Below are positions 1-64,000 of a DNA stretch of 64,000 nucleotides, one piece after another. The stretch covers positions 2,369,411 to 2,433,410 of the forward strand of contig NZ_LT906662.1 in assembly GCF_900205865.1 (NCBI RefSeq). Direction: 5' to 3'. Position 1 is the first letter of the stretch; every line of letters starts with the position of its first letter. Origin of the DNA: Thermoanaerobacterium sp. RBIITD. Lineage in GTDB: Bacteria; Bacillota; Thermoanaerobacteria; Thermoanaerobacterales; Thermoanaerobacteraceae. The translations under genes were made by a program, and so were the position numbers. The notes under the pieces were generated by a model. That model had not been told where the DNA came from, made no database searches, and worked only from the letters and a program-made list of their open reading frames with translations.

Positions 1-1
1 G

Positions 2-229
2 GAGGGTATACCATCAATACTAAGACGAAAATATCATGTAGATGTGATACCTGTAAGGGGATTAGTGCGCTCAAAAATCTGGTTTTCATTCAAAATAGGA
101 GCTATAAACGCAAAAAAAGTACTAAAAATGGCAGCGGAGATGGCTGCGAGTTTGTATAAAAATATCGAAATCAAATTTATTCTTACAAAAACAGGTAAAA
201 TCCAAGCAGAGTTGTTATTAGTAGCTTAA
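2..229 (+). pseudogene. C-terminal part of a probable transposase
   Basis: An open frame enters from the left window edge and stops at 227-229. Its segment reading PVRGLVRSKIWFSFKIGAIN followed by Lys/Arg-rich residues has the look of the last conserved block of DDE transposases (IS5/IS1182/IS4-like), where an RGL..v..k motif precedes a helix ending near N-x-K-K. The 40 residues after that block are not family-like. The downstream neighbour is a rhamnulokinase lacking its front, so an insertion or deletion mediated by this element is a natural explanation. The family assignment rests on motif memory only, and the true 5' extent lies outside the window. Confidence 0.45.
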
Positions 230-264
230 AAAATGTCACTTATGACACTCAAATCAATGGTATA

Positions 265-738
265 AAAATAGAGTTTCCAGAGATCAGCCAGATGGCATCT
301 AAAGCTGAGCATGAAGAGTTTATAATTAATCCCGATGACAAATTGTTTATAGCTCCCGATGATATGGCAGAAGCAATAAAGCAATATTGTGTAGAAACGG
401 GGCAGGGTTTGCCTCAGGATATCGGTGATATAGCGAGAGCTGCTTACAATGGTATAGTTGAACAATACAAAAATTGCTTAAACAATTTAGAAGACATTGT
501 AGGAAGAGAAATAGATATTATCCATATGGTTGGCGGAGGAATACAGGATAAGTTCCTGTGTAAGTTAACTGCGGATACTACGGGTAAAATAGTTGTAACA
601 GGACCTGTAGAAGCGTCAATCTATGGCAACGTGATAGTCCAACTTATGGCTTTGGGATTTATAAAAGATTTAAAAGAGGGAAGAAAAATAATAAAGAATT
701 CTATAGAGCAAGAGAGGTATTCTACACCAACTGAATAG
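265..738 (+). pseudogene. rhaB: Rhamnulokinase, 3' fragment
   Basis: Rhamnulokinase phosphorylates L-rhamnulose to L-rhamnulose 1-phosphate. Only the C-terminal part is present: INPDD near the front, the stretch ETGQGLPQDIGDI, and the FGGY-family signature HMVGGGIQDKFLCKLTAD followed by GPVEASIYGN, which is the usual end of RhaB. The family is about 480 residues long; about 155 are here. The open frame continues upstream of the ATG at 292 to a stop at 196-198. The similarity begins around 265 (residues EFPEISQMASKAE), and everything before that is not kinase-like. There is no Shine-Dalgarno before 292. The N-terminal ATP-binding half is absent, so the product should be inactive. Confidence 0.75.
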
Positions 739-791
739 TATACTAATTTTTATTATTTTTAGTTATAAATACTTATGAGGGGGAAATAAAA

Positions 792-1937
792 ATGTTAAAT
801 TTATCTACGACTTATGCTAATTTAAAGCTTAAAACGCCTATAATTGTAGGTTCTGCTGGTATAACTGGTTCTATTGAATTGTTGCAAAGAGCGGAAGAAT
901 GTGGAGCAGGTGCTGTAGTAACTAAAAGTTTATTTCAGAAGGAAATTTCTAGAAAATCACCGACACCTCGATTTAAGATAGTAAAACATACTAATACATT
1001 TACGTTTTACACATATGAGCAGGCAAGTGAATTGAATCCACAAGAATATGCAGAATTTATTTTTAATGCAAAACAAAAATTGAGTATACCTGTTATCGCT
1101 AGTATTAATTGCTATACGGATGATGCTTGGATTGAATATAGTAAATTAATGGAGGAAGCGGGAGCTGATGCAATAGAGCTTAATCTTTCATGCCCTCATG
1201 GAGTACACATTATGTCTGGTATGAACATTATTGAAGAAATGGTGCATACAACGAAAATAGTAAAAAATAACGTTAAGATACCTGTAATACCCAAAATGAC
1301 ACCGCAATCTGCAAATCCAGGATCTGATGCATTGAGGCTAGAACAAGCGGGAGCTGATGGACTTGTTATGTTTAATAGATTTACAGGTCTTGATATAGAT
1401 ATAGAAAAAGAAATACCAATTTTACATGGTGGATATGCAGGGCATGGTGGACCATGGGCTATTATGTATGGGTTGAGATGGATAAGTGCTGTATCGCCAA
1501 AATTAAAGTGTAGTATAAGTGCTAGTGGAGGCGTAATGAATGGTGAAGATGCTATTAAATATATATTATCTGGGGCATCTGCTGTTCAAATTGTTACAAC
1601 AGTTTTTTTAAATGGTTATGAAGTAATAAAACAAATAAATAAATATTTAGAACAATATTTAGATAGGAAAGGATATCGCACCATTAATGATTTTAAAGGC
1701 AAAGTTTGTGATAAAATTCTTGATATGGAATCAGTTGATAGAAGACATTGGGGAGTTGCAAGTATAAATAAGGATAAATGTATTGGTTGTGGAAAGTGTT
1801 TTAATGTTTGTATATATGATGCAATTAAAAACGATAAAGAAAAATTTATGATAAAAGAAAATTGTGATGGGTGTGGATTATGCATTGAAGTTTGTCCTGT
1901 TAATGCAATTTCAATGGTTGAAAAGGAGAGAAATTAA
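792..1937 (+). CDS. Dihydroorotate/dihydropyrimidine dehydrogenase-like FMN protein with 2x[4Fe-4S] ferredoxin tail
   Basis: A 381-residue cytoplasmic flavoprotein. Residues about 5-300 form a DHOD-type TIM barrel. The motif NLSCPHG matches the active-site cysteine region of dihydropyrimidine dehydrogenase and PreA, and GGV followed by SGASAVQIVT is the FMN phosphate site. Residues 330-340 and 358-368 carry two CxxCxxCxxxC clusters. PreA normally pairs with the FAD protein PreT and reduces pyrimidines. Here the partner gene begins 1 bp downstream and is a fumarate-reductase-like flavoprotein instead, so uracil reduction is unlikely. An electron-transfer role in oxidation of a sugar or other small molecule is my inference. 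SD GAGGGGG at 777-783. First gene of a tightly packed four-gene operon. Confidence 0.8.
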   Translation: MLNLSTTYANLKLKTPIIVGSAGITGSIELLQRAEECGAGAVVTKSLFQKEISRKSPTPRFKIVKHTNTFTFYTYEQASELNPQEYAEFIFNAKQKLSIPVIASINCYTDDAWIEYSKLMEEAGADAIELNLSCPHGVHIMSGMNIIEEMVHTTKIVKNNVKIPVIPKMTPQSANPGSDALRLEQAGADGLVMFNRFTGLDIDIEKEIPILHGGYAGHGGPWAIMYGLRWISAVSPKLKCSISASGGVMNGEDAIKYILSGASAVQIVTTVFLNGYEVIKQINKYLEQYLDRKGYRTINDFKGKVCDKILDMESVDRRHWGVASINKDKCIGCGKCFNVCIYDAIKNDKEKFMIKENCDGCGLCIEVCPVNAISMVEKERN

Positions 1938-1938
1938 A

Positions 1939-3738
1939 GTGATATATAAAGCTGACGTTTTGGTAATAGGTGGTGGTGGCGCAGGACTTAGAGCGGCAAT
2001 TGCAGCCTATGAAAGAGCGCATAATTCAAATAAAAATATAAAAATAATTATTGCAGTAAAAGGAAGACTTGGTGCTTGTGGTACAACTGCATTAGCATAT
2101 TCCGATAGAATGGCTTTTCATGTAACACTTCCTACAACTTGTCCGCGAATAAACGATAATTGGAAATACCACGCTAAAGATATTTATGAGATTGGCGGAT
2201 TTGTTTCCGACTATGACTTGGCTGAAATTTTAGCAAAAAATTCAGCAGAAGCTTATTATTATTTAGAAAGATTAGGAGTACCATTTGTTAAAGAGAATGA
2301 TATACCGTCTCAGTTTGTAACTGATGGTTCGATATATGCTCGAGCTTGTTTTACTGGACCAGATACTGCAGTTCAAATAGAAAAGGCTCTTGTGAGAAAA
2401 ATTAGTGAAATCAAAGAAATTGAAGTTTTAGAAAATGTAATGGTAAGTGACTTAATTGTGGTAGATAATAAAATTTTTGGTGCGGTTGGGTTTATAGATG
2501 AACATGAAATAATTATTCTTGCAAAATCTGTAATATTAGCAACAGGTGGGGCAGGGGAGATTTATGGTAATAATGTCTATCCAATTGGGATGACAGGTGA
2601 TGGATATGCAATGGCATTAAGGGCAGGTGCTGAGCTTGTTAATATGGAATTCATCCAAATTGGTTTAGCATCGCCAAAAACGAAGATTGCATGTTCTGGA
2701 AGTATAATGAGATGTATACCAAGGTTTGTTAATGATAAAGGAGAAGAGTTTTTAATTAATTATGGTATAACATTTAATGACATATTTGAAAAAGGTTCAA
2801 CATGGCCAATTAGTGCTGAACACAAAACTTGGAATATAGATGTTGCTGTTTTTAGGGAAATAATGAGGGGAAATAGGGTTTTTCTAGATTTCGGACAGAA
2901 CCCTAGTGGATTTAATTTTGAATATTTAAGAGATGATTTGAAAAAGAAATATTATGATGAGATAAAAGAATTGACAAGTTGTAGATTAACTCCAATTGAT
3001 AGATTACAAGAAATAAATCCGCAAACGATAAAGTGGTTTTCTGAAAGGGGAATTGATCTAAAAAAGGATTTATTAGAAATTAAGCCATCTATTCAACATT
3101 TTCAAGGTGGAGTAAAAATAAGACAGAAAGCTCAAACAAATGTTGCGGGTTTATATGCATGTGGTGAATGTGCAGGAGGGCAACATGGAGCAAATAGACC
3201 AGGCGGGAATTCACTTTTGGATACTCAGGTTTTCGGTAAAGTTGCAGGGGAAAATGCTTTTGAATTTTCTTTAAGTGTAGATTTAGACGAGGATGTTGGA
3301 CTTCTTAAAGCACGTGACATATTTGAAAGGTATAAAGATTTTATATCCCAAAGTGGAATAAATTTAGAAAAAGCAAAGGAAAAGCTTAGATATGTAATGG
3401 ATTTATATGCAAGCGTAATAAGGTATCCTGATGGCTTACAAGAAGCATTAGGTCTTATAAATGAATTAAAAGCAAAACAAATAAAACCAATTGAATATAC
3501 AGGTATTTTAGAATTTGAAAATATGCTTTTGATTTCGGAAGCTATTGTAAAAAGTTGTATATTGCGTAAGGAAAGCCGTGGACCACATCTTATGTTTGAA
3601 AGATCTGATGATTTATTGCCGAAGCCAAGAAATGAAAAATATAATTTTTATCATGTTTGCAAACTTGATAACAAAAAAAACGAAATTGAAGTAAATAGGA
3701 TTGAACCTATAAAGCCACAAGATTTGGAGGCGATATAG
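1939..3738 (+). CDS. FAD-dependent oxidoreductase, fumarate reductase/L-aspartate oxidase family
   Basis: A 599-residue flavoprotein. The GTG start at 1939 is chosen because AAAAGGAGAG lies 9-18 bp upstream and the start sits directly after the stop of the previous gene. The N-terminus ADVLVIGGGGAGLRAAIAA is the dinucleotide-binding fold. GMTGDGYAMALRAGAEL, IQHFQGGVKI, GLYACGECAGG and NRPGGNSLLDTQVFG are the FAD and active-site blocks of the SdhA/FrdA/NadB superfamily, and the C-terminal RESRGPH matches the family end domain. It has no signal peptide and no covalent-FAD context that I can confirm. No iron-sulfur or membrane-anchor subunits (SdhB/C) are present; the only Fe-S partner is the preceding ferredoxin-tailed DHOD homologue. 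Substrate unknown. Confidence 0.8.
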   Translation: MIYKADVLVIGGGGAGLRAAIAAYERAHNSNKNIKIIIAVKGRLGACGTTALAYSDRMAFHVTLPTTCPRINDNWKYHAKDIYEIGGFVSDYDLAEILAKNSAEAYYYLERLGVPFVKENDIPSQFVTDGSIYARACFTGPDTAVQIEKALVRKISEIKEIEVLENVMVSDLIVVDNKIFGAVGFIDEHEIIILAKSVILATGGAGEIYGNNVYPIGMTGDGYAMALRAGAELVNMEFIQIGLASPKTKIACSGSIMRCIPRFVNDKGEEFLINYGITFNDIFEKGSTWPISAEHKTWNIDVAVFREIMRGNRVFLDFGQNPSGFNFEYLRDDLKKKYYDEIKELTSCRLTPIDRLQEINPQTIKWFSERGIDLKKDLLEIKPSIQHFQGGVKIRQKAQTNVAGLYACGECAGGQHGANRPGGNSLLDTQVFGKVAGENAFEFSLSVDLDEDVGLLKARDIFERYKDFISQSGINLEKAKEKLRYVMDLYASVIRYPDGLQEALGLINELKAKQIKPIEYTGILEFENMLLISEAIVKSCILRKESRGPHLMFERSDDLLPKPRNEKYNFYHVCKLDNKKNEIEVNRIEPIKPQDLEAI

Positions 3739-4827
3739 ATGAAAGCACGTGCAATGGTCCTCGAAGAATTCAATAAACCTCTTGTTATGAGGGAATTTGA
3801 ATTGAAATTACCAGAAGATGGCGAACTTTTAGTTAAAATAGAAGCTGCTGGAGTATGTGGTTCTGATGCACATATATTCAAAGGTAACGATCCAAGAGCG
3901 AAATTACCGATGATTCTTGGTCATGAAGGTGTCGGTCGGGTTGAAACAATTTCGGGGAATTGGAAAGATGTGTATGGTTATGAGCTGAAAGAAGGAGATT
4001 TAATAATTTGGGATAGAGGCGTAACTTGTGGCAAATGTTATTATTGTACAGTTAAAAAAGAACCTTATTTATGCCAAGATAGATGGACATATGGAATAAG
4101 TGTGGGGTGTAGTCAACCGCCTTATTTGAGAGGATGCTATTCTGAATATATATATCTTGATAAAAATACCAAAGTGTTAAAAATAGATAATAATATAGAA
4201 CCCGAAATATTAGTGTCAGCATCATGTTCAGGAGCAACATGTGCGCATGCATTTGATACTATTTCACATGATATTGGTGATACTGTTTTAATCCAAGGTC
4301 CAGGGCCTATTGGGCTTTATGCAATATTATTTGCTAAAGAATATGGTGCACAAAATATTGTTGTAATTGGCGGTACGAAAGAAAGATTAAATATGTGTAA
4401 GGAATTTGGTGCAACCATTGTACTTGATAGAAATTTAACTACATTAGAGCAAAGAAAAGAAATTATTATGGATATAACAAAAGGAAAGGGTGTAGACTTA
4501 GCAATTGAAGCGGTAGGTCATCCATCTGCGGTTAGCGAAGGAATTAAGTTGGTTAGAAATGGAGGAAATTATTTGTCGCTTGGCTTTGGCGATCCAAATG
4601 GTACAGTGACAATTGACTGTTATTATGATATAACAAGGAAAAATTTAAGGTATCAAGGTATTTGGGTAAGTGATACGAAACATCTTTATATGGCAGCTAA
4701 TTTAGTATTAAACAATAAGGAATTGTTTAAGAAAATGATAACAAATAAATATAAATTATCTGATGCTACTCAAGCTTTAATGGATATGGCAAATAGAAAT
4801 ACAGTAAAATCTATATTGATACCTTAG
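3739..4827 (+). CDS. Zinc-dependent alcohol/polyol dehydrogenase (MDR family)
   Basis: 362 residues, normal length for medium-chain dehydrogenases. Catalytic-zinc motifs are GVCGSD and GHEGVG. A structural-zinc-like lobe is CGKCYYC followed by a cysteine in PYLC. The NAD(P) fold is GPGPIGLYAILFAKEYGA. The family oxidises secondary alcohols, polyols or sugar alcohols; substrate cannot be read from the sequence. The ATG immediately follows the preceding stop codon, and the SD GGAGGCGAT lies inside the upstream gene, so translation is probably coupled. It belongs to the same operon as the flavoprotein pair and the Gfo/Idh protein, suggesting sequential oxidations of one carbohydrate. Confidence 0.85.
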   Translation: MKARAMVLEEFNKPLVMREFELKLPEDGELLVKIEAAGVCGSDAHIFKGNDPRAKLPMILGHEGVGRVETISGNWKDVYGYELKEGDLIIWDRGVTCGKCYYCTVKKEPYLCQDRWTYGISVGCSQPPYLRGCYSEYIYLDKNTKVLKIDNNIEPEILVSASCSGATCAHAFDTISHDIGDTVLIQGPGPIGLYAILFAKEYGAQNIVVIGGTKERLNMCKEFGATIVLDRNLTTLEQRKEIIMDITKGKGVDLAIEAVGHPSAVSEGIKLVRNGGNYLSLGFGDPNGTVTIDCYYDITRKNLRYQGIWVSDTKHLYMAANLVLNNKELFKKMITNKYKLSDATQALMDMANRNTVKSILIP

Positions 4828-4852
4828 AATTAATTTTAGGAGGACGAGAATT

Positions 4853-6064
4853 TTGAATATAGCAAGAATAGGGTTAATAGGAATTAGTGGATTTGGTAGT
4901 ATTCATTTAAGGTCAATAAATTTTTTAGAAGGGAAAAAGGTTAATTTAAAAGCTATTACGGAAGTAAATTATGAGAAAAATAAAGATATAATAAATAAAT
5001 TATCATTAAATGGTGTTAAATATTTTAAGGACTACAGACAAATGTTAAATGATATGAAAAATTTGGATTTTGTGGTTATTTCTACACCTATTCATTTTCA
5101 TGCTCAAATGGCAATAGACGCAATAAAGGAAGGATTTAATGTATTGTTAGAAAAACCACCTGCTGTTACAATTCAAGATATTAATGCAATAATTGAAGCA
5201 AAAAGAAATTACAATAAGATTTGCGCAGTTGATTTTCAAAATACTTCTGGTACAGCTTTTAGAAAACTTATCGAATACATTAAATCAGGGAAATTAGGAA
5301 AGATTAAAACAATTATAGGTGTTGGCTGTTGGAAAAGAGATGATAGTTATTACCAAAGGAACAATTGGGCAGGTAAGTTAGTTATTAATAATAATTATGT
5401 ATTAGATGGGTCAATTAATAATCCGTTAGCTCATCTATTGAATAATGAATTAATTATAGCTGAGTCCTCAGAAAAAGGAGGTGGAGAACCAAAAGAAGTG
5501 ATTTCAGAGCTCTATCATGGACATAAGATTGAAGGTGAGGATACAGCTTGCGTTAAAATAGTAACAACAAAAGGAATAGAGGTATATTATTATTCAACAC
5601 TATGTAATAAGCGAGAAGAGTTACCATATATAATTGTTGAAGCTGAAAAAGCGAATGTGTATTGGAATTATGATAATAAATTTCGTATAAAGTATTTTGA
5701 TGGGAATGAAGAAGTATATGATGGTGGTAAAGAAGATTTATTTGTTAAGATATATGAAAACATGATAGAACATTTATTTAAAGGTAAAGAATTATATTGT
5801 CCAGTTGAAATTACGAGAAATTTTGTACTTGCATCTAATGGAGCTTTTGAGTCATCTAAAGAAATTTTTGATATTCCTGATGAGTTTATTGAAGTTAATA
5901 TAGAGGATGGGAAAAAATTTACTTATATCAAGAATATAAGAGAGATAATTGAATACGCAAGTGAAAACAAAAAATTGTTTTCCGAAATGAATGTTAATTG
6001 GGGAAGGAAGACGGAAAAGGTTAATATGAAAAATTATGAGAAATTTGATTTGTTTAAAAAATGA
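4853..6064 (+). CDS. Gfo/Idh/MocA family oxidoreductase
   Basis: A 403-residue NAD(P)-dependent sugar or inositol dehydrogenase-like protein. It has an N-terminal Rossmann fold (IGLIGISGFGSIHLRS), the family EKP motif (LLEKPPAVT), and a central DGSINNPLAHLLNN block in the position of the catalytic Asp/His region. The C-terminus is longer than the usual 330-370 residues. The start is TTG at 4853, supported by TTAGGAGGA at 4836-4844. It is the last gene of the A+T-rich redox operon, 25 bp behind the zinc dehydrogenase. Members act on myo-inositol, glucose-fructose, UDP-sugars or 3-keto sugars; none can be preferred here. Confidence 0.75.
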   Translation: MNIARIGLIGISGFGSIHLRSINFLEGKKVNLKAITEVNYEKNKDIINKLSLNGVKYFKDYRQMLNDMKNLDFVVISTPIHFHAQMAIDAIKEGFNVLLEKPPAVTIQDINAIIEAKRNYNKICAVDFQNTSGTAFRKLIEYIKSGKLGKIKTIIGVGCWKRDDSYYQRNNWAGKLVINNNYVLDGSINNPLAHLLNNELIIAESSEKGGGEPKEVISELYHGHKIEGEDTACVKIVTTKGIEVYYYSTLCNKREELPYIIVEAEKANVYWNYDNKFRIKYFDGNEEVYDGGKEDLFVKIYENMIEHLFKGKELYCPVEITRNFVLASNGAFESSKEIFDIPDEFIEVNIEDGKKFTYIKNIREIIEYASENKKLFSEMNVNWGRKTEKVNMKNYEKFDLFKK

Positions 6065-6141
6065 GCATAGGCTAGATAATCAATATAACTTATAAATGTG
6101 TATTAAAATTGTAGCTTAAATCTAGGAAGAAGGAATACCAA

Positions 6142-7212
6142 ATGAGCAGAGAAAACGGTATGTACTATATGCCAGAAAGCAAAGCTAAAAAAGTCTTCAG
6201 TGAAGGAGATTTTGAATTTGCAGCAATTGGACTAGATCATGGGCACATATATGGAATGACAAAAGGACTAATAGAAGCCGGTGCACAGGTAAAATGGGTA
6301 TATGACAAAGACCCAGAGAAAGTTGAAAGATTCATAAAAGCATTTCCTACTGCCAAAAAGGCCAGAGACGAAGATGAAATACTGATGGATAACTCAGTTA
6401 AATTGGTAGCAAGTGCAGCCATACCATCAGAAAGGTGCGCTATAGGCTTAAAAGCTATGGATGCTGGCAAAGACTACTTTGCAGACAAGCCGCCTATGAC
6501 AACAAGAGAGCAACTGGAGCAAGCTAAAGAGAAAGTGAAAAAGACGAAGAGAAAATATGCAGTCTATTATGGTGAAAGGCTTCACAATGAAGCATCTGTC
6601 TATGCAGGACAATTAGTAGAAAAAGGGGCAATAGGACGAGTAATACAAGTCATTGGCATGGGACCACATAGAGAAGGAAAGGGAAGGCCTGACTGGTTCT
6701 ACGAAAAGGACAAATTTGGAGGAATACTGTGCGATATAGGAAGCCATCAAATAGAACAGTTTTTGTTTTTTACAGGTGCAAAAGATGCTAAGGTCCAATC
6801 AGCAAAAGTAGCAAATTACAATCATAAACAGTATCCCACTTTTGAGGACTTTGGCGATGTGACACTAGTTGGCGACAATGGCGCAACAGGCTATTTTAGG
6901 CTTGATTGGTTTACTCCAGATGGCCTTGGCACATGGGGAGACGGAAGACTATTTATATTAGGAACAGATGGATATATAGAGCTTAGAAAGTACATCGATG
7001 TTGCTAGAGAAAATACGACAGACCATGTTTACATGGCAAATAAAGATGGCGAATATCATATGGATGTAAAGGGGAAAGTCGGATTTCCTTTCTTTGGTGA
7101 ATTAATACTGGACTGCTTAAACAGGACAGAAAATGCCATGACACAAGAGCATATATTTAAAGCTATAGAGCTAGCATTAGATGCACAGACTAGTGCTGTA
7201 AAAGTGGAATAA
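6142..7212 (+). CDS. Gfo/Idh/MocA family oxidoreductase (second copy)
   Basis: 356 residues. The N-terminal fold is unusual (FAAIGLDHGHIYGMTKGLIEAG in place of a plain GxGxxG). The family KP motif is present (ADKPPMTTREQ), and the block GGILCDIGSHQIEQFL holds the usual catalytic Asp and His. It is clearly different from the preceding Gfo/Idh protein: less A+T-rich codon use and little sequence likeness, so it is not a recent duplicate. SD GAAGAAGGAA at 6125-6134. It sits 67 bp before a hairpin and the GH52 gene, so it probably belongs to the xylan block. Substrate unknown; a sugar or sugar-acid dehydrogenase is the best general call. Confidence 0.75.
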   Translation: MSRENGMYYMPESKAKKVFSEGDFEFAAIGLDHGHIYGMTKGLIEAGAQVKWVYDKDPEKVERFIKAFPTAKKARDEDEILMDNSVKLVASAAIPSERCAIGLKAMDAGKDYFADKPPMTTREQLEQAKEKVKKTKRKYAVYYGERLHNEASVYAGQLVEKGAIGRVIQVIGMGPHREGKGRPDWFYEKDKFGGILCDIGSHQIEQFLFFTGAKDAKVQSAKVANYNHKQYPTFEDFGDVTLVGDNGATGYFRLDWFTPDGLGTWGDGRLFILGTDGYIELRKYIDVARENTTDHVYMANKDGEYHMDVKGKVGFPFFGELILDCLNRTENAMTQEHIFKAIELALDAQTSAVKVE

Positions 7213-7222
7213 ATAAAATAAT

Positions 7223-7256
7223 GAGGTCCTATCTATATTTCTGCTGGTAGGACCTC
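7223..7256 (+). terminator. Intergenic hairpin, partial terminator or processing site
   Basis: Perfect 9-bp inverted repeat GAGGTCCTA / TAGGACCTC with a 16-nt loop between the Gfo/Idh gene and the GH52 gene. No T-run follows, so it may stabilise or process the mRNA rather than terminate it. Confidence 0.5.
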
Positions 7257-7278
7257 GATAGATAAGGAGTGTTGTGAT

Positions 7279-9321
7279 TTGGAAAACAAATCTTTTTATG
7301 CGCATCACAGCGCATTTGGAGCTTTTTCAAGTTTTGTGATTGGAAAATGCGGTAAGGGCGGTGGCGTTGTACTAAATGATGTGCGGCCGCCTGAGAACAA
7401 TGTCTATATTGGATACAAAATAGATGGAGTGATAAACCTACTTCCATTTATTAAAGATGATACAAAAAATGCTGAGGAAGAGTTTACAGGAGAAGTCTCT
7501 ACAAACAAAAAAGAAAAAAATATAAAAGTTTTTAAAGAAGATGAAATAGAAAGAGAGTTAGGATGGGCATCAGACACATGGACTGCTGGAAACTTTAGAT
7601 TTTCAATACTTACTCCATTTGGATACGTCAAAGATCCTGCAGTGATGGATGAAAATGAGAAAAAACTCGCACTGGCTCCTGTTATATTTGTGCAGTTGAC
7701 GATGGACAACACTGACAGTGATAAGGACGCTGAGATGATATTTGGCTTTGAAGGGCCTAAAAGGATATTATCTGAGCTAACAGACGGAAAGTACTTAGGT
7801 GGTGCCTTTGAAAGAAAATACGGTTTTGCCATCAAAAAAAGCGATGATGTAAGAGAACTGTCAAGACTTGATATTTTGACGTCATGGGCCAATGGCAATT
7901 ATCAAAACCACGGTCTTGGTAGAGCACCTTCTTTGATATTTAAAGTTCCTGCAGGTGCCAAGAGAACATTTACTATTGCATTAGCAACTTATCAAAGTGG
8001 AATTATAACGACAGGAATTGATACTGAGTTTTACTATACTTCTGTGTTTAAGTCGCTAGAGGATGTCCTTGCGTTTGGTCTTGACAATGTTGATTATTAT
8101 GTAAATTTGGCTAGAGAAAGGGATGAAGAGCTTAGGAAAAGCGGACTCAATGAATACAGGCAGTTTTTGCTAGCTCATGCTGCTCACAGCTATTATGCCA
8201 GCACTGAGCTTCTTAAAAGAACCGATGGTACGCCTTTATGGGTTGTAAATGAAGGCGAATATATAATGATAAACACATTTGATTTGACGGTTGATCATGT
8301 CTTCTGGGAAATGAGATTTCACCCGTGGACTATTACAAATACACTGGACTTGTACGTGGAAAATTACAGCTACAAGGATCAAGCAGGTCTTGCATTTACA
8401 CATGATATGGGTGTTGCAAATGGTTTTTCTAAAAAAGGGTATTCTTCTTATGAACTTCCTAACCTTACAGGATGCTTCAGTTATATGACTCATGAGGAGC
8501 TTTTAAACTGGGTGCTGACAGGTTCTGTTTATGCCATAAAAATGAACGACAAAGAATGGCTTAATAAGAACATGGATGTTTTTTCTGAATGCTTTGATTC
8601 CATCATTGCAAGGGATAAGAATAACGACGGGATAATGGATGTGGACAGTTCAAGATGCCAAAATGGCTCAGAGATAACTACTTATGACAGCCTTGATGAA
8701 AGCCTTGGTCAGGCGAGAAATAATTTATACCTTGGCGTAAAGACGTGGGCAGCGTATGTAGTACTACATGGACTATTTAAAGAAAATGGATTGGAAGAAA
8801 AGGCGAAAAAAGCGCTAGAAAAGGCGAAAGAGGCTGCAAATACAATTGTTGGCAAGTTTGATACAGAAAATCAGTATATCCCTGCGGTATTTGAAAATGG
8901 AAATACATCTAGGATAATACCGGCTGTTGAGGCGTTGGTTTATCCGTATGTTGTAGGATATACTGACTTTGTAAGCGAGGTAGGAGTTTTTGGTGAGCTT
9001 ATAAAGGTATTGAAGAAGCATGTTATGACGATTATGAAACCGGGTATATGCATAGATGAAGTATCTGGTGGCTGGAAGCTTTCCTCAACAAGCAAGAATA
9101 CATGGAACAGTAAGATATTCTTGTGTCAATATGTCATAAAAGATGTGCTTAATATAGACTTTGGAGATAAAGAGATTGAGTGGGATAGAGTACACGCAAT
9201 GTGGCAACAGGTGTCTTGCAGTGAAGATTGTGCTACAGACCAGGTTAATAGCGACACAGGTTCACCTAGAGGAAGCCGTCTCTATCCGAGGCTTGTAACA
9301 AGCATACTGTGGATGAAATAA
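7279..9321 (+). CDS. GH52 beta-xylosidase
   Basis: A 680-residue cytoplasmic enzyme without signal peptide; it releases D-xylose from the non-reducing end of xylo-oligosaccharides. Length and blocks follow GH52: the N-terminal [14 protein letters not shown] and [27 protein letters not shown] at 321-328 followed by [18 protein letters not shown], and [19 protein letters not shown] at 466-484. By recall of the Geobacillus enzyme, the nucleophile is the glutamate in NEGEY (E325) and the general acid is an aspartate in the YDSLD block. The TTG start at 7279 is preceded by AAGGAG at 7264-7269. It is followed 29 bp later by the GH39 gene, so both are probably on one message. Confidence 0.9.
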
Positions 9322-9350
9322 TTTTTAAAATTGCTATCGGGGGTCTTAAC

Positions 9351-10856
9351 ATGGTAAAAATAAAGATACCAAAAAATTCTGATGTCAAAAAATTCACAAA
9401 TAGATGGAGATATTGCGTAGGTACAGGGAGGCTAGGGCTGGCCCTACAGAAAGAGTACATTGATACATTAAAATACGTAAAAGAAAACATCGATTTTAAA
9501 TACATCCGTGGACATGGAATTTTGTGCGACGATGTAGGTATTTATCGTGAGGACGTAGTAGGCAATGACGTAAGGCCGTTTTACAATTTCACATATATAG
9601 ATAGAATTTTTGATTCATTTTTGGAATTAGGGATAAGGCCTTTCGTCGAAGTCGGATTTATGCCTAAAAAATTAGCGTCCGGCACACAGACAGTATTTTA
9701 TTGGGAGGGGAATGTTACTCCTCCTAAAGATTATGATAAGTGGAGTAACCTTGTCAAAGCGGTTGTGAATCACTTTATTTCTCGATATGGGATTGAAGAA
9801 GTCTTGAAGTGGCCATTTGAGATATGGAATGAACCAAACTTAAAAGAATTTTGGAAAGATGCAGATCAAAAGGAATATTTTAAGCTCTACAAGGTTACTG
9901 CAAAGGCTATTAAGGAAGTAAATGAAAATTTACAAGTTGGAGGTCCAGCTATATGCGGCGGATCTGACTACTGGATAGAAGACTTTTTGAATTTCTGTAA
10001 TGAGGAGAATGTGCCTGTTGACTTTGTGTCCCGCCATGCGTATACATCCAAACAGGGAGAGTACACTCCGCATCTTATATACCAAGAGATCATGCCGGCA
10101 ACTTATATGATTGATGAATTTAAGAAAGTAAGGGAAATGATCAAAAATTCGCCTTTTCCTAATCTTCCATTCCACATAACGGAATATAATACATCATATA
10201 GTCCGCTTAATCCAGTACATGATACGCCATTCAATGCCGCGTATCTTGCGAGGATTTTAAGTGAAGGCGGAGATTACGTTGACTCATTTTCATATTGGAC
10301 ATTCAGCGATGTGTTTGAGGAGAAGGATGTTCCAAGATCGCAGTTTCATGGAGGATTTGGACTAGTTGCATTGAATAAGATACCAAAGCCGACTTTTCAC
10401 ATGTTTAAATTTTTCAATTCTATAGGAGAAGAGGTACTTTACAGGGATAACCATATGCTTATAACTAGAAGGGATGATGGGTCGATTGCATTGATTGCCT
10501 GGAATGAGATAATGGAGAAAACAGAAAATCCAGATAAGGAATATGAACTGGAAATACCTGTAGGATTCAAAGATGTTTTTATAAAGAAACAGATGATTGA
10601 TGAAGAACACGGCAATCCTTGGGGTGCGTGGATACACATGGGAAGGCCGAGATTTCCAAGTAAAGAGCAAATTAGAACTTTAAGAGATATTGCGAGGCCG
10701 GAAATCAAAACAAGTAGAGCTACATCAAATGATGGCTATGTCAATTTGAAATTTAAATTGGGGAAAAATGCTGTGGCATTGTTTGAATTGACTGAAATAA
10801 TAGATGAATCAAGCACATATATAGGATTAGATGATAGCAAAATAAATGGATATTAA
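9351..10856 (+). CDS. xynB: GH39 beta-xylosidase XynB
   Basis: A 501-residue cytoplasmic retaining beta-xylosidase. The start ATG at 9351 (MVKIKIP) is chosen over the in-frame 9309 because the SD-like GGGGGT lies at 9339-9344 and the length then matches the 500-residue Thermoanaerobacterium enzyme, which I recognise. The acid/base is E161 in FEIWNEPN and the nucleophile E278 in HITEYNTSY, one residue off the published 160/277 pair because of one extra N-terminal residue. It hydrolyses xylobiose and longer xylo-oligosaccharides delivered by the ABC importers encoded downstream. It lies between the GH52 and CE7 genes in the same orientation. Confidence 0.95.
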
Positions 10857-10891
10857 TAAAGATGTATACTTTGTAATTTAGGAGGATAAAA

Positions 10892-11848
10892 ATGGGACTT
10901 TTTGATATGCCTTTAGAAAAGCTTAGGGAATACACCGGTACAAACCCATGTCCGAAAGATTTTGATGAATACTGGGATAGAGCTATAAATGAGATGAGGT
11001 CAGTTGATCCCAAAATTGAACTTAATCCCAGTAGCTTTCAAGTGCCGTTTGCAGAATGCTATGATTTGTACTTTACCGGCGTGCGGGGCGCAAGGATACA
11101 TGCAAAGTATATAAAGCCTAAAACAGATGGAAAGCATCCTGCACTAATAAGATTTCATGGATATTCGTCAAATTCAGGGGATTGGAATGATAAATTAAAT
11201 TACGTGGCGGCAGGTTTTACAGTTGTGGCGATGGATGCAAGAGGCCAAGGTGGTCTATCTGAAGATGTTGGCGGTGTAAAAGGAAATACTCTTAATGGAC
11301 ATATAATCAGAGGATTAGACGATGATGTAGACAACTTGCTATTCAGGCATATTTTTCTAGATACTGCACAATTGGCTGGAATAGTCATGGATATGCCAGA
11401 AGTTGATGAAGATAGAGTAGGTGTAATGGGACCTTCTCAGGGCGGAGGGCTGTCACTGGCGTGCGCCTCCTTAGAACCCCGTATACGCAAAGTCGTATCA
11501 GAGTATCCTTTCTTATCTGATTATAAGAGGGTATGGGATTTAGACCTTGCAAAAAACGCATACCAAGAGATTACAGACTATTTTAGGCTTTTTGATCCTA
11601 GACATGAAAGGGAAAATGAAGTATTTACTAAACTTGGTTATATAGATGTTAAGAATCTAGCGAAGAGAATAAAAGGCGATGTGCTAATGAGCGTTGGCTT
11701 GATGGACCAGGTTTGCCCGCCATCGACTGTTTTTGCGGCGTATAACAATATAAAATCACAGAAGGATATAAAAGTTTATCCTGATTATGGACATGAGCCT
11801 ATGAGGGGATTTGATGATTTAGCTATGCAATTTTTACTGGAGCTTTAA
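10892..11848 (+). CDS. axeA: CE7 acetyl xylan esterase (cephalosporin C deacetylase family)
   Basis: 318 residues, the usual CE7 length, no signal peptide. An alpha/beta hydrolase: the oxyanion region is RFHGYSSNSGDW, the nucleophile S182 lies in GPSQGG, the acid is probably D272 (GLMDQVCPP) and the base H301 (YGHEPM). The insert RGQGGLSEDVGG is characteristic of CE7. It removes acetyl groups from imported acetylated xylo-oligosaccharides so that the beta-xylosidases can act. SD TAGGAGGATAAAA precedes the ATG at 10892. It is the last gene of the GH52-GH39-CE7 unit; a strong convergent hairpin follows. Confidence 0.93.
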   Translation: MGLFDMPLEKLREYTGTNPCPKDFDEYWDRAINEMRSVDPKIELNPSSFQVPFAECYDLYFTGVRGARIHAKYIKPKTDGKHPALIRFHGYSSNSGDWNDKLNYVAAGFTVVAMDARGQGGLSEDVGGVKGNTLNGHIIRGLDDDVDNLLFRHIFLDTAQLAGIVMDMPEVDEDRVGVMGPSQGGGLSLACASLEPRIRKVVSEYPFLSDYKRVWDLDLAKNAYQEITDYFRLFDPRHERENEVFTKLGYIDVKNLAKRIKGDVLMSVGLMDQVCPPSTVFAAYNNIKSQKDIKVYPDYGHEPMRGFDDLAMQFLLEL

Positions 11849-11859
11849 ATATTAAAAAA

Positions 11860-11896
11860 GTATGAGGAGATTTGATGTAGTCAGATCTCCTCATAC
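11860..11896. terminator. Bidirectional terminator between axeA and the response regulator
   Basis: Perfect 12-bp inverted repeat GTATGAGGAGAT (11860-11871) / ATCTCCTCATAC (11885-11896). It is flanked by an A-run on the left and a T-run (ATTTTTT) on the right, so it can terminate both convergent genes. The stop codon of the reverse-strand response regulator (11891-11893) lies inside the stem. Confidence 0.85.
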
Positions 11897-13498
11897 AATA
11901 TTTTTTATCAATTTTTTGTATTCACTTACATTTAAACCTGTATACTTTTTAAAGCACGATGAGAAGTAATTTGGGTCTTGTATGCCGACTGCATTGGCGA
12001 TTTCAAATGATTTCATATTTTTTTCTTTTATCAAATTTATTGCTTTTTCCATTCGCTTATTTGTAAGGTATTCTATGAAGTTTATGCCTGTCTCCTTTTT
12101 AAATGTCCTGCTTAAATAGCTGGGATTTAGGTAAAAGTGCTTAGCAACGTACGACAGCGAAAGATTGCTATCGCTGATATTTTCCTCTATAAATTTTTTA
12201 ACATTATCAATCAAATTATTGATATTGCTTATCTGCTCTTTGTTTACTGCCTTAATCGTACTTTTTACAATTGTTGATATATATTCAATCATGTCAGGCA
12301 GCGTCTCTATATTTATGATATTGTTGTAAGACTCTACCTCAGACAAATATATATCATCAAAGTTTTCTTTTAGCTCTAATGACACAGAGAAGCAAATTGA
12401 TATAATGTTTAATGCTGTAACGCGGATTAACTTAATTACATTTTCGCTTTTAAGATCTATATTAGAAAACACATCTTTTACAATATTTATTGCATCGTTT
12501 TCTAAGCCTGATTTCATGTAAAATCTCAATTCGTTTAACAGATGATTAGTGTCAAGCCCAGTTTTGCTTTCTGTAAATTGTACATCTCTATAATGTATGA
12601 CATTGTTGTTGCCAACTGCTATGTGGTAGTTTAATGCATCTATTGCTTCAATGTACGATACTTTTATGTCGCTTATCTCTCCTTTTATATTTCCTATGCC
12701 TATATTTACAATGCAGTCAACATCTTTGATGATTTTATTTTTCAACCTTATGCAGATTTTATATAGATCTAATTTTTCATCGTTGTTTAAGATGATAATT
12801 CTATTCATTGAGTCAGTGAAGACAATGATCCTTTTCAAATCTTTAAAATAATTTTTTACGTAATTAGTCACTTTAAAATTTTGAATCAGACGAGATTCTT
12901 CGTTTACATCATTTGAATTTATAATCTCTAAAGCGGCAACTTGGTAAATGCTGCCATCCAGAGATATATCGAAAAATTCTAACTTTTCATTTATCAAATT
13001 GCCATCTAAATTGCCACTAATAAGCTCATTTAAAAACCGCTCTCTTAAATAAGGCAGATTATCGTAAAGCTGTCTTTTTAATTCTTCAAATTCTTTCTTT
13101 TCCTTCCTTTCACTTTCTATGACTGCTTTTAGCTTAGATGCAGTATTTAAGACTTCATCTTCATCTATCGGTTTAAGCAAAAAATCAGATATACCTATTT
13201 TTACGGATTTTTGAGCATAATTAAAGTCATTGTAACCAGTTAGGATGACAATCTTTATTGTAGGATATTTTTGTAAAATAGATTCGCTAAATTTTATGCC
13301 GTCAATTCCTGGCATTTTTATATCTGTGAAAATTACATCTGGTTTTAGTTCAGCTATTAGTTTAAATCCTTCCTCCGCATTTGATGCTTCGCCTGCTATT
13401 TCCATTCCAAGCATGTTCCAATCAATACAACCTTTTAATAGATTTCTTTCAAGATACTCATCATCAATAAAAAGCACTTTTATCTTATCATTTATCAT
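11891..13498 (-). CDS. YesN-type response regulator with AraC DNA-binding domain
   Basis: 535 residues. REC domain at about 5-125 with the phosphoacceptor D59 (VIFTDIKMPG) and the conserved FIDDEY and LKPIDEDE segments. A long middle domain of the kind seen in YesN-like regulators lies between about 130 and 420. Two AraC helix-turn-helix units occupy the last 110 residues (SLSYVAKHFYLNPSYLSRTF; FEIANAVGIQDPNYFSSCFKKY). Its start overlaps the histidine kinase end by 11 bp, so the two are translationally coupled. YesMN pairs typically switch on an adjacent CUT1 oligosaccharide importer, and that is what lies divergently at 15798. The ligand is inferred to be xylo-oligosaccharide from context only. 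Confidence 0.88.
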   Translation of the reverse strand: MINDKIKVLFIDDEYLERNLLKGCIDWNMLGMEIAGEASNAEEGFKLIAELKPDVIFTDIKMPGIDGIKFSESILQKYPTIKIVILTGYNDFNYAQKSVKIGISDFLLKPIDEDEVLNTASKLKAVIESERKEKKEFEELKRQLYDNLPYLRERFLNELISGNLDGNLINEKLEFFDISLDGSIYQVAALEIINSNDVNEESRLIQNFKVTNYVKNYFKDLKRIIVFTDSMNRIIILNNDEKLDLYKICIRLKNKIIKDVDCIVNIGIGNIKGEISDIKVSYIEAIDALNYHIAVGNNNVIHYRDVQFTESKTGLDTNHLLNELRFYMKSGLENDAINIVKDVFSNIDLKSENVIKLIRVTALNIISICFSVSLELKENFDDIYLSEVESYNNIINIETLPDMIEYISTIVKSTIKAVNKEQISNINNLIDNVKKFIEENISDSNLSLSYVAKHFYLNPSYLSRTFKKETGINFIEYLTNKRMEKAINLIKEKNMKSFEIANAVGIQDPNYFSSCFKKYTGLNVSEYKKLIKNIV

Positions 13499-15248
13499 TC
13501 TGATCCTCCTTTTTTATCGGGATAGTTATTTCAATCTTTGTTCCTTCATCTATTTTGCTGTAAATTTTTACTATATCTGCAGAATTGTAATATATCTTCA
13601 ACCTTTCAATTGTCGATCTAAGGCCAACACCTTTAGACATGCCACTTTCGATTTCTCTTATCTTTTCTTCACTCATGCCTTTTCCATTGTCTTCCACCAT
13701 AAGTATAATTTGATTATCACCATATAAAGCTTTTATTGAAATGATTCCTTGACCGTCTTTACATCTTATACCGTGGTTTAAGGCATTTTCAACTAATGGC
13801 TGCAATATAAGTTTTGGTATTCTATAGCTTAATGTTTGCTCATCAATATCCCTTTCAACTTTAAACTTATCTCCAAACCTTATTTTTTGTATTGTAAGAT
13901 AATTGTTTATTATGTCAAGCTCTTCTTTTATAGTGATTTCCTCATTGCCGTTAATTAAAAAAGATCTATAAAATTTACCCAATGCCTTGACAATCTTGCT
14001 GGCATTTTTAGTGTCTCCCATCAATATAAGGGCGCTTATTGCGTCAAAAGAATTAAATAGAAAATGCGGCTTAATTTGTGATAGCATTATGTCCAGTTCC
14101 AATTTTCTTTTCATCTTTTGCTCGCTAATGATGTCGCCAATTAATTTTTTGATTTCATCGATCATCTTGTTATAAACATCTTTTAGCATCCCTATCTCAT
14201 CATTGCCGGTTATAATATTTACCTTTTCAAATTTTCCATCCTTTATTCCCTTCATGGAGTTTACCAGCTTTACTATGGGCTGTGTGATAAACAGCGATAT
14301 AAACAATAGCCCTAAAATAAGCAATATGACATTTATTATTATAACAAGTAGAAGTATTATATTGTATATCAAAAATTGACTATTAAGCTCGTTAAATGGC
14401 GTGACGCTTATTATACTCCAGCCGAATTCATTTTTAAGATCCGAAATAATGTACACTTTTCCGTCAATCTTTTTTATGGCGGAATTATTGGGTTTTATAT
14501 AATTGAATATCTCGTTATTTAAACTTTTGCTTATATTAGTCGGCTCTACTATACTGTTACCATTCTCGTCTTTTATTATGATACCAGATGTATAAGTATT
14601 TATTGAGCTATATATATACTTATACAAGTAAGATTCAGAAATATTTATTATCATAAATCCTGCTGGCTTTTGGCTATTTACATCATTTATCACTCTTATG
14701 AAAGATACATATCCTTGGTTTCCTTTGCTATCATTTATCAAACTACCACTATTAGCTATTAATATATAAGCACCTCTTAAACTTATTAATTTATCGTACC
14801 AATCAGCTGATTTTAGCACAGATAAATTAATATTTTTATAAGAAACATTATCTACAAAGTATTCATTTCCTCTGTTGTCAAATATATATATAGACGAAAT
14901 AAAATCATTAAAGTTTAAAAAATCAGCCAAATATTTGCTCATAGATTGTATATAGGAAGCGTAATTACCTGCATTTCCGTTTGACAAAGCTGATTGCAGT
15001 ATTTGACTCGAAATCAGTATTTTTGACTGGTTATCAACTGAATTGATTAACGATTCAATATTAGAATTAATGTTCGAAACAATTTCGTTTGAAACCTGCA
15101 TAACTTTATTGTTTGTAATGTTATTGTTTATCTCTTTGTATGCTATTGAAAGAAAAGAAATCGAAGTTATTAAAACAAACATATAATATAAAATTATCTT
15201 AGTTGAAATATTAAGATCACTAAATTTTTTAATAAACCTTTTCAACAT
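13488..15248 (-). CDS. YesM-type sensor histidine kinase
   Basis: 586 residues from the ATG at 15248, chosen because AAGGAG sits 8 bases upstream; the longer frame begins at 15290. TM1 is about residues 17-37. An extracytoplasmic sensor of about 250 residues follows, then TM2 at about 293-322 and a HAMP region (QPIVKLVNSMKGIKDGKF). The phosphoacceptor is H395 in QIKPHFLFNSFDAI, and the ATPase blocks are LVENALNHGI, VEDNGKGM and GVGLRSTIERL. It is membrane-bound, senses an extracellular sugar and phosphorylates the regulator encoded downstream. Its gene is divergent from the sugar-binding lipoprotein gene, with a 549-bp shared control region. Confidence 0.9.
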   Translation of the reverse strand: MLKRFIKKFSDLNISTKIILYYMFVLITSISFLSIAYKEINNNITNNKVMQVSNEIVSNINSNIESLINSVDNQSKILISSQILQSALSNGNAGNYASYIQSMSKYLADFLNFNDFISSIYIFDNRGNEYFVDNVSYKNINLSVLKSADWYDKLISLRGAYILIANSGSLINDSKGNQGYVSFIRVINDVNSQKPAGFMIINISESYLYKYIYSSINTYTSGIIIKDENGNSIVEPTNISKSLNNEIFNYIKPNNSAIKKIDGKVYIISDLKNEFGWSIISVTPFNELNSQFLIYNIILLLVIIINVILLILGLLFISLFITQPIVKLVNSMKGIKDGKFEKVNIITGNDEIGMLKDVYNKMIDEIKKLIGDIISEQKMKRKLELDIMLSQIKPHFLFNSFDAISALILMGDTKNASKIVKALGKFYRSFLINGNEEITIKEELDIINNYLTIQKIRFGDKFKVERDIDEQTLSYRIPKLILQPLVENALNHGIRCKDGQGIISIKALYGDNQIILMVEDNGKGMSEEKIREIESGMSKGVGLRSTIERLKIYYNSADIVKIYSKIDEGTKIEITIPIKKEDQNDK

Positions 15249-15797
15249 AATATTAACTCCTTTGGAGTAATAATTTAGAATTAATGACATCTACTTGCAA
15301 AAAACATGAAATAATGAATTTAACTATATTTTAAGTTTTATTATTGTGATATTTATACAAATTAAAATATCTATCATATATTTTATCACATATTAAAAGA
15401 AAATGTAACTAGTTTATTTGTTGGGTAAACAAAGTAAAAAAATTAAAGAATTACGTAAAAAAATTCTATTTTAATAAAATATTTTTGAGCTATAATTTTC
15501 TCATAAAATAAAAACAGATATAGTTATTTTGCAATTTTGTTAATTTCTTATTGATTTTGATTTGATTAATTTCTTTGTATTTCGAAGTTATAGAACATGA
15601 TTAATGCTAAAAGCTTACAGTAGTAAACGTTAAAATGTTTATTTACTGATTTATGTGAGTAGATTTTTGTATAAAAATATTTAAATACAATGTTTAATCA
15701 AATCTACTCACAAATCAGATAAACTAATTAAAAAGAGAGGTGGTTGTTTTAGTAAAATTTTAGATAAGAAAAATTTATTTTGTTAGGAGGTAAAGCG
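15249..15797. promoter_or_regulatory. Divergent control region between the two-component system and the CUT1 importer
   Basis: 549 bp without a gene, extremely A+T-rich. It should hold the promoters for both directions. Visible items are a possible TATAAT at 15491-15496, a GTAAA-rich stretch around 15420-15460, and a long dyad at 15646-15718 described separately. No cre-like site that I would defend was found. Confidence 0.5.
15646..15718 (+). promoter_or_regulatory. Long dyad in the leader of the sugar-binding lipoprotein gene
   Basis: Left arm CTGATTTATGTGAGTAGATTT (15646-15666) pairs with AAATCTACTCACAAATCAG (15700-15718), imperfect only by a two-base bulge, with a 33-nt A+T-rich loop. 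It ends 79 bp before the ATG at 15798. As RNA it would fold a stable leader; as DNA it would be a wide-spaced operator. No T-run follows, so it is not an ordinary terminator. Confidence 0.5.
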
Positions 15798-17480
15798 ATG
15801 AAAGGAAAAAAAGTTTTAATTTTAATTCTGGCGATTGTAATAGTTATCTCGGCACTTTTGGCAGGATGTAGCACTACAAAAACAACCAGCAATAATACAA
15901 GTAAAAATACATCAAGTAATAACAGCAGCACTAAACAAATGAAGACATTCACGCTTTTTTATAACACATCAACTGCTACACCATATGACTACACAAAAAC
16001 ACCTGTCTGGAAAAAACTCTCTGAATTGACAGGCGTTAATTTACAAGTAAGTTATCTCGTTGGTACAGATGAAAAATCAAAAGCGACACTTATGATTAGC
16101 GGTGGTGAATTGCCTGATTTAATTCAGACGAGCAATGAAACATTTGAACTTTTTAGGGAGGCTAATGTTCTGGTACCTCTTGATGATTTGATTGACAAAT
16201 ACGGTACAAACATAAAAAGATGGTATTCTCCACAAGATTTAAACAAGATGAGAGCGAAAGATGGACATATTTATTATTTAACACCAGCAAGAAAAACATT
16301 ATACTTATATCCATATTCTGGTTTTTATCTTCCGTTAGAGGTTTTAAGAGAAGCTGGATGGCCTAAGAAATTAACGCTTGATCAGTATTTTAACATAATT
16401 GAAGATTATGTAAAAAAGCATCCGACATATAATGGACAGCCAGTAATAGGATTTACCGCTCTCACTGATAGTTGGAAGATATTCACGTTAACTGGTGTAC
16501 CAAGTTACTTAGCAGGAAATGCAAACACAGGCGATGTGTGGGTTGACGATAACAATAAAGCACATCCATTTGCCATAAGCCAGTGGGCACACGACTATTA
16601 TAAAAAATTAAACGAGGAATGGAATAAAGGCATACTTGACAAGCAAATGTTTACTAGAAATTATGATTCATACTTAAGTTTAATTTCTTCTGGAAGAGTT
16701 TTAGGATTTTACGATCAGAGATGGGATATCCAAGACGCGATCAATTCATTAGAGCAACAAAAACTTTACGACAGAGTTCCATTTGCTTTGCCTGTAACCT
16801 TCGATGGTGTTACAAAAGAAGACTATAATAGTATGAATATGACAGGCAATAGTGCAGGTATTAGTATAACAAAGAGTTGTAAAGACCCTGTAGCTGCATT
16901 CAAATTTTTGGATGCAATGTGCAGTGATGAAGCTTTGAAGCTTGAAAACTGGGGAATTGAAGGTAAAGATTATACAGTAAAAGATGGAAAGATGTACATG
17001 ACACCAGAACAATTAGCTCAATATAAAGATAACAATTATACTAAACAAGAAGGAATCGGACAATATTGGTATTTTCCACATCCAAATGACGGTGTAAAAC
17101 TTGCAGATGGCAATTTTGCATCACCTCAAGATAGTCCAGAATATATAGCAAGTTCATACAAACCATATGAACAAGAAGTGTTAAAAGCATATAATATAAC
17201 TAATTTGTCACAAATGATGGCACCACCAATTGAAACACCTTACGGTTTTGTATACGATATAAGCATACCAGATAGCGAACAACAGATAAAGATTGCTAAT
17301 CAAAAAGCTTCTGATCTCACAAGAAAATATGTGGCACAGATGATTCCAGCAAAACCTGATCAATTCGAAAGCATTTGGAAAGAATACGTATCTGAAATGC
17401 AGAAAGCCAAGTACGACCTTGAAGTGCCTTATATACAGCAACAAATAGACTGGAGAATTCAGCATTGGGGAACAAAGTAA
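15798..17480 (+). CDS. CUT1 ABC transporter sugar-binding lipoprotein (LplA-like)
   Basis: 560 residues. The start at 15798 follows TAGGAGGTAAAGCG. Signal peptide with lipobox LLAGC, acylated cysteine at residue 24, followed by a Ser/Thr/Asn/Lys-rich linker. The mature protein is a long extracellular solute-binding protein of the type that accompanies LplB/LplC (YtcP) permeases and YesMN systems. It captures oligosaccharide outside the membrane; xylo-oligosaccharide is inferred from the neighbouring xylanolytic genes. A perfect 13-bp hairpin separates it from the permease gene, a common way to make more binding protein than permease. Confidence 0.9.
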   Translation: MKGKKVLILILAIVIVISALLAGCSTTKTTSNNTSKNTSSNNSSTKQMKTFTLFYNTSTATPYDYTKTPVWKKLSELTGVNLQVSYLVGTDEKSKATLMISGGELPDLIQTSNETFELFREANVLVPLDDLIDKYGTNIKRWYSPQDLNKMRAKDGHIYYLTPARKTLYLYPYSGFYLPLEVLREAGWPKKLTLDQYFNIIEDYVKKHPTYNGQPVIGFTALTDSWKIFTLTGVPSYLAGNANTGDVWVDDNNKAHPFAISQWAHDYYKKLNEEWNKGILDKQMFTRNYDSYLSLISSGRVLGFYDQRWDIQDAINSLEQQKLYDRVPFALPVTFDGVTKEDYNSMNMTGNSAGISITKSCKDPVAAFKFLDAMCSDEALKLENWGIEGKDYTVKDGKMYMTPEQLAQYKDNNYTKQEGIGQYWYFPHPNDGVKLADGNFASPQDSPEYIASSYKPYEQEVLKAYNITNLSQMMAPPIETPYGFVYDISIPDSEQQIKIANQKASDLTRKYVAQMIPAKPDQFESIWKEYVSEMQKAKYDLEVPYIQQQIDWRIQHWGTK

Positions 17481-17498
17481 ACTAATTACGGTGTTTTT

Positions 17499-17530
17499 GT
17501 AATGAAGTACGATTATTCGTACTTCATTAC
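17499..17530 (+). terminator. Hairpin between binding-protein and permease genes
   Basis: Perfect 13-bp stem GTAATGAAGTACG / CGTACTTCATTAC around a 6-nt loop, 18 nt after the lipoprotein stop. No terminal T-run, so it is more likely an mRNA-protecting or attenuating structure than a full terminator. Confidence 0.7.
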
Positions 17531-17558
17531 ACTTAAAATATTATTTGGAGGATTGAAC

Positions 17559-18536
17559 ATGGCTTTTACAGATGCTAGAGTAGAAGTTTTATCAGAAGGG
17601 AAAATGATAAATGATAAAAAAGATAAGAGAAAAAAATTTTTAAAGAAATTAGGTCAACAAAAAGAATTGGTATTTATTGTATTGCCGTTTCTTGTATTGC
17701 TGATTATATTTAGCTATGTTCCGTTGTGGGGATGGATAATAGCATTTAAAAATTTTAACCCTGCTTTTGGAATAAACAAATCGCCTTGGGTCGGACTTGA
17801 AAACTTCAAAATGCTTTTTGAAGATCCTACTTTTTATCAGTCAATACGAAATACGTTAGGAATTAGTATTTTAAAATATTTTCTTGGATTTTTTTCTTCA
17901 ATAACGTTGGCAGTTTTGATAAATGAAGTTAGAAATATGAAGTTTAAAAAAACAGTACAGACTATTTCATATTTGCCTCATTTCGTTTCATGGGTTGTTG
18001 CAGCTAGTATTGTTCTTGATGTTTTATCGCCAGATGGAGTGATAAATCAACTGCTTTTAAAATTTCACATTATAAAGCAGTCGATTAATTTCATAGGAGT
18101 TCCACATCTTTTCTGGCCTTTAATGGCACTTTCCGATATATGGAAAGAAGTAGGCTGGAATTCAATTATTTATCTGGCGGCGATGACTGCCATAGACAAT
18201 GAGTTGTATGAGGCAGCAAGTATTGATGGGGCCGGTAGGATAAGAAGAATTTTCTCTATAACTCTGCCGTCAATAGTACCTACTATAAAAATACTTTTAA
18301 TATTAAATGCAGGCTGGATATTGAACGCGGGCTTTGAACAAGTTTTTCTATTATCAAATCCGATGGTCATAGATTATTCACAGACATTGGAATTATATGT
18401 ATACAATTATGGCATACCAATGGGTAGATTTTCATTTGCGACAGCGGCAGGTATATTTAATTCCGTTGTTTCTTTAGCAATGGTTACGCTAGCAAATAGG
18501 ATATCGAAAGCACTTAGTGGTGAAAGTGCATTTTAA
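17559..18536 (+). CDS. CUT1 ABC transporter permease (LplB-like)
   Basis: 325 residues from the ATG at 17559, supported by TTGGAGGATTGAAC; the frame is open further upstream to 17502 but would run through the hairpin. About six transmembrane helices. The EAA loop that docks the ATPase is EAASIDGAGRIRRIFSITLP. It partners with the binding protein upstream and the second permease 31 bp downstream. No ATP-binding subunit lies in the operon; as is usual for CUT1 systems in Firmicutes, a shared MsmK/MsmX-type ATPase from elsewhere is expected. Confidence 0.9.
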   Translation: MAFTDARVEVLSEGKMINDKKDKRKKFLKKLGQQKELVFIVLPFLVLLIIFSYVPLWGWIIAFKNFNPAFGINKSPWVGLENFKMLFEDPTFYQSIRNTLGISILKYFLGFFSSITLAVLINEVRNMKFKKTVQTISYLPHFVSWVVAASIVLDVLSPDGVINQLLLKFHIIKQSINFIGVPHLFWPLMALSDIWKEVGWNSIIYLAAMTAIDNELYEAASIDGAGRIRRIFSITLPSIVPTIKILLILNAGWILNAGFEQVFLLSNPMVIDYSQTLELYVYNYGIPMGRFSFATAAGIFNSVVSLAMVTLANRISKALSGESAF

Positions 18537-18567
18537 TTTAATTTACAAAATTTCAGGAGGTTATAAA

Positions 18568-19473
18568 GTGGCTAGAAATAAGAAAATTAGGTTGAGCACA
18601 GAAGATATTGTATTTGACACAATTAATTACATTCTTCTTACGATTGTAATAATAGTCACGCTGTATCCATTTGTACATGTATTAGCAATTTCATTTAATG
18701 ATGCTATAGATACAGTGAGAGGTGGAATTTATTTATTTCCAAGGAAATTTACGACTTTTAATTATGTTTCAATTTTGAGCGATCCTGAAATTTACAATGC
18801 GACAATCATTTCTGCATTAAGAGCTGTTATAGGTTCTGTTTTAAATGTGATCGCAAGCATAATAGTTGCATATGCCATAAGCAGAAGGGATTTTGTGTTA
18901 AGAGGTATAGTTTCAAAAATATTTACTTATTCTATGTATTTTACAAGTGGTTTAATTCCTTATTATTTGTTAATTAGGGATTTACATCTTATGAATAACT
19001 TTTTAGTTTACATATTGCCAGGGATAGTAAGTGCATGGAATATAATGGTTGTGAGAAGTTATATTGATGGTTTGCCAGCTAGTCTCGTTGAATCGGCGAA
19101 ATTAGATGGCGCTAGCGAACTAAGGATAATATTTTCTATCATATTTCCACTTAGTGTGCCAGTATTAGCAACAATAACGCTTTTTGTTGCAGTTGGACAA
19201 TGGAATTCGTGGTTTGATACTATGCTTTTTTGTTCAACAAATCCAAATTTAAGCACATTACAGTATGAATTGCAGAAAGTTTTGCAATCAACTCAACAAT
19301 TTACACAGCAAGCGTCTTTTGATATGGGGCTAAGAAATAATTCTAATTCAGTTACCCCGGAAAGTATAAGAGCATCAATGACAATAGTAGCGGTAGTACC
19401 AATTATGATGGTCTATCCGTTCTTACAAAAATACTTCGTAAAAGGTTTAACTATTGGCAGCGTAAAGGGTTAG
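18568..19473 (+). CDS. CUT1 ABC transporter permease (LplC/YtcP-like)
   Basis: 301 residues from the GTG at 18568, which follows CAGGAGGTTATAAA. The open frame extends upstream to 18517 but overlaps the previous gene and has no ribosome site. It has six predicted helices, starting with the N-terminal segment IVIIVTLYPFVHVLAISFND. The EAA motif is ESAKLDGASELRIIFSIIFP. It forms the heterodimeric membrane channel with the preceding permease. The gene for the surface xylanase XynA begins 140 bp downstream on the same strand, and the operon may read into it. Confidence 0.9.
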   Translation: MARNKKIRLSTEDIVFDTINYILLTIVIIVTLYPFVHVLAISFNDAIDTVRGGIYLFPRKFTTFNYVSILSDPEIYNATIISALRAVIGSVLNVIASIIVAYAISRRDFVLRGIVSKIFTYSMYFTSGLIPYYLLIRDLHLMNNFLVYILPGIVSAWNIMVVRSYIDGLPASLVESAKLDGASELRIIFSIIFPLSVPVLATITLFVAVGQWNSWFDTMLFCSTNPNLSTLQYELQKVLQSTQQFTQQASFDMGLRNNSNSVTPESIRASMTIVAVVPIMMVYPFLQKYFVKGLTIGSVKG

Positions 19474-19612
19474 TATTTCTTTCAAGATTTTAAATTTTGG
19501 TATTAAAGTTGAAAGGGGGGATTAAAAAATATTTATTATTTTAGAGAACGACTTTTTGACTGTGCGGTGATAGCAAATAAAAATTTTTCAATAATTAACT
19601 TTACGAAATAAG

Positions 19613-22600
19613 ATGAAGAATAATGTAAGTAGGTTTGTATCTATTATTATAGTTTTCACAATGATTTTTGGAACATCATTGTTTTTTCCACACATAAGAG
19701 CATTTGCTGATGACACTAATATAAATCTGGTTTCTAATGGGGACTTTGAGACAGGCACAATTGATGGCTGGATTAAACAAGGTAATCCTACATTAGCAGT
19801 AACGACTGAGCAAGCAATTGGGCGATACAGTATGAAAGTTACGGGTAGAACACAGACATATGAAGGACCTGCATATAGCTTTTTAGGAAAAATGCAGAAA
19901 GGTGAATCATATAATGTATCGCTTAAAGTTAGACTTGTTTCTGGACAAAATTCATCTAATCCTTTGATTACTGTGACTATGTTTAGAGAAGATGACAATG
20001 GCCAGCATTATGATTCAATAGTTTACCAGAAACAAGTTTCTGAAAATTCATGGACTACTGTAAACGGGACTTATACATTGGATTATACTGGAACATTAAA
20101 AACATTATATATGTACGTGGAATCACCCGATCCAACGCTGGAATACTATATTGATGATGTGGTAGTTACTCCTCAAAATGCACCTGAAATAGGCAATGTT
20201 ATAAGCAATGGAACATTTGAAAATGGAGATACAACTGGATGGACTGGAACTGGCACTTCTGTTGTTAAAGCTGTCTATCAGGAATTTCATAGTGGAAGTT
20301 ACAGTATGTTGACAACAGGAAGGTCTGCCGGGTGGAATGGTCCAAGTTATGATTTGACTGGTAAGATAGTTGCAGGTCAACAATATAGCGTGGGTTTTTG
20401 GGTCAAATACAATGATGGGAATGATACTGAACAGTTTAAAGCTACAGTTAGAGCGACGTCATCGACAGGAACTTCTTATATACAAGTTAACAATTTAGCT
20501 AATGTCAATAAAGGGGAATGGACAGAAATAAAAGGTAGTTTCACTTTACCAGATGCAGATTATAGTGCCATAAGTATCTATGTTGAGTCACCCAATCCAA
20601 CATTGGAGTTTTATATTGATGACTTCTCTGTAATAGGTGAAATTGCAAATAATCAAATTACTATTCAAAATGACATTCCGGATTTGTCTTCAGTATTTAA
20701 AGATTATTTTCCAATCGGTGTTGCGGTTGACCCAAGCAGATTAGGTGATACTGATCCACATGCTCAATTGACAGCTAAACATTTTAATATGCTTGTCGCA
20801 GAAAATGCTATGAAACCAGAAAGCTTGCAGCCTACAGAAGGAAACTTTACTTTTGATAATGCTGATAAGATTGTTGATTATGCAATAGCACACAATATGA
20901 AGATGAGAGGGCATACTTTGCTTTGGCATAATCAGGTTCCAGATTGGTTTTTCCAGGACCCGTCTGATCCGTCTAAGCCTGCTTCAAGGGATTTACTGCT
21001 TCAAAGATTAAAAACACACATAACAACTGTATTAGGCCATTTTAAAACAAAATACGTTTCTCAAAATCCAATTATTGGCTGGGATGTTGTAAATGAGGTT
21101 CTTGATGATAATGGCAATTTAAGGAATTCTAAGTGGTTGCAGATAATAGGGCCTGATTATATTGAAAAAGCTTTTAAATATGCACATGATGCAGATCCAT
21201 CTATGAAATTATTTATTAATGATTATAACATTGAAAATAATGGTGTTAAAACTCAAGCTATGTATGACTTAGTGAAAAAATTAAAAAGTGAAGGCGTGCC
21301 GATAGACGGAATAGGCATGCAGATGCACATAAATATAAATTCTAATATAGACAATATAAAAGCTTCTATAGAGAAACTTGCTTCATTAGGTGTGAAAATA
21401 CAGGTAACTGAATTAGATATGAATATGAATGGCAATGTATCAAATGAAGCATTGCTTAAGCAAGCTAGATTGTACAAACAATTGTTTGACTTGTTTAAAG
21501 CAGAGAAACAGTATATAACTGCCGTAGTTTTTTGGGGAGTTTCAGATGATGTAACTTGGCTTAGTAAGCCAAATGCTCCGCTGCTTTTTGATTCAAAATT
21601 ACAAGCTAAACCAGCATATTGGGCAATTGTAGATCCTAGTAAAGCTACTCCAAATATTCAATCTTCAAAAGCTTTAAAAGGCTCACCAGCAATCGGTGTG
21701 AATATCGATAAATCTTGGAAATTAGTTAAACCTTTATATGCAAATACTTATGTAAAAGGTATTGATGGAGCAACGGCTAGTGTAAAAACAACGTGGGATT
21801 CTAAAAATCTTTATTTGTTGGCACAAGTAACAGATAATACACCAGCTGCCAATGATAGCATTGAAATCTTTATTGACAAAAATGACAATAAATCAATAAA
21901 TTATCAGACAGATGATAAACATTTTATAATTAATAGGGATGGTACAGGGAGTTCTTATATTACGAAATATGTGACTTCTGACGCTAATGGTTATATTGTA
22001 CAGGCTGCAATTCCGTTTGCAGACATAAATCCATCTCTTGGCAAAAGTGTAGGATTTGATATTAGGATTAATGATGATAAAGGTACTGAGAATATTGATT
22101 CTATAGCAGTGTGGAATGATTATAGCAACAGTCAAGATACAAATACTTCATATTATGGAGATCTAATACTTTCAAAATCTGCTCAAATAGCTGATACGAT
22201 TTATGGAACGCCAAATATAGATGGCAAAATAGATGATATCTGGAATAAGGCTGATGCGGTTACTACCAATACATGGGTTTTAGGTACGTCAGGAGCAACG
22301 GCTACTGTTAAGGCCATGTGGGATGATAAATATCTATATGTATTAGCAGATGTAAAAGATAGTAATTTGAATAAGTCTAGTGTAAATCCTTACGAGCAAG
22401 ATTCTGTTGAAGTTTTTCTTGACCAAAATAATGATAAGACTTCGTTCTATGAAAGCGACGATGGTCAATATAGAGTTAATTATGATAATGAACAAAGCTT
22501 TGGTGGAAGTACTAATTCCACTGGATTTAAATCGGCAACAAGCATTACACAGAATGGTTACATTGTTGAAGAAGCTATTCCTTTTACTGTTATTGTTCCA

Positions 22601-23935
22601 TCAGATGGAGCTATAATCGGATTTGATGCGCAAGTGAATGATGCAAATGATAATGGACAAAGAACAGGAATAGCTACATGGTGCGATCCCAGCGGCAATT
22701 CATGGCAAGATACTTCAGGATTTGGTAATTTGCTACTTACAGGTAAGCCATCAAATGGTAGTACAGGAACTACAAGCAATACAGGAACTATAAGTACTAC
22801 AAGCGGTAACAGCAGCAATACAAACAATGCAATTGGAACAGTCAATAAAAATGGAAATGTCATTACATTGACTCTTGATGTACAAAAAGCGAAAGACCTT
22901 ATAAACAATACAAAAGACAAGAAAGTAGTGTTCGACCTTACAACACTTGGAACAAGCCAACAAAAAGTTGTTGAAATTCCAAAAGATATTTTGACTGCTA
23001 GTGCTACTAGTGACAAAGACATCGTAATAAAATCTGACAACGCATCGATAGTATTGTCGAAAGATACTTTGGATCAAAGTCAGATAGCGAGTGGAGTCAA
23101 TGTATCCATCAAAGACAATGGAAAGCCGAATGTATCAAATTACGTACCGTTTTCTAATGCGTTAGACATCAGCATTAAATCAGACAGTGGAAATGTAGTA
23201 TTAATAAAACCAGTAGAAGTAACATTAAACATATCAAAAGCTAACGATACAAGAAAAGTTGCAGTGTACTACTACAATCCAACAACAAATCAATGGGAGT
23301 ACGTTGGAGGAAAAGTAGATAAAGAAACTAATACAATAACATTCAACGCAACCCACTTCTCACAGTATGCTGTATTAGAATACGAAAAGACATTTGATGA
23401 CATAAAAAATAGCTGGGCAAAAGACAACATAGAAGTATTAACATCAAGGCACATAGTAGAAGGAATGACTGATACCCAATATGCACCGAATAAAACAGTC
23501 ACAAGAGCAGAATTTGCATCAATGATATTGAGGCTATTAAACATAAAAGAAGAGCCATACAGTGGAGAATTTAGCGATGTAAAGAGTGGAGATTGGTATG
23601 CAAATGCAATAGAAGCAGCGTATAACGCAGGAATAATAGAAGGTGACGGAAAAAACATGAGGCCCAATGACAGCATAACACGAGAAGAGATGACAGCCAT
23701 AGCCATGAGAGCATACGATATGCTTACATCCTATAAAGAAGAGAATATAGGAAATACGACATTTAACGATGATAAGGATATAAGCGATTGGGCAAAGAAT
23801 GTAGTAGCAAATGCAGCAAAACTAGGAATAGTAAATGGAGAGCCAAATAACGTGTTTGCACCTAAAGGAATAGCTACAAGAGCAGAAGCAGCAGCTATAG
23901 TATACGGCTTATTAGAGAAATCAAATAATCTGTAA
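19613..23935 (+). CDS. xynA: Cell-surface multidomain endo-1,4-beta-xylanase XynA (CBM22-CBM22-GH10-CBM9-CBM9-SLH3)
   Basis: A 1440-residue exported enzyme that cuts xylan backbones at the cell surface. Signal peptide about 1-32; two CBM22 xylan-binding modules at about 37-185 and 195-342; GH10 catalytic domain at about 355-675 with acid/base E495 (WDVVNEV) and nucleophile E600 (VTELDMN); two CBM9 modules at about 690-855 and 862-1043. A Ser/Thr/Gly/Asn linker at about 1046-1075 and an unassigned beta-rich domain at about 1075-1255 follow. Three SLH repeats (about 1261-1310, 1320-1372, 1383-1435) bind secondary cell-wall polymers. The ATG at 19613 has no good Shine-Dalgarno, yet an in-frame stop at 19592-19594 excludes a longer protein. 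It supplies oligomers to the adjacent importers. Confidence 0.95.
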   Translation: MKNNVSRFVSIIIVFTMIFGTSLFFPHIRAFADDTNINLVSNGDFETGTIDGWIKQGNPTLAVTTEQAIGRYSMKVTGRTQTYEGPAYSFLGKMQKGESYNVSLKVRLVSGQNSSNPLITVTMFREDDNGQHYDSIVYQKQVSENSWTTVNGTYTLDYTGTLKTLYMYVESPDPTLEYYIDDVVVTPQNAPEIGNVISNGTFENGDTTGWTGTGTSVVKAVYQEFHSGSYSMLTTGRSAGWNGPSYDLTGKIVAGQQYSVGFWVKYNDGNDTEQFKATVRATSSTGTSYIQVNNLANVNKGEWTEIKGSFTLPDADYSAISIYVESPNPTLEFYIDDFSVIGEIANNQITIQNDIPDLSSVFKDYFPIGVAVDPSRLGDTDPHAQLTAKHFNMLVAENAMKPESLQPTEGNFTFDNADKIVDYAIAHNMKMRGHTLLWHNQVPDWFFQDPSDPSKPASRDLLLQRLKTHITTVLGHFKTKYVSQNPIIGWDVVNEVLDDNGNLRNSKWLQIIGPDYIEKAFKYAHDADPSMKLFINDYNIENNGVKTQAMYDLVKKLKSEGVPIDGIGMQMHININSNIDNIKASIEKLASLGVKIQVTELDMNMNGNVSNEALLKQARLYKQLFDLFKAEKQYITAVVFWGVSDDVTWLSKPNAPLLFDSKLQAKPAYWAIVDPSKATPNIQSSKALKGSPAIGVNIDKSWKLVKPLYANTYVKGIDGATASVKTTWDSKNLYLLAQVTDNTPAANDSIEIFIDKNDNKSINYQTDDKHFIINRDGTGSSYITKYVTSDANGYIVQAAIPFADINPSLGKSVGFDIRINDDKGTENIDSIAVWNDYSNSQDTNTSYYGDLILSKSAQIADTIYGTPNIDGKIDDIWNKADAVTTNTWVLGTSGATATVKAMWDDKYLYVLADVKDSNLNKSSVNPYEQDSVEVFLDQNNDKTSFYESDDGQYRVNYDNEQSFGGSTNSTGFKSATSITQNGYIVEEAIPFTVIVPSDGAIIGFDAQVNDANDNGQRTGIATWCDPSGNSWQDTSGFGNLLLTGKPSNGSTGTTSNTGTISTTSGNSSNTNNAIGTVNKNGNVITLTLDVQKAKDLINNTKDKKVVFDLTTLGTSQQKVVEIPKDILTASATSDKDIVIKSDNASIVLSKDTLDQSQIASGVNVSIKDNGKPNVSNYVPFSNALDISIKSDSGNVVLIKPVEVTLNISKANDTRKVAVYYYNPTTNQWEYVGGKVDKETNTITFNATHFSQYAVLEYEKTFDDIKNSWAKDNIEVLTSRHIVEGMTDTQYAPNKTVTRAEFASMILRLLNIKEEPYSGEFSDVKSGDWYANAIEAAYNAGIIEGDGKNMRPNDSITREEMTAIAMRAYDMLTSYKEENIGNTTFNDDKDISDWAKNVVANAAKLGIVNGEPNNVFAPKGIATRAEAAAIVYGLLEKSNNL

Positions 23936-23937
23936 AT

Positions 23938-23972
23938 AAAGAGGCAGAGGGAATTCACTCCTTCTGCCTTTT
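23938..23972. terminator. Bidirectional terminator between xynA and the cytoplasmic GH10 gene
   Basis: Ten-base-pair stem AGGCAGAGGG / CCTTCTGCCT (one G-U pair) with an 8-nt loop. It is extended by A-T pairs and followed by TTTT on the right and by an A-run on the left, so it can serve both convergent genes. Confidence 0.8.
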
Positions 23973-23979
23973 AAATATT

Positions 23980-25218
23980 TTACACTGTGATTTCTATTAA
24001 TGTGCTGTTTTTATCGAGGTTAAAGTGTAATTTTATATTATCAATAGCTAACTCGTATTCGCCTAAGAAGCCTGTAAATTCAAACTCGCCGGTATTGTTT
24101 GTAACGAGACGCGTAGGATGAGTCCACCACTCTTTTTTGATAAGTTTTTTTAGTTCATAGTATGAAGGTTTACATGAATTGTCACGGCGTAAAAGACCTG
24201 CAGGTGCTCCAAGCCATGCATTTTCATCGCAGAAATTCCACCATGTGATTGATTCTACCATTGGATGTGAAAAGAGAGTTTTGTAATGTTTTATAACTTC
24301 CATTGCTTGTCGCTCTTCATCATCAGGTGTTGACGGCCATTCTTTTATCTGGTAGTCATTTAGGTCTTCTATTTCAGGTGGCATCAAATGCCCTGATAAT
24401 AATGTGTTTTCTGTAAAATGCAAAGGTATATTGAAATGTGAAAATCTTTCAAGTACTTCTAAAGTCTTTTCGACGCCCCAATATCCTTGATGCATGTGCG
24501 ATTGAATTCCTATGGCATCAATAGGGATTCCAGCTTCAAGGCATCCTTCTATGAGTATTTCGTATGAAATTGATGTATTAAAGTCATTTATAAGGAGAAC
24601 TGCTTCAGGATTAGCCTTTTTTGCTTCATTAAAAACTTCTTTTACGAGGTGAATGCGCCCTAATTCTTTGCATATCCTAGTTATTCCATTGTCATACTTA
24701 TCAAAAATAGGCATGATGACGACTTCATTGATTACATCCCATATATCCACTAATCCTTTAAAACCGCTTACTTCACGTTTTATGCGATTTAGCTGTGCTT
24801 TCAAAATTTCTTCATTGCTCATATCTAAAAGCCAAGGCGCGGTTACGGTATGCCAGCAAAGCGGATGTCCTTTAATAAGCAAACCTCTAGAAACAAGCCA
24901 TTCAGAAGCTTTTTTAAGTCTTTCTGTATCTGGTTTGCCTTTTTTAGGTTCAAATCTCCCCCAATAAAATGGAAGTGTAGCATAATTAAAAAGTTCAAAA
25001 AATTTTTCAAAACGTTCTTCGGCTTTTATTCTTTCTTTTTCTTCTAGTTCTCCGTTGGCTAACGGCACAGAATCAAATTCTGCACAACCAAATAAAAATT
25101 TATGTTTTGTCTGTGATACTGTAACTTCTTTGTTTTTAATTGGAAAGCCATCTTTAGTCATTAATCTAATTGCTTTTGTACCTTTTCGATGTCTTAATTC
25201 ATTACTGCTAACATTCAT
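23980..25218 (-). CDS. Cytoplasmic GH10 endo-xylanase
   Basis: 412 residues with no signal peptide, so it acts inside the cell on imported xylo-oligosaccharides, including substituted ones. GH10 hallmarks: KGHPLCWHT, acid/base E165 in IWDVINEV, IGIQSHMHQG, nucleophile E270 in HFTENTL, and WWNFCDENAW. The nucleophile motif TEN differs from the usual TELD. Residues 1-40 and about 350-412 extend beyond the catalytic barrel: the C-terminal part (TNNTGEFEFTGFLGEYEL) reads as a small beta domain of a sort seen in bacterial intracellular GH10 proteins. SD GGGGG lies just upstream of the ATG at 25218. It is convergent with xynA and divergent from the second importer operon. Confidence 0.9.
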   Translation of the reverse strand: MNVSSNELRHRKGTKAIRLMTKDGFPIKNKEVTVSQTKHKFLFGCAEFDSVPLANGELEEKERIKAEERFEKFFELFNYATLPFYWGRFEPKKGKPDTERLKKASEWLVSRGLLIKGHPLCWHTVTAPWLLDMSNEEILKAQLNRIKREVSGFKGLVDIWDVINEVVIMPIFDKYDNGITRICKELGRIHLVKEVFNEAKKANPEAVLLINDFNTSISYEILIEGCLEAGIPIDAIGIQSHMHQGYWGVEKTLEVLERFSHFNIPLHFTENTLLSGHLMPPEIEDLNDYQIKEWPSTPDDEERQAMEVIKHYKTLFSHPMVESITWWNFCDENAWLGAPAGLLRRDNSCKPSYYELKKLIKKEWWTHPTRLVTNNTGEFEFTGFLGEYELAIDNIKLHFNLDKNSTLIEITV

Positions 25219-25507
25219 TCATCAATCCCCCTAGACTTAATATTTAAATATCTATAAGTACAATTTACTATCATATTAAAACGATGTCAACTATTAACAT
25301 CAATTATTGTAATTATTATTTGAATAGTCTAGTTAATTGAATTAAGCAGTATTATTTAAATTGAACAAATTTATTAGAGTTTATATGTTTAAAATAGGTA
25401 AAGATATTCAAGATTGTAGTAAAAAATTTATATTCATAATGATGGTATAGTATTTTATCATATAAATGTAAACAATTTTAAAATTATTTGAGAAAGGATG
25501 TGTAGTA

Positions 25508-26827
25508 ATGAAAAGATTCAAAAAAGTGATGCTGATTGTGCTATCTTTATTGTTGGTACTCAGTGTATCAGCATGTGGTTCTAATGGTTCAAACAGCTCA
25601 AATGCTTCAAATTCATCGAAGTCTTCAAATTCATCAGGAAAGATAACGCTTACCTATTGGAATATCTTCACTGGTGAACCTGCAAAGACAAAAGTCAAGG
25701 AGATTATTGATCAGTGGAATAAAGAAAATCCAAATGTGCAGATTGTTGAAAGCGTTACTGAAAACGATGCTTACAAGACAAAGATTAAGACTGCAATTGC
25801 TGCAAATGAAGCACCTGATATATTTCAGACATGGGCCGGAGGATTTTCACAGCCATTCGTTGAAGCTGGTAAAGTTCTTCAATTAGACAGCTACTTAAAT
25901 GACGGTACAAAAGACCAGATGCTGCCAGGCGCACTAGATAATGTTACGTATAATGGGAAAATATATGGCATTACTTATGATCAGCAGGCAAGTGTACTAT
26001 ACGTAAATAAAGAACTTTTTGATAAATATAATGTTAAGATACCTACAACATTTAGTGAATTAATTGATGCAATAAAAACTTTCAAATCAAAGGGAATAAC
26101 TCCATTTGCACTTGGTGAAAAAGACGAATGGCCGGGCATGTGGTATTACGACATGATAGCACTTCGTGAAGGCGGTGTGCAGCTTACTAGAGATGCATTA
26201 AATGGCAAAACATCATTTGACAATCAAGCCTTTGTAGACGCTGCAAAGAGACTTCAAGAGATGGTTGATGCAGGTGCATTTGATGCTGGATTTATGGGGC
26301 TTACGAGGGATGAAGCAACAGCAGAATTCAACCAAGGAAAAGCTGCTATGTACTTTGGAGGAAATTTCGACGCTGCAGCATTTGACTCAGATCCATCGTC
26401 ACTTGTAAAAGGAAAAATAGAAGCTGTCAGATTCCCAAATATAGAAGGTGGTAAAGGTGATCCAACAGAGTACATTGGCGGTGGTGCAGGTGCATTAATG
26501 GTTAGTGCAAATTCAAAGCACAAAGATGAAGCTGTTAAGGCTGCGAAATATCTTGCAAAGCATTTGTCTGATATGGAGTATCTGATTGGTGCTGGATTAC
26601 CTATGTTTAAATACGATAATGTAGATCAATCACAAGTTTCACAGCTTCAAATACAAATAATGAACAATATAGTTGCAAATGCGAAAGGTAATGTTCCTGC
26701 ATGGGATCTGTATTTAATGGGTGATGATGCTCAGACACATAAGGATTTAGTTGCTCAATTGTTTGCAAAACAAATTACACCACAAGATTATGCAAAACAA
26801 ATGCAACAGAAGATAAATGGTAAGTAA
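25508..26827 (+). CDS. CUT1 ABC transporter sugar-binding lipoprotein (second system)
   Basis: 439 residues. Signal peptide with acylated cysteine at residue 23 (LSVSAC), then a Ser/Asn-rich linker at about 26-46. The rest is a typical COG1653 family-1 extracellular binding protein (ITLTYWNIFTGE near the start, ANEAPDIFQTWAGGF, GKAAMYFGG). It is shorter than and clearly different from the 15798 binding protein, so its ligand is probably different, most likely short xylo-oligosaccharides or side-chain-bearing ones given the GH3 gene downstream. SD GAGAAAGGATG. A perfect 16-bp hairpin follows the stop, as in the first importer operon. Confidence 0.9.
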   Translation: MKRFKKVMLIVLSLLLVLSVSACGSNGSNSSNASNSSKSSNSSGKITLTYWNIFTGEPAKTKVKEIIDQWNKENPNVQIVESVTENDAYKTKIKTAIAANEAPDIFQTWAGGFSQPFVEAGKVLQLDSYLNDGTKDQMLPGALDNVTYNGKIYGITYDQQASVLYVNKELFDKYNVKIPTTFSELIDAIKTFKSKGITPFALGEKDEWPGMWYYDMIALREGGVQLTRDALNGKTSFDNQAFVDAAKRLQEMVDAGAFDAGFMGLTRDEATAEFNQGKAAMYFGGNFDAAAFDSDPSSLVKGKIEAVRFPNIEGGKGDPTEYIGGGAGALMVSANSKHKDEAVKAAKYLAKHLSDMEYLIGAGLPMFKYDNVDQSQVSQLQIQIMNNIVANAKGNVPAWDLYLMGDDAQTHKDLVAQLFAKQITPQDYAKQMQQKINGK

Positions 26828-26843
26828 GTAATATTATTTGATA

Positions 26844-26880
26844 AATTTCCTGCTAATTATTTGATAATTAGCAGGAAATT
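26844..26880 (+). terminator. Hairpin between second binding-protein and permease genes
   Basis: Perfect 16-bp stem AATTTCCTGCTAATTA / TAATTAGCAGGAAATT with a 5-nt loop, 16 nt after the stop codon. The tail is only ATTTAAC, so partial termination or mRNA protection is more likely than full termination. Confidence 0.75.
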
Positions 26881-26955
26881 ATTTAACAGCGCGCAAAAAT
26901 AACTACTATTGATAGTGTATATGTGTTTCCACTATTTCTGTTAGGAGGTTTTTCT

Positions 26956-27840
26956 ATGGAAAAAATTTTGAGCGATAAGAAAGCGATATTTCTCTTCGTA
27001 TTTCCTGCATTTTTAGTTTTTTTGGTTATTGTATTGCTTCCGATATTTTTTTCTTTTTATTACAGTTTATTAAAGTGGGACGGTTTTGGCAAAGGAGTTT
27101 TTATTGGACTGCAGAACTATAAAAATTTATTTATTAATAACACAGATGGGTTTATTATTTCTGTCAAAAATTCGTTTATATTGGCAGTTCTTTCTGTGTT
27201 TATTCAACTCCCTATTTCTCTTTTACTTGCTTTAATACTGTCCAGAGGGATTAAAGGTGAGAAATTTTACAGAACTGTGTATTTTATACCTGTTATTCTG
27301 TCGACAGTTGTTATAGGTCAGCTTTGGATGAAGATATACAACCCAAATTATGGACTATTAAATTTCATACTGACTAAGATTGGCTTACAATCTCTTACAA
27401 ATCAATGGCTTGGAAATGCTAAGACAGCACTTGGCGCGGTATTTGTTCCGATTTTGTGGCAGTACATTGGCTATCACATGTTGTTGATGTATGCGTCTGC
27501 AAAGTCAATACCTACGGACATATACGAAGCTGCTAAAATCGATGGTGCTACTGAATCTCAGATTGCATTCAGGATAACAATACCTCTTATGAAACCTATA
27601 TTGAAAGTTTGTGTCATATTTGCCGTCATCGGTTCTTTTAAGGCATTTGATTTAATCTATGTTTTGACTAATGGCGGACCATTACATGCCAGCGAAGTAC
27701 CGTCAACATTGATGTACAACATGATATTCTTTAGATATCAATATGGTTATGGTAGTGCAATGGCTATATTTATCATTTTAGAATCTTTAATTGGAACAGT
27801 CATTATCCAAAAATTATTCGGAAAAGATGTAGCATATTAA
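26956..27840 (+). CDS. CUT1 ABC transporter permease (MalF-type, second system)
   Basis: 294 residues from the ATG at 26956, which follows TTAGGAGGTTTTTCT; the frame is open to 26923 but the upstream part lacks a ribosome site. Six transmembrane helices are apparent, beginning with IFLFVFPAFLVFLVIVLLPI. The EAA motif is EAAKIDGATESQIAFRITIP. It forms the membrane pore with the permease encoded immediately downstream, fed by the 25508 lipoprotein. No ATPase gene is present in the operon. Confidence 0.9.
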   Translation: MEKILSDKKAIFLFVFPAFLVFLVIVLLPIFFSFYYSLLKWDGFGKGVFIGLQNYKNLFINNTDGFIISVKNSFILAVLSVFIQLPISLLLALILSRGIKGEKFYRTVYFIPVILSTVVIGQLWMKIYNPNYGLLNFILTKIGLQSLTNQWLGNAKTALGAVFVPILWQYIGYHMLLMYASAKSIPTDIYEAAKIDGATESQIAFRITIPLMKPILKVCVIFAVIGSFKAFDLIYVLTNGGPLHASEVPSTLMYNMIFFRYQYGYGSAMAIFIILESLIGTVIIQKLFGKDVAY

Positions 27841-27854
27841 AGGTGGTGTGGAAA

Positions 27855-28715
27855 TTGGAAAATATAGCAAATAAGAATAATAAAAGAGGTATGAAAAAAA
27901 TTGGACTTTATTTGTTGGAGGCTATGCTTGTTATTTGGGCAATAATACAGCTATATCCTTTATTTTGGCTATTTTTATTTTCTGTAAAAAATAATACTGA
28001 GATTTTCGGCGGAAATATTCTTGGATTTCCTCGTATTTGGCAGTGGTCAAACTATGCTGTTGCTTTATCTAGCGGTAATGTAGGTAGGTACTTTATAAAT
28101 AGTACAATAGTCACTGTTTTAACTATTGTCATATCCAGCATTTTGGTGGCAACAAGCGCATATGCGATTGTAAGGATGAAATGGAAGTACAGCAAACTTG
28201 TCCTTACGATATTTTTGACCGGAATGATGGTGCCGATACATGCTACGCTGCTTCCGTTATTTATAATTTTGAAGAATTTGAACTTGCTTAATACGTACGC
28301 ATCGCTGGTAATACCATATGTTGCTTTTGCTATACCTATGGGAATATTTATATTGACAGGTTTTCTGTATACTATACCGAGGGAGTTAGAAGAATCAGCA
28401 TTTCTAGATGGATGTAGCATATACAAGTCGTTTTATTACATTATATTGCCGCTTATAAGACCGGCATTAGCGACTATAGCGATTTTTACGTATTTGTCGA
28501 CGTGGAATGAGCTTATGTTTGCGAATACTTTTATAAATAATGATGCTATAAAAACATTGACAGTTGGTATCATGTCATTGTCAGGGCAATATCAAACAGA
28601 TTGGGGACCAATTGGTGCTGGACTCGTCATAGCTACGATTCCTACTATTTTAATTTATGTTCTGCTTAGCGAACAAGTGCAAAAGAGCCTTGTAGTAGGA
28701 GCGGTAAAGGGGTAA
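27855..28715 (+). CDS. CUT1 ABC transporter permease (MalG-type, second system)
   Basis: 286 residues if it starts at the TTG at 27855, which is spaced 8 bases from AAAGGTGG; a GTG at 27843 inside that ribosome site would add four residues. It has about six helices. The EAA motif is ESAFLDGCSIYKSFYYIILP. It starts 14 bp after the preceding permease stop, and the GH3 gene follows after 46 bp with no terminator, so importer and glycosidase are probably on one message. Confidence 0.88.
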   Translation: MENIANKNNKRGMKKIGLYLLEAMLVIWAIIQLYPLFWLFLFSVKNNTEIFGGNILGFPRIWQWSNYAVALSSGNVGRYFINSTIVTVLTIVISSILVATSAYAIVRMKWKYSKLVLTIFLTGMMVPIHATLLPLFIILKNLNLLNTYASLVIPYVAFAIPMGIFILTGFLYTIPRELEESAFLDGCSIYKSFYYIILPLIRPALATIAIFTYLSTWNELMFANTFINNDAIKTLTVGIMSLSGQYQTDWGPIGAGLVIATIPTILIYVLLSEQVQKSLVVGAVKG

Positions 28716-28761
28716 AATAATAAAAGGTAATTTAATACTTTAAAAATAGGGGGTGTTTATT

Positions 28762-30906
28762 TTGTCAGAGGTGTATCCTTATAAAAATTCAAATCTACCT
28801 ATCGAAGAAAGAGTCAAAGATCTTGTATCACGGATGACACTAAGTGAGAAGATATCTCAGATGCTACATGAGTCGCCGGCAATACCGCGACTTGGCATTC
28901 CTGAATATAATTGGTGGAATGAGTGTCTGCATGGTGTAGCAAGAGCAGGCATCGCGTCGGTTTTTCCACAGGCTATAGGTTTAGGTGCCACATTTAATCC
29001 TGATCTGATATATCAAATCGCTGAAATTATATCTGATGAGGCACGTGCAAAGCATCATGAATTCGTCCGCAATAATGATCGAGGCATATATAAAGGTCTA
29101 ACATTTTGGAGCCCAAATGTAAATATATTTAGAGACCCAAGGTGGGGCCGTGGGCAGGAAACATATGGTGAAGACCCATTTTTAACCGGAGAATTAGGAG
29201 TTGCATTTGTAAAAGGTCTTCAAGGAAATGATGAGAGATATCTAAAATTGGTCGCGACTCCGAAGCACTATGCTGTTCACAGTGGGCCGGAGAAGTTGAG
29301 GCACCAGTTTAATGCTGTTGTAAATAATAAAGACTTGAGAGAGACGTATCTTCCAGCTTTTAAAAAGTGCGTCAAGGAAGGTCATGCAGCATCTATTATG
29401 GGTGCATATAACAGGACAAACGATGAACCCTGCTGCGGAAGTAAGACATTGCTTATTGATATATTGAGAAAAGAGTGGGGATTTGATGGGTATGTTGTAT
29501 CAGACTGCGGAGCAATTGATGATTTTCACATGCACCACAAGGTTACAAAAAATGCAGCAGAATCCGCTACTATGGCTGTAAACAATGGATGTGAATTGAA
29601 TTGTGGAAATACCTATGAAAGCTTACTTACAGCAGTTAAAGAAGGTTTAGTTTCTGAGGAGACAATTGATAAAGCTGTGACAAAGCTTTTTGAGGCTAGG
29701 TTTAGGTTGGGAATGTTTGATCCACCTGAGATGGTTCTATATGCAAATATACCGTATAGTGTAAATGACAGCGATGAACACAGAAAAATGACATTGAAAG
29801 CAGCTTTGGAATCAATAGTGCTTTTGAAAAATGAGAATAATTTACTTCCATTGCAGAAAAATCTCAAAAAGATTGCCGTCATAGGGCCAAACGCAGATTC
29901 GCTTGATGTACTTCTTGGAAACTACAACGGCACGCCATCAAAGTATGTCACAATGCTTGATGGAATAAAAAATAAAGTAAGCGCTGAAGTATTGTACGCA
30001 AAAGGGTGTGAACTTACAGGTTCATCCAAAGAAGGATTTAAAGATGCGATAGAAGCGGCAGTGAAATCAGATGTTGTAATTGCATGTATGGGCATATCTC
30101 CGAAACTAGAAGGCGAAGAAGGACATGTAGAGGGTTCGGATGCTGACGGCGATAGACTGAATCTTGATCTACCGGGTGTCCAGAAAGATCTGCTTAAAGA
30201 ATTGAAAGATACAGGTAAGCCGATAGTTTTAGTTCTTTTAAATGGCAGCCCACTGACAATAAACTGGGCGAAAGAGAATATACCGGCGATTATTGAAGCT
30301 TGGTATCCCGGTGAAGAAGGAGGCACGGCTGTTGCTGATATAATATTTGGCGATTATTCACCGGCAGGCAGATTGCCTGTAACATTTGTAAAATCACTAG
30401 ATGATATACCGCCGTTTGAGGACTATAACATGAGCGGCAGGACATATCGCTATATGGAAAAAGAGCCGTTGTATCCATTTGGCTTTGGATTAAGCTTTGC
30501 TGAATTTGAATACGATAATCTTTGGTTAAGCAGTGAAAAGATCAGTGTTGATGATGCCATAGATATTTATGTAGATGTTAAAAATGTGGGTCATGTGAAA
30601 AGCGATGAAGTTGTACAATTGTATTTAAAAGATACGGAATCATCTGTAAAGGTGCCGAAGTATGAGCTTAGAGGAGTCAAGAGGATTAACCTTTTGCCGG
30701 GGGAGAAAAAGACAGTTAAGTTTGAGTTTAAGCCGAGAGACATGGCTTTAATAGACAATGATGGAAGGTGCATCTTAGAACCTGGATTATTTACAGTGTA
30801 TGAAGGCGAAAGCCAACCAGATGAGATGAGCCAAGAGCTTATGGGACGGAAAGTGTTGTCGAAAACTTTTGAAATTACCGGTGATTTAAGAGAATTGGTG
30901 TATTGA
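28762..30906 (+). CDS. GH3 beta-xylosidase/beta-glucosidase
   Basis: 714 residues from the TTG at 28762, with AGGGGGT 8 bases upstream; no signal peptide, so cytoplasmic. Domain order is an (alpha/beta)8 barrel at about 10-330 with substrate-binding KHY and nucleophile D248 (GYVVSDCGAIDD), an (alpha/beta)6 sandwich at about 350-580 (GPNADSLDVLLGNYNG; WYPGEEGGTAVADII), and a C-terminal FnIII-like domain at about 610-700. The N-terminal EYNWWNECLHGVAR block is typical of GH3 enzymes annotated as xylan 1,4-beta-xylosidases. It is the third beta-xylosidase-type gene of the locus, placed right behind an importer. Confidence 0.9.
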   Translation: MSEVYPYKNSNLPIEERVKDLVSRMTLSEKISQMLHESPAIPRLGIPEYNWWNECLHGVARAGIASVFPQAIGLGATFNPDLIYQIAEIISDEARAKHHEFVRNNDRGIYKGLTFWSPNVNIFRDPRWGRGQETYGEDPFLTGELGVAFVKGLQGNDERYLKLVATPKHYAVHSGPEKLRHQFNAVVNNKDLRETYLPAFKKCVKEGHAASIMGAYNRTNDEPCCGSKTLLIDILRKEWGFDGYVVSDCGAIDDFHMHHKVTKNAAESATMAVNNGCELNCGNTYESLLTAVKEGLVSEETIDKAVTKLFEARFRLGMFDPPEMVLYANIPYSVNDSDEHRKMTLKAALESIVLLKNENNLLPLQKNLKKIAVIGPNADSLDVLLGNYNGTPSKYVTMLDGIKNKVSAEVLYAKGCELTGSSKEGFKDAIEAAVKSDVVIACMGISPKLEGEEGHVEGSDADGDRLNLDLPGVQKDLLKELKDTGKPIVLVLLNGSPLTINWAKENIPAIIEAWYPGEEGGTAVADIIFGDYSPAGRLPVTFVKSLDDIPPFEDYNMSGRTYRYMEKEPLYPFGFGLSFAEFEYDNLWLSSEKISVDDAIDIYVDVKNVGHVKSDEVVQLYLKDTESSVKVPKYELRGVKRINLLPGEKKTVKFEFKPRDMALIDNDGRCILEPGLFTVYEGESQPDEMSQELMGRKVLSKTFEITGDLRELVY

Positions 30907-30937
30907 AATTATAAAGATTTAGAAGGAGATAATAGAA

Positions 30938-31735
30938 GTGAATATAAGTTTTGACTATTATCATGATGGAAAGAGAAAAGCCTTGACGATGAGTTATGAC
31001 GATGGACAGGTATTTGACAGAAGATTGGTAGAGATATTCAACAAATACGGCATCAAAGGAACATTCAATTTGAATTCAGGTAAGTTTGATACAGAACCTT
31101 ATGTATCTAAAGAAGAGATAAAAGAGCTATATAGAGGACATGAAGTAGCAGTCCATTCATTAAACCATCCGTATTTGACGTTGATACCTCCGGAAGAATT
31201 AGTCTATCAAATAATGGAAGATAGGAAAAACCTTGAATCACTTGTAGGCTATCATGTGCGAGGCATGGCATACCCATATGGGGACTACAACGATATAGTG
31301 CTAAATAGTCTTACATCATTTGGCATAGAGTATTCTAGGACGGTTAAGTCTACTAAAAGCTTTAGGATACCTAATAATTTTTTAGAGTGGCATCCAACAT
31401 GCCATCATGATCAAAATTTACTGGATAAATGTAAGGAGTTTAAAAATATAAGTGAATGGGAGCAGATGCCTTTATTCTATGTTTGGGGGCATAGCTTTGA
31501 ATTTGAAAGAAATAACAATTGGCGTGAAATCGAGGAATTCTGCAAAATGGTAGCTTATGATGAATCAGTTTGGTACGCAACAAATATTGAGATTATGGAT
31601 TATGTCGTAGCTATGAGAAACTTGAAATTCAGTGTTGATCGAAAGATTGTATTTAACCCTTCTTCCATACCGGTATGGATTGGTGTAGATGGTGAAGCAA
31701 TGAAGATAAATCCTGGTGAAAGAGTGTATTTGTAA
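30938..31735 (+). CDS. CE4-type polysaccharide deacetylase, cytoplasmic
   Basis: 265 residues from a GTG start with SD AGAAGGAGAT. NodB-type deacetylase: the metal and base motif MSYDDGQVFD, the second motif HEVAVHSLNHPYL (HxxxH-like), AYPYGDYND, and VWGHSFEFE near residue 190. The family removes N- or O-acetyl groups from chitin, peptidoglycan or xylan. No signal peptide or membrane anchor is seen, unusual for CE4 and consistent with deacetylation of imported oligosaccharides. The gene follows GH3 after 31 bp and closes the xylan operon. Xylan as substrate is inference from position. Confidence 0.8.
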   Translation: MNISFDYYHDGKRKALTMSYDDGQVFDRRLVEIFNKYGIKGTFNLNSGKFDTEPYVSKEEIKELYRGHEVAVHSLNHPYLTLIPPEELVYQIMEDRKNLESLVGYHVRGMAYPYGDYNDIVLNSLTSFGIEYSRTVKSTKSFRIPNNFLEWHPTCHHDQNLLDKCKEFKNISEWEQMPLFYVWGHSFEFERNNNWREIEEFCKMVAYDESVWYATNIEIMDYVVAMRNLKFSVDRKIVFNPSSIPVWIGVDGEAMKINPGERVYL

Positions 31736-31792
31736 GAAAATGAAATAACTTATTGCATAATTTTATTTTTGTAAGCGGTAAAAAATAAAATA

Positions 31793-31816
31793 GGAAGGTA
31801 TCAAAAAATACCTTCC
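31793..31816 (-). terminator. Hairpin terminator reading leftwards
   Basis: Perfect 9-bp stem GGAAGGTAT / ATACCTTCC with a 6-nt loop. On the left lies an A-rich run, which is a T-run for reverse-strand transcripts, so it suits the orphan frame 31917-32285. It may also help to end the forward xylan operon. Confidence 0.55.
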
Positions 31817-31821
31817 CAAAG

Positions 31822-31882
31822 CATGAATCATCCGTTGTAATGTTCATTTGAATAGATAAAACAATAAAGGATGATTTTCATG
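31822..31882. repeat. Inverted repeat of unknown role
   Basis: CATGAATCATCC (31822-31833) and GGATGATTTTCATG (31869-31882) form a 12-bp stem with a two-base bulge around a 35-nt spacer. It lies between the terminator and the orphan reverse-strand frame and may be an end of a decayed mobile element. Confidence 0.45.
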
Positions 31883-31916
31883 TTCGAATAAAATTTAAAT
31901 GAAAATGAAATAAATT

Positions 31917-32285
31917 TCAAGAGTTTAGAGACAAAAATTTAAAAATGGGATTTAAACCGTTTTGTGATGAGAGTTTTTTACCGTGGTATGTTGCATAATA
32001 CAGAATGAGTTTACTGAGAACAGATTCACACATTTGCATCGAAATATAAGCGTCACTGGATTTTTTTATTTTCTCAGACAGAAGCTTTACAAAGGAAACC
32101 CAGTGTTGGAACAAAATTTTTAAACCGATTAAAATGTCCAAAACATTCCTTGCTTTTTCTTTATTGCTATTCTCACCATTTGGTAAGTCTATGTATGGAT
32201 TTATTAATCTTAATCCGTGGAATATATGATTTAGATTATTAATCAGCCGTTTTGTATAGAAATATATATGCTGTCTTTCTATCAA
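31917..32285 (-). CDS. Hypothetical protein, possibly a mobile-element remnant
   Basis: A 122-residue reverse-strand frame rich in Lys, Leu, Ile and Asn, with no signal peptide. Residues about 47-105 have a helix-like, well-formed composition (DILIGLKILFQHW, SMQMCESVLSKLILYYATYHGKKL) that looks like real protein rather than a shadow, since nothing is coded opposite. I do not recognise the family. It lacks a clear Shine-Dalgarno at 32285, is flanked by an inverted repeat on the left, and lies in a gene-poor patch, so a truncated transposase or other accessory protein is as likely as an intact gene. Confidence 0.4.
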   Translation of the reverse strand: MIERQHIYFYTKRLINNLNHIFHGLRLINPYIDLPNGENSNKEKARNVLDILIGLKILFQHWVSFVKLLSEKIKKSSDAYISMQMCESVLSKLILYYATYHGKKLSSQNGLNPIFKFLSLNS

Positions 32286-32405
32286 GAATCCCGGATTTTT
32301 TTTATATATTTTCTACACATTTATTATAATGTACTAGTTAAATCAAGCCTTTTTTTAATACATTCGACTATTACTTTTGGACAATATTGAAAATGAGGAA
32401 GGTAG

Positions 32406-32448
32406 AGATGCTTAAGAGGATTTTATTCCTTAAAGCATCTTTTATTTT
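32406..32448 (+). terminator. Orphan rho-independent terminator
   Basis: Stem AGATGCTT / AAGCATCT, continued by TAAG/CTTA pairing with a bulge, followed by TTTATTTTG. No forward-strand gene precedes it for 670 bp, so it may end a small RNA or be left over from a lost gene. Confidence 0.6.
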
Positions 32449-32542
32449 GTGGATGTTTATCAATGAAAAGTATTATGGCATATTAAAAAAATTTATAAAT
32501 TGTTTCTTCAAAAAAATTTTTTTAAAAAAATTAAAAAATAAA

Positions 32543-32571
32543 GCAGGAATTTTAAAAGTAATGTAGAATAA
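32543..32571 (+). promoter_or_regulatory. Sigma-H-like promoter of the DeoR-led cluster
   Basis: GCAGGAATT (-35) and GTAGAATAA (-10) separated by 11 bases match the known Bacillus sigma-H pattern RnAGGAwww-N11-RnnGAATww. It lies 81 bp before the DeoR gene, behind a poly-A/T stretch resembling an UP element. The same arrangement recurs twice before the GH51 gene at 49124 and 49289. Confidence 0.55.
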
Positions 32572-32586
32572 TATTATATAGAAACT

Positions 32587-32623
32587 AAAAGAAATCAAAA
32601 GAAAGTAAAAAAAACAAAAGAAA
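32587..32623 (+). promoter_or_regulatory. Probable DeoR-family operator repeats
   Basis: Three copies of AAAAGAAA start at 32587, 32597 and 32616, spaced by about one and two helical turns, between the promoter and the DeoR start. DeoR-family repressors often bind such short direct repeats and repress their own gene. Inference from position and pattern. Confidence 0.45.
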
Positions 32624-32651
32624 GGATTGTTTAGATTGGTTGGTGTAAAAT

Positions 32652-33434
32652 ATGCAGCAAAATAATAATGAATATATATATCAAGCAGAGAGACAAAAAC
32701 AAATATTAAATTACGTAAATGAAAAGAAAAAGGTAACAGTAAAAGAGCTCAGTGATTTCTTTGGAGTTTCTAAAGTTACAATAAGGAGGGATTTAAATGA
32801 ACTGGAGTTAAGAGGACTAATTAATAAAACACATGGAGGTGCCTTATCCATTGATAATGGTATAAACATTGAAATACCATACATAAAAAAAGCGGAACTT
32901 TATATTAGTGAAAAAAAGAAAATAGGTATGGCTGCCGCCCAATTAATTAAAAATGATGAAGTAATAATTTTGGATGCTGGATCAACTACTCTTGAAATAG
33001 CTCGTCATATAGAGAAAAAAAGAATAACGGTGATAACAAATGATTTAAAAATTGCAGTAGAGCTTGCATGTAAACCAAATATAACCCTAATTATTACTGG
33101 CGGTATAGTCGAAAAATACGTTTTTACAGCGATTGGTTCGAATACTGTAGAATTTATATCTAAAATTCATGCTAATAAATTATTTTTAGGTGCTGATGCA
33201 ATAAGCTTAGAGTATGGAATAACAAATAGAACTTTAGAGGAAGTAGCTGTAAAAAAAGCAATGATTAAAGCTGCTGATCAGGTTATATTAGTTGCCGATC
33301 ATAGTAAGTTGGATAAAAAAGTATTTGCTACAATATGCAAGATAGATGATATAGATATGATTGTTATTGATGAAATGCAAGAAAATTATAAAAATTTATT
33401 TAAAGAGAGGGATATTAAGATACTTATAGCTTAA
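32652..33434 (+). CDS. DeoR-family transcriptional regulator
   Basis: 260 residues. N-terminal winged helix-turn-helix at about 8-65 (RQKQILNYVNEKKKVTVKEL, then SKVTIRRDLNELE and the family signature KTHGGAL). The C-terminal sugar-phosphate-sensing DeoRC domain at about 80-240 contains ILDAGSTTLEIAR, ITNDL, LIITGG and LGADAI. The family usually represses sugar catabolism genes and is released by a phosphorylated sugar intermediate, which here would be made by the FGGY kinase encoded downstream. An upstream TAA prevents a longer protein; the ribosome site is weak (TGGTGT). It leads a cluster of seven co-oriented genes. Confidence 0.88.
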   Translation: MQQNNNEYIYQAERQKQILNYVNEKKKVTVKELSDFFGVSKVTIRRDLNELELRGLINKTHGGALSIDNGINIEIPYIKKAELYISEKKKIGMAAAQLIKNDEVIILDAGSTTLEIARHIEKKRITVITNDLKIAVELACKPNITLIITGGIVEKYVFTAIGSNTVEFISKIHANKLFLGADAISLEYGITNRTLEEVAVKKAMIKAADQVILVADHSKLDKKVFATICKIDDIDMIVIDEMQENYKNLFKERDIKILIA

Positions 33435-33509
33435 AATATTATTAAAAATCACTTTTATTAATAGAAGTTCAAATAAATATATAGATATATTGTTGATTAT
33501 AAAAAAACA

Positions 33510-33557
33510 GCCAGTTTAATAAAACATACATTAAACAATGTAAATTTTATTAACGGC
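33510..33557 (+). promoter_or_regulatory. Dyad before the BtpA-like gene
   Basis: GCC..TTAATAAAA (33510-33524) and TTTTATTAA..GGC (33545-33557) form an interrupted dyad around ACATTAAACAATGT, itself palindromic. It lies in the 210-bp gap before the BtpA-like gene and could be an operator or an RNA hairpin. Confidence 0.4.
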
Positions 33558-33644
33558 TTAATAAATAAATTGTGTATCACTATATAGTATTACTGAATTA
33601 ATAATTAAAGTCAATGATGACTTTTAAAAAGGTGGAATGATGAA

Positions 33645-34460
33645 ATGAATTGGGTAAAAGAATTATTTGGTACTAATAAACCTATTATTGCTATGTGTCA
33701 TTTAAGACCACTGCCCGGAGATCCGGGTTATGATAAGCACGGTGGCATGCAAAAGATTGTTGATGAGGCTCGTAAAGATTTAATAGCATTACAAGATGGT
33801 GGAGTAGATGCGGTAATGTTTTCAAATGAATTCAGCATGCCTTATCTTACTAAAGTGCATACAGTAACTGTTGCTTGTATGGCAAGAATAATTGGTGAAC
33901 TATACAAAGATATAACTGTTCCTTTTGGAGTAAATGTGCTGTGGGATCCTATTAAATCTTTAGATTTAGCCGCTGCCACGGGTGCGAAATTTATACGTGA
34001 AGTATTTACTGGGGTTTATGCAAGTGATTTTGGATTATGGAATACGAATTGCGGAGAAATTGTTAGACATCAGTATTCAATTAATGCAGATAATGTTAAA
34101 CTATTATTTAATATTGTACCTGAAGCTGCTAAATATTTAGCAAATCGTGATATTGAAGAAATTGCTAAAAGTACTGTTTTTAATAATAAACCTGATGCAC
34201 TATGTGTTTCTGGAGTGACTGCAGGTAGCGAAACAGATATTGAAATAATCAAGAAAGTAAAAAATGCAGTTCCTGAGACAACTGTATTTGCAAACACTGG
34301 AGTTAATATAGAAAATTTAGAACAGCAATTAACTATTGCTGATGGAGCAATTGTTGGTACTACTTTTAAGTACGAAGGAAAATTTGAGAATTTTGTTGAT
34401 GTAGAGCGGGTTAAAAATTTTATGAAGCATGCTAAAAAAGTAAGAGAAAAGTTTAATTGA
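33645..34460 (+). CDS. BtpA/SgcQ-family protein
   Basis: 271 residues, full length for the COG0434 BtpA/SgcQ family, a TIM-barrel-like group of uncertain enzymology. Family marks are PIIAMCHLRPLPGDPGYD at the front, DGGVDAVMFSNEF, FGVNVLWDP, KFIREVFTGVY, PDALCVSGVTAGSETD and FANTGVN. In cyanobacteria BtpA is tied to photosystem I biogenesis; in enterobacteria SgcQ lies in a sugar PTS operon. Here it is the first enzyme gene after a DeoR regulator, so a carbohydrate-phosphate reaction such as aldol cleavage or isomerisation is plausible but unproven. SD AAAAAGGTGGAATGATGAA. Confidence 0.8.
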   Translation: MNWVKELFGTNKPIIAMCHLRPLPGDPGYDKHGGMQKIVDEARKDLIALQDGGVDAVMFSNEFSMPYLTKVHTVTVACMARIIGELYKDITVPFGVNVLWDPIKSLDLAAATGAKFIREVFTGVYASDFGLWNTNCGEIVRHQYSINADNVKLLFNIVPEAAKYLANRDIEEIAKSTVFNNKPDALCVSGVTAGSETDIEIIKKVKNAVPETTVFANTGVNIENLEQQLTIADGAIVGTTFKYEGKFENFVDVERVKNFMKHAKKVREKFN

Positions 34461-34593
34461 TGTCTTATATTATAACTTTTTGTATAGAGGATTAAAGTCT
34501 TATGAACTATTAACACAATTAGACGTCATTTTAATAAAATATAGGATATTATAAATATTAACATAAATTAAAAAATAAGAGGGGGTTTTATCA

Positions 34594-36216
34594 ATGGACA
34601 AAAATACATCAATATTTGTTAGGCAATCAACAGGTCTCGTAAGAGAAGCATCTTTTTTAGATACTGCAATATTCACAGCTGCATTTTCTGCTCCAGTTGG
34701 TGTTACATTAGCATTTGGTGTATTTTGGGCTTTAGGTGCCTTTCCTGGTACTGATATTGTATTAGCAACTGCATTGAGTATTGTACTAGATATTCCAATT
34801 CTTATAATGATGGCATATATGGCATCAAGTATGCCTCGTACTGGTGGAGACTATATATGGGTTAGTAGAATAATATCACCACCAATTGCGGTTATTAGTA
34901 ATTTTGCTGCCGCCCTATCTGCATGTATTGGTGCGGCATATTGGGCAAGAGTTTGGGCATCAATGTGTATTGGCCCATCTTTTACTATACTTGGCAATGT
35001 ATTAAATAACAAAGTCCTTGCAAATATAGGGAAAATCGCAGGTACATCTGGATGGACATACTTTTTTGCAATCTTTCTTACATTAATTTTGGCATTATCT
35101 TTGAGTGCAGGTACTAAAAAAATGTTTAAAATTCAAAATATATGTTTCTTTATTGCAATGGGCGGTACACTACTTGCTTTCTTAGTATTTATTTTTGGCA
35201 ATCAAACTACTTTTATAGGTAATTTTAATCATTTTGCACAACAATTTACTAATTCAAGTAATTCATATAAAATGATAATTGAAAATGCAAAAGCTGCGGG
35301 TCTTACATTAACGGCTTCACATTCATTTTCAGCTACATTGCCTACAATTGGTTGTATAATGACTTTTATGTTATGGAATTTTTGGTCAGTATATCTTGCA
35401 GGTGAAATGAAAAGTGCCGGTAATAGAAAAAGACAGCTGTCAATTATGCTTACGGCTTTATTGTGGGATGCAGGCTTTATAATAATAGGAGCATTGCTTT
35501 TGTTTAGAGTAGCAGGATATAATTTTGTTCAATCAATAAATTTTTTGTATAGTAATGCACCTAAAAAATATCCATTACCTGTACCTCCATATTATAACCT
35601 ATTTGCTGGAATGATAACTAAAAATTCAATTATAAATATTTTAATAGCAATTACATTCTTATTTTGGAATCTTCCGGCAATGGTTGGCAATACATTTATG
35701 CCGATAAGAACATTATTTGCATGGTCATTTGATCGTATTTTACCTGAAAAACTCTCAGAAGTTAATGAAAAAACCCATTCACCTATTCCGGCAATAATTG
35801 TTATTACAACTTTAGTTGTTGCCATAATTACATGGTCGACGTTCTCTTCGTCATTTTTTACTTTACTTTCATTAGGCGTAGTATGTGGGATTATAGTAAT
35901 AAGCATAGTATCTATATCAGCAATTATGTTTCCCTATGTTCAAAAAGATTTGTATAAATCTTCACCGGCTAATGTTAATTTATTTGGTATTCCGGTTTTA
36001 GTAATAACAGGAGTATTATCGCTGCTGGTTATGGGGTTATTAACATATCTTTTAGTAATGTATCCGGCATTAGGTATTAGTTCTCCAAAACTAATTATAG
36101 AGTTTGTAGCTGCTGTTATCTTAATTGGATTAGCAATTTATTATTCTTCATATATAATTCAAAAGAGAAAGGGAATAGATATTAATCTTGCTTATAAAGA
36201 ATTACCACCAGAATAA
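34594..36216 (+). CDS. APC-superfamily permease
   Basis: A 540-residue integral membrane protein with about 12-13 helices. The N-terminal segment VREASFLDTAIFTAAFSAPV and the early MPRTGGDYIWVSRIISPPI block are hallmarks of amino acid/polyamine/organocation transporters (TM1 and TM3). It is somewhat longer than the usual 450-500 residues. APC carriers move amino acids, amines or related compounds with H+ or Na+, which is unusual next to an FGGY sugar kinase, and suggests an amino or polar sugar derivative as the imported substrate. SD AGAGGGGGT at 34579-34587. A strong terminator-like hairpin follows. Confidence 0.88.
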   Translation: MDKNTSIFVRQSTGLVREASFLDTAIFTAAFSAPVGVTLAFGVFWALGAFPGTDIVLATALSIVLDIPILIMMAYMASSMPRTGGDYIWVSRIISPPIAVISNFAAALSACIGAAYWARVWASMCIGPSFTILGNVLNNKVLANIGKIAGTSGWTYFFAIFLTLILALSLSAGTKKMFKIQNICFFIAMGGTLLAFLVFIFGNQTTFIGNFNHFAQQFTNSSNSYKMIIENAKAAGLTLTASHSFSATLPTIGCIMTFMLWNFWSVYLAGEMKSAGNRKRQLSIMLTALLWDAGFIIIGALLLFRVAGYNFVQSINFLYSNAPKKYPLPVPPYYNLFAGMITKNSIINILIAITFLFWNLPAMVGNTFMPIRTLFAWSFDRILPEKLSEVNEKTHSPIPAIIVITTLVVAIITWSTFSSSFFTLLSLGVVCGIIVISIVSISAIMFPYVQKDLYKSSPANVNLFGIPVLVITGVLSLLVMGLLTYLLVMYPALGISSPKLIIEFVAAVILIGLAIYYSSYIIQKRKGIDINLAYKELPPE

Positions 36217-36241
36217 TATTTGAATAATTGCGGTAAATATG

Positions 36242-36272
36242 CCAACTATCATTAATACATAATGATAGTTGG
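36242..36272 (+). terminator. Terminator after the APC permease gene
   Basis: Perfect 13-bp stem CCAACTATCATTA / TAATGATAGTTGG with a 5-nt loop, followed by GGTCTTGTTTATTTTTTA. The T-run is offset by several bases, so termination may be partial and the following genes may share the message. Confidence 0.75.
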
Positions 36273-36418
36273 GGTCTTGTTTATTTTTTAAAGGAACTTA
36301 GAATGTTTAAAATTATATTTATATAAGCTGTATTTCAAAGTTAGCTATTTATTTAAAATATAATAGTTAACTTAATGTAGAATAATTATTTTAGCATAGT
36401 TAAGAGGATGTGATTAAA

Positions 36419-37375
36419 ATGAAGAAAAGCACAAAGCTATATTTTACTGCTGACATACATGGTTCTCAGAAATGTTTTTATAAATTTATAAACGCGGGTA
36501 AGTTCTATGGAGTTAATGTTTTAATAATGGGTGGCGATATAACCGGAAAAGCTATTATATTTATAGAAAAAGACAAAAATGGCAATTATAATTGCACATA
36601 TATGGGGAACCATTATAAATTTCAAAGTATATCGGAAGTAGATGAATTTGTGAAGCTTGTTAAGATAAATGGCTATTATCCATATATTGCAGAAAAAGGA
36701 GAAATAGAGACTTATTTAAAGAATGATAAAGCAATGAATGAATTATTTATAAAATTAATGTCAAAAACAATTTCAGAATGGATGGAAATTGCCGAAAATA
36801 GACTCAAAAATACTGGAATAAGGTGTTTTATTATGATTGGCAATGATGATCCACCAGTAATTAAGAATATCATAAATCAATCAAGCTATGTTATAGATCC
36901 AGAAGATAAGGTTATAGCAATTGATGATTATCATGATATGATTTCTATAGGCTTAAGCAATCCTACTCCATGGCATACTCCAAGAGAGTGTAGTGAGGAA
37001 GAGTTAACGGAAAAAATAGATAAATTGATGACAGAAATTTCAAATCCCAATACTTCAATACTGTGTGCCCATGTGCCACCATATGGTACCGGTCTTGATG
37101 ATGCACCAAAATTAACAGATTCATTACAAGTAATATCTAAATTTGGGCAAGTTCAATTTTCCCCTGCTGGAAGCACAGCAGTTTTAAATGCAATTAAAAA
37201 ATACCAATACCTATTAAGTCTTCATGGACATATACATGAAGTACATGCTATAAAAAAGATTGGTAAAACAGTATGTATTAATCCAGGCAGTGATTATGGT
37301 GAAGGTGTTTTACACGGAGTTGTGGTTGTTTTAGATAAAAATAGATTATTAAGTTATCAATTGGTTTCTGGATAG
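36419..37375 (+). CDS. Calcineurin-like metallophosphoesterase
   Basis: 318 residues from the ATG at 36419 (SD AAGAGG at 36403-36408; an upstream GTG at 36410 is too close to it). Metal-binding motifs in order are TADIHGSQ (D12, H14), MGGDITG (D40), MIGNDDPP, CAHVPPYG and LHGHIHE, ending with INPGSDYG. The family hydrolyses phosphomonoesters or diesters with two metal ions. In this cluster it could dephosphorylate a pathway intermediate or relieve sugar-phosphate stress. Only 10 bp separate it from the FGGY kinase gene, so they are co-translated. Confidence 0.85.
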   Translation: MKKSTKLYFTADIHGSQKCFYKFINAGKFYGVNVLIMGGDITGKAIIFIEKDKNGNYNCTYMGNHYKFQSISEVDEFVKLVKINGYYPYIAEKGEIETYLKNDKAMNELFIKLMSKTISEWMEIAENRLKNTGIRCFIMIGNDDPPVIKNIINQSSYVIDPEDKVIAIDDYHDMISIGLSNPTPWHTPRECSEEELTEKIDKLMTEISNPNTSILCAHVPPYGTGLDDAPKLTDSLQVISKFGQVQFSPAGSTAVLNAIKKYQYLLSLHGHIHEVHAIKKIGKTVCINPGSDYGEGVLHGVVVVLDKNRLLSYQLVSG

Positions 37376-37385
37376 GTGGTATAAA

Positions 37386-38864
37386 ATGGATTTGATTGTA
37401 AGCATTGATATAGGATCTTCTGGAGTTAGAGCATCTGCTTATACGATTAAAGGAAAATTAATTAGTTTTGGCAAACAGACTTATAAGACTTATTATGATA
37501 AGCCTGGTTGGGCTGAGCAAGATCCGAATGATTGGAAAATGGCAACGAGAATTTCATTAAAAAAAATGGTCGAAAATCTAAAGTTACCATATAAAATTAT
37601 GGGCATCGGTTTGACTGGACAATGTCCTACGTATGTACCCGTTGATAAAAATATTAATCCTGTTGGAAGAGCATTTATATATCAAGACAACAGAGCAGTA
37701 AATGAAACATTTGAACTCGAAAAAAAATATGGAAGCAGGTTAATTCATGATATAACAGGTCACCGATTACTTGCTTTTTATATACTTCCTAAAATATTAT
37801 GGCAAAGAGCTAATCAACCATGTTTATTTAAAAATATTGCATATATACTGCAGCCACGTGATTATATAGCGTACTATTTAACTGGCCAGATAGCTACGGA
37901 TGAAACACATGCAAATGCTACTTTATTATATGAGCTTAAACAACATAGATGGAATAAAAAATTAATGACTGAATTAAACTTAGATACGAACATATTTCCT
38001 AATAAAGTGCTTATGCCGTGGCAGATTGTTGGCGAATTACGAAAATCTATTGCAGAAAGTGTAGGTTTAACATCTGGAATACCCATAGTAATAGGAGCAG
38101 CAGATAGTCAATGCTGCTGTTTGGGAGTTGGTGCTGTAAGACCAGAGATTTTAAGTGAAATGTCGGGTACATCACCATGTTTAAATAGTACTGTTTTAAA
38201 CCCTGTTAATGATATAAATATAGGAAATTATACGCATGTTATACCAAATGCATGGTGTACAGAGATAGGATTAAATGCTACTGGAGCAAATCTTGAATGG
38301 TTGACAAATATTTTATATAAGAAAGATTCTAATAGGTATAATCTACTTAAGGAAAATATAAAAAAAATTAAAGTTGGAGCTGATGGATTAATATTTATCC
38401 CTTATCTAACTGGAGGAGAAAGAGATAATCCCTTATTAAAGGGTGGATTTTATAATTTAAATTTATATCACAATGCTGGGGATATGGCTAAAGCAGTATT
38501 AGAAGGTGTTGCATTCGCAATAAGAGAAAGGATTGAGAGACTTAGTAAGTCGACTTGTTCATTTAAATCAATTTATATTTCTGGTGGTGGTGCATTATTA
38601 GATGAATGGAATGAAATTAAAACTAATATCTTTGGAGTTCCGGTGTATGCAATAAAAGATGTTGATGGTGCTGAACTTGGTGCAGCTATGCTGGCAGGCA
38701 TTGGTTCAGGAGTCTTTAAGGATTATCAAGAAGCAATTAAAAATTGTGTATGTGATGGTAAGGAATTTTTGCCGAATTTAAAAATTCATGCAACTTATAA
38801 TGAACTCTATGAAATGTTTTTAGAAGTTGAAGATAAATTTGTTAGTAATAAATCTCTAGCATGA
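37386..38864 (+). CDS. FGGY-family carbohydrate kinase
   Basis: 492 residues with both FGGY lobes. The ATP site SIDIGSSGVRASAYTIKGK starts at residue 4. The substrate region is GLTGQCPTYVPVD, catalytic aspartate in GAADSQCCC, and C-terminal signatures ISGGGALLDEWNEIKTNIFG and DGAELGAAMLAG. The overall shape is closest to xylulokinase/gluconokinase-like members, but the substrate cannot be fixed from sequence. It would trap the sugar or polyol brought in by the APC permease and produce the inducer of the DeoR regulator. SD ATAGGTGGTATAAA. The next gene follows 12 bp downstream. Confidence 0.85.
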   Translation: MDLIVSIDIGSSGVRASAYTIKGKLISFGKQTYKTYYDKPGWAEQDPNDWKMATRISLKKMVENLKLPYKIMGIGLTGQCPTYVPVDKNINPVGRAFIYQDNRAVNETFELEKKYGSRLIHDITGHRLLAFYILPKILWQRANQPCLFKNIAYILQPRDYIAYYLTGQIATDETHANATLLYELKQHRWNKKLMTELNLDTNIFPNKVLMPWQIVGELRKSIAESVGLTSGIPIVIGAADSQCCCLGVGAVRPEILSEMSGTSPCLNSTVLNPVNDINIGNYTHVIPNAWCTEIGLNATGANLEWLTNILYKKDSNRYNLLKENIKKIKVGADGLIFIPYLTGGERDNPLLKGGFYNLNLYHNAGDMAKAVLEGVAFAIRERIERLSKSTCSFKSIYISGGGALLDEWNEIKTNIFGVPVYAIKDVDGAELGAAMLAGIGSGVFKDYQEAIKNCVCDGKEFLPNLKIHATYNELYEMFLEVEDKFVSNKSLA

Positions 38865-38876
38865 GGAGTGTTATTT

Positions 38877-39629
38877 ATGGCATATGAAAAGAAGCCCGTT
38901 ATAATAGATATGGCAAAAAAGTTGATGGACCATATAGAAAAAAATAATATTAAAGCAAAATTACTTGGTGGCGTTGCTGTATATTTGACATGTCCTAGTA
39001 CAGAATATGCGCCATTGTCAAGGGATATAAATGACATTGATATAGTGGTTTCAAATAATGACGTGAAAGCTTTAAAAAAAGCTTTAGACGAAGAAGGGTT
39101 TATAGCAGATCGAAGGTTTAATGCTTTACATGGAGAAACTCGCATGTTGTTTAGTAAAAATGATATTGACCTTGATGTGTTTATAGGGAAGTTTATACAA
39201 TGCCATGAGCTGAATCTTGAAGGTGATTTATCAAAAAATGGTTATACGATAAGTTTAGCTAATTTATTACTTACCAAGCTGCAAATAGTTCAGATAAACT
39301 ATAAGGACATACTTGATATTCTTGCTATTCTCATTGATCATCCTGTCGAGAATAAAAATGATTGTAATACTATAAACCTTAATTCTATACTCGATATAGT
39401 AAAAAATGATTGGGGTTGGTATACGACTATTTTTGATAATCTTGAAAAAACAGTTTCTATGGCTAAAGATATACTTAATAAAGAAGATATAACGACAATA
39501 ACAGAAAAGATATTATTAATTAAAACTTCTATTGAACAGGTACCTAAAAGCTTAAAGTGGAAAATAAGAGCTAAAATTGGCCGTAAGTTACAATGGTATA
39601 ATATTCCGGAGGAAAAACATTATGAGTAA
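38877..39629 (+). CDS. Nucleotidyltransferase-like protein
   Basis: 250 residues from the ATG at 38877, supported by GAGGAGTGTT. The front carries LLGGVAVYL (residues 29-37) and DINDIDIVV (D53, D55), the GG..D-x-D arrangement of the minimal nucleotidyltransferase fold. The later IDLDVFIGKF supplies a possible third acidic residue. The second half is helical and unassigned. Such proteins may be aminoglycoside-NTase relatives or toxin-antitoxin type enzymes, but here the gene is sealed inside a sugar operon, overlapping its downstream neighbour by 8 bp. A role in modifying a sugar or in regulation is open. Confidence 0.65.
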   Translation: MAYEKKPVIIDMAKKLMDHIEKNNIKAKLLGGVAVYLTCPSTEYAPLSRDINDIDIVVSNNDVKALKKALDEEGFIADRRFNALHGETRMLFSKNDIDLDVFIGKFIQCHELNLEGDLSKNGYTISLANLLLTKLQIVQINYKDILDILAILIDHPVENKNDCNTINLNSILDIVKNDWGWYTTIFDNLEKTVSMAKDILNKEDITTITEKILLIKTSIEQVPKSLKWKIRAKIGRKLQWYNIPEEKHYE

Positions 39630-40527
39630 AATTAAATTAGGAATTAATAATTGTTTCGCGATTAAAAGATGGCCAGAGCCTGAAGCATGGGTTGATATTG
39701 TTGCTAATAAATTAGAATTAAATATAGTTCAATTTTCACTGGATCTAATTGATTTAAATATAGATAAATCAACGATGTTTAAAATATGCAACAAAATCAA
39801 TGATGTATCGGCAAAAAACAATCTGAACATTCAAAGTTGCTTTACTGGATTAGGTGAATACAGCCATAATCTTTTATTAGATCCCGATGAAGACATTCGA
39901 GCTTATAGTGTTAAATGGTATGAAAAAGCAATTGAATTTGCATCAATGCTTAATTGCGAAGCAGTAGGTGGTTTTATGGGTGCAATGAGTATGAAAGATT
40001 TTATTGACCCATTTCGCAAAAATTTACTTATTAAAAGTTTGATTAGTAATATAAAATATTTATCATATGTAGCGAAATCAAAGGGCTTGAAATATTTATT
40101 ATGGGAACCCATGCCTGTAGATAGGGAGATATTGAGTAATATAGATGATACAATAAAATTATATAAAGAAATTAACGAAGTATCTGATATTCCAATATAT
40201 ATTAACTTAGATGTTGGTCATATGTGTTCTTATAACAATTCTGAATATGATAGAAATCCATATAATTGGATTAAAAAATTAGGTTCTTACTCACCTATAA
40301 TACATATTCAGCAGTGTGATGGAAAATCAGATAGTCATTTACCCTTCATAAAAGAAAATAATAAGAAGGGAATAATCATGCCTCAATTGGTAATTGAAGC
40401 AATTAATGCATCTGGAGCAGATGAAGTAATACTTATGCTAGAAATAATACATCCTTTTGAGTACAAAGAGAGTGATGTATTAGATGAACTAAAGGAATCT
40501 GTTGAATATTGGAAGATGTATATATGA
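39622..40527 (+). CDS. Xylose isomerase-like TIM-barrel sugar (phosphate) epimerase
   Basis: 301 residues from the ATG at 39622 (SD CGGAGGAAAAACATT); start and upstream stop overlap. AP endonuclease 2/xylose isomerase-like barrel: LGINNCFAIKRWPEPEAW at the front, LLWEPMPVDREI with a metal-binding glutamate, INLDVGHMC with Asp and His, HIQQCDGKSDSH, and VILMLEIIHPFEY at the end. The family includes tagatose, psicose and erythrulose-phosphate 3-epimerases and inosose isomerases. It is the last gene of the cluster and probably isomerises the kinase product or substrate. Confidence 0.8.
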   Translation: MSKIKLGINNCFAIKRWPEPEAWVDIVANKLELNIVQFSLDLIDLNIDKSTMFKICNKINDVSAKNNLNIQSCFTGLGEYSHNLLLDPDEDIRAYSVKWYEKAIEFASMLNCEAVGGFMGAMSMKDFIDPFRKNLLIKSLISNIKYLSYVAKSKGLKYLLWEPMPVDREILSNIDDTIKLYKEINEVSDIPIYINLDVGHMCSYNNSEYDRNPYNWIKKLGSYSPIIHIQQCDGKSDSHLPFIKENNKKGIIMPQLVIEAINASGADEVILMLEIIHPFEYKESDVLDELKESVEYWKMYI

Positions 40528-40631
40528 ATTTTATTTTTCTAATAGTATGGCATGGATTTAATATATAACAATTATGTATAAAAATACCATAAAATAAAAT
40601 AGACAAAACATGAAAAACAATTTAGAATAAG

Positions 40632-40750
40632 ATGAATAAGAAAAGAAATTTTACGCCTGAAGAAAAAGCTAAGATTGTTATTTAAGTCTTAAAAGAGGAA
40701 AAAAACGCTGAATGAAATCCCTGTCGAATATGAAATACACCCAAATTAAC
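40632..40750 (+). pseudogene. IS3-family OrfA remnant
   Basis: MNKKRNFTPEEKAKIVI followed by a stop, then VLKEEK and, after further stops and shifts, NPCRI and PKLT. This matches the start of IS3-type OrfA helix-turn-helix proteins (FTxEEKAKIVLEVLKEEKTLNEIA...HPNQL) with nonsense mutations. Only about 40 codons survive. Confidence 0.7.
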
Positions 40751-40800
40751 TGTTATTGTCAATAAAAATTCCTCACTTAAGGTAAAAAAATTTTATCAAT

Positions 40801-41105
40801 TTAATTCTTTTTTGGGTTTTCTTCTGACATAGATTTAATAACATCTTCTCGTTGTTTCATTCTGTAGCTTTTACTTTTAATCACAACAAAATGGCAGTGA
40901 TGAACAAATCTATCAAGTATTGCAGTTGCTAATACAAGATCATAAAAAATTTTAGCCCATTCTTCAAAAACTTTATTCGAAGTTATTATTACTGAGCCTC
41001 TTTCATATCTTTTTGATATAATTTCATAGAAATCATCGACACTGTTTGATTGAGTTTCTTAAGTCCTAATTCATCTAATTTAAGTAGGTCAGGACTTGTA
41101 TAATA
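40801..41105 (-). pseudogene. IstB-like ATPase remnant of an IS21 element
   Basis: Reverse-strand reading gives DLLKLDELGLKKLN, then after a frameshift near 41050 DDFYEIISKRYERGSVIITS and DLVLATAILDRFVHHCHFVV, then KSKSYRMKQRE to a stop at 40801-40803. These are the C-terminal blocks of IstB, the ATP-binding helper of IS21 transposition. The N-terminal Walker A part is missing and the frame is broken, so it is dead. Confidence 0.85.
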
Positions 41106-41251
41106 TCATAATTTCTGTTGAAAAGAATTATCTGCTCTTGACATACCTATTTTTTTACAGTATTAAGTTATTATGCTCTTTATTTTATAAGTACTAAAAA
41201 ATTTTTCATGACTTTTACATTATAATCTTGTTGCAGAGCGAATATAAAGGC

Positions 41252-43951
41252 TTATATTACATTAAATAATGTATCTTTTTCCTGGAAAAATCTCATTACA
41301 TAGCATATTTCATCATCAGGAATTTTAATCGAATATTTAGTATTTAGGTAGTTTAGTGATTGCTTGACAACATTATACAAAGATATATTGTTTTTAATAT
41401 ATTCTTCTTTGTCTAGAAATTCTATACTTTTCTCGCCTTTTTTGATTCTGCTTACCATGAAAGCAAAATGAAGTATAATACCCAGCAACATGTCATCATC
41501 GAAGTAAACGGAAAGTGTATCACACAGCTTCATGATGGTACTTTGTATATCGCTGTACAGCTCTTCTCCGTCAATGTTGTCTATATTTTCTTTTAGAACA
41601 TACCCCATTTTAAGCAATGTTGTCTTGATATCTACGATTTCTTGTAATTCTTTAATGACTTTTAAACTTAAAACGTCATTCATGCTGTACTGCCTAATGT
41701 TTGTATCCAGTGGGAATGATGATACGATAAATGCAATTTCCATATTTTCCTGTATTTCTTCTATTTTCTGCATGGTTATATGCTTATCGAGGCAGTTTAT
41801 CGGAATAATTTCAAAGAGATCTTTATCAAATTTTAAATTGTTCTTTAAAAAGCTTTTAATTGCAACAGATGCACCTTCACCAGTAAGGCATGCGGTTACA
41901 ATTGCGATTTTCTTTTTGCCGCTTATTAGTGGAGCAAAATCTATATTGTTTTCTATATACGAGTTTATAGCTTGGACACTCATATATATATTGTTAAGAG
42001 GCATACCAAGTAATGCTTTCCTTGTTGCTTCTATAACGTGGAGAGTTGAAATAAGCGGAATTACTTTTACAGGTATGTTAAATTCCTTTTCAATTGTTTC
42101 ACCAAAAGTCGTAAGAGATCCCATATCTACCAGCAAGAGATATCCTGCTTGATTCATGTCGCTTTTTACATAGTTTTTGAGGGCTTCTAAAACCTCTAGC
42201 GGACTTTTGTCTAAATGAGCGTCAATTCCAATTGCATAATTTTCTCCTAATAATTTGTTTGCAACGTCTGCCATTGATGTCGCTGTTGAATTGCCGTGGG
42301 CAATTATTATAACTTTAACTTTTCCGAACTGTTTGCTGATGCATTCTTTGTCAGAAATAAGAAATATAGTTATAAATCCTGCTTCATCCTCCGGTATTGA
42401 CGTATTTAAATACTTTTCGATGATTTTCTTAGATTGCATCGCTACTTCAAATTCTTTTGGGTATAATTGCTTAATTTTTGACAGTTGAGGATTTACAATA
42501 GGCTTATTTTTGTTGACCCTTTCAATAAGCGTGTTTAAGTGCAAAGCAAGTGCAGTATAGCTGTTTTGGCTAAGCTCTTTCCCAAGAAGTTCGGATACGA
42601 GCTCAGCAATCCTGTCTGTAATGTTTATTATGTCTTCTCCTAAGATATGAATTAAATTCTGTTTGTTTTTCTCCTCAGTTATACCATATATCTGCTTGTG
42701 AAAGTACTTTGCTATGTCTTTTTCCAAAATTGATTCAATGTCTATATCAGATATACCTTTTGCTTTTAGCTGCCTCAATCTATCATTTATTATCTCGTAA
42801 ATGCTGTTATCATTAGATGCGGTTGGAATTTCCTCTGTTTCATTTGTAGGGGAAAATTTAAAAAACTCTATATCGTCACCTATGACTTCGTTCCACAGCA
42901 TTCTATGCTGTTTATCTGTGTATAGTCCTTTCTTTATATAATCTGGCAAGTCTCTACTGCAGATCCTTATGTCATTTTTCTTATTAGTCAAAAATTCTGA
43001 ATAGACTTTTGCACATATAAGCTTGACATCGCTTTCTAATTGACCGATGTTGTTTGGACAGTCATAGGAGCAAAATGCCCTCATGGAATTCAGCGACACA
43101 AAGATATCCCTGTTTAATTTTATGCTTTCGTGTTTAAAAAACCTTTTTAGAAGGTAAAATCTTTCTTCTAAAGTCCTTTCTCTAAGTGGCGGTATTTTAA
43201 TTATCATCGGTATTCTTCTTGTAAATGTATTTAAAAGGGATGAAGAAGGATCCTCAGTCGTAGCTGATATGATCAGTACATCAGATGTCCGATTTTCTAC
43301 GTCGCCGACTCTTCTAAAATACCCTGTATCAAGAAAAGTAAATAATATTTCTTGTCCTTCAGGTGGCAAACGGTGTACTTCATCGAGGAATAAGATTCCG
43401 CCATTTGCTTTTTCTATAAGTCCTTCTTTGTCTGTATCAGCGCCTGTATATGCTCCTTTTTTAACCCCAAAAAGTTGAGCCGTCAAAAGCTGAGGGTTGT
43501 TGCTGTAGTCTGCACAGTTAAAGGCTATAAAAGGAGCGTCAGGCTTTTTTACTCCCATATCAATGGCATACTTGTGCATTATTCTCGCAAAAGTAGATTT
43601 TCCTACGCCTGTTTCACCTAATATTAAACAGTGGATTCCCTTGGGAGGATACAAAATAGCAGCTTTTGCCTGCTCGCCAGCTTGTTTCAAACTGATATTA
43701 TTTTTAATCAGCATATCCAGCTCGTACAATTTGCTGTCATTTGAGTTGCTGTTGGTGCTGTTAAATACAGGTGAAAAAAGTACTGGTCTGCCGTCTGACT
43801 TTATGACTTTTCCTTCCTTGCACAAAAGATTTAATTCATGACTAACGTTTGCTCGAGACATATTTAACTCATTTGCTAATGTCATAGCATCTATACCGTT
43901 CCCATTGCTTAACTCTATTAATTTTTTTAAAATCAAGTCTTTTCTTTTCAA
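41252..43951 (-). CDS. LevR-type sigma-54-dependent activator with PRD and EIIA domains
   Basis: 899 residues from the TTG at 43951, chosen because AAAGGGGATC lies 9 bases upstream; the frame is open to an ATG at 43972 that lacks a ribosome site. Domains: DNA-binding HTH at about 5-55 (MTLANELNMSRANVSHEL); AAA+ sigma-54 interaction domain with Walker A GETGVGKS (112-119), GAYTGA (166-171, a variant of GAFTGA) and Walker B GGILFLDEVH (184-193); a PRD; a mannose-type EIIA domain containing IIAHGNSTATSMAD; and a second PRD-like C-terminus. PTS phosphorylation of histidines in the PRDs and EIIA controls its activity. It is divergent from a PTS operon with a sigma-54 promoter, its evident target. 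Confidence 0.92.
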   Translation of the reverse strand: MKRKDLILKKLIELSNGNGIDAMTLANELNMSRANVSHELNLLCKEGKVIKSDGRPVLFSPVFNSTNSNSNDSKLYELDMLIKNNISLKQAGEQAKAAILYPPKGIHCLILGETGVGKSTFARIMHKYAIDMGVKKPDAPFIAFNCADYSNNPQLLTAQLFGVKKGAYTGADTDKEGLIEKANGGILFLDEVHRLPPEGQEILFTFLDTGYFRRVGDVENRTSDVLIISATTEDPSSSLLNTFTRRIPMIIKIPPLRERTLEERFYLLKRFFKHESIKLNRDIFVSLNSMRAFCSYDCPNNIGQLESDVKLICAKVYSEFLTNKKNDIRICSRDLPDYIKKGLYTDKQHRMLWNEVIGDDIEFFKFSPTNETEEIPTASNDNSIYEIINDRLRQLKAKGISDIDIESILEKDIAKYFHKQIYGITEEKNKQNLIHILGEDIINITDRIAELVSELLGKELSQNSYTALALHLNTLIERVNKNKPIVNPQLSKIKQLYPKEFEVAMQSKKIIEKYLNTSIPEDEAGFITIFLISDKECISKQFGKVKVIIIAHGNSTATSMADVANKLLGENYAIGIDAHLDKSPLEVLEALKNYVKSDMNQAGYLLLVDMGSLTTFGETIEKEFNIPVKVIPLISTLHVIEATRKALLGMPLNNIYMSVQAINSYIENNIDFAPLISGKKKIAIVTACLTGEGASVAIKSFLKNNLKFDKDLFEIIPINCLDKHITMQKIEEIQENMEIAFIVSSFPLDTNIRQYSMNDVLSLKVIKELQEIVDIKTTLLKMGYVLKENIDNIDGEELYSDIQSTIMKLCDTLSVYFDDDMLLGIILHFAFMVSRIKKGEKSIEFLDKEEYIKNNISLYNVVKQSLNYLNTKYSIKIPDDEICYVMRFFQEKDTLFNVI

Positions 43952-44042
43952 CTTAAAGATCCCCTTTACCATAAATAACTTTCTATACCTATATCCTATT
44001 ATATATTTCGCGACAAGTTTTTCAATAGTGATTTACTGGATT

Positions 44043-44180
44043 AAACACTATCGAAACATTAAAACACTAAGAAAAATTGATAAAACAATATGCAGATTTT
44101 TATTAAACACTAAAAAACGCTGTTTATTTTAATATGTTTTGATAGGGTAAAATGCGGCGTTTCTTCATGTTTTAGTGTTT
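44043..44180 (+). promoter_or_regulatory. Repeated octamer, candidate upstream activating sites
   Basis: AAACACTA occurs at 44043-44050, 44062-44069 and 44105-44112 on the forward strand and inverted as TAGTGTTT at 44173-44180, directly against the -24 element. All four lie between the LevR-type gene and the PTS operon, the right place for enhancer sites of a sigma-54 activator. Confidence 0.6.
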
Positions 44181-44196
44181 TGGCATGGTTTTTGCA
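44181..44196 (+). promoter_or_regulatory. Sigma-54 (-24/-12) promoter of the PTS operon
   Basis: TGGCATGGTTTTTGCA matches the sigma-54 consensus TGGCACG-N4-TTGCA with GG and GC in correct spacing. It ends 55 bp before the EIIA start. With the divergent LevR-type activator this makes a complete RpoN-dependent regulatory unit. Confidence 0.92.
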
Positions 44197-44251
44197 TATA
44201 TTATTTAGTGAATCCCAAAATAGATAAAACCAATTCAAGGAGGAAAATAAT

Positions 44252-44584
44252 ATGGATTTGCAGCAAATAGTTATGGAAATCATTATACAATCAGGTGAAG
44301 CAAGGGCATATGCACACGAAGCGCTTAGAAAGGCGTATGAAGGCGAATTTGAAGAAGCTGAAAAACTTATGTCACAGGCCAATGAAGCTATCGAAAAAGC
44401 ACATAATGTGCAGACCAGCATGTTGCAAAAGGAAGCATCAGGTGAAAAACTGGAATTTTCTATATTATTTGTTCATTCACAAGATCATCTTATGACTGCT
44501 ATATCAGAAAAAAACCTTATCTCGGAGATCATTGAATTAAGGAAGATGTTAGAACCAGTTCTTCATACATGTGTGACAAAATAA
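44252..44584 (+). CDS. PTS system lactose/cellobiose-type EIIA
   Basis: 110 residues, a complete all-helical EIIA of the Lac family that forms trimers. The phosphorylated histidine lies in ILFVHSQDHLMTA (H75 or H79; the family alignment would decide). It passes phosphate from HPr to EIIB. SD AAGGAGGAAAATAAT. First gene of the sigma-54 operon; EIIB follows only after an inserted GrdB-like gene, which departs from the normal celABC order. Confidence 0.92.
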   Translation: MDLQQIVMEIIIQSGEARAYAHEALRKAYEGEFEEAEKLMSQANEAIEKAHNVQTSMLQKEASGEKLEFSILFVHSQDHLMTAISEKNLISEIIELRKMLEPVLHTCVTK

Positions 44585-44614
44585 AAAATTTAAAAACTAA
44601 TTTAGGAGGGTAAC

Positions 44615-45145
44615 ATGATTAAAGCGGTACAATTCTTAAACCAGGTTCAGGCTGGATACGGAACAGATGAAAAAATGAATATGGAACCTCAATCCCAATT
44701 TGGTGCTATAGGATTGGGAATGTTATTAAAAAACACCATGATGAGAAACGGTGGGGATATAATTGGTACCGTAATATGTGGTGATAACTATTTTCTTGAA
44801 AATAAAGACGAAGCTATTGAAAAAATATTAACCATGATAAAACAATTTAATCCGGACGTAGTTATATGTGGTCCTGCATTAAATTACAAAAGATACGGTG
44901 ATTGCTGTGGATATTTGACAGAAGCAGTTATTGAAAAGTTGGACATTCCGGCTTTTGCTGCCATGTCGAAGGACAATACAGGTACAGAATTATTTAGAAA
45001 AAAGATATACATCATAGAGACTCCAAATAGAGGAGGCATTGGACTAAATGATTCTCTGAGAAAAATATCGAAATTTGCAGTGAAATTGGCACAAGGACAA
45101 CCCATAGGATCACCTGAAGAAGAAGGGTATTTCCCACAGGAATAG
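44615..45145 (+). CDS. Glycine/betaine reductase component B-like protein
   Basis: 176 residues, resembling only the N-terminal part of GrdB/GrdF, the substrate-binding selenoprotein subunits of glycine, sarcosine and betaine reductases. Matching blocks are KAVQFLNQVQAGYGTDEK, GDIIGTVICGDNYFLENKDE, NPDVVICGPALNYKRYGDCC and the terminal IGSPEEEGYFPQ. The C-terminal selenocysteine domain is absent and no in-frame TGA readthrough is suggested: the stop is TAG. Cysteines are found at VICGD, VVICG and GDCCG. No GrdA, GrdC/D or PrdA-like genes are nearby. Its position between EIIA and EIIB implies a role linked to sugar uptake or its regulation. Function unknown. SD TTAGGAGGGTAAC. Confidence 0.75.
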   Translation: MIKAVQFLNQVQAGYGTDEKMNMEPQSQFGAIGLGMLLKNTMMRNGGDIIGTVICGDNYFLENKDEAIEKILTMIKQFNPDVVICGPALNYKRYGDCCGYLTEAVIEKLDIPAFAAMSKDNTGTELFRKKIYIIETPNRGGIGLNDSLRKISKFAVKLAQGQPIGSPEEEGYFPQE

Positions 45146-45189
45146 GAAAAGAGGTGGTACACGTGTTTTTAGATTGAATCTCTTTGGTT

Positions 45190-45261
45190 TCAAGGGATTC
45201 CCCATTTTTGAAGTGTTTTAATAGTGTATGTAGTGATTTATTTAAGTGGGGATATCCTTGA
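45190..45261 (+). promoter_or_regulatory. Long inverted repeat before EIIB gene
   Basis: TCAAGGGATTCCCCA (45190-45204) and TGGGGATATCCTTGA (45247-45261) pair over 12 of 15 positions around a 42-nt spacer in the 175-bp gap between the GrdB-like gene and EIIB. Possibly an mRNA processing or stability element. Confidence 0.4.
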
Positions 45262-45320
45262 AGATAAAATGCAAAATTGCTTTTACAAGCTAAAGTTTTT
45301 TGAAAGGAGGGAAAACGTTA

Positions 45321-45629
45321 ATGCTTAAGATTATTCTCTTTTGCTCTTCAGGTTCATCGACAAGCATGTTAATTGGCAGAATTGAAGAGGCAGCAAAAGC
45401 AAGAGGTATAGAGGTCGCTGTTGATGCATACCCTGAAGCACAGATGGAAAAATACGTTGAAGAAGCGGATGTAGTTCTCTTAGGTCCGCAAGTAAAATTC
45501 ATACTGCCAAAAGCAAAGAAAATATGCAGTGAAAAAGGTGTACCTGTAGATGTGATAAATCCAGTCGTCTACGGTATGATGGATGGAGAAAAAGTATTAG
45601 ACCAAGCTTTAAGCATGGCTAATAAATAG
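45321..45629 (+). CDS. PTS system lactose/cellobiose-type EIIB
   Basis: 102 residues from the ATG at 45321, supported by AAAGGAGGGAAAACGTTA; an upstream TTG in frame at 45300 is part of the ribosome-site region. Active-site cysteine C8 in ILFCSSGSSTSML, the classic phospho-Cys loop of the family. It receives phosphate from EIIA and phosphorylates the incoming sugar on EIIC. Cytoplasmic. It lies 59 bp before the EIIC gene. Confidence 0.93.
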   Translation: MLKIILFCSSGSSTSMLIGRIEEAAKARGIEVAVDAYPEAQMEKYVEEADVVLLGPQVKFILPKAKKICSEKGVPVDVINPVVYGMMDGEKVLDQALSMANK

Positions 45630-45688
45630 CTCTCATTTATAAGTTTTAAAACCAAAAATCTAAATTTAAGATAAGGAGTGTTATAAAA

Positions 45689-47014
45689 ATGAGTAAGTTT
45701 ACAGATTCGCTTGAAGAAAAATTGATGCCTATAGCAGGTAAAATTTCTGAAAATAGGTACTTGACATCAATTCGTGATGGCTTTATGCTCGCTGTTCCAC
45801 TTATCACAATAGGTGCAGTTTTCTTGTTGCTGGCGTTTTTGCCTATACCTGGTTACTCCGATTTTATGGCAAAGACATTTGGACCAAACTGGAATACATT
45901 CTTTATGAGGCCCTTTGAGGCTACAATGTCAATAATGAGCATATTTGTAGTATTTGGCATTGCATACAGCCTCGCAGGGCATTACAAAATTGATGGTTTA
46001 AACACGGCTGCAACTGCACTTGTTGCATTTTTGATATTTACGCCGTTTATAATTAATTATACACCTGAAGGCGCTAAAAAAGCAATTGAAGTAAGTGGCG
46101 GCATACCAGTTGACTGGATGGGCTCAAAAGGTTTATTTGTTGGTATTTTAACAGCAATTTTGTCAGTGGAAATCGTAAGGTTTGTCGTAAAAAGAGGCTG
46201 GGTAATAAAGATGCCAAAAGGTGTTCCACCTGCAGTTGAAAAGGCTTTCTCTGCATTGATACCTGCGGCTATAGTCGCTATCATCATTGATGTAATAAGA
46301 ATGCTGTTTGCTATGACATCTTATGGCACAATACATCAATTTATCTACACTGTATTGCAGATACCTTTGACAAGACTTGGTGATACACTGCCTGCTACGT
46401 TGATTGCTAACTTCTTCGAAGGACTTTTCTGGTCATTTGGTATACATGGTGCAAACGTAGTTGGATCTGTTATGGGACCAATATGGTTAGCACTTGCAGC
46501 CGAGAACTTGCAGGCATTCCAAGCTGGTCACCCAGTTCCACACATCATAACACAGCAGTTCCACGATATGTACATGCTAGTAGGTGGTTCAGGAAGCACA
46601 TTAGGACTTGTACTTGCTATGCTTTTCTTCTCAAAATCAAGACAGGTTAAGACAGTTGGAAAGCTTGCTATAGTTCCAGGTTTATTTAACATCAATGAAC
46701 CGGTAATATTTGGCTTGCCAATTGTTTTGAACCCTATAATGGTTATACCATTTATATTGACACCTATGATTTTAGCTACTTTGACTTACATTGTAATGTC
46801 AATAGGTTTGGTTGGATATCCAACAGGCGTTGTAATACCATGGACTACACCACCTATTATCGGAGGACTTTTGGTCTCAGGTTTTAGTGGTGCTGTATGG
46901 CAGATAATTGAATTAGTGATTTCATTCTTCATATACTTGCCATTCTTAAGAGTTGTAGATAGGCAGTACCTTGAGCAAGAGCAAGCAATGGCTGTTGAAA
47001 GCCAAAAAGGCTGA
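45689..47014 (+). CDS. PTS system lactose/cellobiose-type EIIC permease
   Basis: A 441-residue membrane component with about ten helices. Family marks are SIRDGFMLAVPLITIGAVFL near the front, GIHGANVVGSVMGPIW, GSGSTLGLVLAML and the conserved INEPVIFGLPIVLNP segment involved in sugar binding. It translocates a beta-glucoside such as cellobiose or gentiobiose and delivers it as the 6-phosphate. The GH1 enzyme of the operon would hydrolyse the product. SD ATAAGGAGTGTTATAAA. A 16-bp hairpin follows. Confidence 0.93.
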   Translation: MSKFTDSLEEKLMPIAGKISENRYLTSIRDGFMLAVPLITIGAVFLLLAFLPIPGYSDFMAKTFGPNWNTFFMRPFEATMSIMSIFVVFGIAYSLAGHYKIDGLNTAATALVAFLIFTPFIINYTPEGAKKAIEVSGGIPVDWMGSKGLFVGILTAILSVEIVRFVVKRGWVIKMPKGVPPAVEKAFSALIPAAIVAIIIDVIRMLFAMTSYGTIHQFIYTVLQIPLTRLGDTLPATLIANFFEGLFWSFGIHGANVVGSVMGPIWLALAAENLQAFQAGHPVPHIITQQFHDMYMLVGGSGSTLGLVLAMLFFSKSRQVKTVGKLAIVPGLFNINEPVIFGLPIVLNPIMVIPFILTPMILATLTYIVMSIGLVGYPTGVVIPWTTPPIIGGLLVSGFSGAVWQIIELVISFFIYLPFLRVVDRQYLEQEQAMAVESQKG

Positions 47015-47021
47015 TATCATT

Positions 47022-47060
47022 GCAATTAGGCGGTTACAGTCGTAATCGTCTAATTGCTTT
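47022..47060 (+). terminator. Hairpin after the EIIC gene
   Basis: Sixteen-base-pair stem GCAATTAGGCGGTTAC / GTAATCGTCTAATTGC with G-U pairs and a 4-nt loop, then TTTAAACATTTTA. Likely a partial terminator that reduces expression of the following two genes. Confidence 0.7.
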
Positions 47061-47093
47061 AAACATTTTAAAAGGTGTAAGGAGATAAAATTT

Positions 47094-47603
47094 ATGAGTG
47101 TTTTGGAAGAGCTAAAAATAAGCTTGTTTATGCCTCAAAATTACAAAAGACTAAAAGGCGAATCTATAATCAAACTTCTCAGGTTTGATCTTATCTTGAC
47201 GATTTTTGGTGTAGTTTATTTAACACTTATTAAACTTATAATGTCACTATTTACAGGTAATTTTTCAGTGTTTTTAAATAGCTATTCACAACTATCATTT
47301 AAAAATATTGTATCTTCACTACTATTTCTGTATATTGGATTGATAGCATCGTCACTTGTACTATCACTTGTCTTTTATGTTGTGGCACTTCTCAAAAAGC
47401 AAAAAGAATTAAGCTATTACGATTTGATAGTTTATGCAACACATGCATTGACAATATGCGTAGTATTAGAAGAATTCTTTGGACCATTAGTGATAATATT
47501 TTCCATAGGTTATTTTTTAATATCACTAGGTGGGGAAAAATTTATCGCAAATTATGTGACTAACAAAACAAGAGGAGGAAGGAAAAATGGCAAAAGAATA
47601 TAA
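47094..47603 (+). CDS. Small integral membrane protein of the PTS operon, unknown function
   Basis: 169 residues. Strongly hydrophobic segments at about 29-52, 71-97, 111-125 and 127-143 suggest four helices, with a positively charged tail ending in RGGRKNGK. It has some likeness to DUF1189/Yip1-like small membrane proteins but I cannot name the family with confidence. SD AAGGAGATAAAATTT. Its end overlaps the start of the GH1 gene by 17 bp, so it is translated together with it and must be part of the operon. Possible roles: accessory to EIIC, or a membrane sensor. Confidence 0.7.
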   Translation: MSVLEELKISLFMPQNYKRLKGESIIKLLRFDLILTIFGVVYLTLIKLIMSLFTGNFSVFLNSYSQLSFKNIVSSLLFLYIGLIASSLVLSLVFYVVALLKKQKELSYYDLIVYATHALTICVVLEEFFGPLVIIFSIGYFLISLGGEKFIANYVTNKTRGGRKNGKRI

Positions 47604-48981
47604 ATTTCCAGAAAATTTTTGGTGGGGCTCTGCCACATCTGCAACTCAAATAGAAGGTGCTGCAAGTGAAGATGGAAAAGGTATGAATGTATGGGATTAT
47701 TGGTACAAACAGGTACCAAACCGCTTTTTTAATGGTGTTGGACCTGAAGTAACATCCGATTTTTATCACAGGTATAAAGATGACATAAGATTGATGAAAG
47801 AAATAGGGCACAATTCATTTAGATTTTCAATATCGTGGTCAAGATTGATTCCAGGTGGAGTAGGTGAAGTAAACAAGAAGGCGGTAGATTTCTACAATAA
47901 TGTAATAAATGAGCTTTTAGAAAATGGTATTATGCCTATAGCTACTTTGTTTCACTTCGATATGCCGATAGAAATGCAGCACATTGGAGGTTTTGAAAGC
48001 CGTCAAGTCTTGGAAAATTACAAAAACTATGCTAAGACATGCTTTGAGCTTTTTGGAGACAGAGTGAAAAGGTGGATTACATTTAATGAGCCCATAGTTC
48101 CAGCAGAAGGAGGATACCTTTATAACTTTCATTATCCAGACATTGTGGATTTTAAGAAAGCTATACAGGTGTGTTTCAATACGGTTTTAGCAAGTGCAAT
48201 GGTAATAAACGAATTCAGAAAATTAAATATAAAAGATGGAAAAATCGGAATTGTATTAAACCTTACTCCATCATATCCTCGGAGCAATCATCCTGCAGAT
48301 CTTAAGGCGGCAGAGATAGCTGATCTTCTCTTCAATAGAAGCTTTTTAGATCCATGTGTAAAAGGAGAATATCCTGAGAAACTTGTAGAGCTTCTAAAGA
48401 GTTACAATCATTTACCGGTGTATACTGAGGATGATCTTGAGCTTATAAAAAACAATACTGTTGACTATCTTGGAGTAAATTACTATCAGCCAAGAAGAGT
48501 CAAAGCAAAAGAAAATATGCCCAATCCATACGGCGTATTTACGCCTGACTGGTTCTTTGATGAGTACATCATGCCGGGAAGAAGAATGAATCCGTATAGA
48601 GGATGGGAGATATACGAAAAAGGTATATATGACCTACTCATAAATGTGAGGGACAACTACGGAAACATAGAGTCATATATCTCCGAAAATGGCATGGGTG
48701 TAGAGGGAGAAGAGCGCTTCATAAAAGACGGCATAATCCAAGACGATTACAGGATAGACTTTATCAAAGGCCATTTAAAATGGCTTTATAAGGCAATAGA
48801 AGAAGGATGCAACGTAAAAGGATACCACCTGTGGTCTTTCATGGATAACTGGTCATTCTTAAATGCGTATAAAAACCGCTATGGACTCGTTTCTGTGGAT
48901 TTAGCTACACAAAAAAGGACTATCAAGAAAAGTGGATATTGGTTTAAAGAGTTAGCAAAAAATAATGGATTTAGTGAATAA
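47587..48981 (+). CDS. GH1 6-phospho-beta-glucosidase
   Basis: 464 residues, complete GH1 barrel. N-terminal FPENFWWGSATSATQIEG signature; acid/base E168 in ITFNEPI; nucleophile E367 in YISENGM. In the pocket segment DNWSFLNAYKNRYGL a serine (S423) replaces the glutamate of true beta-glucosidases, and Y432 is kept, as in phospho-glycosidases; the lysine is shifted by one place (K429). Together with the PTS genes upstream this points to hydrolysis of cellobiose 6-phosphate or a similar phospho-disaccharide. Cytoplasmic. SD AGAGGAGGAAGGAAAA lies inside the preceding gene. Last gene of the operon. Confidence 0.88.
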   Translation: MAKEYKFPENFWWGSATSATQIEGAASEDGKGMNVWDYWYKQVPNRFFNGVGPEVTSDFYHRYKDDIRLMKEIGHNSFRFSISWSRLIPGGVGEVNKKAVDFYNNVINELLENGIMPIATLFHFDMPIEMQHIGGFESRQVLENYKNYAKTCFELFGDRVKRWITFNEPIVPAEGGYLYNFHYPDIVDFKKAIQVCFNTVLASAMVINEFRKLNIKDGKIGIVLNLTPSYPRSNHPADLKAAEIADLLFNRSFLDPCVKGEYPEKLVELLKSYNHLPVYTEDDLELIKNNTVDYLGVNYYQPRRVKAKENMPNPYGVFTPDWFFDEYIMPGRRMNPYRGWEIYEKGIYDLLINVRDNYGNIESYISENGMGVEGEERFIKDGIIQDDYRIDFIKGHLKWLYKAIEEGCNVKGYHLWSFMDNWSFLNAYKNRYGLVSVDLATQKRTIKKSGYWFKELAKNNGFSE

Positions 48982-49006
48982 ATTTTAATTGTTTTGTTTA
49001 TTATTT

Positions 49007-49036
49007 TGCCTTTACAAAAGTGAGGGCATTTTTTTT
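49007..49036 (+). terminator. Rho-independent terminator of the PTS operon
   Basis: Nine-base-pair stem TGCCTTTAC / GTGAGGGCA with two G-U pairs and AAAA loop, followed by a run of eight T. Confidence 0.9.
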
Positions 49037-49123
49037 ATGAGTAGATTTATAATAATTATTCAGTATTCGGGAAAAAATAAAAAATTAATGTAGAAAATAA
49101 TTTTAAAAAATTTTTATATTTAA

Positions 49124-49152
49124 GAAGGATTTTTAAAAATGACGTCGAATAT
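49124..49152 (+). promoter_or_regulatory. Sigma-H-like promoter P1 of the arabinose regulon
   Basis: GAAGGATTT (-35), 11-base spacer, GTCGAATAT (-10): matches RnAGGAwww-N11-RnnGAATww. Preceded by an A/T-rich stretch and followed 13 bp later by a perfect AraR-type palindrome. Confidence 0.6.
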
Positions 49153-49160
49153 ATTATATT

Positions 49161-49178
49161 AAGATGTACGTACAATAA
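49161..49178 (+). promoter_or_regulatory. AraR operator 1
   Basis: Contains the perfect 10-bp palindrome TGTACGTACA (49165-49174), the core of the Bacillus AraR box (ATTTGTACGTACAAAT). It lies just downstream of the first sigma-H-like promoter, where a bound repressor would block transcription. AraR is encoded at 56511. Confidence 0.85.
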
Positions 49179-49288
49179 TAAAATTATACATAAATTATAA
49201 GCACGTAGATGAAATTTCTTCATAATCGTTGATAATCTAAGAGAAGGATATCAAGCATAAAAATATTTTAAAAAAATTTAAAAATAAA

Positions 49289-49317
49289 GAAGGAATTTTA
49301 AAAAAGATGTAGAATAT
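49289..49317 (+). promoter_or_regulatory. Sigma-H-like promoter P2 of the arabinose regulon
   Basis: GAAGGAATT (-35), 11-base spacer, GTAGAATAT (-10). Near-copy of the element 165 bp upstream, including the preceding poly-A/T tract, which suggests duplication of a promoter-operator module. Confidence 0.6.
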
Positions 49318-49328
49318 ATATTAATATA

Positions 49329-49344
49329 AAATGTACGTATAAAT
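49329..49344 (+). promoter_or_regulatory. AraR operator 2
   Basis: AAATGTACGTATAAAT, one mismatch from a perfect AraR palindrome, placed 12 bp after the second promoter -10. With operator 1 it makes two sites 167 bp apart, suited to looping or independent control of each promoter. Confidence 0.8.
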
Positions 49345-49424
49345 ACAAGATATTATTTTAAATGTATATATAAGTATGAATTTGGTAATGATGAAATAAA
49401 TTTTAATTATGAAGGAGTATTTAT

Positions 49425-50909
49425 ATGTTATCCAAAATCGTTATCAATGCAGATAATAAAAAAGGCAAAATCAGTAAAAATATCTATGGCCACTTCGCTG
49501 AACATTTAGGAAAGTGTATATATGAAGGTTTTTGGGTTGGTAAAGATTCAGAAATACCCAATATAGATGGTATTCGGAAAGACGTTGTTGAAGCGTTGAA
49601 GAAAATTAAAATACCTGTATTGAGATGGCCTGGTGGATGCTTTGCAGATGAATACCATTGGAAAGACGGTATAGGACCTTATGAATCAAGACCAAAAATG
49701 ATTAATGTACATTGGGGCGGTGTAATCGAAAACAATCATTTTGGAACACATGAGTTCTTTGAATTATGTGATCTTTTGGATACAGAGCCATATATTTGCG
49801 GTAATGTTGGAAGTGGTACAGTTCAAGAGATGAGGGAATGGATAGAGTACATGACATTTGATGGAGAGTCACCAATGGCAAATTTGAGAGCCTCAAATGG
49901 GAGAAAAGAACCGTGGAAGCTTAAATACTTTGGTGTTGGTAATGAAAGCTGGGGCTGCGGAGGTAATATGCGTCCTGAATATTATGCTGATGTATATAGA
50001 AGATATTCCACCTATGTCAGGAATTTTGGCAGCAATAAGATATTTAAAATTGCTTGCGGACCTAATACAGACGATTATACTTGGACAGAAGTGTTGATGA
50101 GAGAAGCTGGAAGACTAATGGATGGTCTTAGTTTGCATTACTATACAGTACCAGGTACATGGGAAAGAAAAGGTTCAGCTACAGATTTTGATGAAGAAGA
50201 ATGGTTTATCACCATGAAGAAAGCGTTGTACATGGATGAATTAATAACAAAGCACTCTACGATAATGGATAAATATGATTCTGAAAAAAGAGTTGCATTA
50301 GTTGTAGATGAATGGGGTACATGGTATGATGTAGAACCAGGCACAAACCCGGGGTTCTTGTATCAACAAAATACAATGAGAGATGCTTTGGTTGCAGGCA
50401 TTCACTTTAGCATATTTAATAAGCATTGCGATAGAGTCAAGATGGCTAATATAGCACAGACTATAAATGTTTTACAAGCCGTAATTCTTACAGATGGAGC
50501 TAAAATGGTACTTACACCGACATATCATGTATTTGACATGTATAAAGTTCATCAAGATGCAGAATTATTAGATTTTAATATTGATACACCAGAATATATG
50601 CGTGATTCAGAACATGGTATTCCTCAAGTAACAGCAACTGTTTCTTCTGATGATAGTGGAAGAATTCATATTTCTCTGTGCAACCTAAATCCTAAAGAAT
50701 CAGTTACTGTGGAATGTGAACTTAGAGGAACAAATGTAGACAAAGCAACAGGTACAATATTAACTGCTGATGAAATGAATGCGCACAATACTTTTGACAA
50801 TCCTAATAAAGTTGTATCAGAAGAATTTGATGAAATTAAAATAATAGGCGGTAAATTGATTGTTTCAATGCCTAAAATGTCAGTCGTTACTTTAGAAGTA
50901 GAACATTAA
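49425..50909 (+). CDS. abfA: GH51 alpha-L-arabinofuranosidase
   Basis: 494 residues, standard GH51 length, no signal peptide. Acid/base E174 in [11 protein letters not shown], nucleophile E296 in [10 protein letters not shown], and the N-terminal [17 protein letters not shown] signature. The C-terminal beta domain runs from about 385. It releases L-arabinose from imported arabino- or arabinoxylo-oligosaccharides, feeding the isomerase-kinase-epimerase route downstream. SD GAAGGAGTATTTAT. It is preceded by two promoter/AraR-box modules, so repressed without arabinose. A weak hairpin with TCTTAAA/TTTAAGA follows at 50931-50947. Confidence 0.95.
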
Positions 50910-51002
50910 ATATATAAAATTTTAAATATGTCTTAAAAATTTTAAGATTATTTTAGTTGTAACAATTTTCAATTAAATTTTTAATGATATGGAGGTATTT
51001 GT

Positions 51003-51548
51003 ATGATAAGTAAAAACGAGTATACGGAAATATGTAAAAGAACTTGTGATTATTTTAAAAAAGCGAATATTGCTCTTACAGAAAAAGAAAAAAGAGAAAT
51101 TGAAGTGGCTGACTTCGGATTAAATGATATTAATAATATTGGTCTTCAATTAGTGGTATATGTAAATAATGATAGATATTGTGCAAAAGAGATGGTGCTA
51201 TTTCCTAATCAAATTTGTCCTGAACATAAACATCCAAATATTAATAGTAAATTAGGTAAACAAGAAACGTTTCGTTGTAGGTATGGTAAGGTATATTTAT
51301 ATGTTGAAGGTGTTAAATCAAATAATTTGCATTGCAAAATTCCTGATAAATATAAGGATAGTTTTACAGCATTTCATGAAATTATATTAAATCCAGGGGA
51401 ACAGTATACAATTGAACCCGATACATTACACTGGTTTCAAGCAGATGAAGAGGGAGCAATAGTATCAGAATTTTCGTCCCATAGTGATGATTTATCGGAT
51501 ATATTTACTGATAAAAGAATAAAACGAATACCAGAAATTGGGGAATAA
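51003..51548 (+). CDS. D-lyxose isomerase (cupin family)
   Basis: 181 residues. Cupin metal ligands are visible as H75 and H77 (CPEHKHP), E88 (KQETF) and H143 (DTLHWFQ), the pattern of bacterial D-lyxose isomerases (YdaE/DUF1498 family). The reaction is D-lyxose to D-xylulose, or D-mannose to D-fructose; family members can also act on L-ribose to give L-ribulose, which would enter the arabinose pathway. SD ATGGAGGTATTTGT. The gene is more A+T-rich than abfA and araB on either side, as is its downstream neighbour, suggesting a two-gene insertion into the arabinose operon. Confidence 0.85.
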   Translation: MISKNEYTEICKRTCDYFKKANIALTEKEKREIEVADFGLNDINNIGLQLVVYVNNDRYCAKEMVLFPNQICPEHKHPNINSKLGKQETFRCRYGKVYLYVEGVKSNNLHCKIPDKYKDSFTAFHEIILNPGEQYTIEPDTLHWFQADEEGAIVSEFSSHSDDLSDIFTDKRIKRIPEIGE

Positions 51549-51570
51549 ATTTTTATGAAGGGATGATTAA

Positions 51571-52419
51571 ATGTTAGTAAGTGGTAAAAATATTCTTAAT
51601 GATGCAAAAAAGAATAAATATGCTGTTGGGGCATTTAATGTAATAAATGATGTTATGATCAGAGCTACGGTAGATGCAGCTGTTGAGCTACAATCACCAA
51701 TAATTTTAGAGTTTGCGGAAATACATTTTAAGCATTCTGATTTTGAATTAATAGCAAAAGAAGTTGTTACTATAGCTAATAGAGTTGAGATTCCTGTGGC
51801 ACTTCACCTTGATCATTGTAAAGATTTTAATAATTTTATAAAAGCGATAAAGTTTGGTTTTACTTCATTTATGTATGATGGTTCTTCATTACCATATGAA
51901 CAAAATGTTAAGATGACAAAACAAGTAACAGATATTGCACATTCATTGGGTTATTCTGTTGAAGGAGAGATAGGGCATGTTGGTGAAGGAGTAGAGTACG
52001 ATCTACCTCAAACATCGAAATTATTTACAACACCTGAAGATGCTTCGAAATTTGCTAAAGAAACTGGAATAGACTTTATGGCGGTTGCATTTGGTTCTGC
52101 TCATGGAATATATAAAAGCAAGCCAAATTTAGACATAAATTTATTGAAAAAAATTAACAATGTCGTGGATATTCTTTTAGTCTTACACGGAGGTTCAAGA
52201 CTCACTGATGATGATTTTAAAAATTGTATTAAAAATGGAATTTGTAAAATAAATTATTTTACTGAATTATCATTGATCGCAAAATATGCAATAAGGGAGT
52301 TAATAAATGATAACGATAATATAGTGGGATATCCGGAAATACTTGATGCTTCTTATAAAGTAATTAAAGAAAGAGTAAAAAATCGGATTTTATTATTTGG
52401 AAGTAATGGAATGGCGTAA
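51571..52419 (+). CDS. Class II ketose-bisphosphate/fructose-bisphosphate aldolase
   Basis: 282 residues, zinc-dependent. Catalytic D81 and zinc ligand H82 in ALHLDHCKD, EGEIGHVGE with the acidic ligand, zinc histidines H179 (VAFGSAHGIYK) and H207 (LVLHGGS). The family cleaves fructose 1,6-bisphosphate, tagatose 1,6-bisphosphate or other ketose phosphates. Only 22 bp behind the D-lyxose isomerase gene and in the same A+T-rich island, it probably handles a phosphorylated ketose from that route rather than glycolysis. SD GAAGGGATGATTAA. Exact substrate unknown. Confidence 0.85.
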   Translation: MLVSGKNILNDAKKNKYAVGAFNVINDVMIRATVDAAVELQSPIILEFAEIHFKHSDFELIAKEVVTIANRVEIPVALHLDHCKDFNNFIKAIKFGFTSFMYDGSSLPYEQNVKMTKQVTDIAHSLGYSVEGEIGHVGEGVEYDLPQTSKLFTTPEDASKFAKETGIDFMAVAFGSAHGIYKSKPNLDINLLKKINNVVDILLVLHGGSRLTDDDFKNCIKNGICKINYFTELSLIAKYAIRELINDNDNIVGYPEILDASYKVIKERVKNRILLFGSNGMA

Positions 52420-52491
52420 TAATATGAATAATTAATTACATTTGAAGTATTGAACATTACTTTTATTATGTTGTTTGAGGAGTGTTACATT

Positions 52492-54186
52492 ATGGCAAAA
52501 TTTTCAATAGGTATTGACTATGGCACAGAATCCGCAAGGGCATTGCTTTTAAATCTTGATACAGCAGAGGAAGTAGCTTCTTCAACGATGAACTATCCGC
52601 ATGGCGTCATGGATGAGAGACTTCCAGACGGGACAGTATTGCCGCAGGATTGGGCATTAGAGCATCCTGATGATTATATAGAAGTTTTGAAAAAGATAAT
52701 TCCAGATGTGATAATAAAGTCTGGAATAAATAAAGATGATGTTGTGGGGATTGGCATAGACTTTACAGCATGTACGATGCTTCCTATAAAAAAAGATGGT
52801 ACGCCTTTGTGCGATTTACCAGAATATAAATCAAATCCGCATGCATATGTTAAACTTTGGAAACATCATGCAGCTCAACCTGAAGCTAATATGTTAAATA
52901 AGATTGCTTCTGAAAGAGAAGAGGATTTCTTAGCAAGGTATGGTGGAAAGATTTCTTCTGAGTGGCTGATACCGAAGATATGGCAAATCTTAAATGAAGC
53001 TCCAGATATTTATGAAGAAGCAGATAAATTCATAGAAGCAACTGACTGGGTTATTATGAAATTAACTGGCAATGAAAGGAGAAATAGCTGTACAGCAGGT
53101 TATAAAGCGATTTGGCATAAGAGAAAGGGATACCCTTCAAAAGAATTTTTTAAAGCGTTAGATGAGAGGCTTGAAAATGTAGTAGATGAAAAGTTATCAA
53201 GAGACATATATCCTTTAGGCACAAAAGCAGGTGAATTAACTGAGGAAATGGCGGAGATGATTGGCTTAAAGCCTGGTATTGCTGTTGCTGTAGGCAATGT
53301 CGATGCACATGTTTCGCTTCCTGCAGTAGGTGTAGCATCTCCAGGAAAGATGGTTATGATAATGGGCACGTCTATATGCCATGTAGTTTTAGGGGACAAA
53401 GAAGTTGAGGTTCCGGGTATGTGTGGAGTAGTGGAAGACGGCATTGTACCAGGATATTATGGATATGAAGCTGGACAGTCAGCGGTAGGAGACATATTTG
53501 CGTGGTTTGTAGATAATTGCGTTCCAGATGATTACAAAAAAGAAGCTCAAGAAAGAGGCATATCTGTACATCAGCTTTTGACAGAAAAAGCCTCAAAGCT
53601 AAAACCGGGAGAAAGTGGCCTTTTGGCACTTGATTGGCTTAATGGAAATAGATCTGTTTTGGTTGATGCGGATCTTACTGGTTTGATTTTAGGATTGACA
53701 CTTAGAACTAAACCTGAAGAAATATACAGAGCTTTGATAGAGTCAACCGCATATGGTACACGGATGATAATAAATACATTTAATGAGTACGGCATAAAGA
53801 TAGATGAGCTTTACGCCTGTGGCGGACTTCCTGAGAAAAATCCGATGCTTATGCAGATATACGCTGATGTAACAAACTTAGAAATAAAAGTATCGAAGTC
53901 AAACCAGACGCCGGCATTAGGTGCGGCTATGTTTGGTGCGGTTGCAGCAGGAAAGGAAAATGGCGGTTTTGACAGCATATTTGAAGCAGCTAAAATCATA
54001 CCAAAGTTAAAAGACAAGACATTCAAGCCTATTTCTGAAAATGTTGAGATATATGAAAAGCTATTTCAGGAGTATAAACTGCTTCACGACTACTTTGGAA
54101 GAGGGGCAAATGATGTAATGAAGAGGCTAAAAAACATAAAAGAGGTGGTTTCAGATGTTAGAAGAGTTGAAACAACGTGTATATAA
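52492..54186 (+). CDS. araB: L-ribulokinase
   Basis: 564 residues from the ATG at 52492 (SD TGAGGAGTGTTACATT); the open frame to 52450 has no ribosome site. FGGY kinase of ribulokinase type: [16 protein letters not shown] at residues 5-20, [42 protein letters not shown], and [20 protein letters not shown]. It phosphorylates L-ribulose to L-ribulose 5-phosphate. It overlaps the araD start by 32 bp, so the two are coupled. No AraR box was seen directly upstream, so it may be read from the abfA promoters or a promoter in 52420-52480. Confidence 0.93.
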
Positions 54187-54796
54187 AATGAACATGATGC
54201 TTCCTAAAAACAATTTGGTTACAATGACAAGCGGCAATGTCAGCGGAAGAGATCCTGAGACAAATCTTGTAGTCATAAAGCCCAGTGGAGTTTTGTACGA
54301 TGACATGACTCCAGATGATATGGTAGTTGTGGATTTGGATGGCAATGTGGTTGAAGGTAAGCTAAAACCATCAGTTGATACTGCTACACATCTTTACGTC
54401 TACAGACATAGAAGTGATGTGAATGGAATTGTCCATACACACTCACCGTATGCTACAAGTTTTGCAGCACTTGGCCGGTCAATTCCAGTTTATCTTACAG
54501 CTATTGCAGACGAGTTTGGATGTGCAATTCCTGTAGGACCTTATGCGAAGATTGGCGGTGAAGAGATAGGCAAAGCGATTGTTGATTATATTGGCGATAG
54601 CCCTGCAATACTGATGAAAAATCATGGGGTTTTCACAATAGGAAATACGCCGGAAGCAGCTTTAAAAGCTGCAGTGATGGTGGAAGATACGGCAAAAACT
54701 GTTCATCTAGCGTTGTTATTAGGCACTCCTGATGTGATACCAGATGAAGAAGTGAAAAGAGCCCATGAGAGATATCTTACAAAATATGGTCAATGA
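54155..54796 (+). CDS. araD: L-ribulose-5-phosphate 4-epimerase
   Basis: 213 residues, class II aldolase/adducin fold. TSGNVSGRD at the front, zinc ligands H94 and H96 (VHTHSPYA) and H157 (MKNHGVF). It converts L-ribulose 5-phosphate to D-xylulose 5-phosphate, joining arabinose to the pentose phosphate pathway. Length is a little below the 230 residues of E. coli AraD. The SD AGAGGTGG lies inside araB. The isomerase gene follows after 36 bp. Confidence 0.92.
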
Positions 54797-54832
54797 AAAA
54801 TATGATGTGAATTTAATGAAGGAGGATTTTGC

Positions 54833-56314
54833 ATGATAAACATACCAGAAGTTAAAGTAGGAATTGTAGCTACCAGCAGGGATTGTTTTCCAATCACTTT
54901 AAGTGAGAAAAGAAGAAATGCGGTAGTAAAAGCATGTATTGAAAAAGGCATATCTATAAATGAAGTCACCACAACTGTAGAAAATGAAATAGATGCCGTG
55001 AATGCTCTGAAAGAGGCTAATGATTTAGGCGTAAATGCACTTGTTATATACCTAGGCAATTTTGGACCGGAAGGACCTGAGACGATGATGGCTCAAAAGT
55101 TTGATGGCCCAGTGATGTTTGTTGCGGCGGCAGAGGAGACAAAAGACAATCTATACGATGGACGCGGTGACGCATATTGCGGTATGTTAAATGCTTCATA
55201 CAATTTAAACTTAAGAAATCTAAATGTTTATATACCAGAATACCCAGTGGGATATGCAGATGAAATAGCTGATATGATATCAGATTTTAAAGATATTTCA
55301 AGGGTGATACTTGGACTTAAAAAGTTAAAAATAATAAGCTTTGGACCGAGGCCACAGGACTTTCTCGCATGTAATGCACCTATTAAGCCGCTTTATGACT
55401 TAGGCATCGAGATAATGGAGAATTCCGAATTAGATCTTTTTGAAGCTTACAATAATCATAAAGATGATAAAAGGATTCCAGATGTTATAAAAGACATGGA
55501 AAAAGAATTAGGTACCGGTAATAAGTACGGTGGCATACTGCCGAAGCTTGCACAGTATGAACTTACATTAAGGGACTGGATAGATAAAAATATAGGGGCG
55601 TCGCAATATGTGGTCTTTGCCAACAAATGCTGGCCGGCATTTCAAACGCAGTTTGGTTTTGTCCCATGTTTTGTAAATTCAAGGCTAGCAGCAAGCGGCA
55701 TACCTGTGGCTTGTGAGACGGATATATATGGTGCACTTAGCGAATACATTATAACATGTGCCACAAATTTACCAGCAACACTTCTAGATATCAACAATAC
55801 TGTTCCGAAAGATATGTATGAAAGCAATAAAGATAAAATTGGTGATTACAAAAATAGTGATCTTTTTATGGGATTTCACTGTGGAAATACTAGCAGTTGC
55901 ATGATGAAAAATTATACTATGAAGTATCAGCGCATAATGCATAGATTATTAGAGCCCGATAAAGAGCCAGACATAACAAGAGGTACTTTGGAAGGAACTA
56001 TTAGGCCAGGTGATATTACATTATTTAGATTACAAAGCACTGCAGACACAAAGCTTAGAAGTTATGTTGCCGAAGGTGAAGTACTGGATATTGATCCTAT
56101 GTCTTTTGGCAGCATTGGTGTATTTGCGGTTAAAGAGATGGCGCGCTTCTACAGACATGTCTTGATAGAAAAGAATTTTCCACATCATGTAGGTGTTGCG
56201 TTTAAGCATGCTGGCAAAGTTTTGTACGCTGCTATGAAGCTTTTAGGCGTCGATGATGTTTCATTTAATCAGCCAGCCACAATGTTATACAAGAATGAAA
56301 ATCCATTTAAATAA
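54833..56314 (+). CDS. FucI-family (COG2407) isomerase, presumed L-arabinose isomerase
   Basis: 493 residues. It is not a classical AraA: the AraA start motif is missing, and instead the sequence follows the L-fucose/L-arabinose isomerase C-terminal-domain family, with NFGPEGPETMMAQ, IISFGPRPQDFLACN, ELDLFEAYN, ANKCWPAFQTQFGFVPC, CETDIYGALSEYI, FHCGNTSSCM and EGTIRPGDITLFRLQ. Those glutamate/aspartate and histidine residues are the expected Mn2+ ligands. Its place directly behind araB and araD, with no other isomerase in the operon, argues that it converts L-arabinose to L-ribulose as a non-orthologous replacement. SD AAGGAGGATTTTGC. A strong terminator follows. Confidence 0.8.
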   Translation: MINIPEVKVGIVATSRDCFPITLSEKRRNAVVKACIEKGISINEVTTTVENEIDAVNALKEANDLGVNALVIYLGNFGPEGPETMMAQKFDGPVMFVAAAEETKDNLYDGRGDAYCGMLNASYNLNLRNLNVYIPEYPVGYADEIADMISDFKDISRVILGLKKLKIISFGPRPQDFLACNAPIKPLYDLGIEIMENSELDLFEAYNNHKDDKRIPDVIKDMEKELGTGNKYGGILPKLAQYELTLRDWIDKNIGASQYVVFANKCWPAFQTQFGFVPCFVNSRLAASGIPVACETDIYGALSEYIITCATNLPATLLDINNTVPKDMYESNKDKIGDYKNSDLFMGFHCGNTSSCMMKNYTMKYQRIMHRLLEPDKEPDITRGTLEGTIRPGDITLFRLQSTADTKLRSYVAEGEVLDIDPMSFGSIGVFAVKEMARFYRHVLIEKNFPHHVGVAFKHAGKVLYAAMKLLGVDDVSFNQPATMLYKNENPFK

Positions 56315-56321
56315 GATTTGT

Positions 56322-56361
56322 AAAATTATCACCTGTTAAGATAATTTCAGGTGATAATTTT
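56322..56361 (+). terminator. Rho-independent terminator after the arabinose operon
   Basis: Perfect 14-bp stem AAAATTATCACCTG / CAGGTGATAATTTT with a 12-nt loop, followed by ATTTAAC. It separates araB-araD-isomerase from araR. Confidence 0.88.
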
Positions 56362-56401
56362 ATTTAACTATTGAAATAAGTCTTTAAACTCTATAATTAT
56401 T

Positions 56402-56427
56402 GACGAATATTTAATGAATATTTCGTC
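56402..56427 (+). promoter_or_regulatory. Palindrome upstream of araR
   Basis: GACGAATATT / AATATTTCGTC with a 5-nt centre, imperfect by one base, 84 bp before the araR start. It does not resemble the TGTACGTACA AraR box. It may be an operator for another factor or for autoregulation. Confidence 0.4.
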
Positions 56428-56510
56428 TGATTTGTGATTTAGTTATATTTTTGAGAAGCGATATAATATATGTAGGTGGATATCTTGATGGTGAGGGAGG
56501 ATGTTCAATT

Positions 56511-57623
56511 TTGGAAGAGAATGTGCCAAAATATCAAATAGTTAAAGACTATATTACTAATTTAATTATAAAAAATAATATTAATATAGATGAACCACTG
56601 CCGACTGAAAGTGAGCTTATGGTAAAGTTCGGAGTAAGCAGACACACAATAAGAAAAGCACTTGATGACCTTGAAAATGAAGGATGGCTTTATAGAAAGC
56701 AAGGATTAGGGACGTTTTGCGCTGATAGAAATGCTGTTAAAAGTTATGATAATAAAAATATTGCAGTTATAACGACTTATATAAACGATTATATATTTCC
56801 TAGGATAATCAAAGGTATTGATCAGGTTTTGGCTAAGAATGGGTATTCAATATTGCTTTTCAATACAAATAACCGCATTGAGACAGAAATGGATATATTA
56901 GAAAACATCCTTGCGAAAGACATCAGAGGATTGATCATTGAGCCTACAAAAAGCGCCTTACCACATATAAATCTAAATTATTTTGATGAGCTAAAAAACA
57001 GAGGAATTCCTTATATATTTATTAATAGCTTCTATGAAGAGTTGAACCCATCTTACATCATTCAAGACGATGAAGGTGGTGGATATATGGCAACTGATCA
57101 CCTTATTAAGCTTGGACATAAAAATATTGTTGGCATATTTAAAAGCGATGATAATCAGGGGCTTAATAGGTACAAGGGATATGTTAAAGCATTGAGGAAA
57201 AACAATATTAAGATTAAGGAAGACAACATAATATTTTACACGACAGAAGAAATGAAAACAAAACCTAAAGAAAGGATATATGAGATATACTCAAAATGGG
57301 AGAATAAACCGACAGCAATAGTCAGCTACAATGACCAGATTGCTATGTGGATTCTTGATCCAATTAGAGAACTAGGTTACAATGTGCCTGATGATATTTC
57401 AATAGTGAGTTTCGATGATTCTGATTATGCAGAGCTTTCAAGCGTTAAACTTACTTCAATTATACATCCAAAAGAAGAAATGGGTAGACTAGCTGCTTCA
57501 ACTTTGTTTGAACTTATAGGAAAAGGAAAGAAAGCTTTTAATAAGCCTGTGAATATATGTATAAAGCCTGAAATAAGAATCAGAAATTCCACTAAGGAGA
57601 TTGAATTGGAGGAAGTGCTATGA
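56511..57623 (+). CDS. araR: Arabinose operon repressor AraR (GntR HTH + LacI-type sensor)
   Basis: 370 residues from the TTG at 56511, supported by GGGAGG at 56494-56499; the open frame reaches 56451 without a ribosome site. The GntR winged helix occupies about 1-70 (LPTESELMVKFGVSRHTIRK and LYRKQGLGTF). A periplasmic-binding-protein-like effector domain follows at about 80-360 (NIAVITTYINDYIFPRIIKG; IQDDEGGGYMATDHLIKLGH; IVSYNDQIA). This chimeric layout is that of Bacillus AraR, which binds arabinose and TGTACGTACA boxes; two such boxes precede abfA. It overlaps the next gene by 4 bp (ATGA). Confidence 0.92.
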   Translation: MEENVPKYQIVKDYITNLIIKNNINIDEPLPTESELMVKFGVSRHTIRKALDDLENEGWLYRKQGLGTFCADRNAVKSYDNKNIAVITTYINDYIFPRIIKGIDQVLAKNGYSILLFNTNNRIETEMDILENILAKDIRGLIIEPTKSALPHINLNYFDELKNRGIPYIFINSFYEELNPSYIIQDDEGGGYMATDHLIKLGHKNIVGIFKSDDNQGLNRYKGYVKALRKNNIKIKEDNIIFYTTEEMKTKPKERIYEIYSKWENKPTAIVSYNDQIAMWILDPIRELGYNVPDDISIVSFDDSDYAELSSVKLTSIIHPKEEMGRLAASTLFELIGKGKKAFNKPVNICIKPEIRIRNSTKEIELEEVL

Positions 57624-58906
57624 GTTCTGGTGCCATGATAAAGCAAGTAGAGGTTTGCAGTAATGCCTTATACGATGTTCCTGATATATTGAATAGCTTA
57701 GGAATGAAGTATTACGTACTGATTGTATGCGATAAAAATACTTATAAGGCTGCGGGTTCACTATTAAGAGATATATTGATAGATAAAAATTTTGACGTAT
57801 TGTTATGTATGTTAAATAGGGAAGGCAATCTAATACCTGATGAAAGAGCAGTTGGAGAAGTGCTGACATCACTGGAAAACAAAGTCGAAATAATGATTGC
57901 TGTTGGCTCTGGGACGATAAACGATGTTGTCAAATTTGTAAGCAGCAAGACAAAAATACCATATGGTATTGTGGCAACTGTACCATCAATGGATGGATAT
58001 GCATCATCCGTATCTCCACTCATAGTAAATGGATTCAAGCGGACGTATACTGCAACATATCCTGTGTTCATCGTGGGCGATACTAATATACTTAAAGATG
58101 CGCCTTATGACATGATAACATCTGGCTTTGGTGATATAATCGGCAAATTTACGTCGCTTGCTGACTGGTATATAAGCAGTATTATAACAAAAGAAGATTA
58201 TTCCAAAGAAATTGCAGAAGATACGAGAAAGTCTCTGAATGATTGCATAGAAGTGAGTAAAAGCTTAAAAAGCAAAGATGAAAAAGCTATTAAGAAGTTA
58301 ATGGGAGCATTGATATTGTCTGGTCTTTCTATGCTTAAGTTTGGAAATTCAAGACCTGCTTCGGGGGCAGAGCATCATCTGTCACATTTCATCGAGATGA
58401 AAGAACTTTTAAGCAGTGGTATTCAGCATTCACATGGTGCAAAGGTAGGCATAATGACAAAAATTTCTGCCAGTTTATATAATGCTGTTTTTTCACTAAA
58501 TGAGGATGAAGTTAAAAAATTGATGGAAGAAAGAAAGCATGAAACAAAAGAAGAATTTGAATTCAGAATAAGAAAAAACTTTGGACCGATGGCTGATGAG
58601 GTATTTAAAGATATTGATCATTATTACATTGATGAAGAACTGCGAAGAGTACGGCAAAAGCGCATACTTAAAAATTGGGATACGATGAAAAAATGGGTAT
58701 TAGAAAATGTGCCATCAAGTGATTATATAGATGAGCTTTTAAATGATGTTGAAGCGCCGTCTGATATATCTTATTTAGGTTTGCAAAAAGGCGAACTTAA
58801 AAATATTTTGATGAATGCCAAAGAAATGAGGAAAAGATATACAATATTGAGACTTGCAGAAGATATAAACGTAGATAGAATATTAGATTTAGCAATAAAG
58901 AATTGA
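57620..58906 (+). CDS. araM: sn-Glycerol-1-phosphate dehydrogenase AraM
   Basis: 428 residues. NAD(P)-binding GSGTINDVVKF at residues 96-106, followed by DGYASSVSPLIVNG, DIIGKFTSLADW, and metal-ligand histidines in AEHHLSHFIE and IQHSHGAKVG: the iron-dependent dehydroquinate-synthase-like fold of AraM/EgsA. It reduces dihydroxyacetone phosphate to sn-glycerol 1-phosphate, the archaeal-type stereoisomer. AraM is encoded in the Bacillus arabinose operon too, although its link to arabinose is still unclear. Its ATG overlaps the araR stop, and a strong terminator overlaps its own stop codon. Confidence 0.88.
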   Translation: MSSGAMIKQVEVCSNALYDVPDILNSLGMKYYVLIVCDKNTYKAAGSLLRDILIDKNFDVLLCMLNREGNLIPDERAVGEVLTSLENKVEIMIAVGSGTINDVVKFVSSKTKIPYGIVATVPSMDGYASSVSPLIVNGFKRTYTATYPVFIVGDTNILKDAPYDMITSGFGDIIGKFTSLADWYISSIITKEDYSKEIAEDTRKSLNDCIEVSKSLKSKDEKAIKKLMGALILSGLSMLKFGNSRPASGAEHHLSHFIEMKELLSSGIQHSHGAKVGIMTKISASLYNAVFSLNEDEVKKLMEERKHETKEEFEFRIRKNFGPMADEVFKDIDHYYIDEELRRVRQKRILKNWDTMKKWVLENVPSSDYIDELLNDVEAPSDISYLGLQKGELKNILMNAKEMRKRYTILRLAEDINVDRILDLAIKN

Positions 58907-58930
58907 GAGCTTATTTGCCTCAATTCTTTA
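58896..58930 (+). terminator. Rho-independent terminator of araR-araM
   Basis: Perfect 12-bp stem TAAAGAATTGAG / CTCAATTCTTTA with an 11-nt loop, including the araM stop codon, then TTTATTG. Confidence 0.88.
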
Positions 58931-59060
58931 TTTATTGTATTCTGCTTATCTATAGCTTATTCTAGACATCTCCTAATTTTGGTTTAAGATTCTGTTTTTG
59001 TATATCTTCCCTAGTTTAAAAATTTTATCATTTTTTAAAAAGTTTTTGAATTCGGTGCAC

Positions 59061-59440
59061 CTTTAGAAATGGCCATTTTACTATATTGAGATAAAAATTA
59101 ACGGAGATCTAATAATAACAATAGCAACCGTATTGATACTAATTATGAGAGAAAGCACACTTGGACTTTTTATCGTATTTTTTGTAAATTAGAGTGTCTT
59201 TATTCATACTTTAACCATACATTATAATAATAGAACTTTAAAGGAATTTTTAAGGTTAAAACCAGGTAAAGCAGTGAAGCAACAGTATATGTCGAGGGAA
59301 AATTATCTCTTTTAAAAAATAAAAAATTTTTAAAAGTATTGGACATAGCAATTTGATGATGATCCTTTAAAGATATCCGAAACAATAGAACTATCAAGGT
59401 ATGCAAAAGATGCTGCAAGACAATTATAATGTAAATCAGC
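59061..59440 (+). pseudogene. Decayed coding remnants, family unknown
   Basis: Between araM and the small gene at 59498 are about 570 bp without an intact gene. Forward-strand fragments look protein-like: a 40-residue hydrophobic frame ending FIVFFVN at about 59190, TLKEFLRLKPGKAVKQQYMS at about 59235-59294 ending at a stop at 59313, and DPLKISETIELSRYAKDAAR ending near 59430. They lie in different frames, as in a gene broken by several shifts. I cannot assign a family. Confidence 0.3.
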
Positions 59441-59497
59441 TTGTAATAATGGTAAATTCCTTTAAAGTCTATAAATTTTCGACAAGGAGGACATTTG

Positions 59498-59725
59498 ATG
59501 GAAGAAGCAAGGAAAAAATTCGAGGAAGTGTCAAAAGTATTGAGACAGACTGTTGATGTATCTTTTGAAGAGTATGAAAAAGATAAAGCAGTAAAGAATG
59601 AAATGGTAATTTTATGGCAAGCAACAATAAGCGATTTTTTACAATATGCGGTAAAGATGAGTGAAAAGCACAATGCGAAGGATTTATATAAATCAATTGC
59701 AAGAGCACTCATATTTGGAAAATAA
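59498..59725 (+). CDS. Small hypothetical protein, phasin-like
   Basis: 75 residues from the ATG at 59498, with an excellent AAGGAGGACATTTG. It is highly charged and helical throughout (EEARKKFEEVSKVLRQ; FEEYEKDKAVKNEM), soluble, of the sort annotated as phasin-family or polyhydroxyalkanoate-granule-like proteins, though homology to true phasins is not clear. It is followed 66 bp later by another small helical protein with an N-terminal membrane segment; the pair may act together. Function unknown. Confidence 0.7.
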   Translation: MEEARKKFEEVSKVLRQTVDVSFEEYEKDKAVKNEMVILWQATISDFLQYAVKMSEKHNAKDLYKSIARALIFGK

Positions 59726-59791
59726 CGATTTTATAATTAAATTTTAATAGGGTAAAATAATAAGAGAACCTATGAAGGGAGGTTTATTTCC

Positions 59792-60154
59792 ATGGGAATT
59801 TTAAAAATGATTGGAAGCCGTGGCTTCTTTTGGGGTATTGGTGCTGCAGCACTAAGTTATATATTATATCCTAAAGTGAAAGAGACTGTGAAACCTGTTT
59901 TAGACAAAGGCGTAAAGGGTGCAAATGATATAGCAGGTAAGACTGCTGAGATATACGATAAAGGCAAAGAAAGAGTATCAGAAATGTTTGAAGATACTGT
60001 AAAAAAAGCGGAAGATATCGAGCACAATGCATATAAAACTCAAATTGATAATTTAAAGCTGGAGAGAGAAAAAGCTGTAAAAGAAGTAAATGAATTAAAA
60101 AGTAGAATAGAGATGTTAGAAAGAGAAATAAGCGCTTTAAAAGATAAAGAGTGA
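59792..60154 (+). CDS. Small YtxH-like membrane-anchored coiled-coil protein
   Basis: 120 residues. A glycine-rich N-terminal hydrophobic segment (about 10-25, FFWGIGAAALSYILYP) is followed by a long amphipathic helix with K/E repeats, ending in a coiled coil at about 82-120 (LKLEREKAVKEVNELKSRIE). The layout recalls YtxH/gas-vesicle-associated stress proteins, but I claim no orthology. SD GAAGGGAGGTTTATTTCC. Terminator immediately downstream. Confidence 0.7.
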   Translation: MGILKMIGSRGFFWGIGAAALSYILYPKVKETVKPVLDKGVKGANDIAGKTAEIYDKGKERVSEMFEDTVKKAEDIEHNAYKTQIDNLKLEREKAVKEVNELKSRIEMLEREISALKDKE

Positions 60155-60162
60155 ATACATTT

Positions 60163-60188
60163 AGCCCAACGAGAAAGTTGGGCTTTTT
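60163..60188 (+). terminator. Rho-independent terminator
   Basis: Perfect 8-bp stem AGCCCAAC / GTTGGGCT with a 6-nt loop, followed by TTTT. Confidence 0.9.
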
Positions 60189-60381
60189 CAAGTTTATATA
60201 AAAAATTAAAATATTGTGAACTTTTAAAAGATGACATTTTTTATTAAACAATATAGTAATATTATCATATATAACAATTTATGATAAAGATATATTATAA
60301 AATAAAATATCTGTTTTTTATATTCTTGTTAGAAAAACAAATTCGGAAATATGTAAATATTTAGACATTTAAGAATGATGA

Positions 60382-60410
60382 TTGAACTATAAAAGGAAAT
60401 ATGTTAAAAT
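60382..60410 (+). promoter_or_regulatory. Sigma-A-type promoter of the CoA transferase gene
   Basis: TTGAAC (60382-60387), 17-base spacer, TAAAAT (60405-60410), 41 bp before the start codon. The rest of the 296-bp gap 60155-60450 is A+T-rich with only the preceding terminator visible. Confidence 0.65.
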
Positions 60411-60450
60411 ACTAACAAGGTACTTTAAAAATACTAAAGGAGGCCTAGTG

Positions 60451-61968
60451 ATGAATTGTGAGGAAAGATTAAGATGCCAAAAACTTAAAGATAAGGTTAT
60501 GTCAGCTGATGAAGCCGCATCTTATATAAAAGATGGTATGACAATAGGAACAAGTGGATTTGCTACAGGCTGCCCTAAAGCAGTTCCATTAGCACTTGCA
60601 GAAAGAGGCAAAAAAGAAAGATTTAAAATAAATCTTTATACAGGGGCACTTGTAGGAGATGAGCTCGATGGTGCTTTAGCGCGTGAAGATTTGGTTTTTA
60701 AGAGGATACCATATCAGACAAATAAAGACATGAGAAATGCTATTAATAGCGGTGCAGTTGAGTATATAGATATGCATTTGAGCCATATGCCTCAGCAAAT
60801 AAGATATGGATTTCTGGGTAAAATAGATTTTGCAATTATTGAAGCTGTTGCTATAAATAGTGATGGTGGAATTGTTCCTACAACATCCGTAGGTAATTCA
60901 CCTACATTTGTAAATATGGCTGATAAAGTAATTGTAGAAATTAATACTTCACAACCATTAGAGCTTGAAGGAATGCATGATGTATATGAACCAAAAGACC
61001 CGCCTAATAGGAAACCAATTCCAATAACAAGTGTTAGTGACAGAATCGGAACACCGTATATACCCTGTGATCCGGATAAAATAGTAGCTGTCGTCTTTAC
61101 TGATATTAAAGATACAGTGCTACCATTGACACCTGTAAATGACACATCAAAAAAAATCTCAGATTATTTAATAGACTTTCTTCAAAATGAGATAAAGCAT
61201 AATAGACTTCCAGATACTCTTATGCCGTTACAATCTGGAGTAGGTAATGTAGCTAATGCTGTTTTAGGAGGACTTGTTAATTTAAAATTTAACAATTTAG
61301 CTTTTTATTCAGAAGTTATTCAAGATTCGGTTCTTGATTTAATTGATGCCGGTAAAGTCGATAAAGTGTCGGGTACAGCACTTACATTTTCAGAAAATGG
61401 ACTTAAAAGATTTTATACTAATATTGAAAAATATAAAGGTAAAATTATATTGCGCCCGCAAGAGATAAGTAACAATCCAGAAATAATAAGAAGACTTGGT
61501 GTAATTGCTATGAACACGGCTATTGAAGTTGATATTTATGGAAATGTTAATTCGACACATATTTTAGGCACAAAGATGATGAATGGCATTGGTGGTTCGG
61601 CAGATTTTACTAGAAATGCTTATATATCAATTTTTGCAACACCATCCACAGCAAAAGATAATAACATTTCATGTATTGTACCCATGGTATCACATGTAGA
61701 TCATACAGAGCATGATGTTATGGTAATAGTAACAGAGCAAGGTTTAGCTGATTTAAGAGGGCTTAGTCCAAGGGAGAGAGCGAAAGTTATTATAGAGAAT
61801 TGCGCACATCCGGATTATAAAGATGCACTTATGGATTATTACAATAGATCTATTAGAGTAACTGGTGAAGTACAAACACCACATATAATCGGGGAAGCAT
61901 TTTCATGGCATGAAAGATGCATAAAAACAGGAACCATGAAAAAATTAGAAGAGGCAGAAACTAAGTAA
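60451..61968 (+). CDS. Acetyl-CoA hydrolase/transferase family CoA transferase (Cat1-like)
   Basis: 505 residues from the ATG at 60451, which follows CTAAAGGAGGCCTAGTG; the frame open to 60382 would include the promoter. Family I CoA transferase of the succinyl-CoA:acetate/4-hydroxybutyrate type: GTSGFATGCPKAVPLAL at the front, the probable catalytic glutamate E288 in AFYSEVIQDS, the QSGVGNVANAVLGGL block, and GGSADFTRNAYIS. It exchanges CoA between acyl-CoA and acetate or similar acids in fermentation. It is a single-gene transcription unit between a promoter and a terminator at 62121. Confidence 0.88.
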   Translation: MNCEERLRCQKLKDKVMSADEAASYIKDGMTIGTSGFATGCPKAVPLALAERGKKERFKINLYTGALVGDELDGALAREDLVFKRIPYQTNKDMRNAINSGAVEYIDMHLSHMPQQIRYGFLGKIDFAIIEAVAINSDGGIVPTTSVGNSPTFVNMADKVIVEINTSQPLELEGMHDVYEPKDPPNRKPIPITSVSDRIGTPYIPCDPDKIVAVVFTDIKDTVLPLTPVNDTSKKISDYLIDFLQNEIKHNRLPDTLMPLQSGVGNVANAVLGGLVNLKFNNLAFYSEVIQDSVLDLIDAGKVDKVSGTALTFSENGLKRFYTNIEKYKGKIILRPQEISNNPEIIRRLGVIAMNTAIEVDIYGNVNSTHILGTKMMNGIGGSADFTRNAYISIFATPSTAKDNNISCIVPMVSHVDHTEHDVMVIVTEQGLADLRGLSPRERAKVIIENCAHPDYKDALMDYYNRSIRVTGEVQTPHIIGEAFSWHERCIKTGTMKKLEEAETK

Positions 61969-62120
61969 AAAAGGTTGTTTATTATGGCAGCCTTCAGATT
62001 GTTGAAAAAACCCTATGTTTTTTAAGAAAATTATAACATTAATAAAAAAATCATACTATAGCAATAAAATAACAATTATTAGCAAATTAAAATTTAATTT
62101 TGTATAAAATAAAATAAATA

Positions 62121-62146
62121 AGCGGGATAATATCCCCGCTATTTTT
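62121..62146 (+). terminator. Rho-independent terminator
   Basis: Stem AGCGGG / CCCGCT with an inner ATA/TAT extension and T-run ATTTTT. The likely end of the CoA transferase message, 152 bp after its stop. A group II intron-like sequence begins directly after the T-run. Confidence 0.8.
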
Positions 62147-62280
62147 GTGTGGGCGGAATGCGCGTAGCCTTGACGGTGAAAGTTCGTTACGTGGACCGTT
62201 AGCCTAAGACAAATGTGTCCGTCGTGAGGCCGGGTACCAACTATAGTCGGATTGTGAAAGAAGTAGATGACGGTTAATAA
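62147..62280 (+). mobile_element. 5' fragment of a group II intron
   Basis: Starts with GTGTG, the group II 5' end pattern. It is followed by structured, G+C-richer sequence including GACGGTGAAAGTTCG, and AAGACAAATGTGTCCGTCGT continuing into GAGG, which resembles the conserved domain I segment of bacterial group II introns (typically a GGGTGTCCATCGTGAGG-like string). No reverse transcriptase frame, domain V hairpin or 3' end is seen in the next 350 bp, so the element is truncated. The remaining stretch to 62640 is A+T-rich and I see nothing else in it. Confidence 0.55.
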
Positions 62281-62642
62281 AATAATTAATTACATCCTAC
62301 TAGGTTGTTATTAAACTGGAAAAGATCAATACAAAAAAAGTTAAATAAAATTTGATGAGGATAAATTTTATTCTAAATAGGCACCTACACACCTATAATA
62401 ATGAAGAGAAATTTTAAAATTTTATTAAGTAGTTTATTAAACTTAAAGAAATAGGAAAAAAGAAGAGGATATAAGAGGTCATCTTTGTCATTTAGATTTG
62501 TTATTAGTTAATAATTATATATCAATATTGATTCAAAAATATATGATGATATAATTCATTAAAGAGTATATAAAGTAAGGAGTGAGAAAATGTAGACCTT
62601 TCTAAAATAAATTTTAAAATAAAATGAAAAGGTGTTGAGTTT

Positions 62643-64000
62643 ATGGGTACTCTAAAAAAACTCTTTGGGTACATGAAACCATATAGTAAGTACTTTTACT
62701 TAAGTTTAATCCTACTTATAATCAACATAATATTAGGTATGGTGAACCCATATCTTCAAAGGTTACTTGTAGATAAGGTACTTTTAAAGAAGGAAAATAA
62801 TTTTTTAATATATCTTGTTATGGGTATGGTTTCTATAAGCATTGTTACATCGTTATTTAGTTATCTATTTACTTTGCTTGTAGAGTATTCTTCACAAAAA
62901 ACGATATCTTCAATAAGGCATGATATGTATAAGCATTTGCAGGAACTCTCTTTTAGCTTTTACGACAAAGCGAGAACAGGCGAACTTATGTCGAGGCTTA
63001 CAGGTGACCTTGAAGGTGTTAGGATATTTGTTCCAGGCGGCTTTTTACAATTAGTAAATAGCATTGTAACATTTGCAATAACACTTATAATATTATTTAC
63101 GATAAATTACAAATTAACACTTCTGTCATTAGTATTATCTCCATTTCTCATATATATTTCAGGAATTTTTAACAAAAAAATAAAAAATGCCTTTGATGAA
63201 CTTAGAAGAGAGTATGCAGTATTAAATACTACAATCCAAGAAAATATAACAGGAATAAAGGTTGTCAAAGCATTTGTACAGGAAGTTGCTGAAATAGCAA
63301 AGTTTAAAAAAGAAAATAAAGAGAATATGATGAAAGGTATAAATATTGGGTATATATCAGGTAAATATGCACCTGTAATGTGGTTTATTGGTGACATGAG
63401 CTTTGTTATCCTCATTTGGTTTGGTGGTTTTCTAGTTCAAAGACATGAGATTACCCTTGGTGAGTTAATACAATTTAATGGATATTTGTGGGCAATGATA
63501 TGGCCACTTAGAGCATTACCAAATATATTAAATATGTATGAACAGGCGAATTCTTCTGGCGAAAGAATATTTGACCTATTAAATTATAAAGTTCAGATAA
63601 AAGGTCCGGATAATCCTATAAATATTGAAAAAATAAAGGGCAATGTTGTATTTAAAAATGTCTCTATGAGATATGATGAAGGGTATGCCCTTAAAAATAT
63701 CAATATCAGCGCTGAAAAGGGCAAAAAGATAGCTATAATGGGTGCAACGGGTGCAGGGAAGACGTCAATTGTGAATCTTATAGGTCGATTTTATGATGCG
63801 ACATGTGGGAAAATATTGATAGACGGAATTGATATAAAAGAGCTAGATTTAAAGACATTAAGGGACAGCATTGGAATTGTAATGCAGGAGACTTTCTTAT
63901 TTTCGGATACGATTAAAGACAATATAGCGTTTGGCAATCCTGATGCGACGATGGAGGAAATTATTGATGCTGCTAAGGCTGCAGATGCTCATGATTTTAT
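62643..64000 (+). CDS. ABC exporter (fused permease-ATPase), truncated by window end
   Basis: At least 452 residues; the gene continues beyond 64000. The N-terminal transmembrane domain (about 1-320) has six helices, starting YFYLSLILLIINIILG, with the coupling-helix region SFYDKARTGELMSRLTGD near residue 105. The nucleotide-binding domain begins about 335, with Walker A GATGAGKTS near residue 367 and Q-loop GIVMQETFLFSDT; the signature motif lies past the edge. Half-size exporters of this kind work as homo- or heterodimers for drugs, lipids or peptides, and a second half-transporter gene may follow. SD AAAAGGTGTTGAGTTT. Confidence 0.92.
   Translation, partial: MGTLKKLFGYMKPYSKYFYLSLILLIINIILGMVNPYLQRLLVDKVLLKKENNFLIYLVMGMVSISIVTSLFSYLFTLLVEYSSQKTISSIRHDMYKHLQELSFSFYDKARTGELMSRLTGDLEGVRIFVPGGFLQLVNSIVTFAITLIILFTINYKLTLLSLVLSPFLIYISGIFNKKIKNAFDELRREYAVLNTTIQENITGIKVVKAFVQEVAEIAKFKKENKENMMKGINIGYISGKYAPVMWFIGDMSFVILIWFGGFLVQRHEITLGELIQFNGYLWAMIWPLRALPNILNMYEQANSSGERIFDLLNYKVQIKGPDNPINIEKIKGNVVFKNVSMRYDEGYALKNINISAEKGKKIAIMGATGAGKTSIVNLIGRFYDATCGKILIDGIDIKELDLKTLRDSIGIVMQETFLFSDTIKDNIAFGNPDATMEEIIDAAKAADAHDF

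Follow-up and report, generated by a model that had tools for sequence, protein, structure and literature searches.

A stand-alone GrdB-like protein is linked to one clade of lactose/cellobiose-family PTS permeases

Why should a relative of a glycine reductase subunit be encoded in the middle of a sugar transport operon? The question is raised by a gene of Thermoanaerobacterium found in a 64 kb stretch of DNA (hereafter the window), where it stands within an operon for a lactose/cellobiose (Lac)-family PTS (Table 1). We find that this GrdB-like protein is not a reductase subunit. It genuinely serves one clade of Lac-family PTS permeases as an accessory, a reading to which we assign a probability of roughly 95%.

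Table 1. The GrdB-like gene, its operon and the upstream control region in the window.
Feature	Position	Strand	Details
LevR/DagR-type sigma-54 activator, divergent	41252..43972	-	Sigma54_activat 147.6 bits; two PRD
Candidate upstream activating sequences, four copies of AAACACTA	44043..44180	three +, one -	
-24/-12 sigma-54 promoter, TGGCATGGTTTTTGCA	44181..44196	+	TGGCAT-N5-TTGCA
PTS EIIA, lactose/cellobiose family	44252..44584	+	PF02255, 124.6 bits
Stand-alone GrdB N-domain protein	44615..45145	+	176 aa; PF07355, N-terminal half; GGAGG upstream
PTS EIIB, lactose/cellobiose family	45321..45629	+	PF02302, 77 bits
PTS EIIC	45689..47014	+	TIGR00359 (cellobiose IIC) 529.7 bits, over cut-off; PF02378
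Small membrane-like protein, 169 aa	47094..47603	+	PF04893 (Yip1) 15.1 bits, cut-off 28.6
GH1 glycosidase	47587..48981	+	PF00232, 481.6 bits

The Pfam GRDB profile matches residues 2-175 of the protein at positions 2-173 of 347 (E = 5.5e-49) and the chain stops at residue 176, in agreement with an earlier note on this DNA, which had claimed a match to the N-terminal part of GrdB that ends before the selenocysteine domain. Full-length GrdB homologues, the best of which (GrdB/GrdF) are 46-47% identical to the window protein, continue further on to ...TST*GTCTRCG. The N-terminal motif of GrdB, described as YxNx6GGE ... CGD ... GPxF[NF]AGRYG (PMC9751293), reads FLNx6GTD, CGD and GPALNYKRYG in the window protein, and is exact for CGD only. 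Compared with GrdB/GrdF, the selenoprotein B of glycine/sarcosine reductase, the N-terminal domain is homologous, whereas the selenocysteine-containing C-terminal half, the GGE and GPxFNAGRYG motifs and the GrdE partner are missing. GrdE (PF09338) gave no match in the window genome or in four congeneric species, and was detected in 6/6 full-length-grdB genomes of the same search; the window genome likewise holds no second GRDB match and no full-length GrdB. The earlier statement that other reductase subunits are absent is thereby upheld.

Most of the stand-alone family is already modelled by NF041545 (GrdB_like_no_Se, 'GrdB-related putative oxidoreductase'), whose members resemble the window protein in their single domain, length, lack of selenocysteine and PTS setting, and share group-specific residues with it. 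The window protein combines a single GrdB N-domain with Lac-family PTS linkage and PTS-specific residues, all of them features that we saw in the NF041545 members studied and that NCBI does not give as its definition. Unlike the NF041545 type, however, it scores 164.2 bits, under the curated cut-off of 175 (a relative from UBA5413 scores 153.9; two other loci, L062 and L063, score 262 and 245 bits), it lacks the CF/CY end of NF041545-type members, its EIIC has no acidic tail (see below), and in a tree of GrdB-like proteins its branch is placed between the NF041545 type and full-length GrdB. No convincing relative was found in the PDB by sequence search with the window protein (best E 0.054) or with a profile built from short as well as full-length members (best E 0.013), and a PHROGs search gave no match.

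Since the protein covers half of a Pfam profile, the gene might be a decayed piece of a full-length grdB, or a functionless hitchhiker. It is found in eight Thermoanaerobacterium genomes, the window's included, at 93-99% identity, and Nei-Gojobori dN/dS against the window copy is 0.011-0.048 with dS up to 1.5. The gene is therefore under strong purifying selection, and this substitution pattern refutes decay at the window locus, a possibility that the earlier note had raised against its own proposal. Moreover, AlphaFold2 predicts the window protein to be a complete single domain (mean pLDDT 96.0, pTM 0.92), as it does for one NF041545-type member (mean pLDDT 97.4, pTM 0.92), the stand-alone proteins form a clade apart from full-length GrdB, and the gene recurs in several Bacillota families and one Coriobacteriaceae genome. 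We consider a decayed or functionless gene extremely improbable.

EIIA, EIIB and EIIC of the lactose/cellobiose family lie in one run with scores over cut-off, and the PF02255 match before the gene and the PF02302 match after it place it between EIIA and EIIB, as had been claimed (the EIIB ORF as listed starts at TTG, 45300). The earlier description of a cellobiose-type PTS holds in that EIIC passes TIGR00359; 'cellobiose' is merely a family name, which does not fix the substrate, since other members adjoin glycosylasparaginase, MupG or peptidases. The closest PDB entries to the GH1 enzyme are 4b3k and 5foo (E about 1e-150; 6-phospho-beta-glycosidase/beta-glucosidase), 5foo being deposited as a 6-phospho-beta-D-glycosidase. 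Across Thermoanaerobacterium, the small membrane-like protein is retained between EIIC and GH1. An Rfam search of the operon detected no structured RNA. The window genome has two further Lac-family PTS loci, both without a GrdB-like gene.

Control by sigma-54, also proposed earlier, is borne out by a conserved -24/-12 site and a divergent activator with Sigma54_activat and PRD domains, in which Pfam finds a weak EIIA-man-like domain (30.5 bits) and which scores 506 bits with NF047795 (DagR), under that model's cut-off. The promoter is the single exact match in 64 kb, with 0.21 expected. It is kept in L064, L065, L096 and L101, other Thermoanaerobacterium being among the conserving genomes, and in L097, the distant Ruminococcaceae operon of UBA5413, where it reads TGGCACGGTTTTTGCT. 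All four copies of AAACACTA in the window fall within the 138 bp before this promoter. They are position-conserved in Thermoanaerobacterium relatives and absent upstream of the UBA5413 operon, and they are candidate activator sites.

A scan of the genomes of 84,980 species, with an alignment of four stand-alone proteins as query, gave 36 loci, two of which (L099 and L102) encode full-length GrdB and were left out; the remaining 34, together with two loci from first searches and the window, make up a set of 37. A Lac-family PTS operon is present at all 37. An automated count placed EIIC nearby at 36 of them, often 10-20 bp from the gene; at the 37th, a Coriobacteriaceae MAG (L089), the missing EIIC was an artefact of ORF calling and was recovered by a frame-correct search, so that BglG, EIIA, EIIB, EIIC, AGA and M20 genes lie upstream of the GrdB-like gene. 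Because the scan query had been drawn from PTS operons, we tested an independent sample of 395 Lactobacillales genomes, in which EIIC lies within 1.5 kb at 30/30 loci fetched, 27 of them new. Conversely, none of 48 full-length grdB loci (some genomes being counted twice) has any PTS, AGA, MupG or M20 gene within that distance. The linkage of the stand-alone gene to these PTS operons is strict. The earlier note had suggested a search for GrdB-like singletons beside Lac-family PTS genes and had named a lack of recurrence as the outcome that would speak against it; the association in fact recurs very strongly. Literature searches that combined GrdB-like genes with PTS turned up no study of the stand-alone family. 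At L075 (8430-8915), a second, divergent GrdB-like gene of 161 aa lies near the contig end, beyond a LevR-type regulator.

The association extends to shared ancestry. In a tree of 59 EIIC sequences, the 33 EIICs that accompany the gene cluster as a single clade (SH-aLRT 89, quick search), within which the window branch (Thermoanaerobacterium and UBA5413) is sister to the other 30, and the deepest split is the same in the EIIC tree and in that of the GrdB-like protein. The window EIIC thus belongs to the same clade as the other EIICs paired with a GrdB-like protein. Pairwise distances of the two proteins correlate at r = 0.79 across 32 loci, and at r = 0.77 in a less redundant set of 25; permutations of the distance matrices gave a maximum r of 0.30, and none reached the observed value. 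The GrdB-like protein has been inherited together with EIIC. The gene is not always present or intact: 7/30 best EIIC matches in Lactobacillales have no GrdB-like gene, and in two genomes (L225 and L226) it is broken with the PTS and AGA frames beside it still open, which excludes an essential role, and an essential transporter subunit was accordingly rejected as a candidate. At L227 the GrdB-like gene is broken and the AGA frame is interrupted too.

In NF041545-type operons, the C-terminus of EIIC is an acidic repeat, for example EEDISFDDLSFDDL. Using a pattern defined after the sequences had been inspected, [ILV][SDN][FL]D, we detected this acidic tail in 57/57 EIICs with NF041545-type partners and in 0/56 outside the clade, in 3/7 in-clade EIICs without the gene, and in 0/3 of the window branch, where the window EIIC ends VESQKG. 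We found no published description of such a tail. Repeats of the form [ILV][SDN][FL]DD[LFI] stand at the EIIC C-terminus in L067, L071-L076, L079, L084 and others. The tail is a candidate docking peptide, and the protein may be a small regulator of the transporter that attaches to EIIC, in the NF041545 branch through the acidic tail, and thereby gates transport or the transfer of phosphoryl groups. Such a role would fit EIIC being the neighbour that varies least (usually at a distance of 10-20 bp), the agreement of the two trees, and a tail that accompanies the gene throughout the NF041545 type, is absent outside the clade and is missing from 4/7 in-clade EIICs without the gene. However, the window clade lacks the tail, so docking through it cannot be general and the tail is not needed for the linkage of gene and PTS; three EIICs retain it without the gene, its definition was made post hoc, and the conserved pocket residues described below favour ligand chemistry over pure docking. 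We regard such a regulator of the transporter as unlikely.

Two confident models predict a Rossmann-like alpha/beta domain. Foldseek gave no hit at E below 0.001 with either model, and the neighbours found by Foldseek and VIA-align share only a generic fold of Rossmann-like or CheY-like type, as in the LacI/CcpA core (with Z about 11), CheY and PurE, none of which stands out; the resemblance to LacI was given no weight as evidence. Residues invariant or nearly so across the stand-alone family are Q10, Q12, G14 and G16 after strand 1, C55 and G56 after strand 2, C85, G86 and P87 at strand 3, S118 after strand 4, and P137, G140, G143 and L144 after strand 5. In the models, they map at or just past the C-terminal ends of the beta-strands, which are the usual ligand site in Rossmann-like folds. 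Among them, Q12, C85, S118, P137, G140 and L144 are common to the NF041545 and window branches and differ in full-length GrdB, which suggests a ligand pocket adapted to its PTS context. Its ligand would most likely be a phosphorylated glycoside or the product of one; K18, K138 and K139 are basic, as a phosphate site would call for, though the window branch retains them only in part.

The earlier note had proposed that two clusters of cysteines, corresponding to C55, C85 and C97/C98, sense redox state and couple sugar uptake to it. GrdB itself is part of a redox system, and C55 and C85 occur in 94% and 97% of NF041545-type members and in 4/4 window-clade sequences. Yet C55 belongs to the ancestral CGD motif, is present in all full-length GrdBs sampled and is replaced by M in Lactococcus; C85 gives way to A in Granulicatella; outside the window clade C97 is always M, and position 98 holds C in just 42%. 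Because these cysteines are not strictly conserved, the proposal is weakened, and the protein moreover occurs in aerotolerant Lactobacillales as well as in strict anaerobes. A thiol redox sensor thus appears very unlikely.

The enzymes encoded beside the PTS bear on what is imported. They vary between loci where EIIC is constant: within 5 kb, M20 genes were counted at 23 of the 37 loci, AGA at 18, MupG at 10, M42 at nine, CutC at eight and GH1 at two, by an automated ORF method that missed some genes, as at L089. By sequence, the AGA of L062 belongs with the glycosylasparaginases, scoring 212 bits with one of solved structure and 129 with isoaspartyl peptidases. PepV together with glycosylasparaginase is a signature of GlcNAc-Asn catabolism in Lactobacillus casei, in which AsnA2 acts on GlcNAc-Asn to free 1-amino-GlcNAc, a compound that decays non-enzymatically (PMC6960285). 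In the alf-2 cluster of L. casei for fucosyl-GlcNAc-Asn, pepV and asnA2 are linked, as in many operons with a GrdB-like gene, although transport is by an MFS permease and not a PTS, and none of the listed genes is GrdB-like (PMC6960285). Closer still is the ega locus of Enterococcus faecalis, a Lac-family PTS operon like that of the window, in which the glycosylasparaginase EgaG and a Lac-family EIIB/EIIC serve GlcNAc-Asn (Combret et al., via PMC11160706). As described there, ega encodes a glycosylasparaginase and a dipeptidase where the window has GH1 (we found no glycosylasparaginase gene next to the window PTS), it is under GntR control where the window has sigma-54/LevR, and its putative oxidoreductase gene is a pseudogene in OG1RF, whereas the window gene is intact and stands between EIIA and EIIB. 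Because it follows EIIC and is referenced to a paper on selenoprotein B, we take this pseudogene to be the GrdB-like gene. L226 has the ega gene order with a broken GrdB-like gene, and L225 is similar. One branch of the PTS clade has thus already been linked to GlcNAc-Asn, and the ega pseudogene together with the broken copies in L225 and L226 indicates that the GrdB-like protein is not essential there.

These neighbours would also suit an enzyme for chemistry after cleavage, acting through a changed GrdB pocket on, for example, the glycosylamine or amide left from GlcNAc-Asn: glycosylasparaginase-type AGA and PepV-like M20 genes are frequent, and the L. casei enzyme releases just such a glycosylamine (PMC6960285). 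About half of the loci, however, have no AGA within 5 kb and carry MupG, M42 peptidases or GH1 instead, AGA-PTS operons without the GrdB-like protein exist, and the E. faecalis gene is a pseudogene (PMC11160706). We doubt that such an enzyme is the answer. A dependence on glycosylasparaginase was likewise rejected, given the many operons without AGA and the AGA-PTS operons without the gene.

Taken together, the reading that we favour, tentatively and at somewhat less than even odds, is that the accessory protein is a cytosolic ligand-binding domain that acts on, or reports, the phosphorylated glycoside delivered by its EIIC. The cleft at the strand ends would bind this glycoside or its cleavage product, and the protein would then either help to convert it or report its level; in the NF041545 branch it might be held at the permease by the acidic C-terminal tail of EIIC, and it would be helpful yet dispensable. 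Against a ligand pocket stand the purely generic structural matches and the incomplete conservation of K18, K138 and K139 in the window clade. In a bolder combination, to which we give little credence at present, a former reductase domain would serve the PTS clade as an additional soluble partner: it would bind the phospho-glycoside after import and also attach to EIIC so as to gate or channel this substrate, the acidic tail being the docking peptide in one branch. If this is true, the lactose/cellobiose PTS family has a further, new level of control.

The family is not categorically new, since NCBI has modelled it as NF041545 and the ega literature mentions one of its branches. The window represents a distinct variant, with intermediate sequence, the order EIIA-gene-EIIB, sigma-54 control, GH1 and no tail; its branch is deep and separate, and differs in gene order. 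Labels such as 'glycine reductase selenoprotein B' or 'putative oxidoreductase' are misleading for proteins that belong to a sugar transport system, and the association is strong enough for their function to be directly testable. It ties the family to the import of glycopeptide remnants of host origin and of cell-wall sugars by gut bacteria, and draws attention to the tail that one clade of EIIC conserves. Within the biofuel host Thermoanaerobacterium, the gene sets one of three Lac-family PTS loci apart.

Several neighbouring genes merit separate mention. CutC-family genes lie within PTS-glycosylasparaginase operons (L113:806-1495, L116:2853-3545, L117:752-1444 and L077:10667-11341), a setting that suggests a role of this CutC subfamily in glycoside catabolism rather than copper homeostasis; CutC-bearing operons occur both with and without the GrdB-like gene. 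An RDD-family membrane protein is encoded just upstream of EIIB/EIIC in L067, L070-L076, L080 and L082 (for example L075:1325-1906) and recurs in many NF041545-type operons, the window having a different small membrane protein (47094-47603). Finally, tandem M42 aminopeptidase genes directly 3' of the GrdB-like gene (L075:4328-6537 and L084:8540-10688) suggest the import of peptide-bearing glycosides; at L073 (9792-11983), tandem M42 genes follow an M20 gene.
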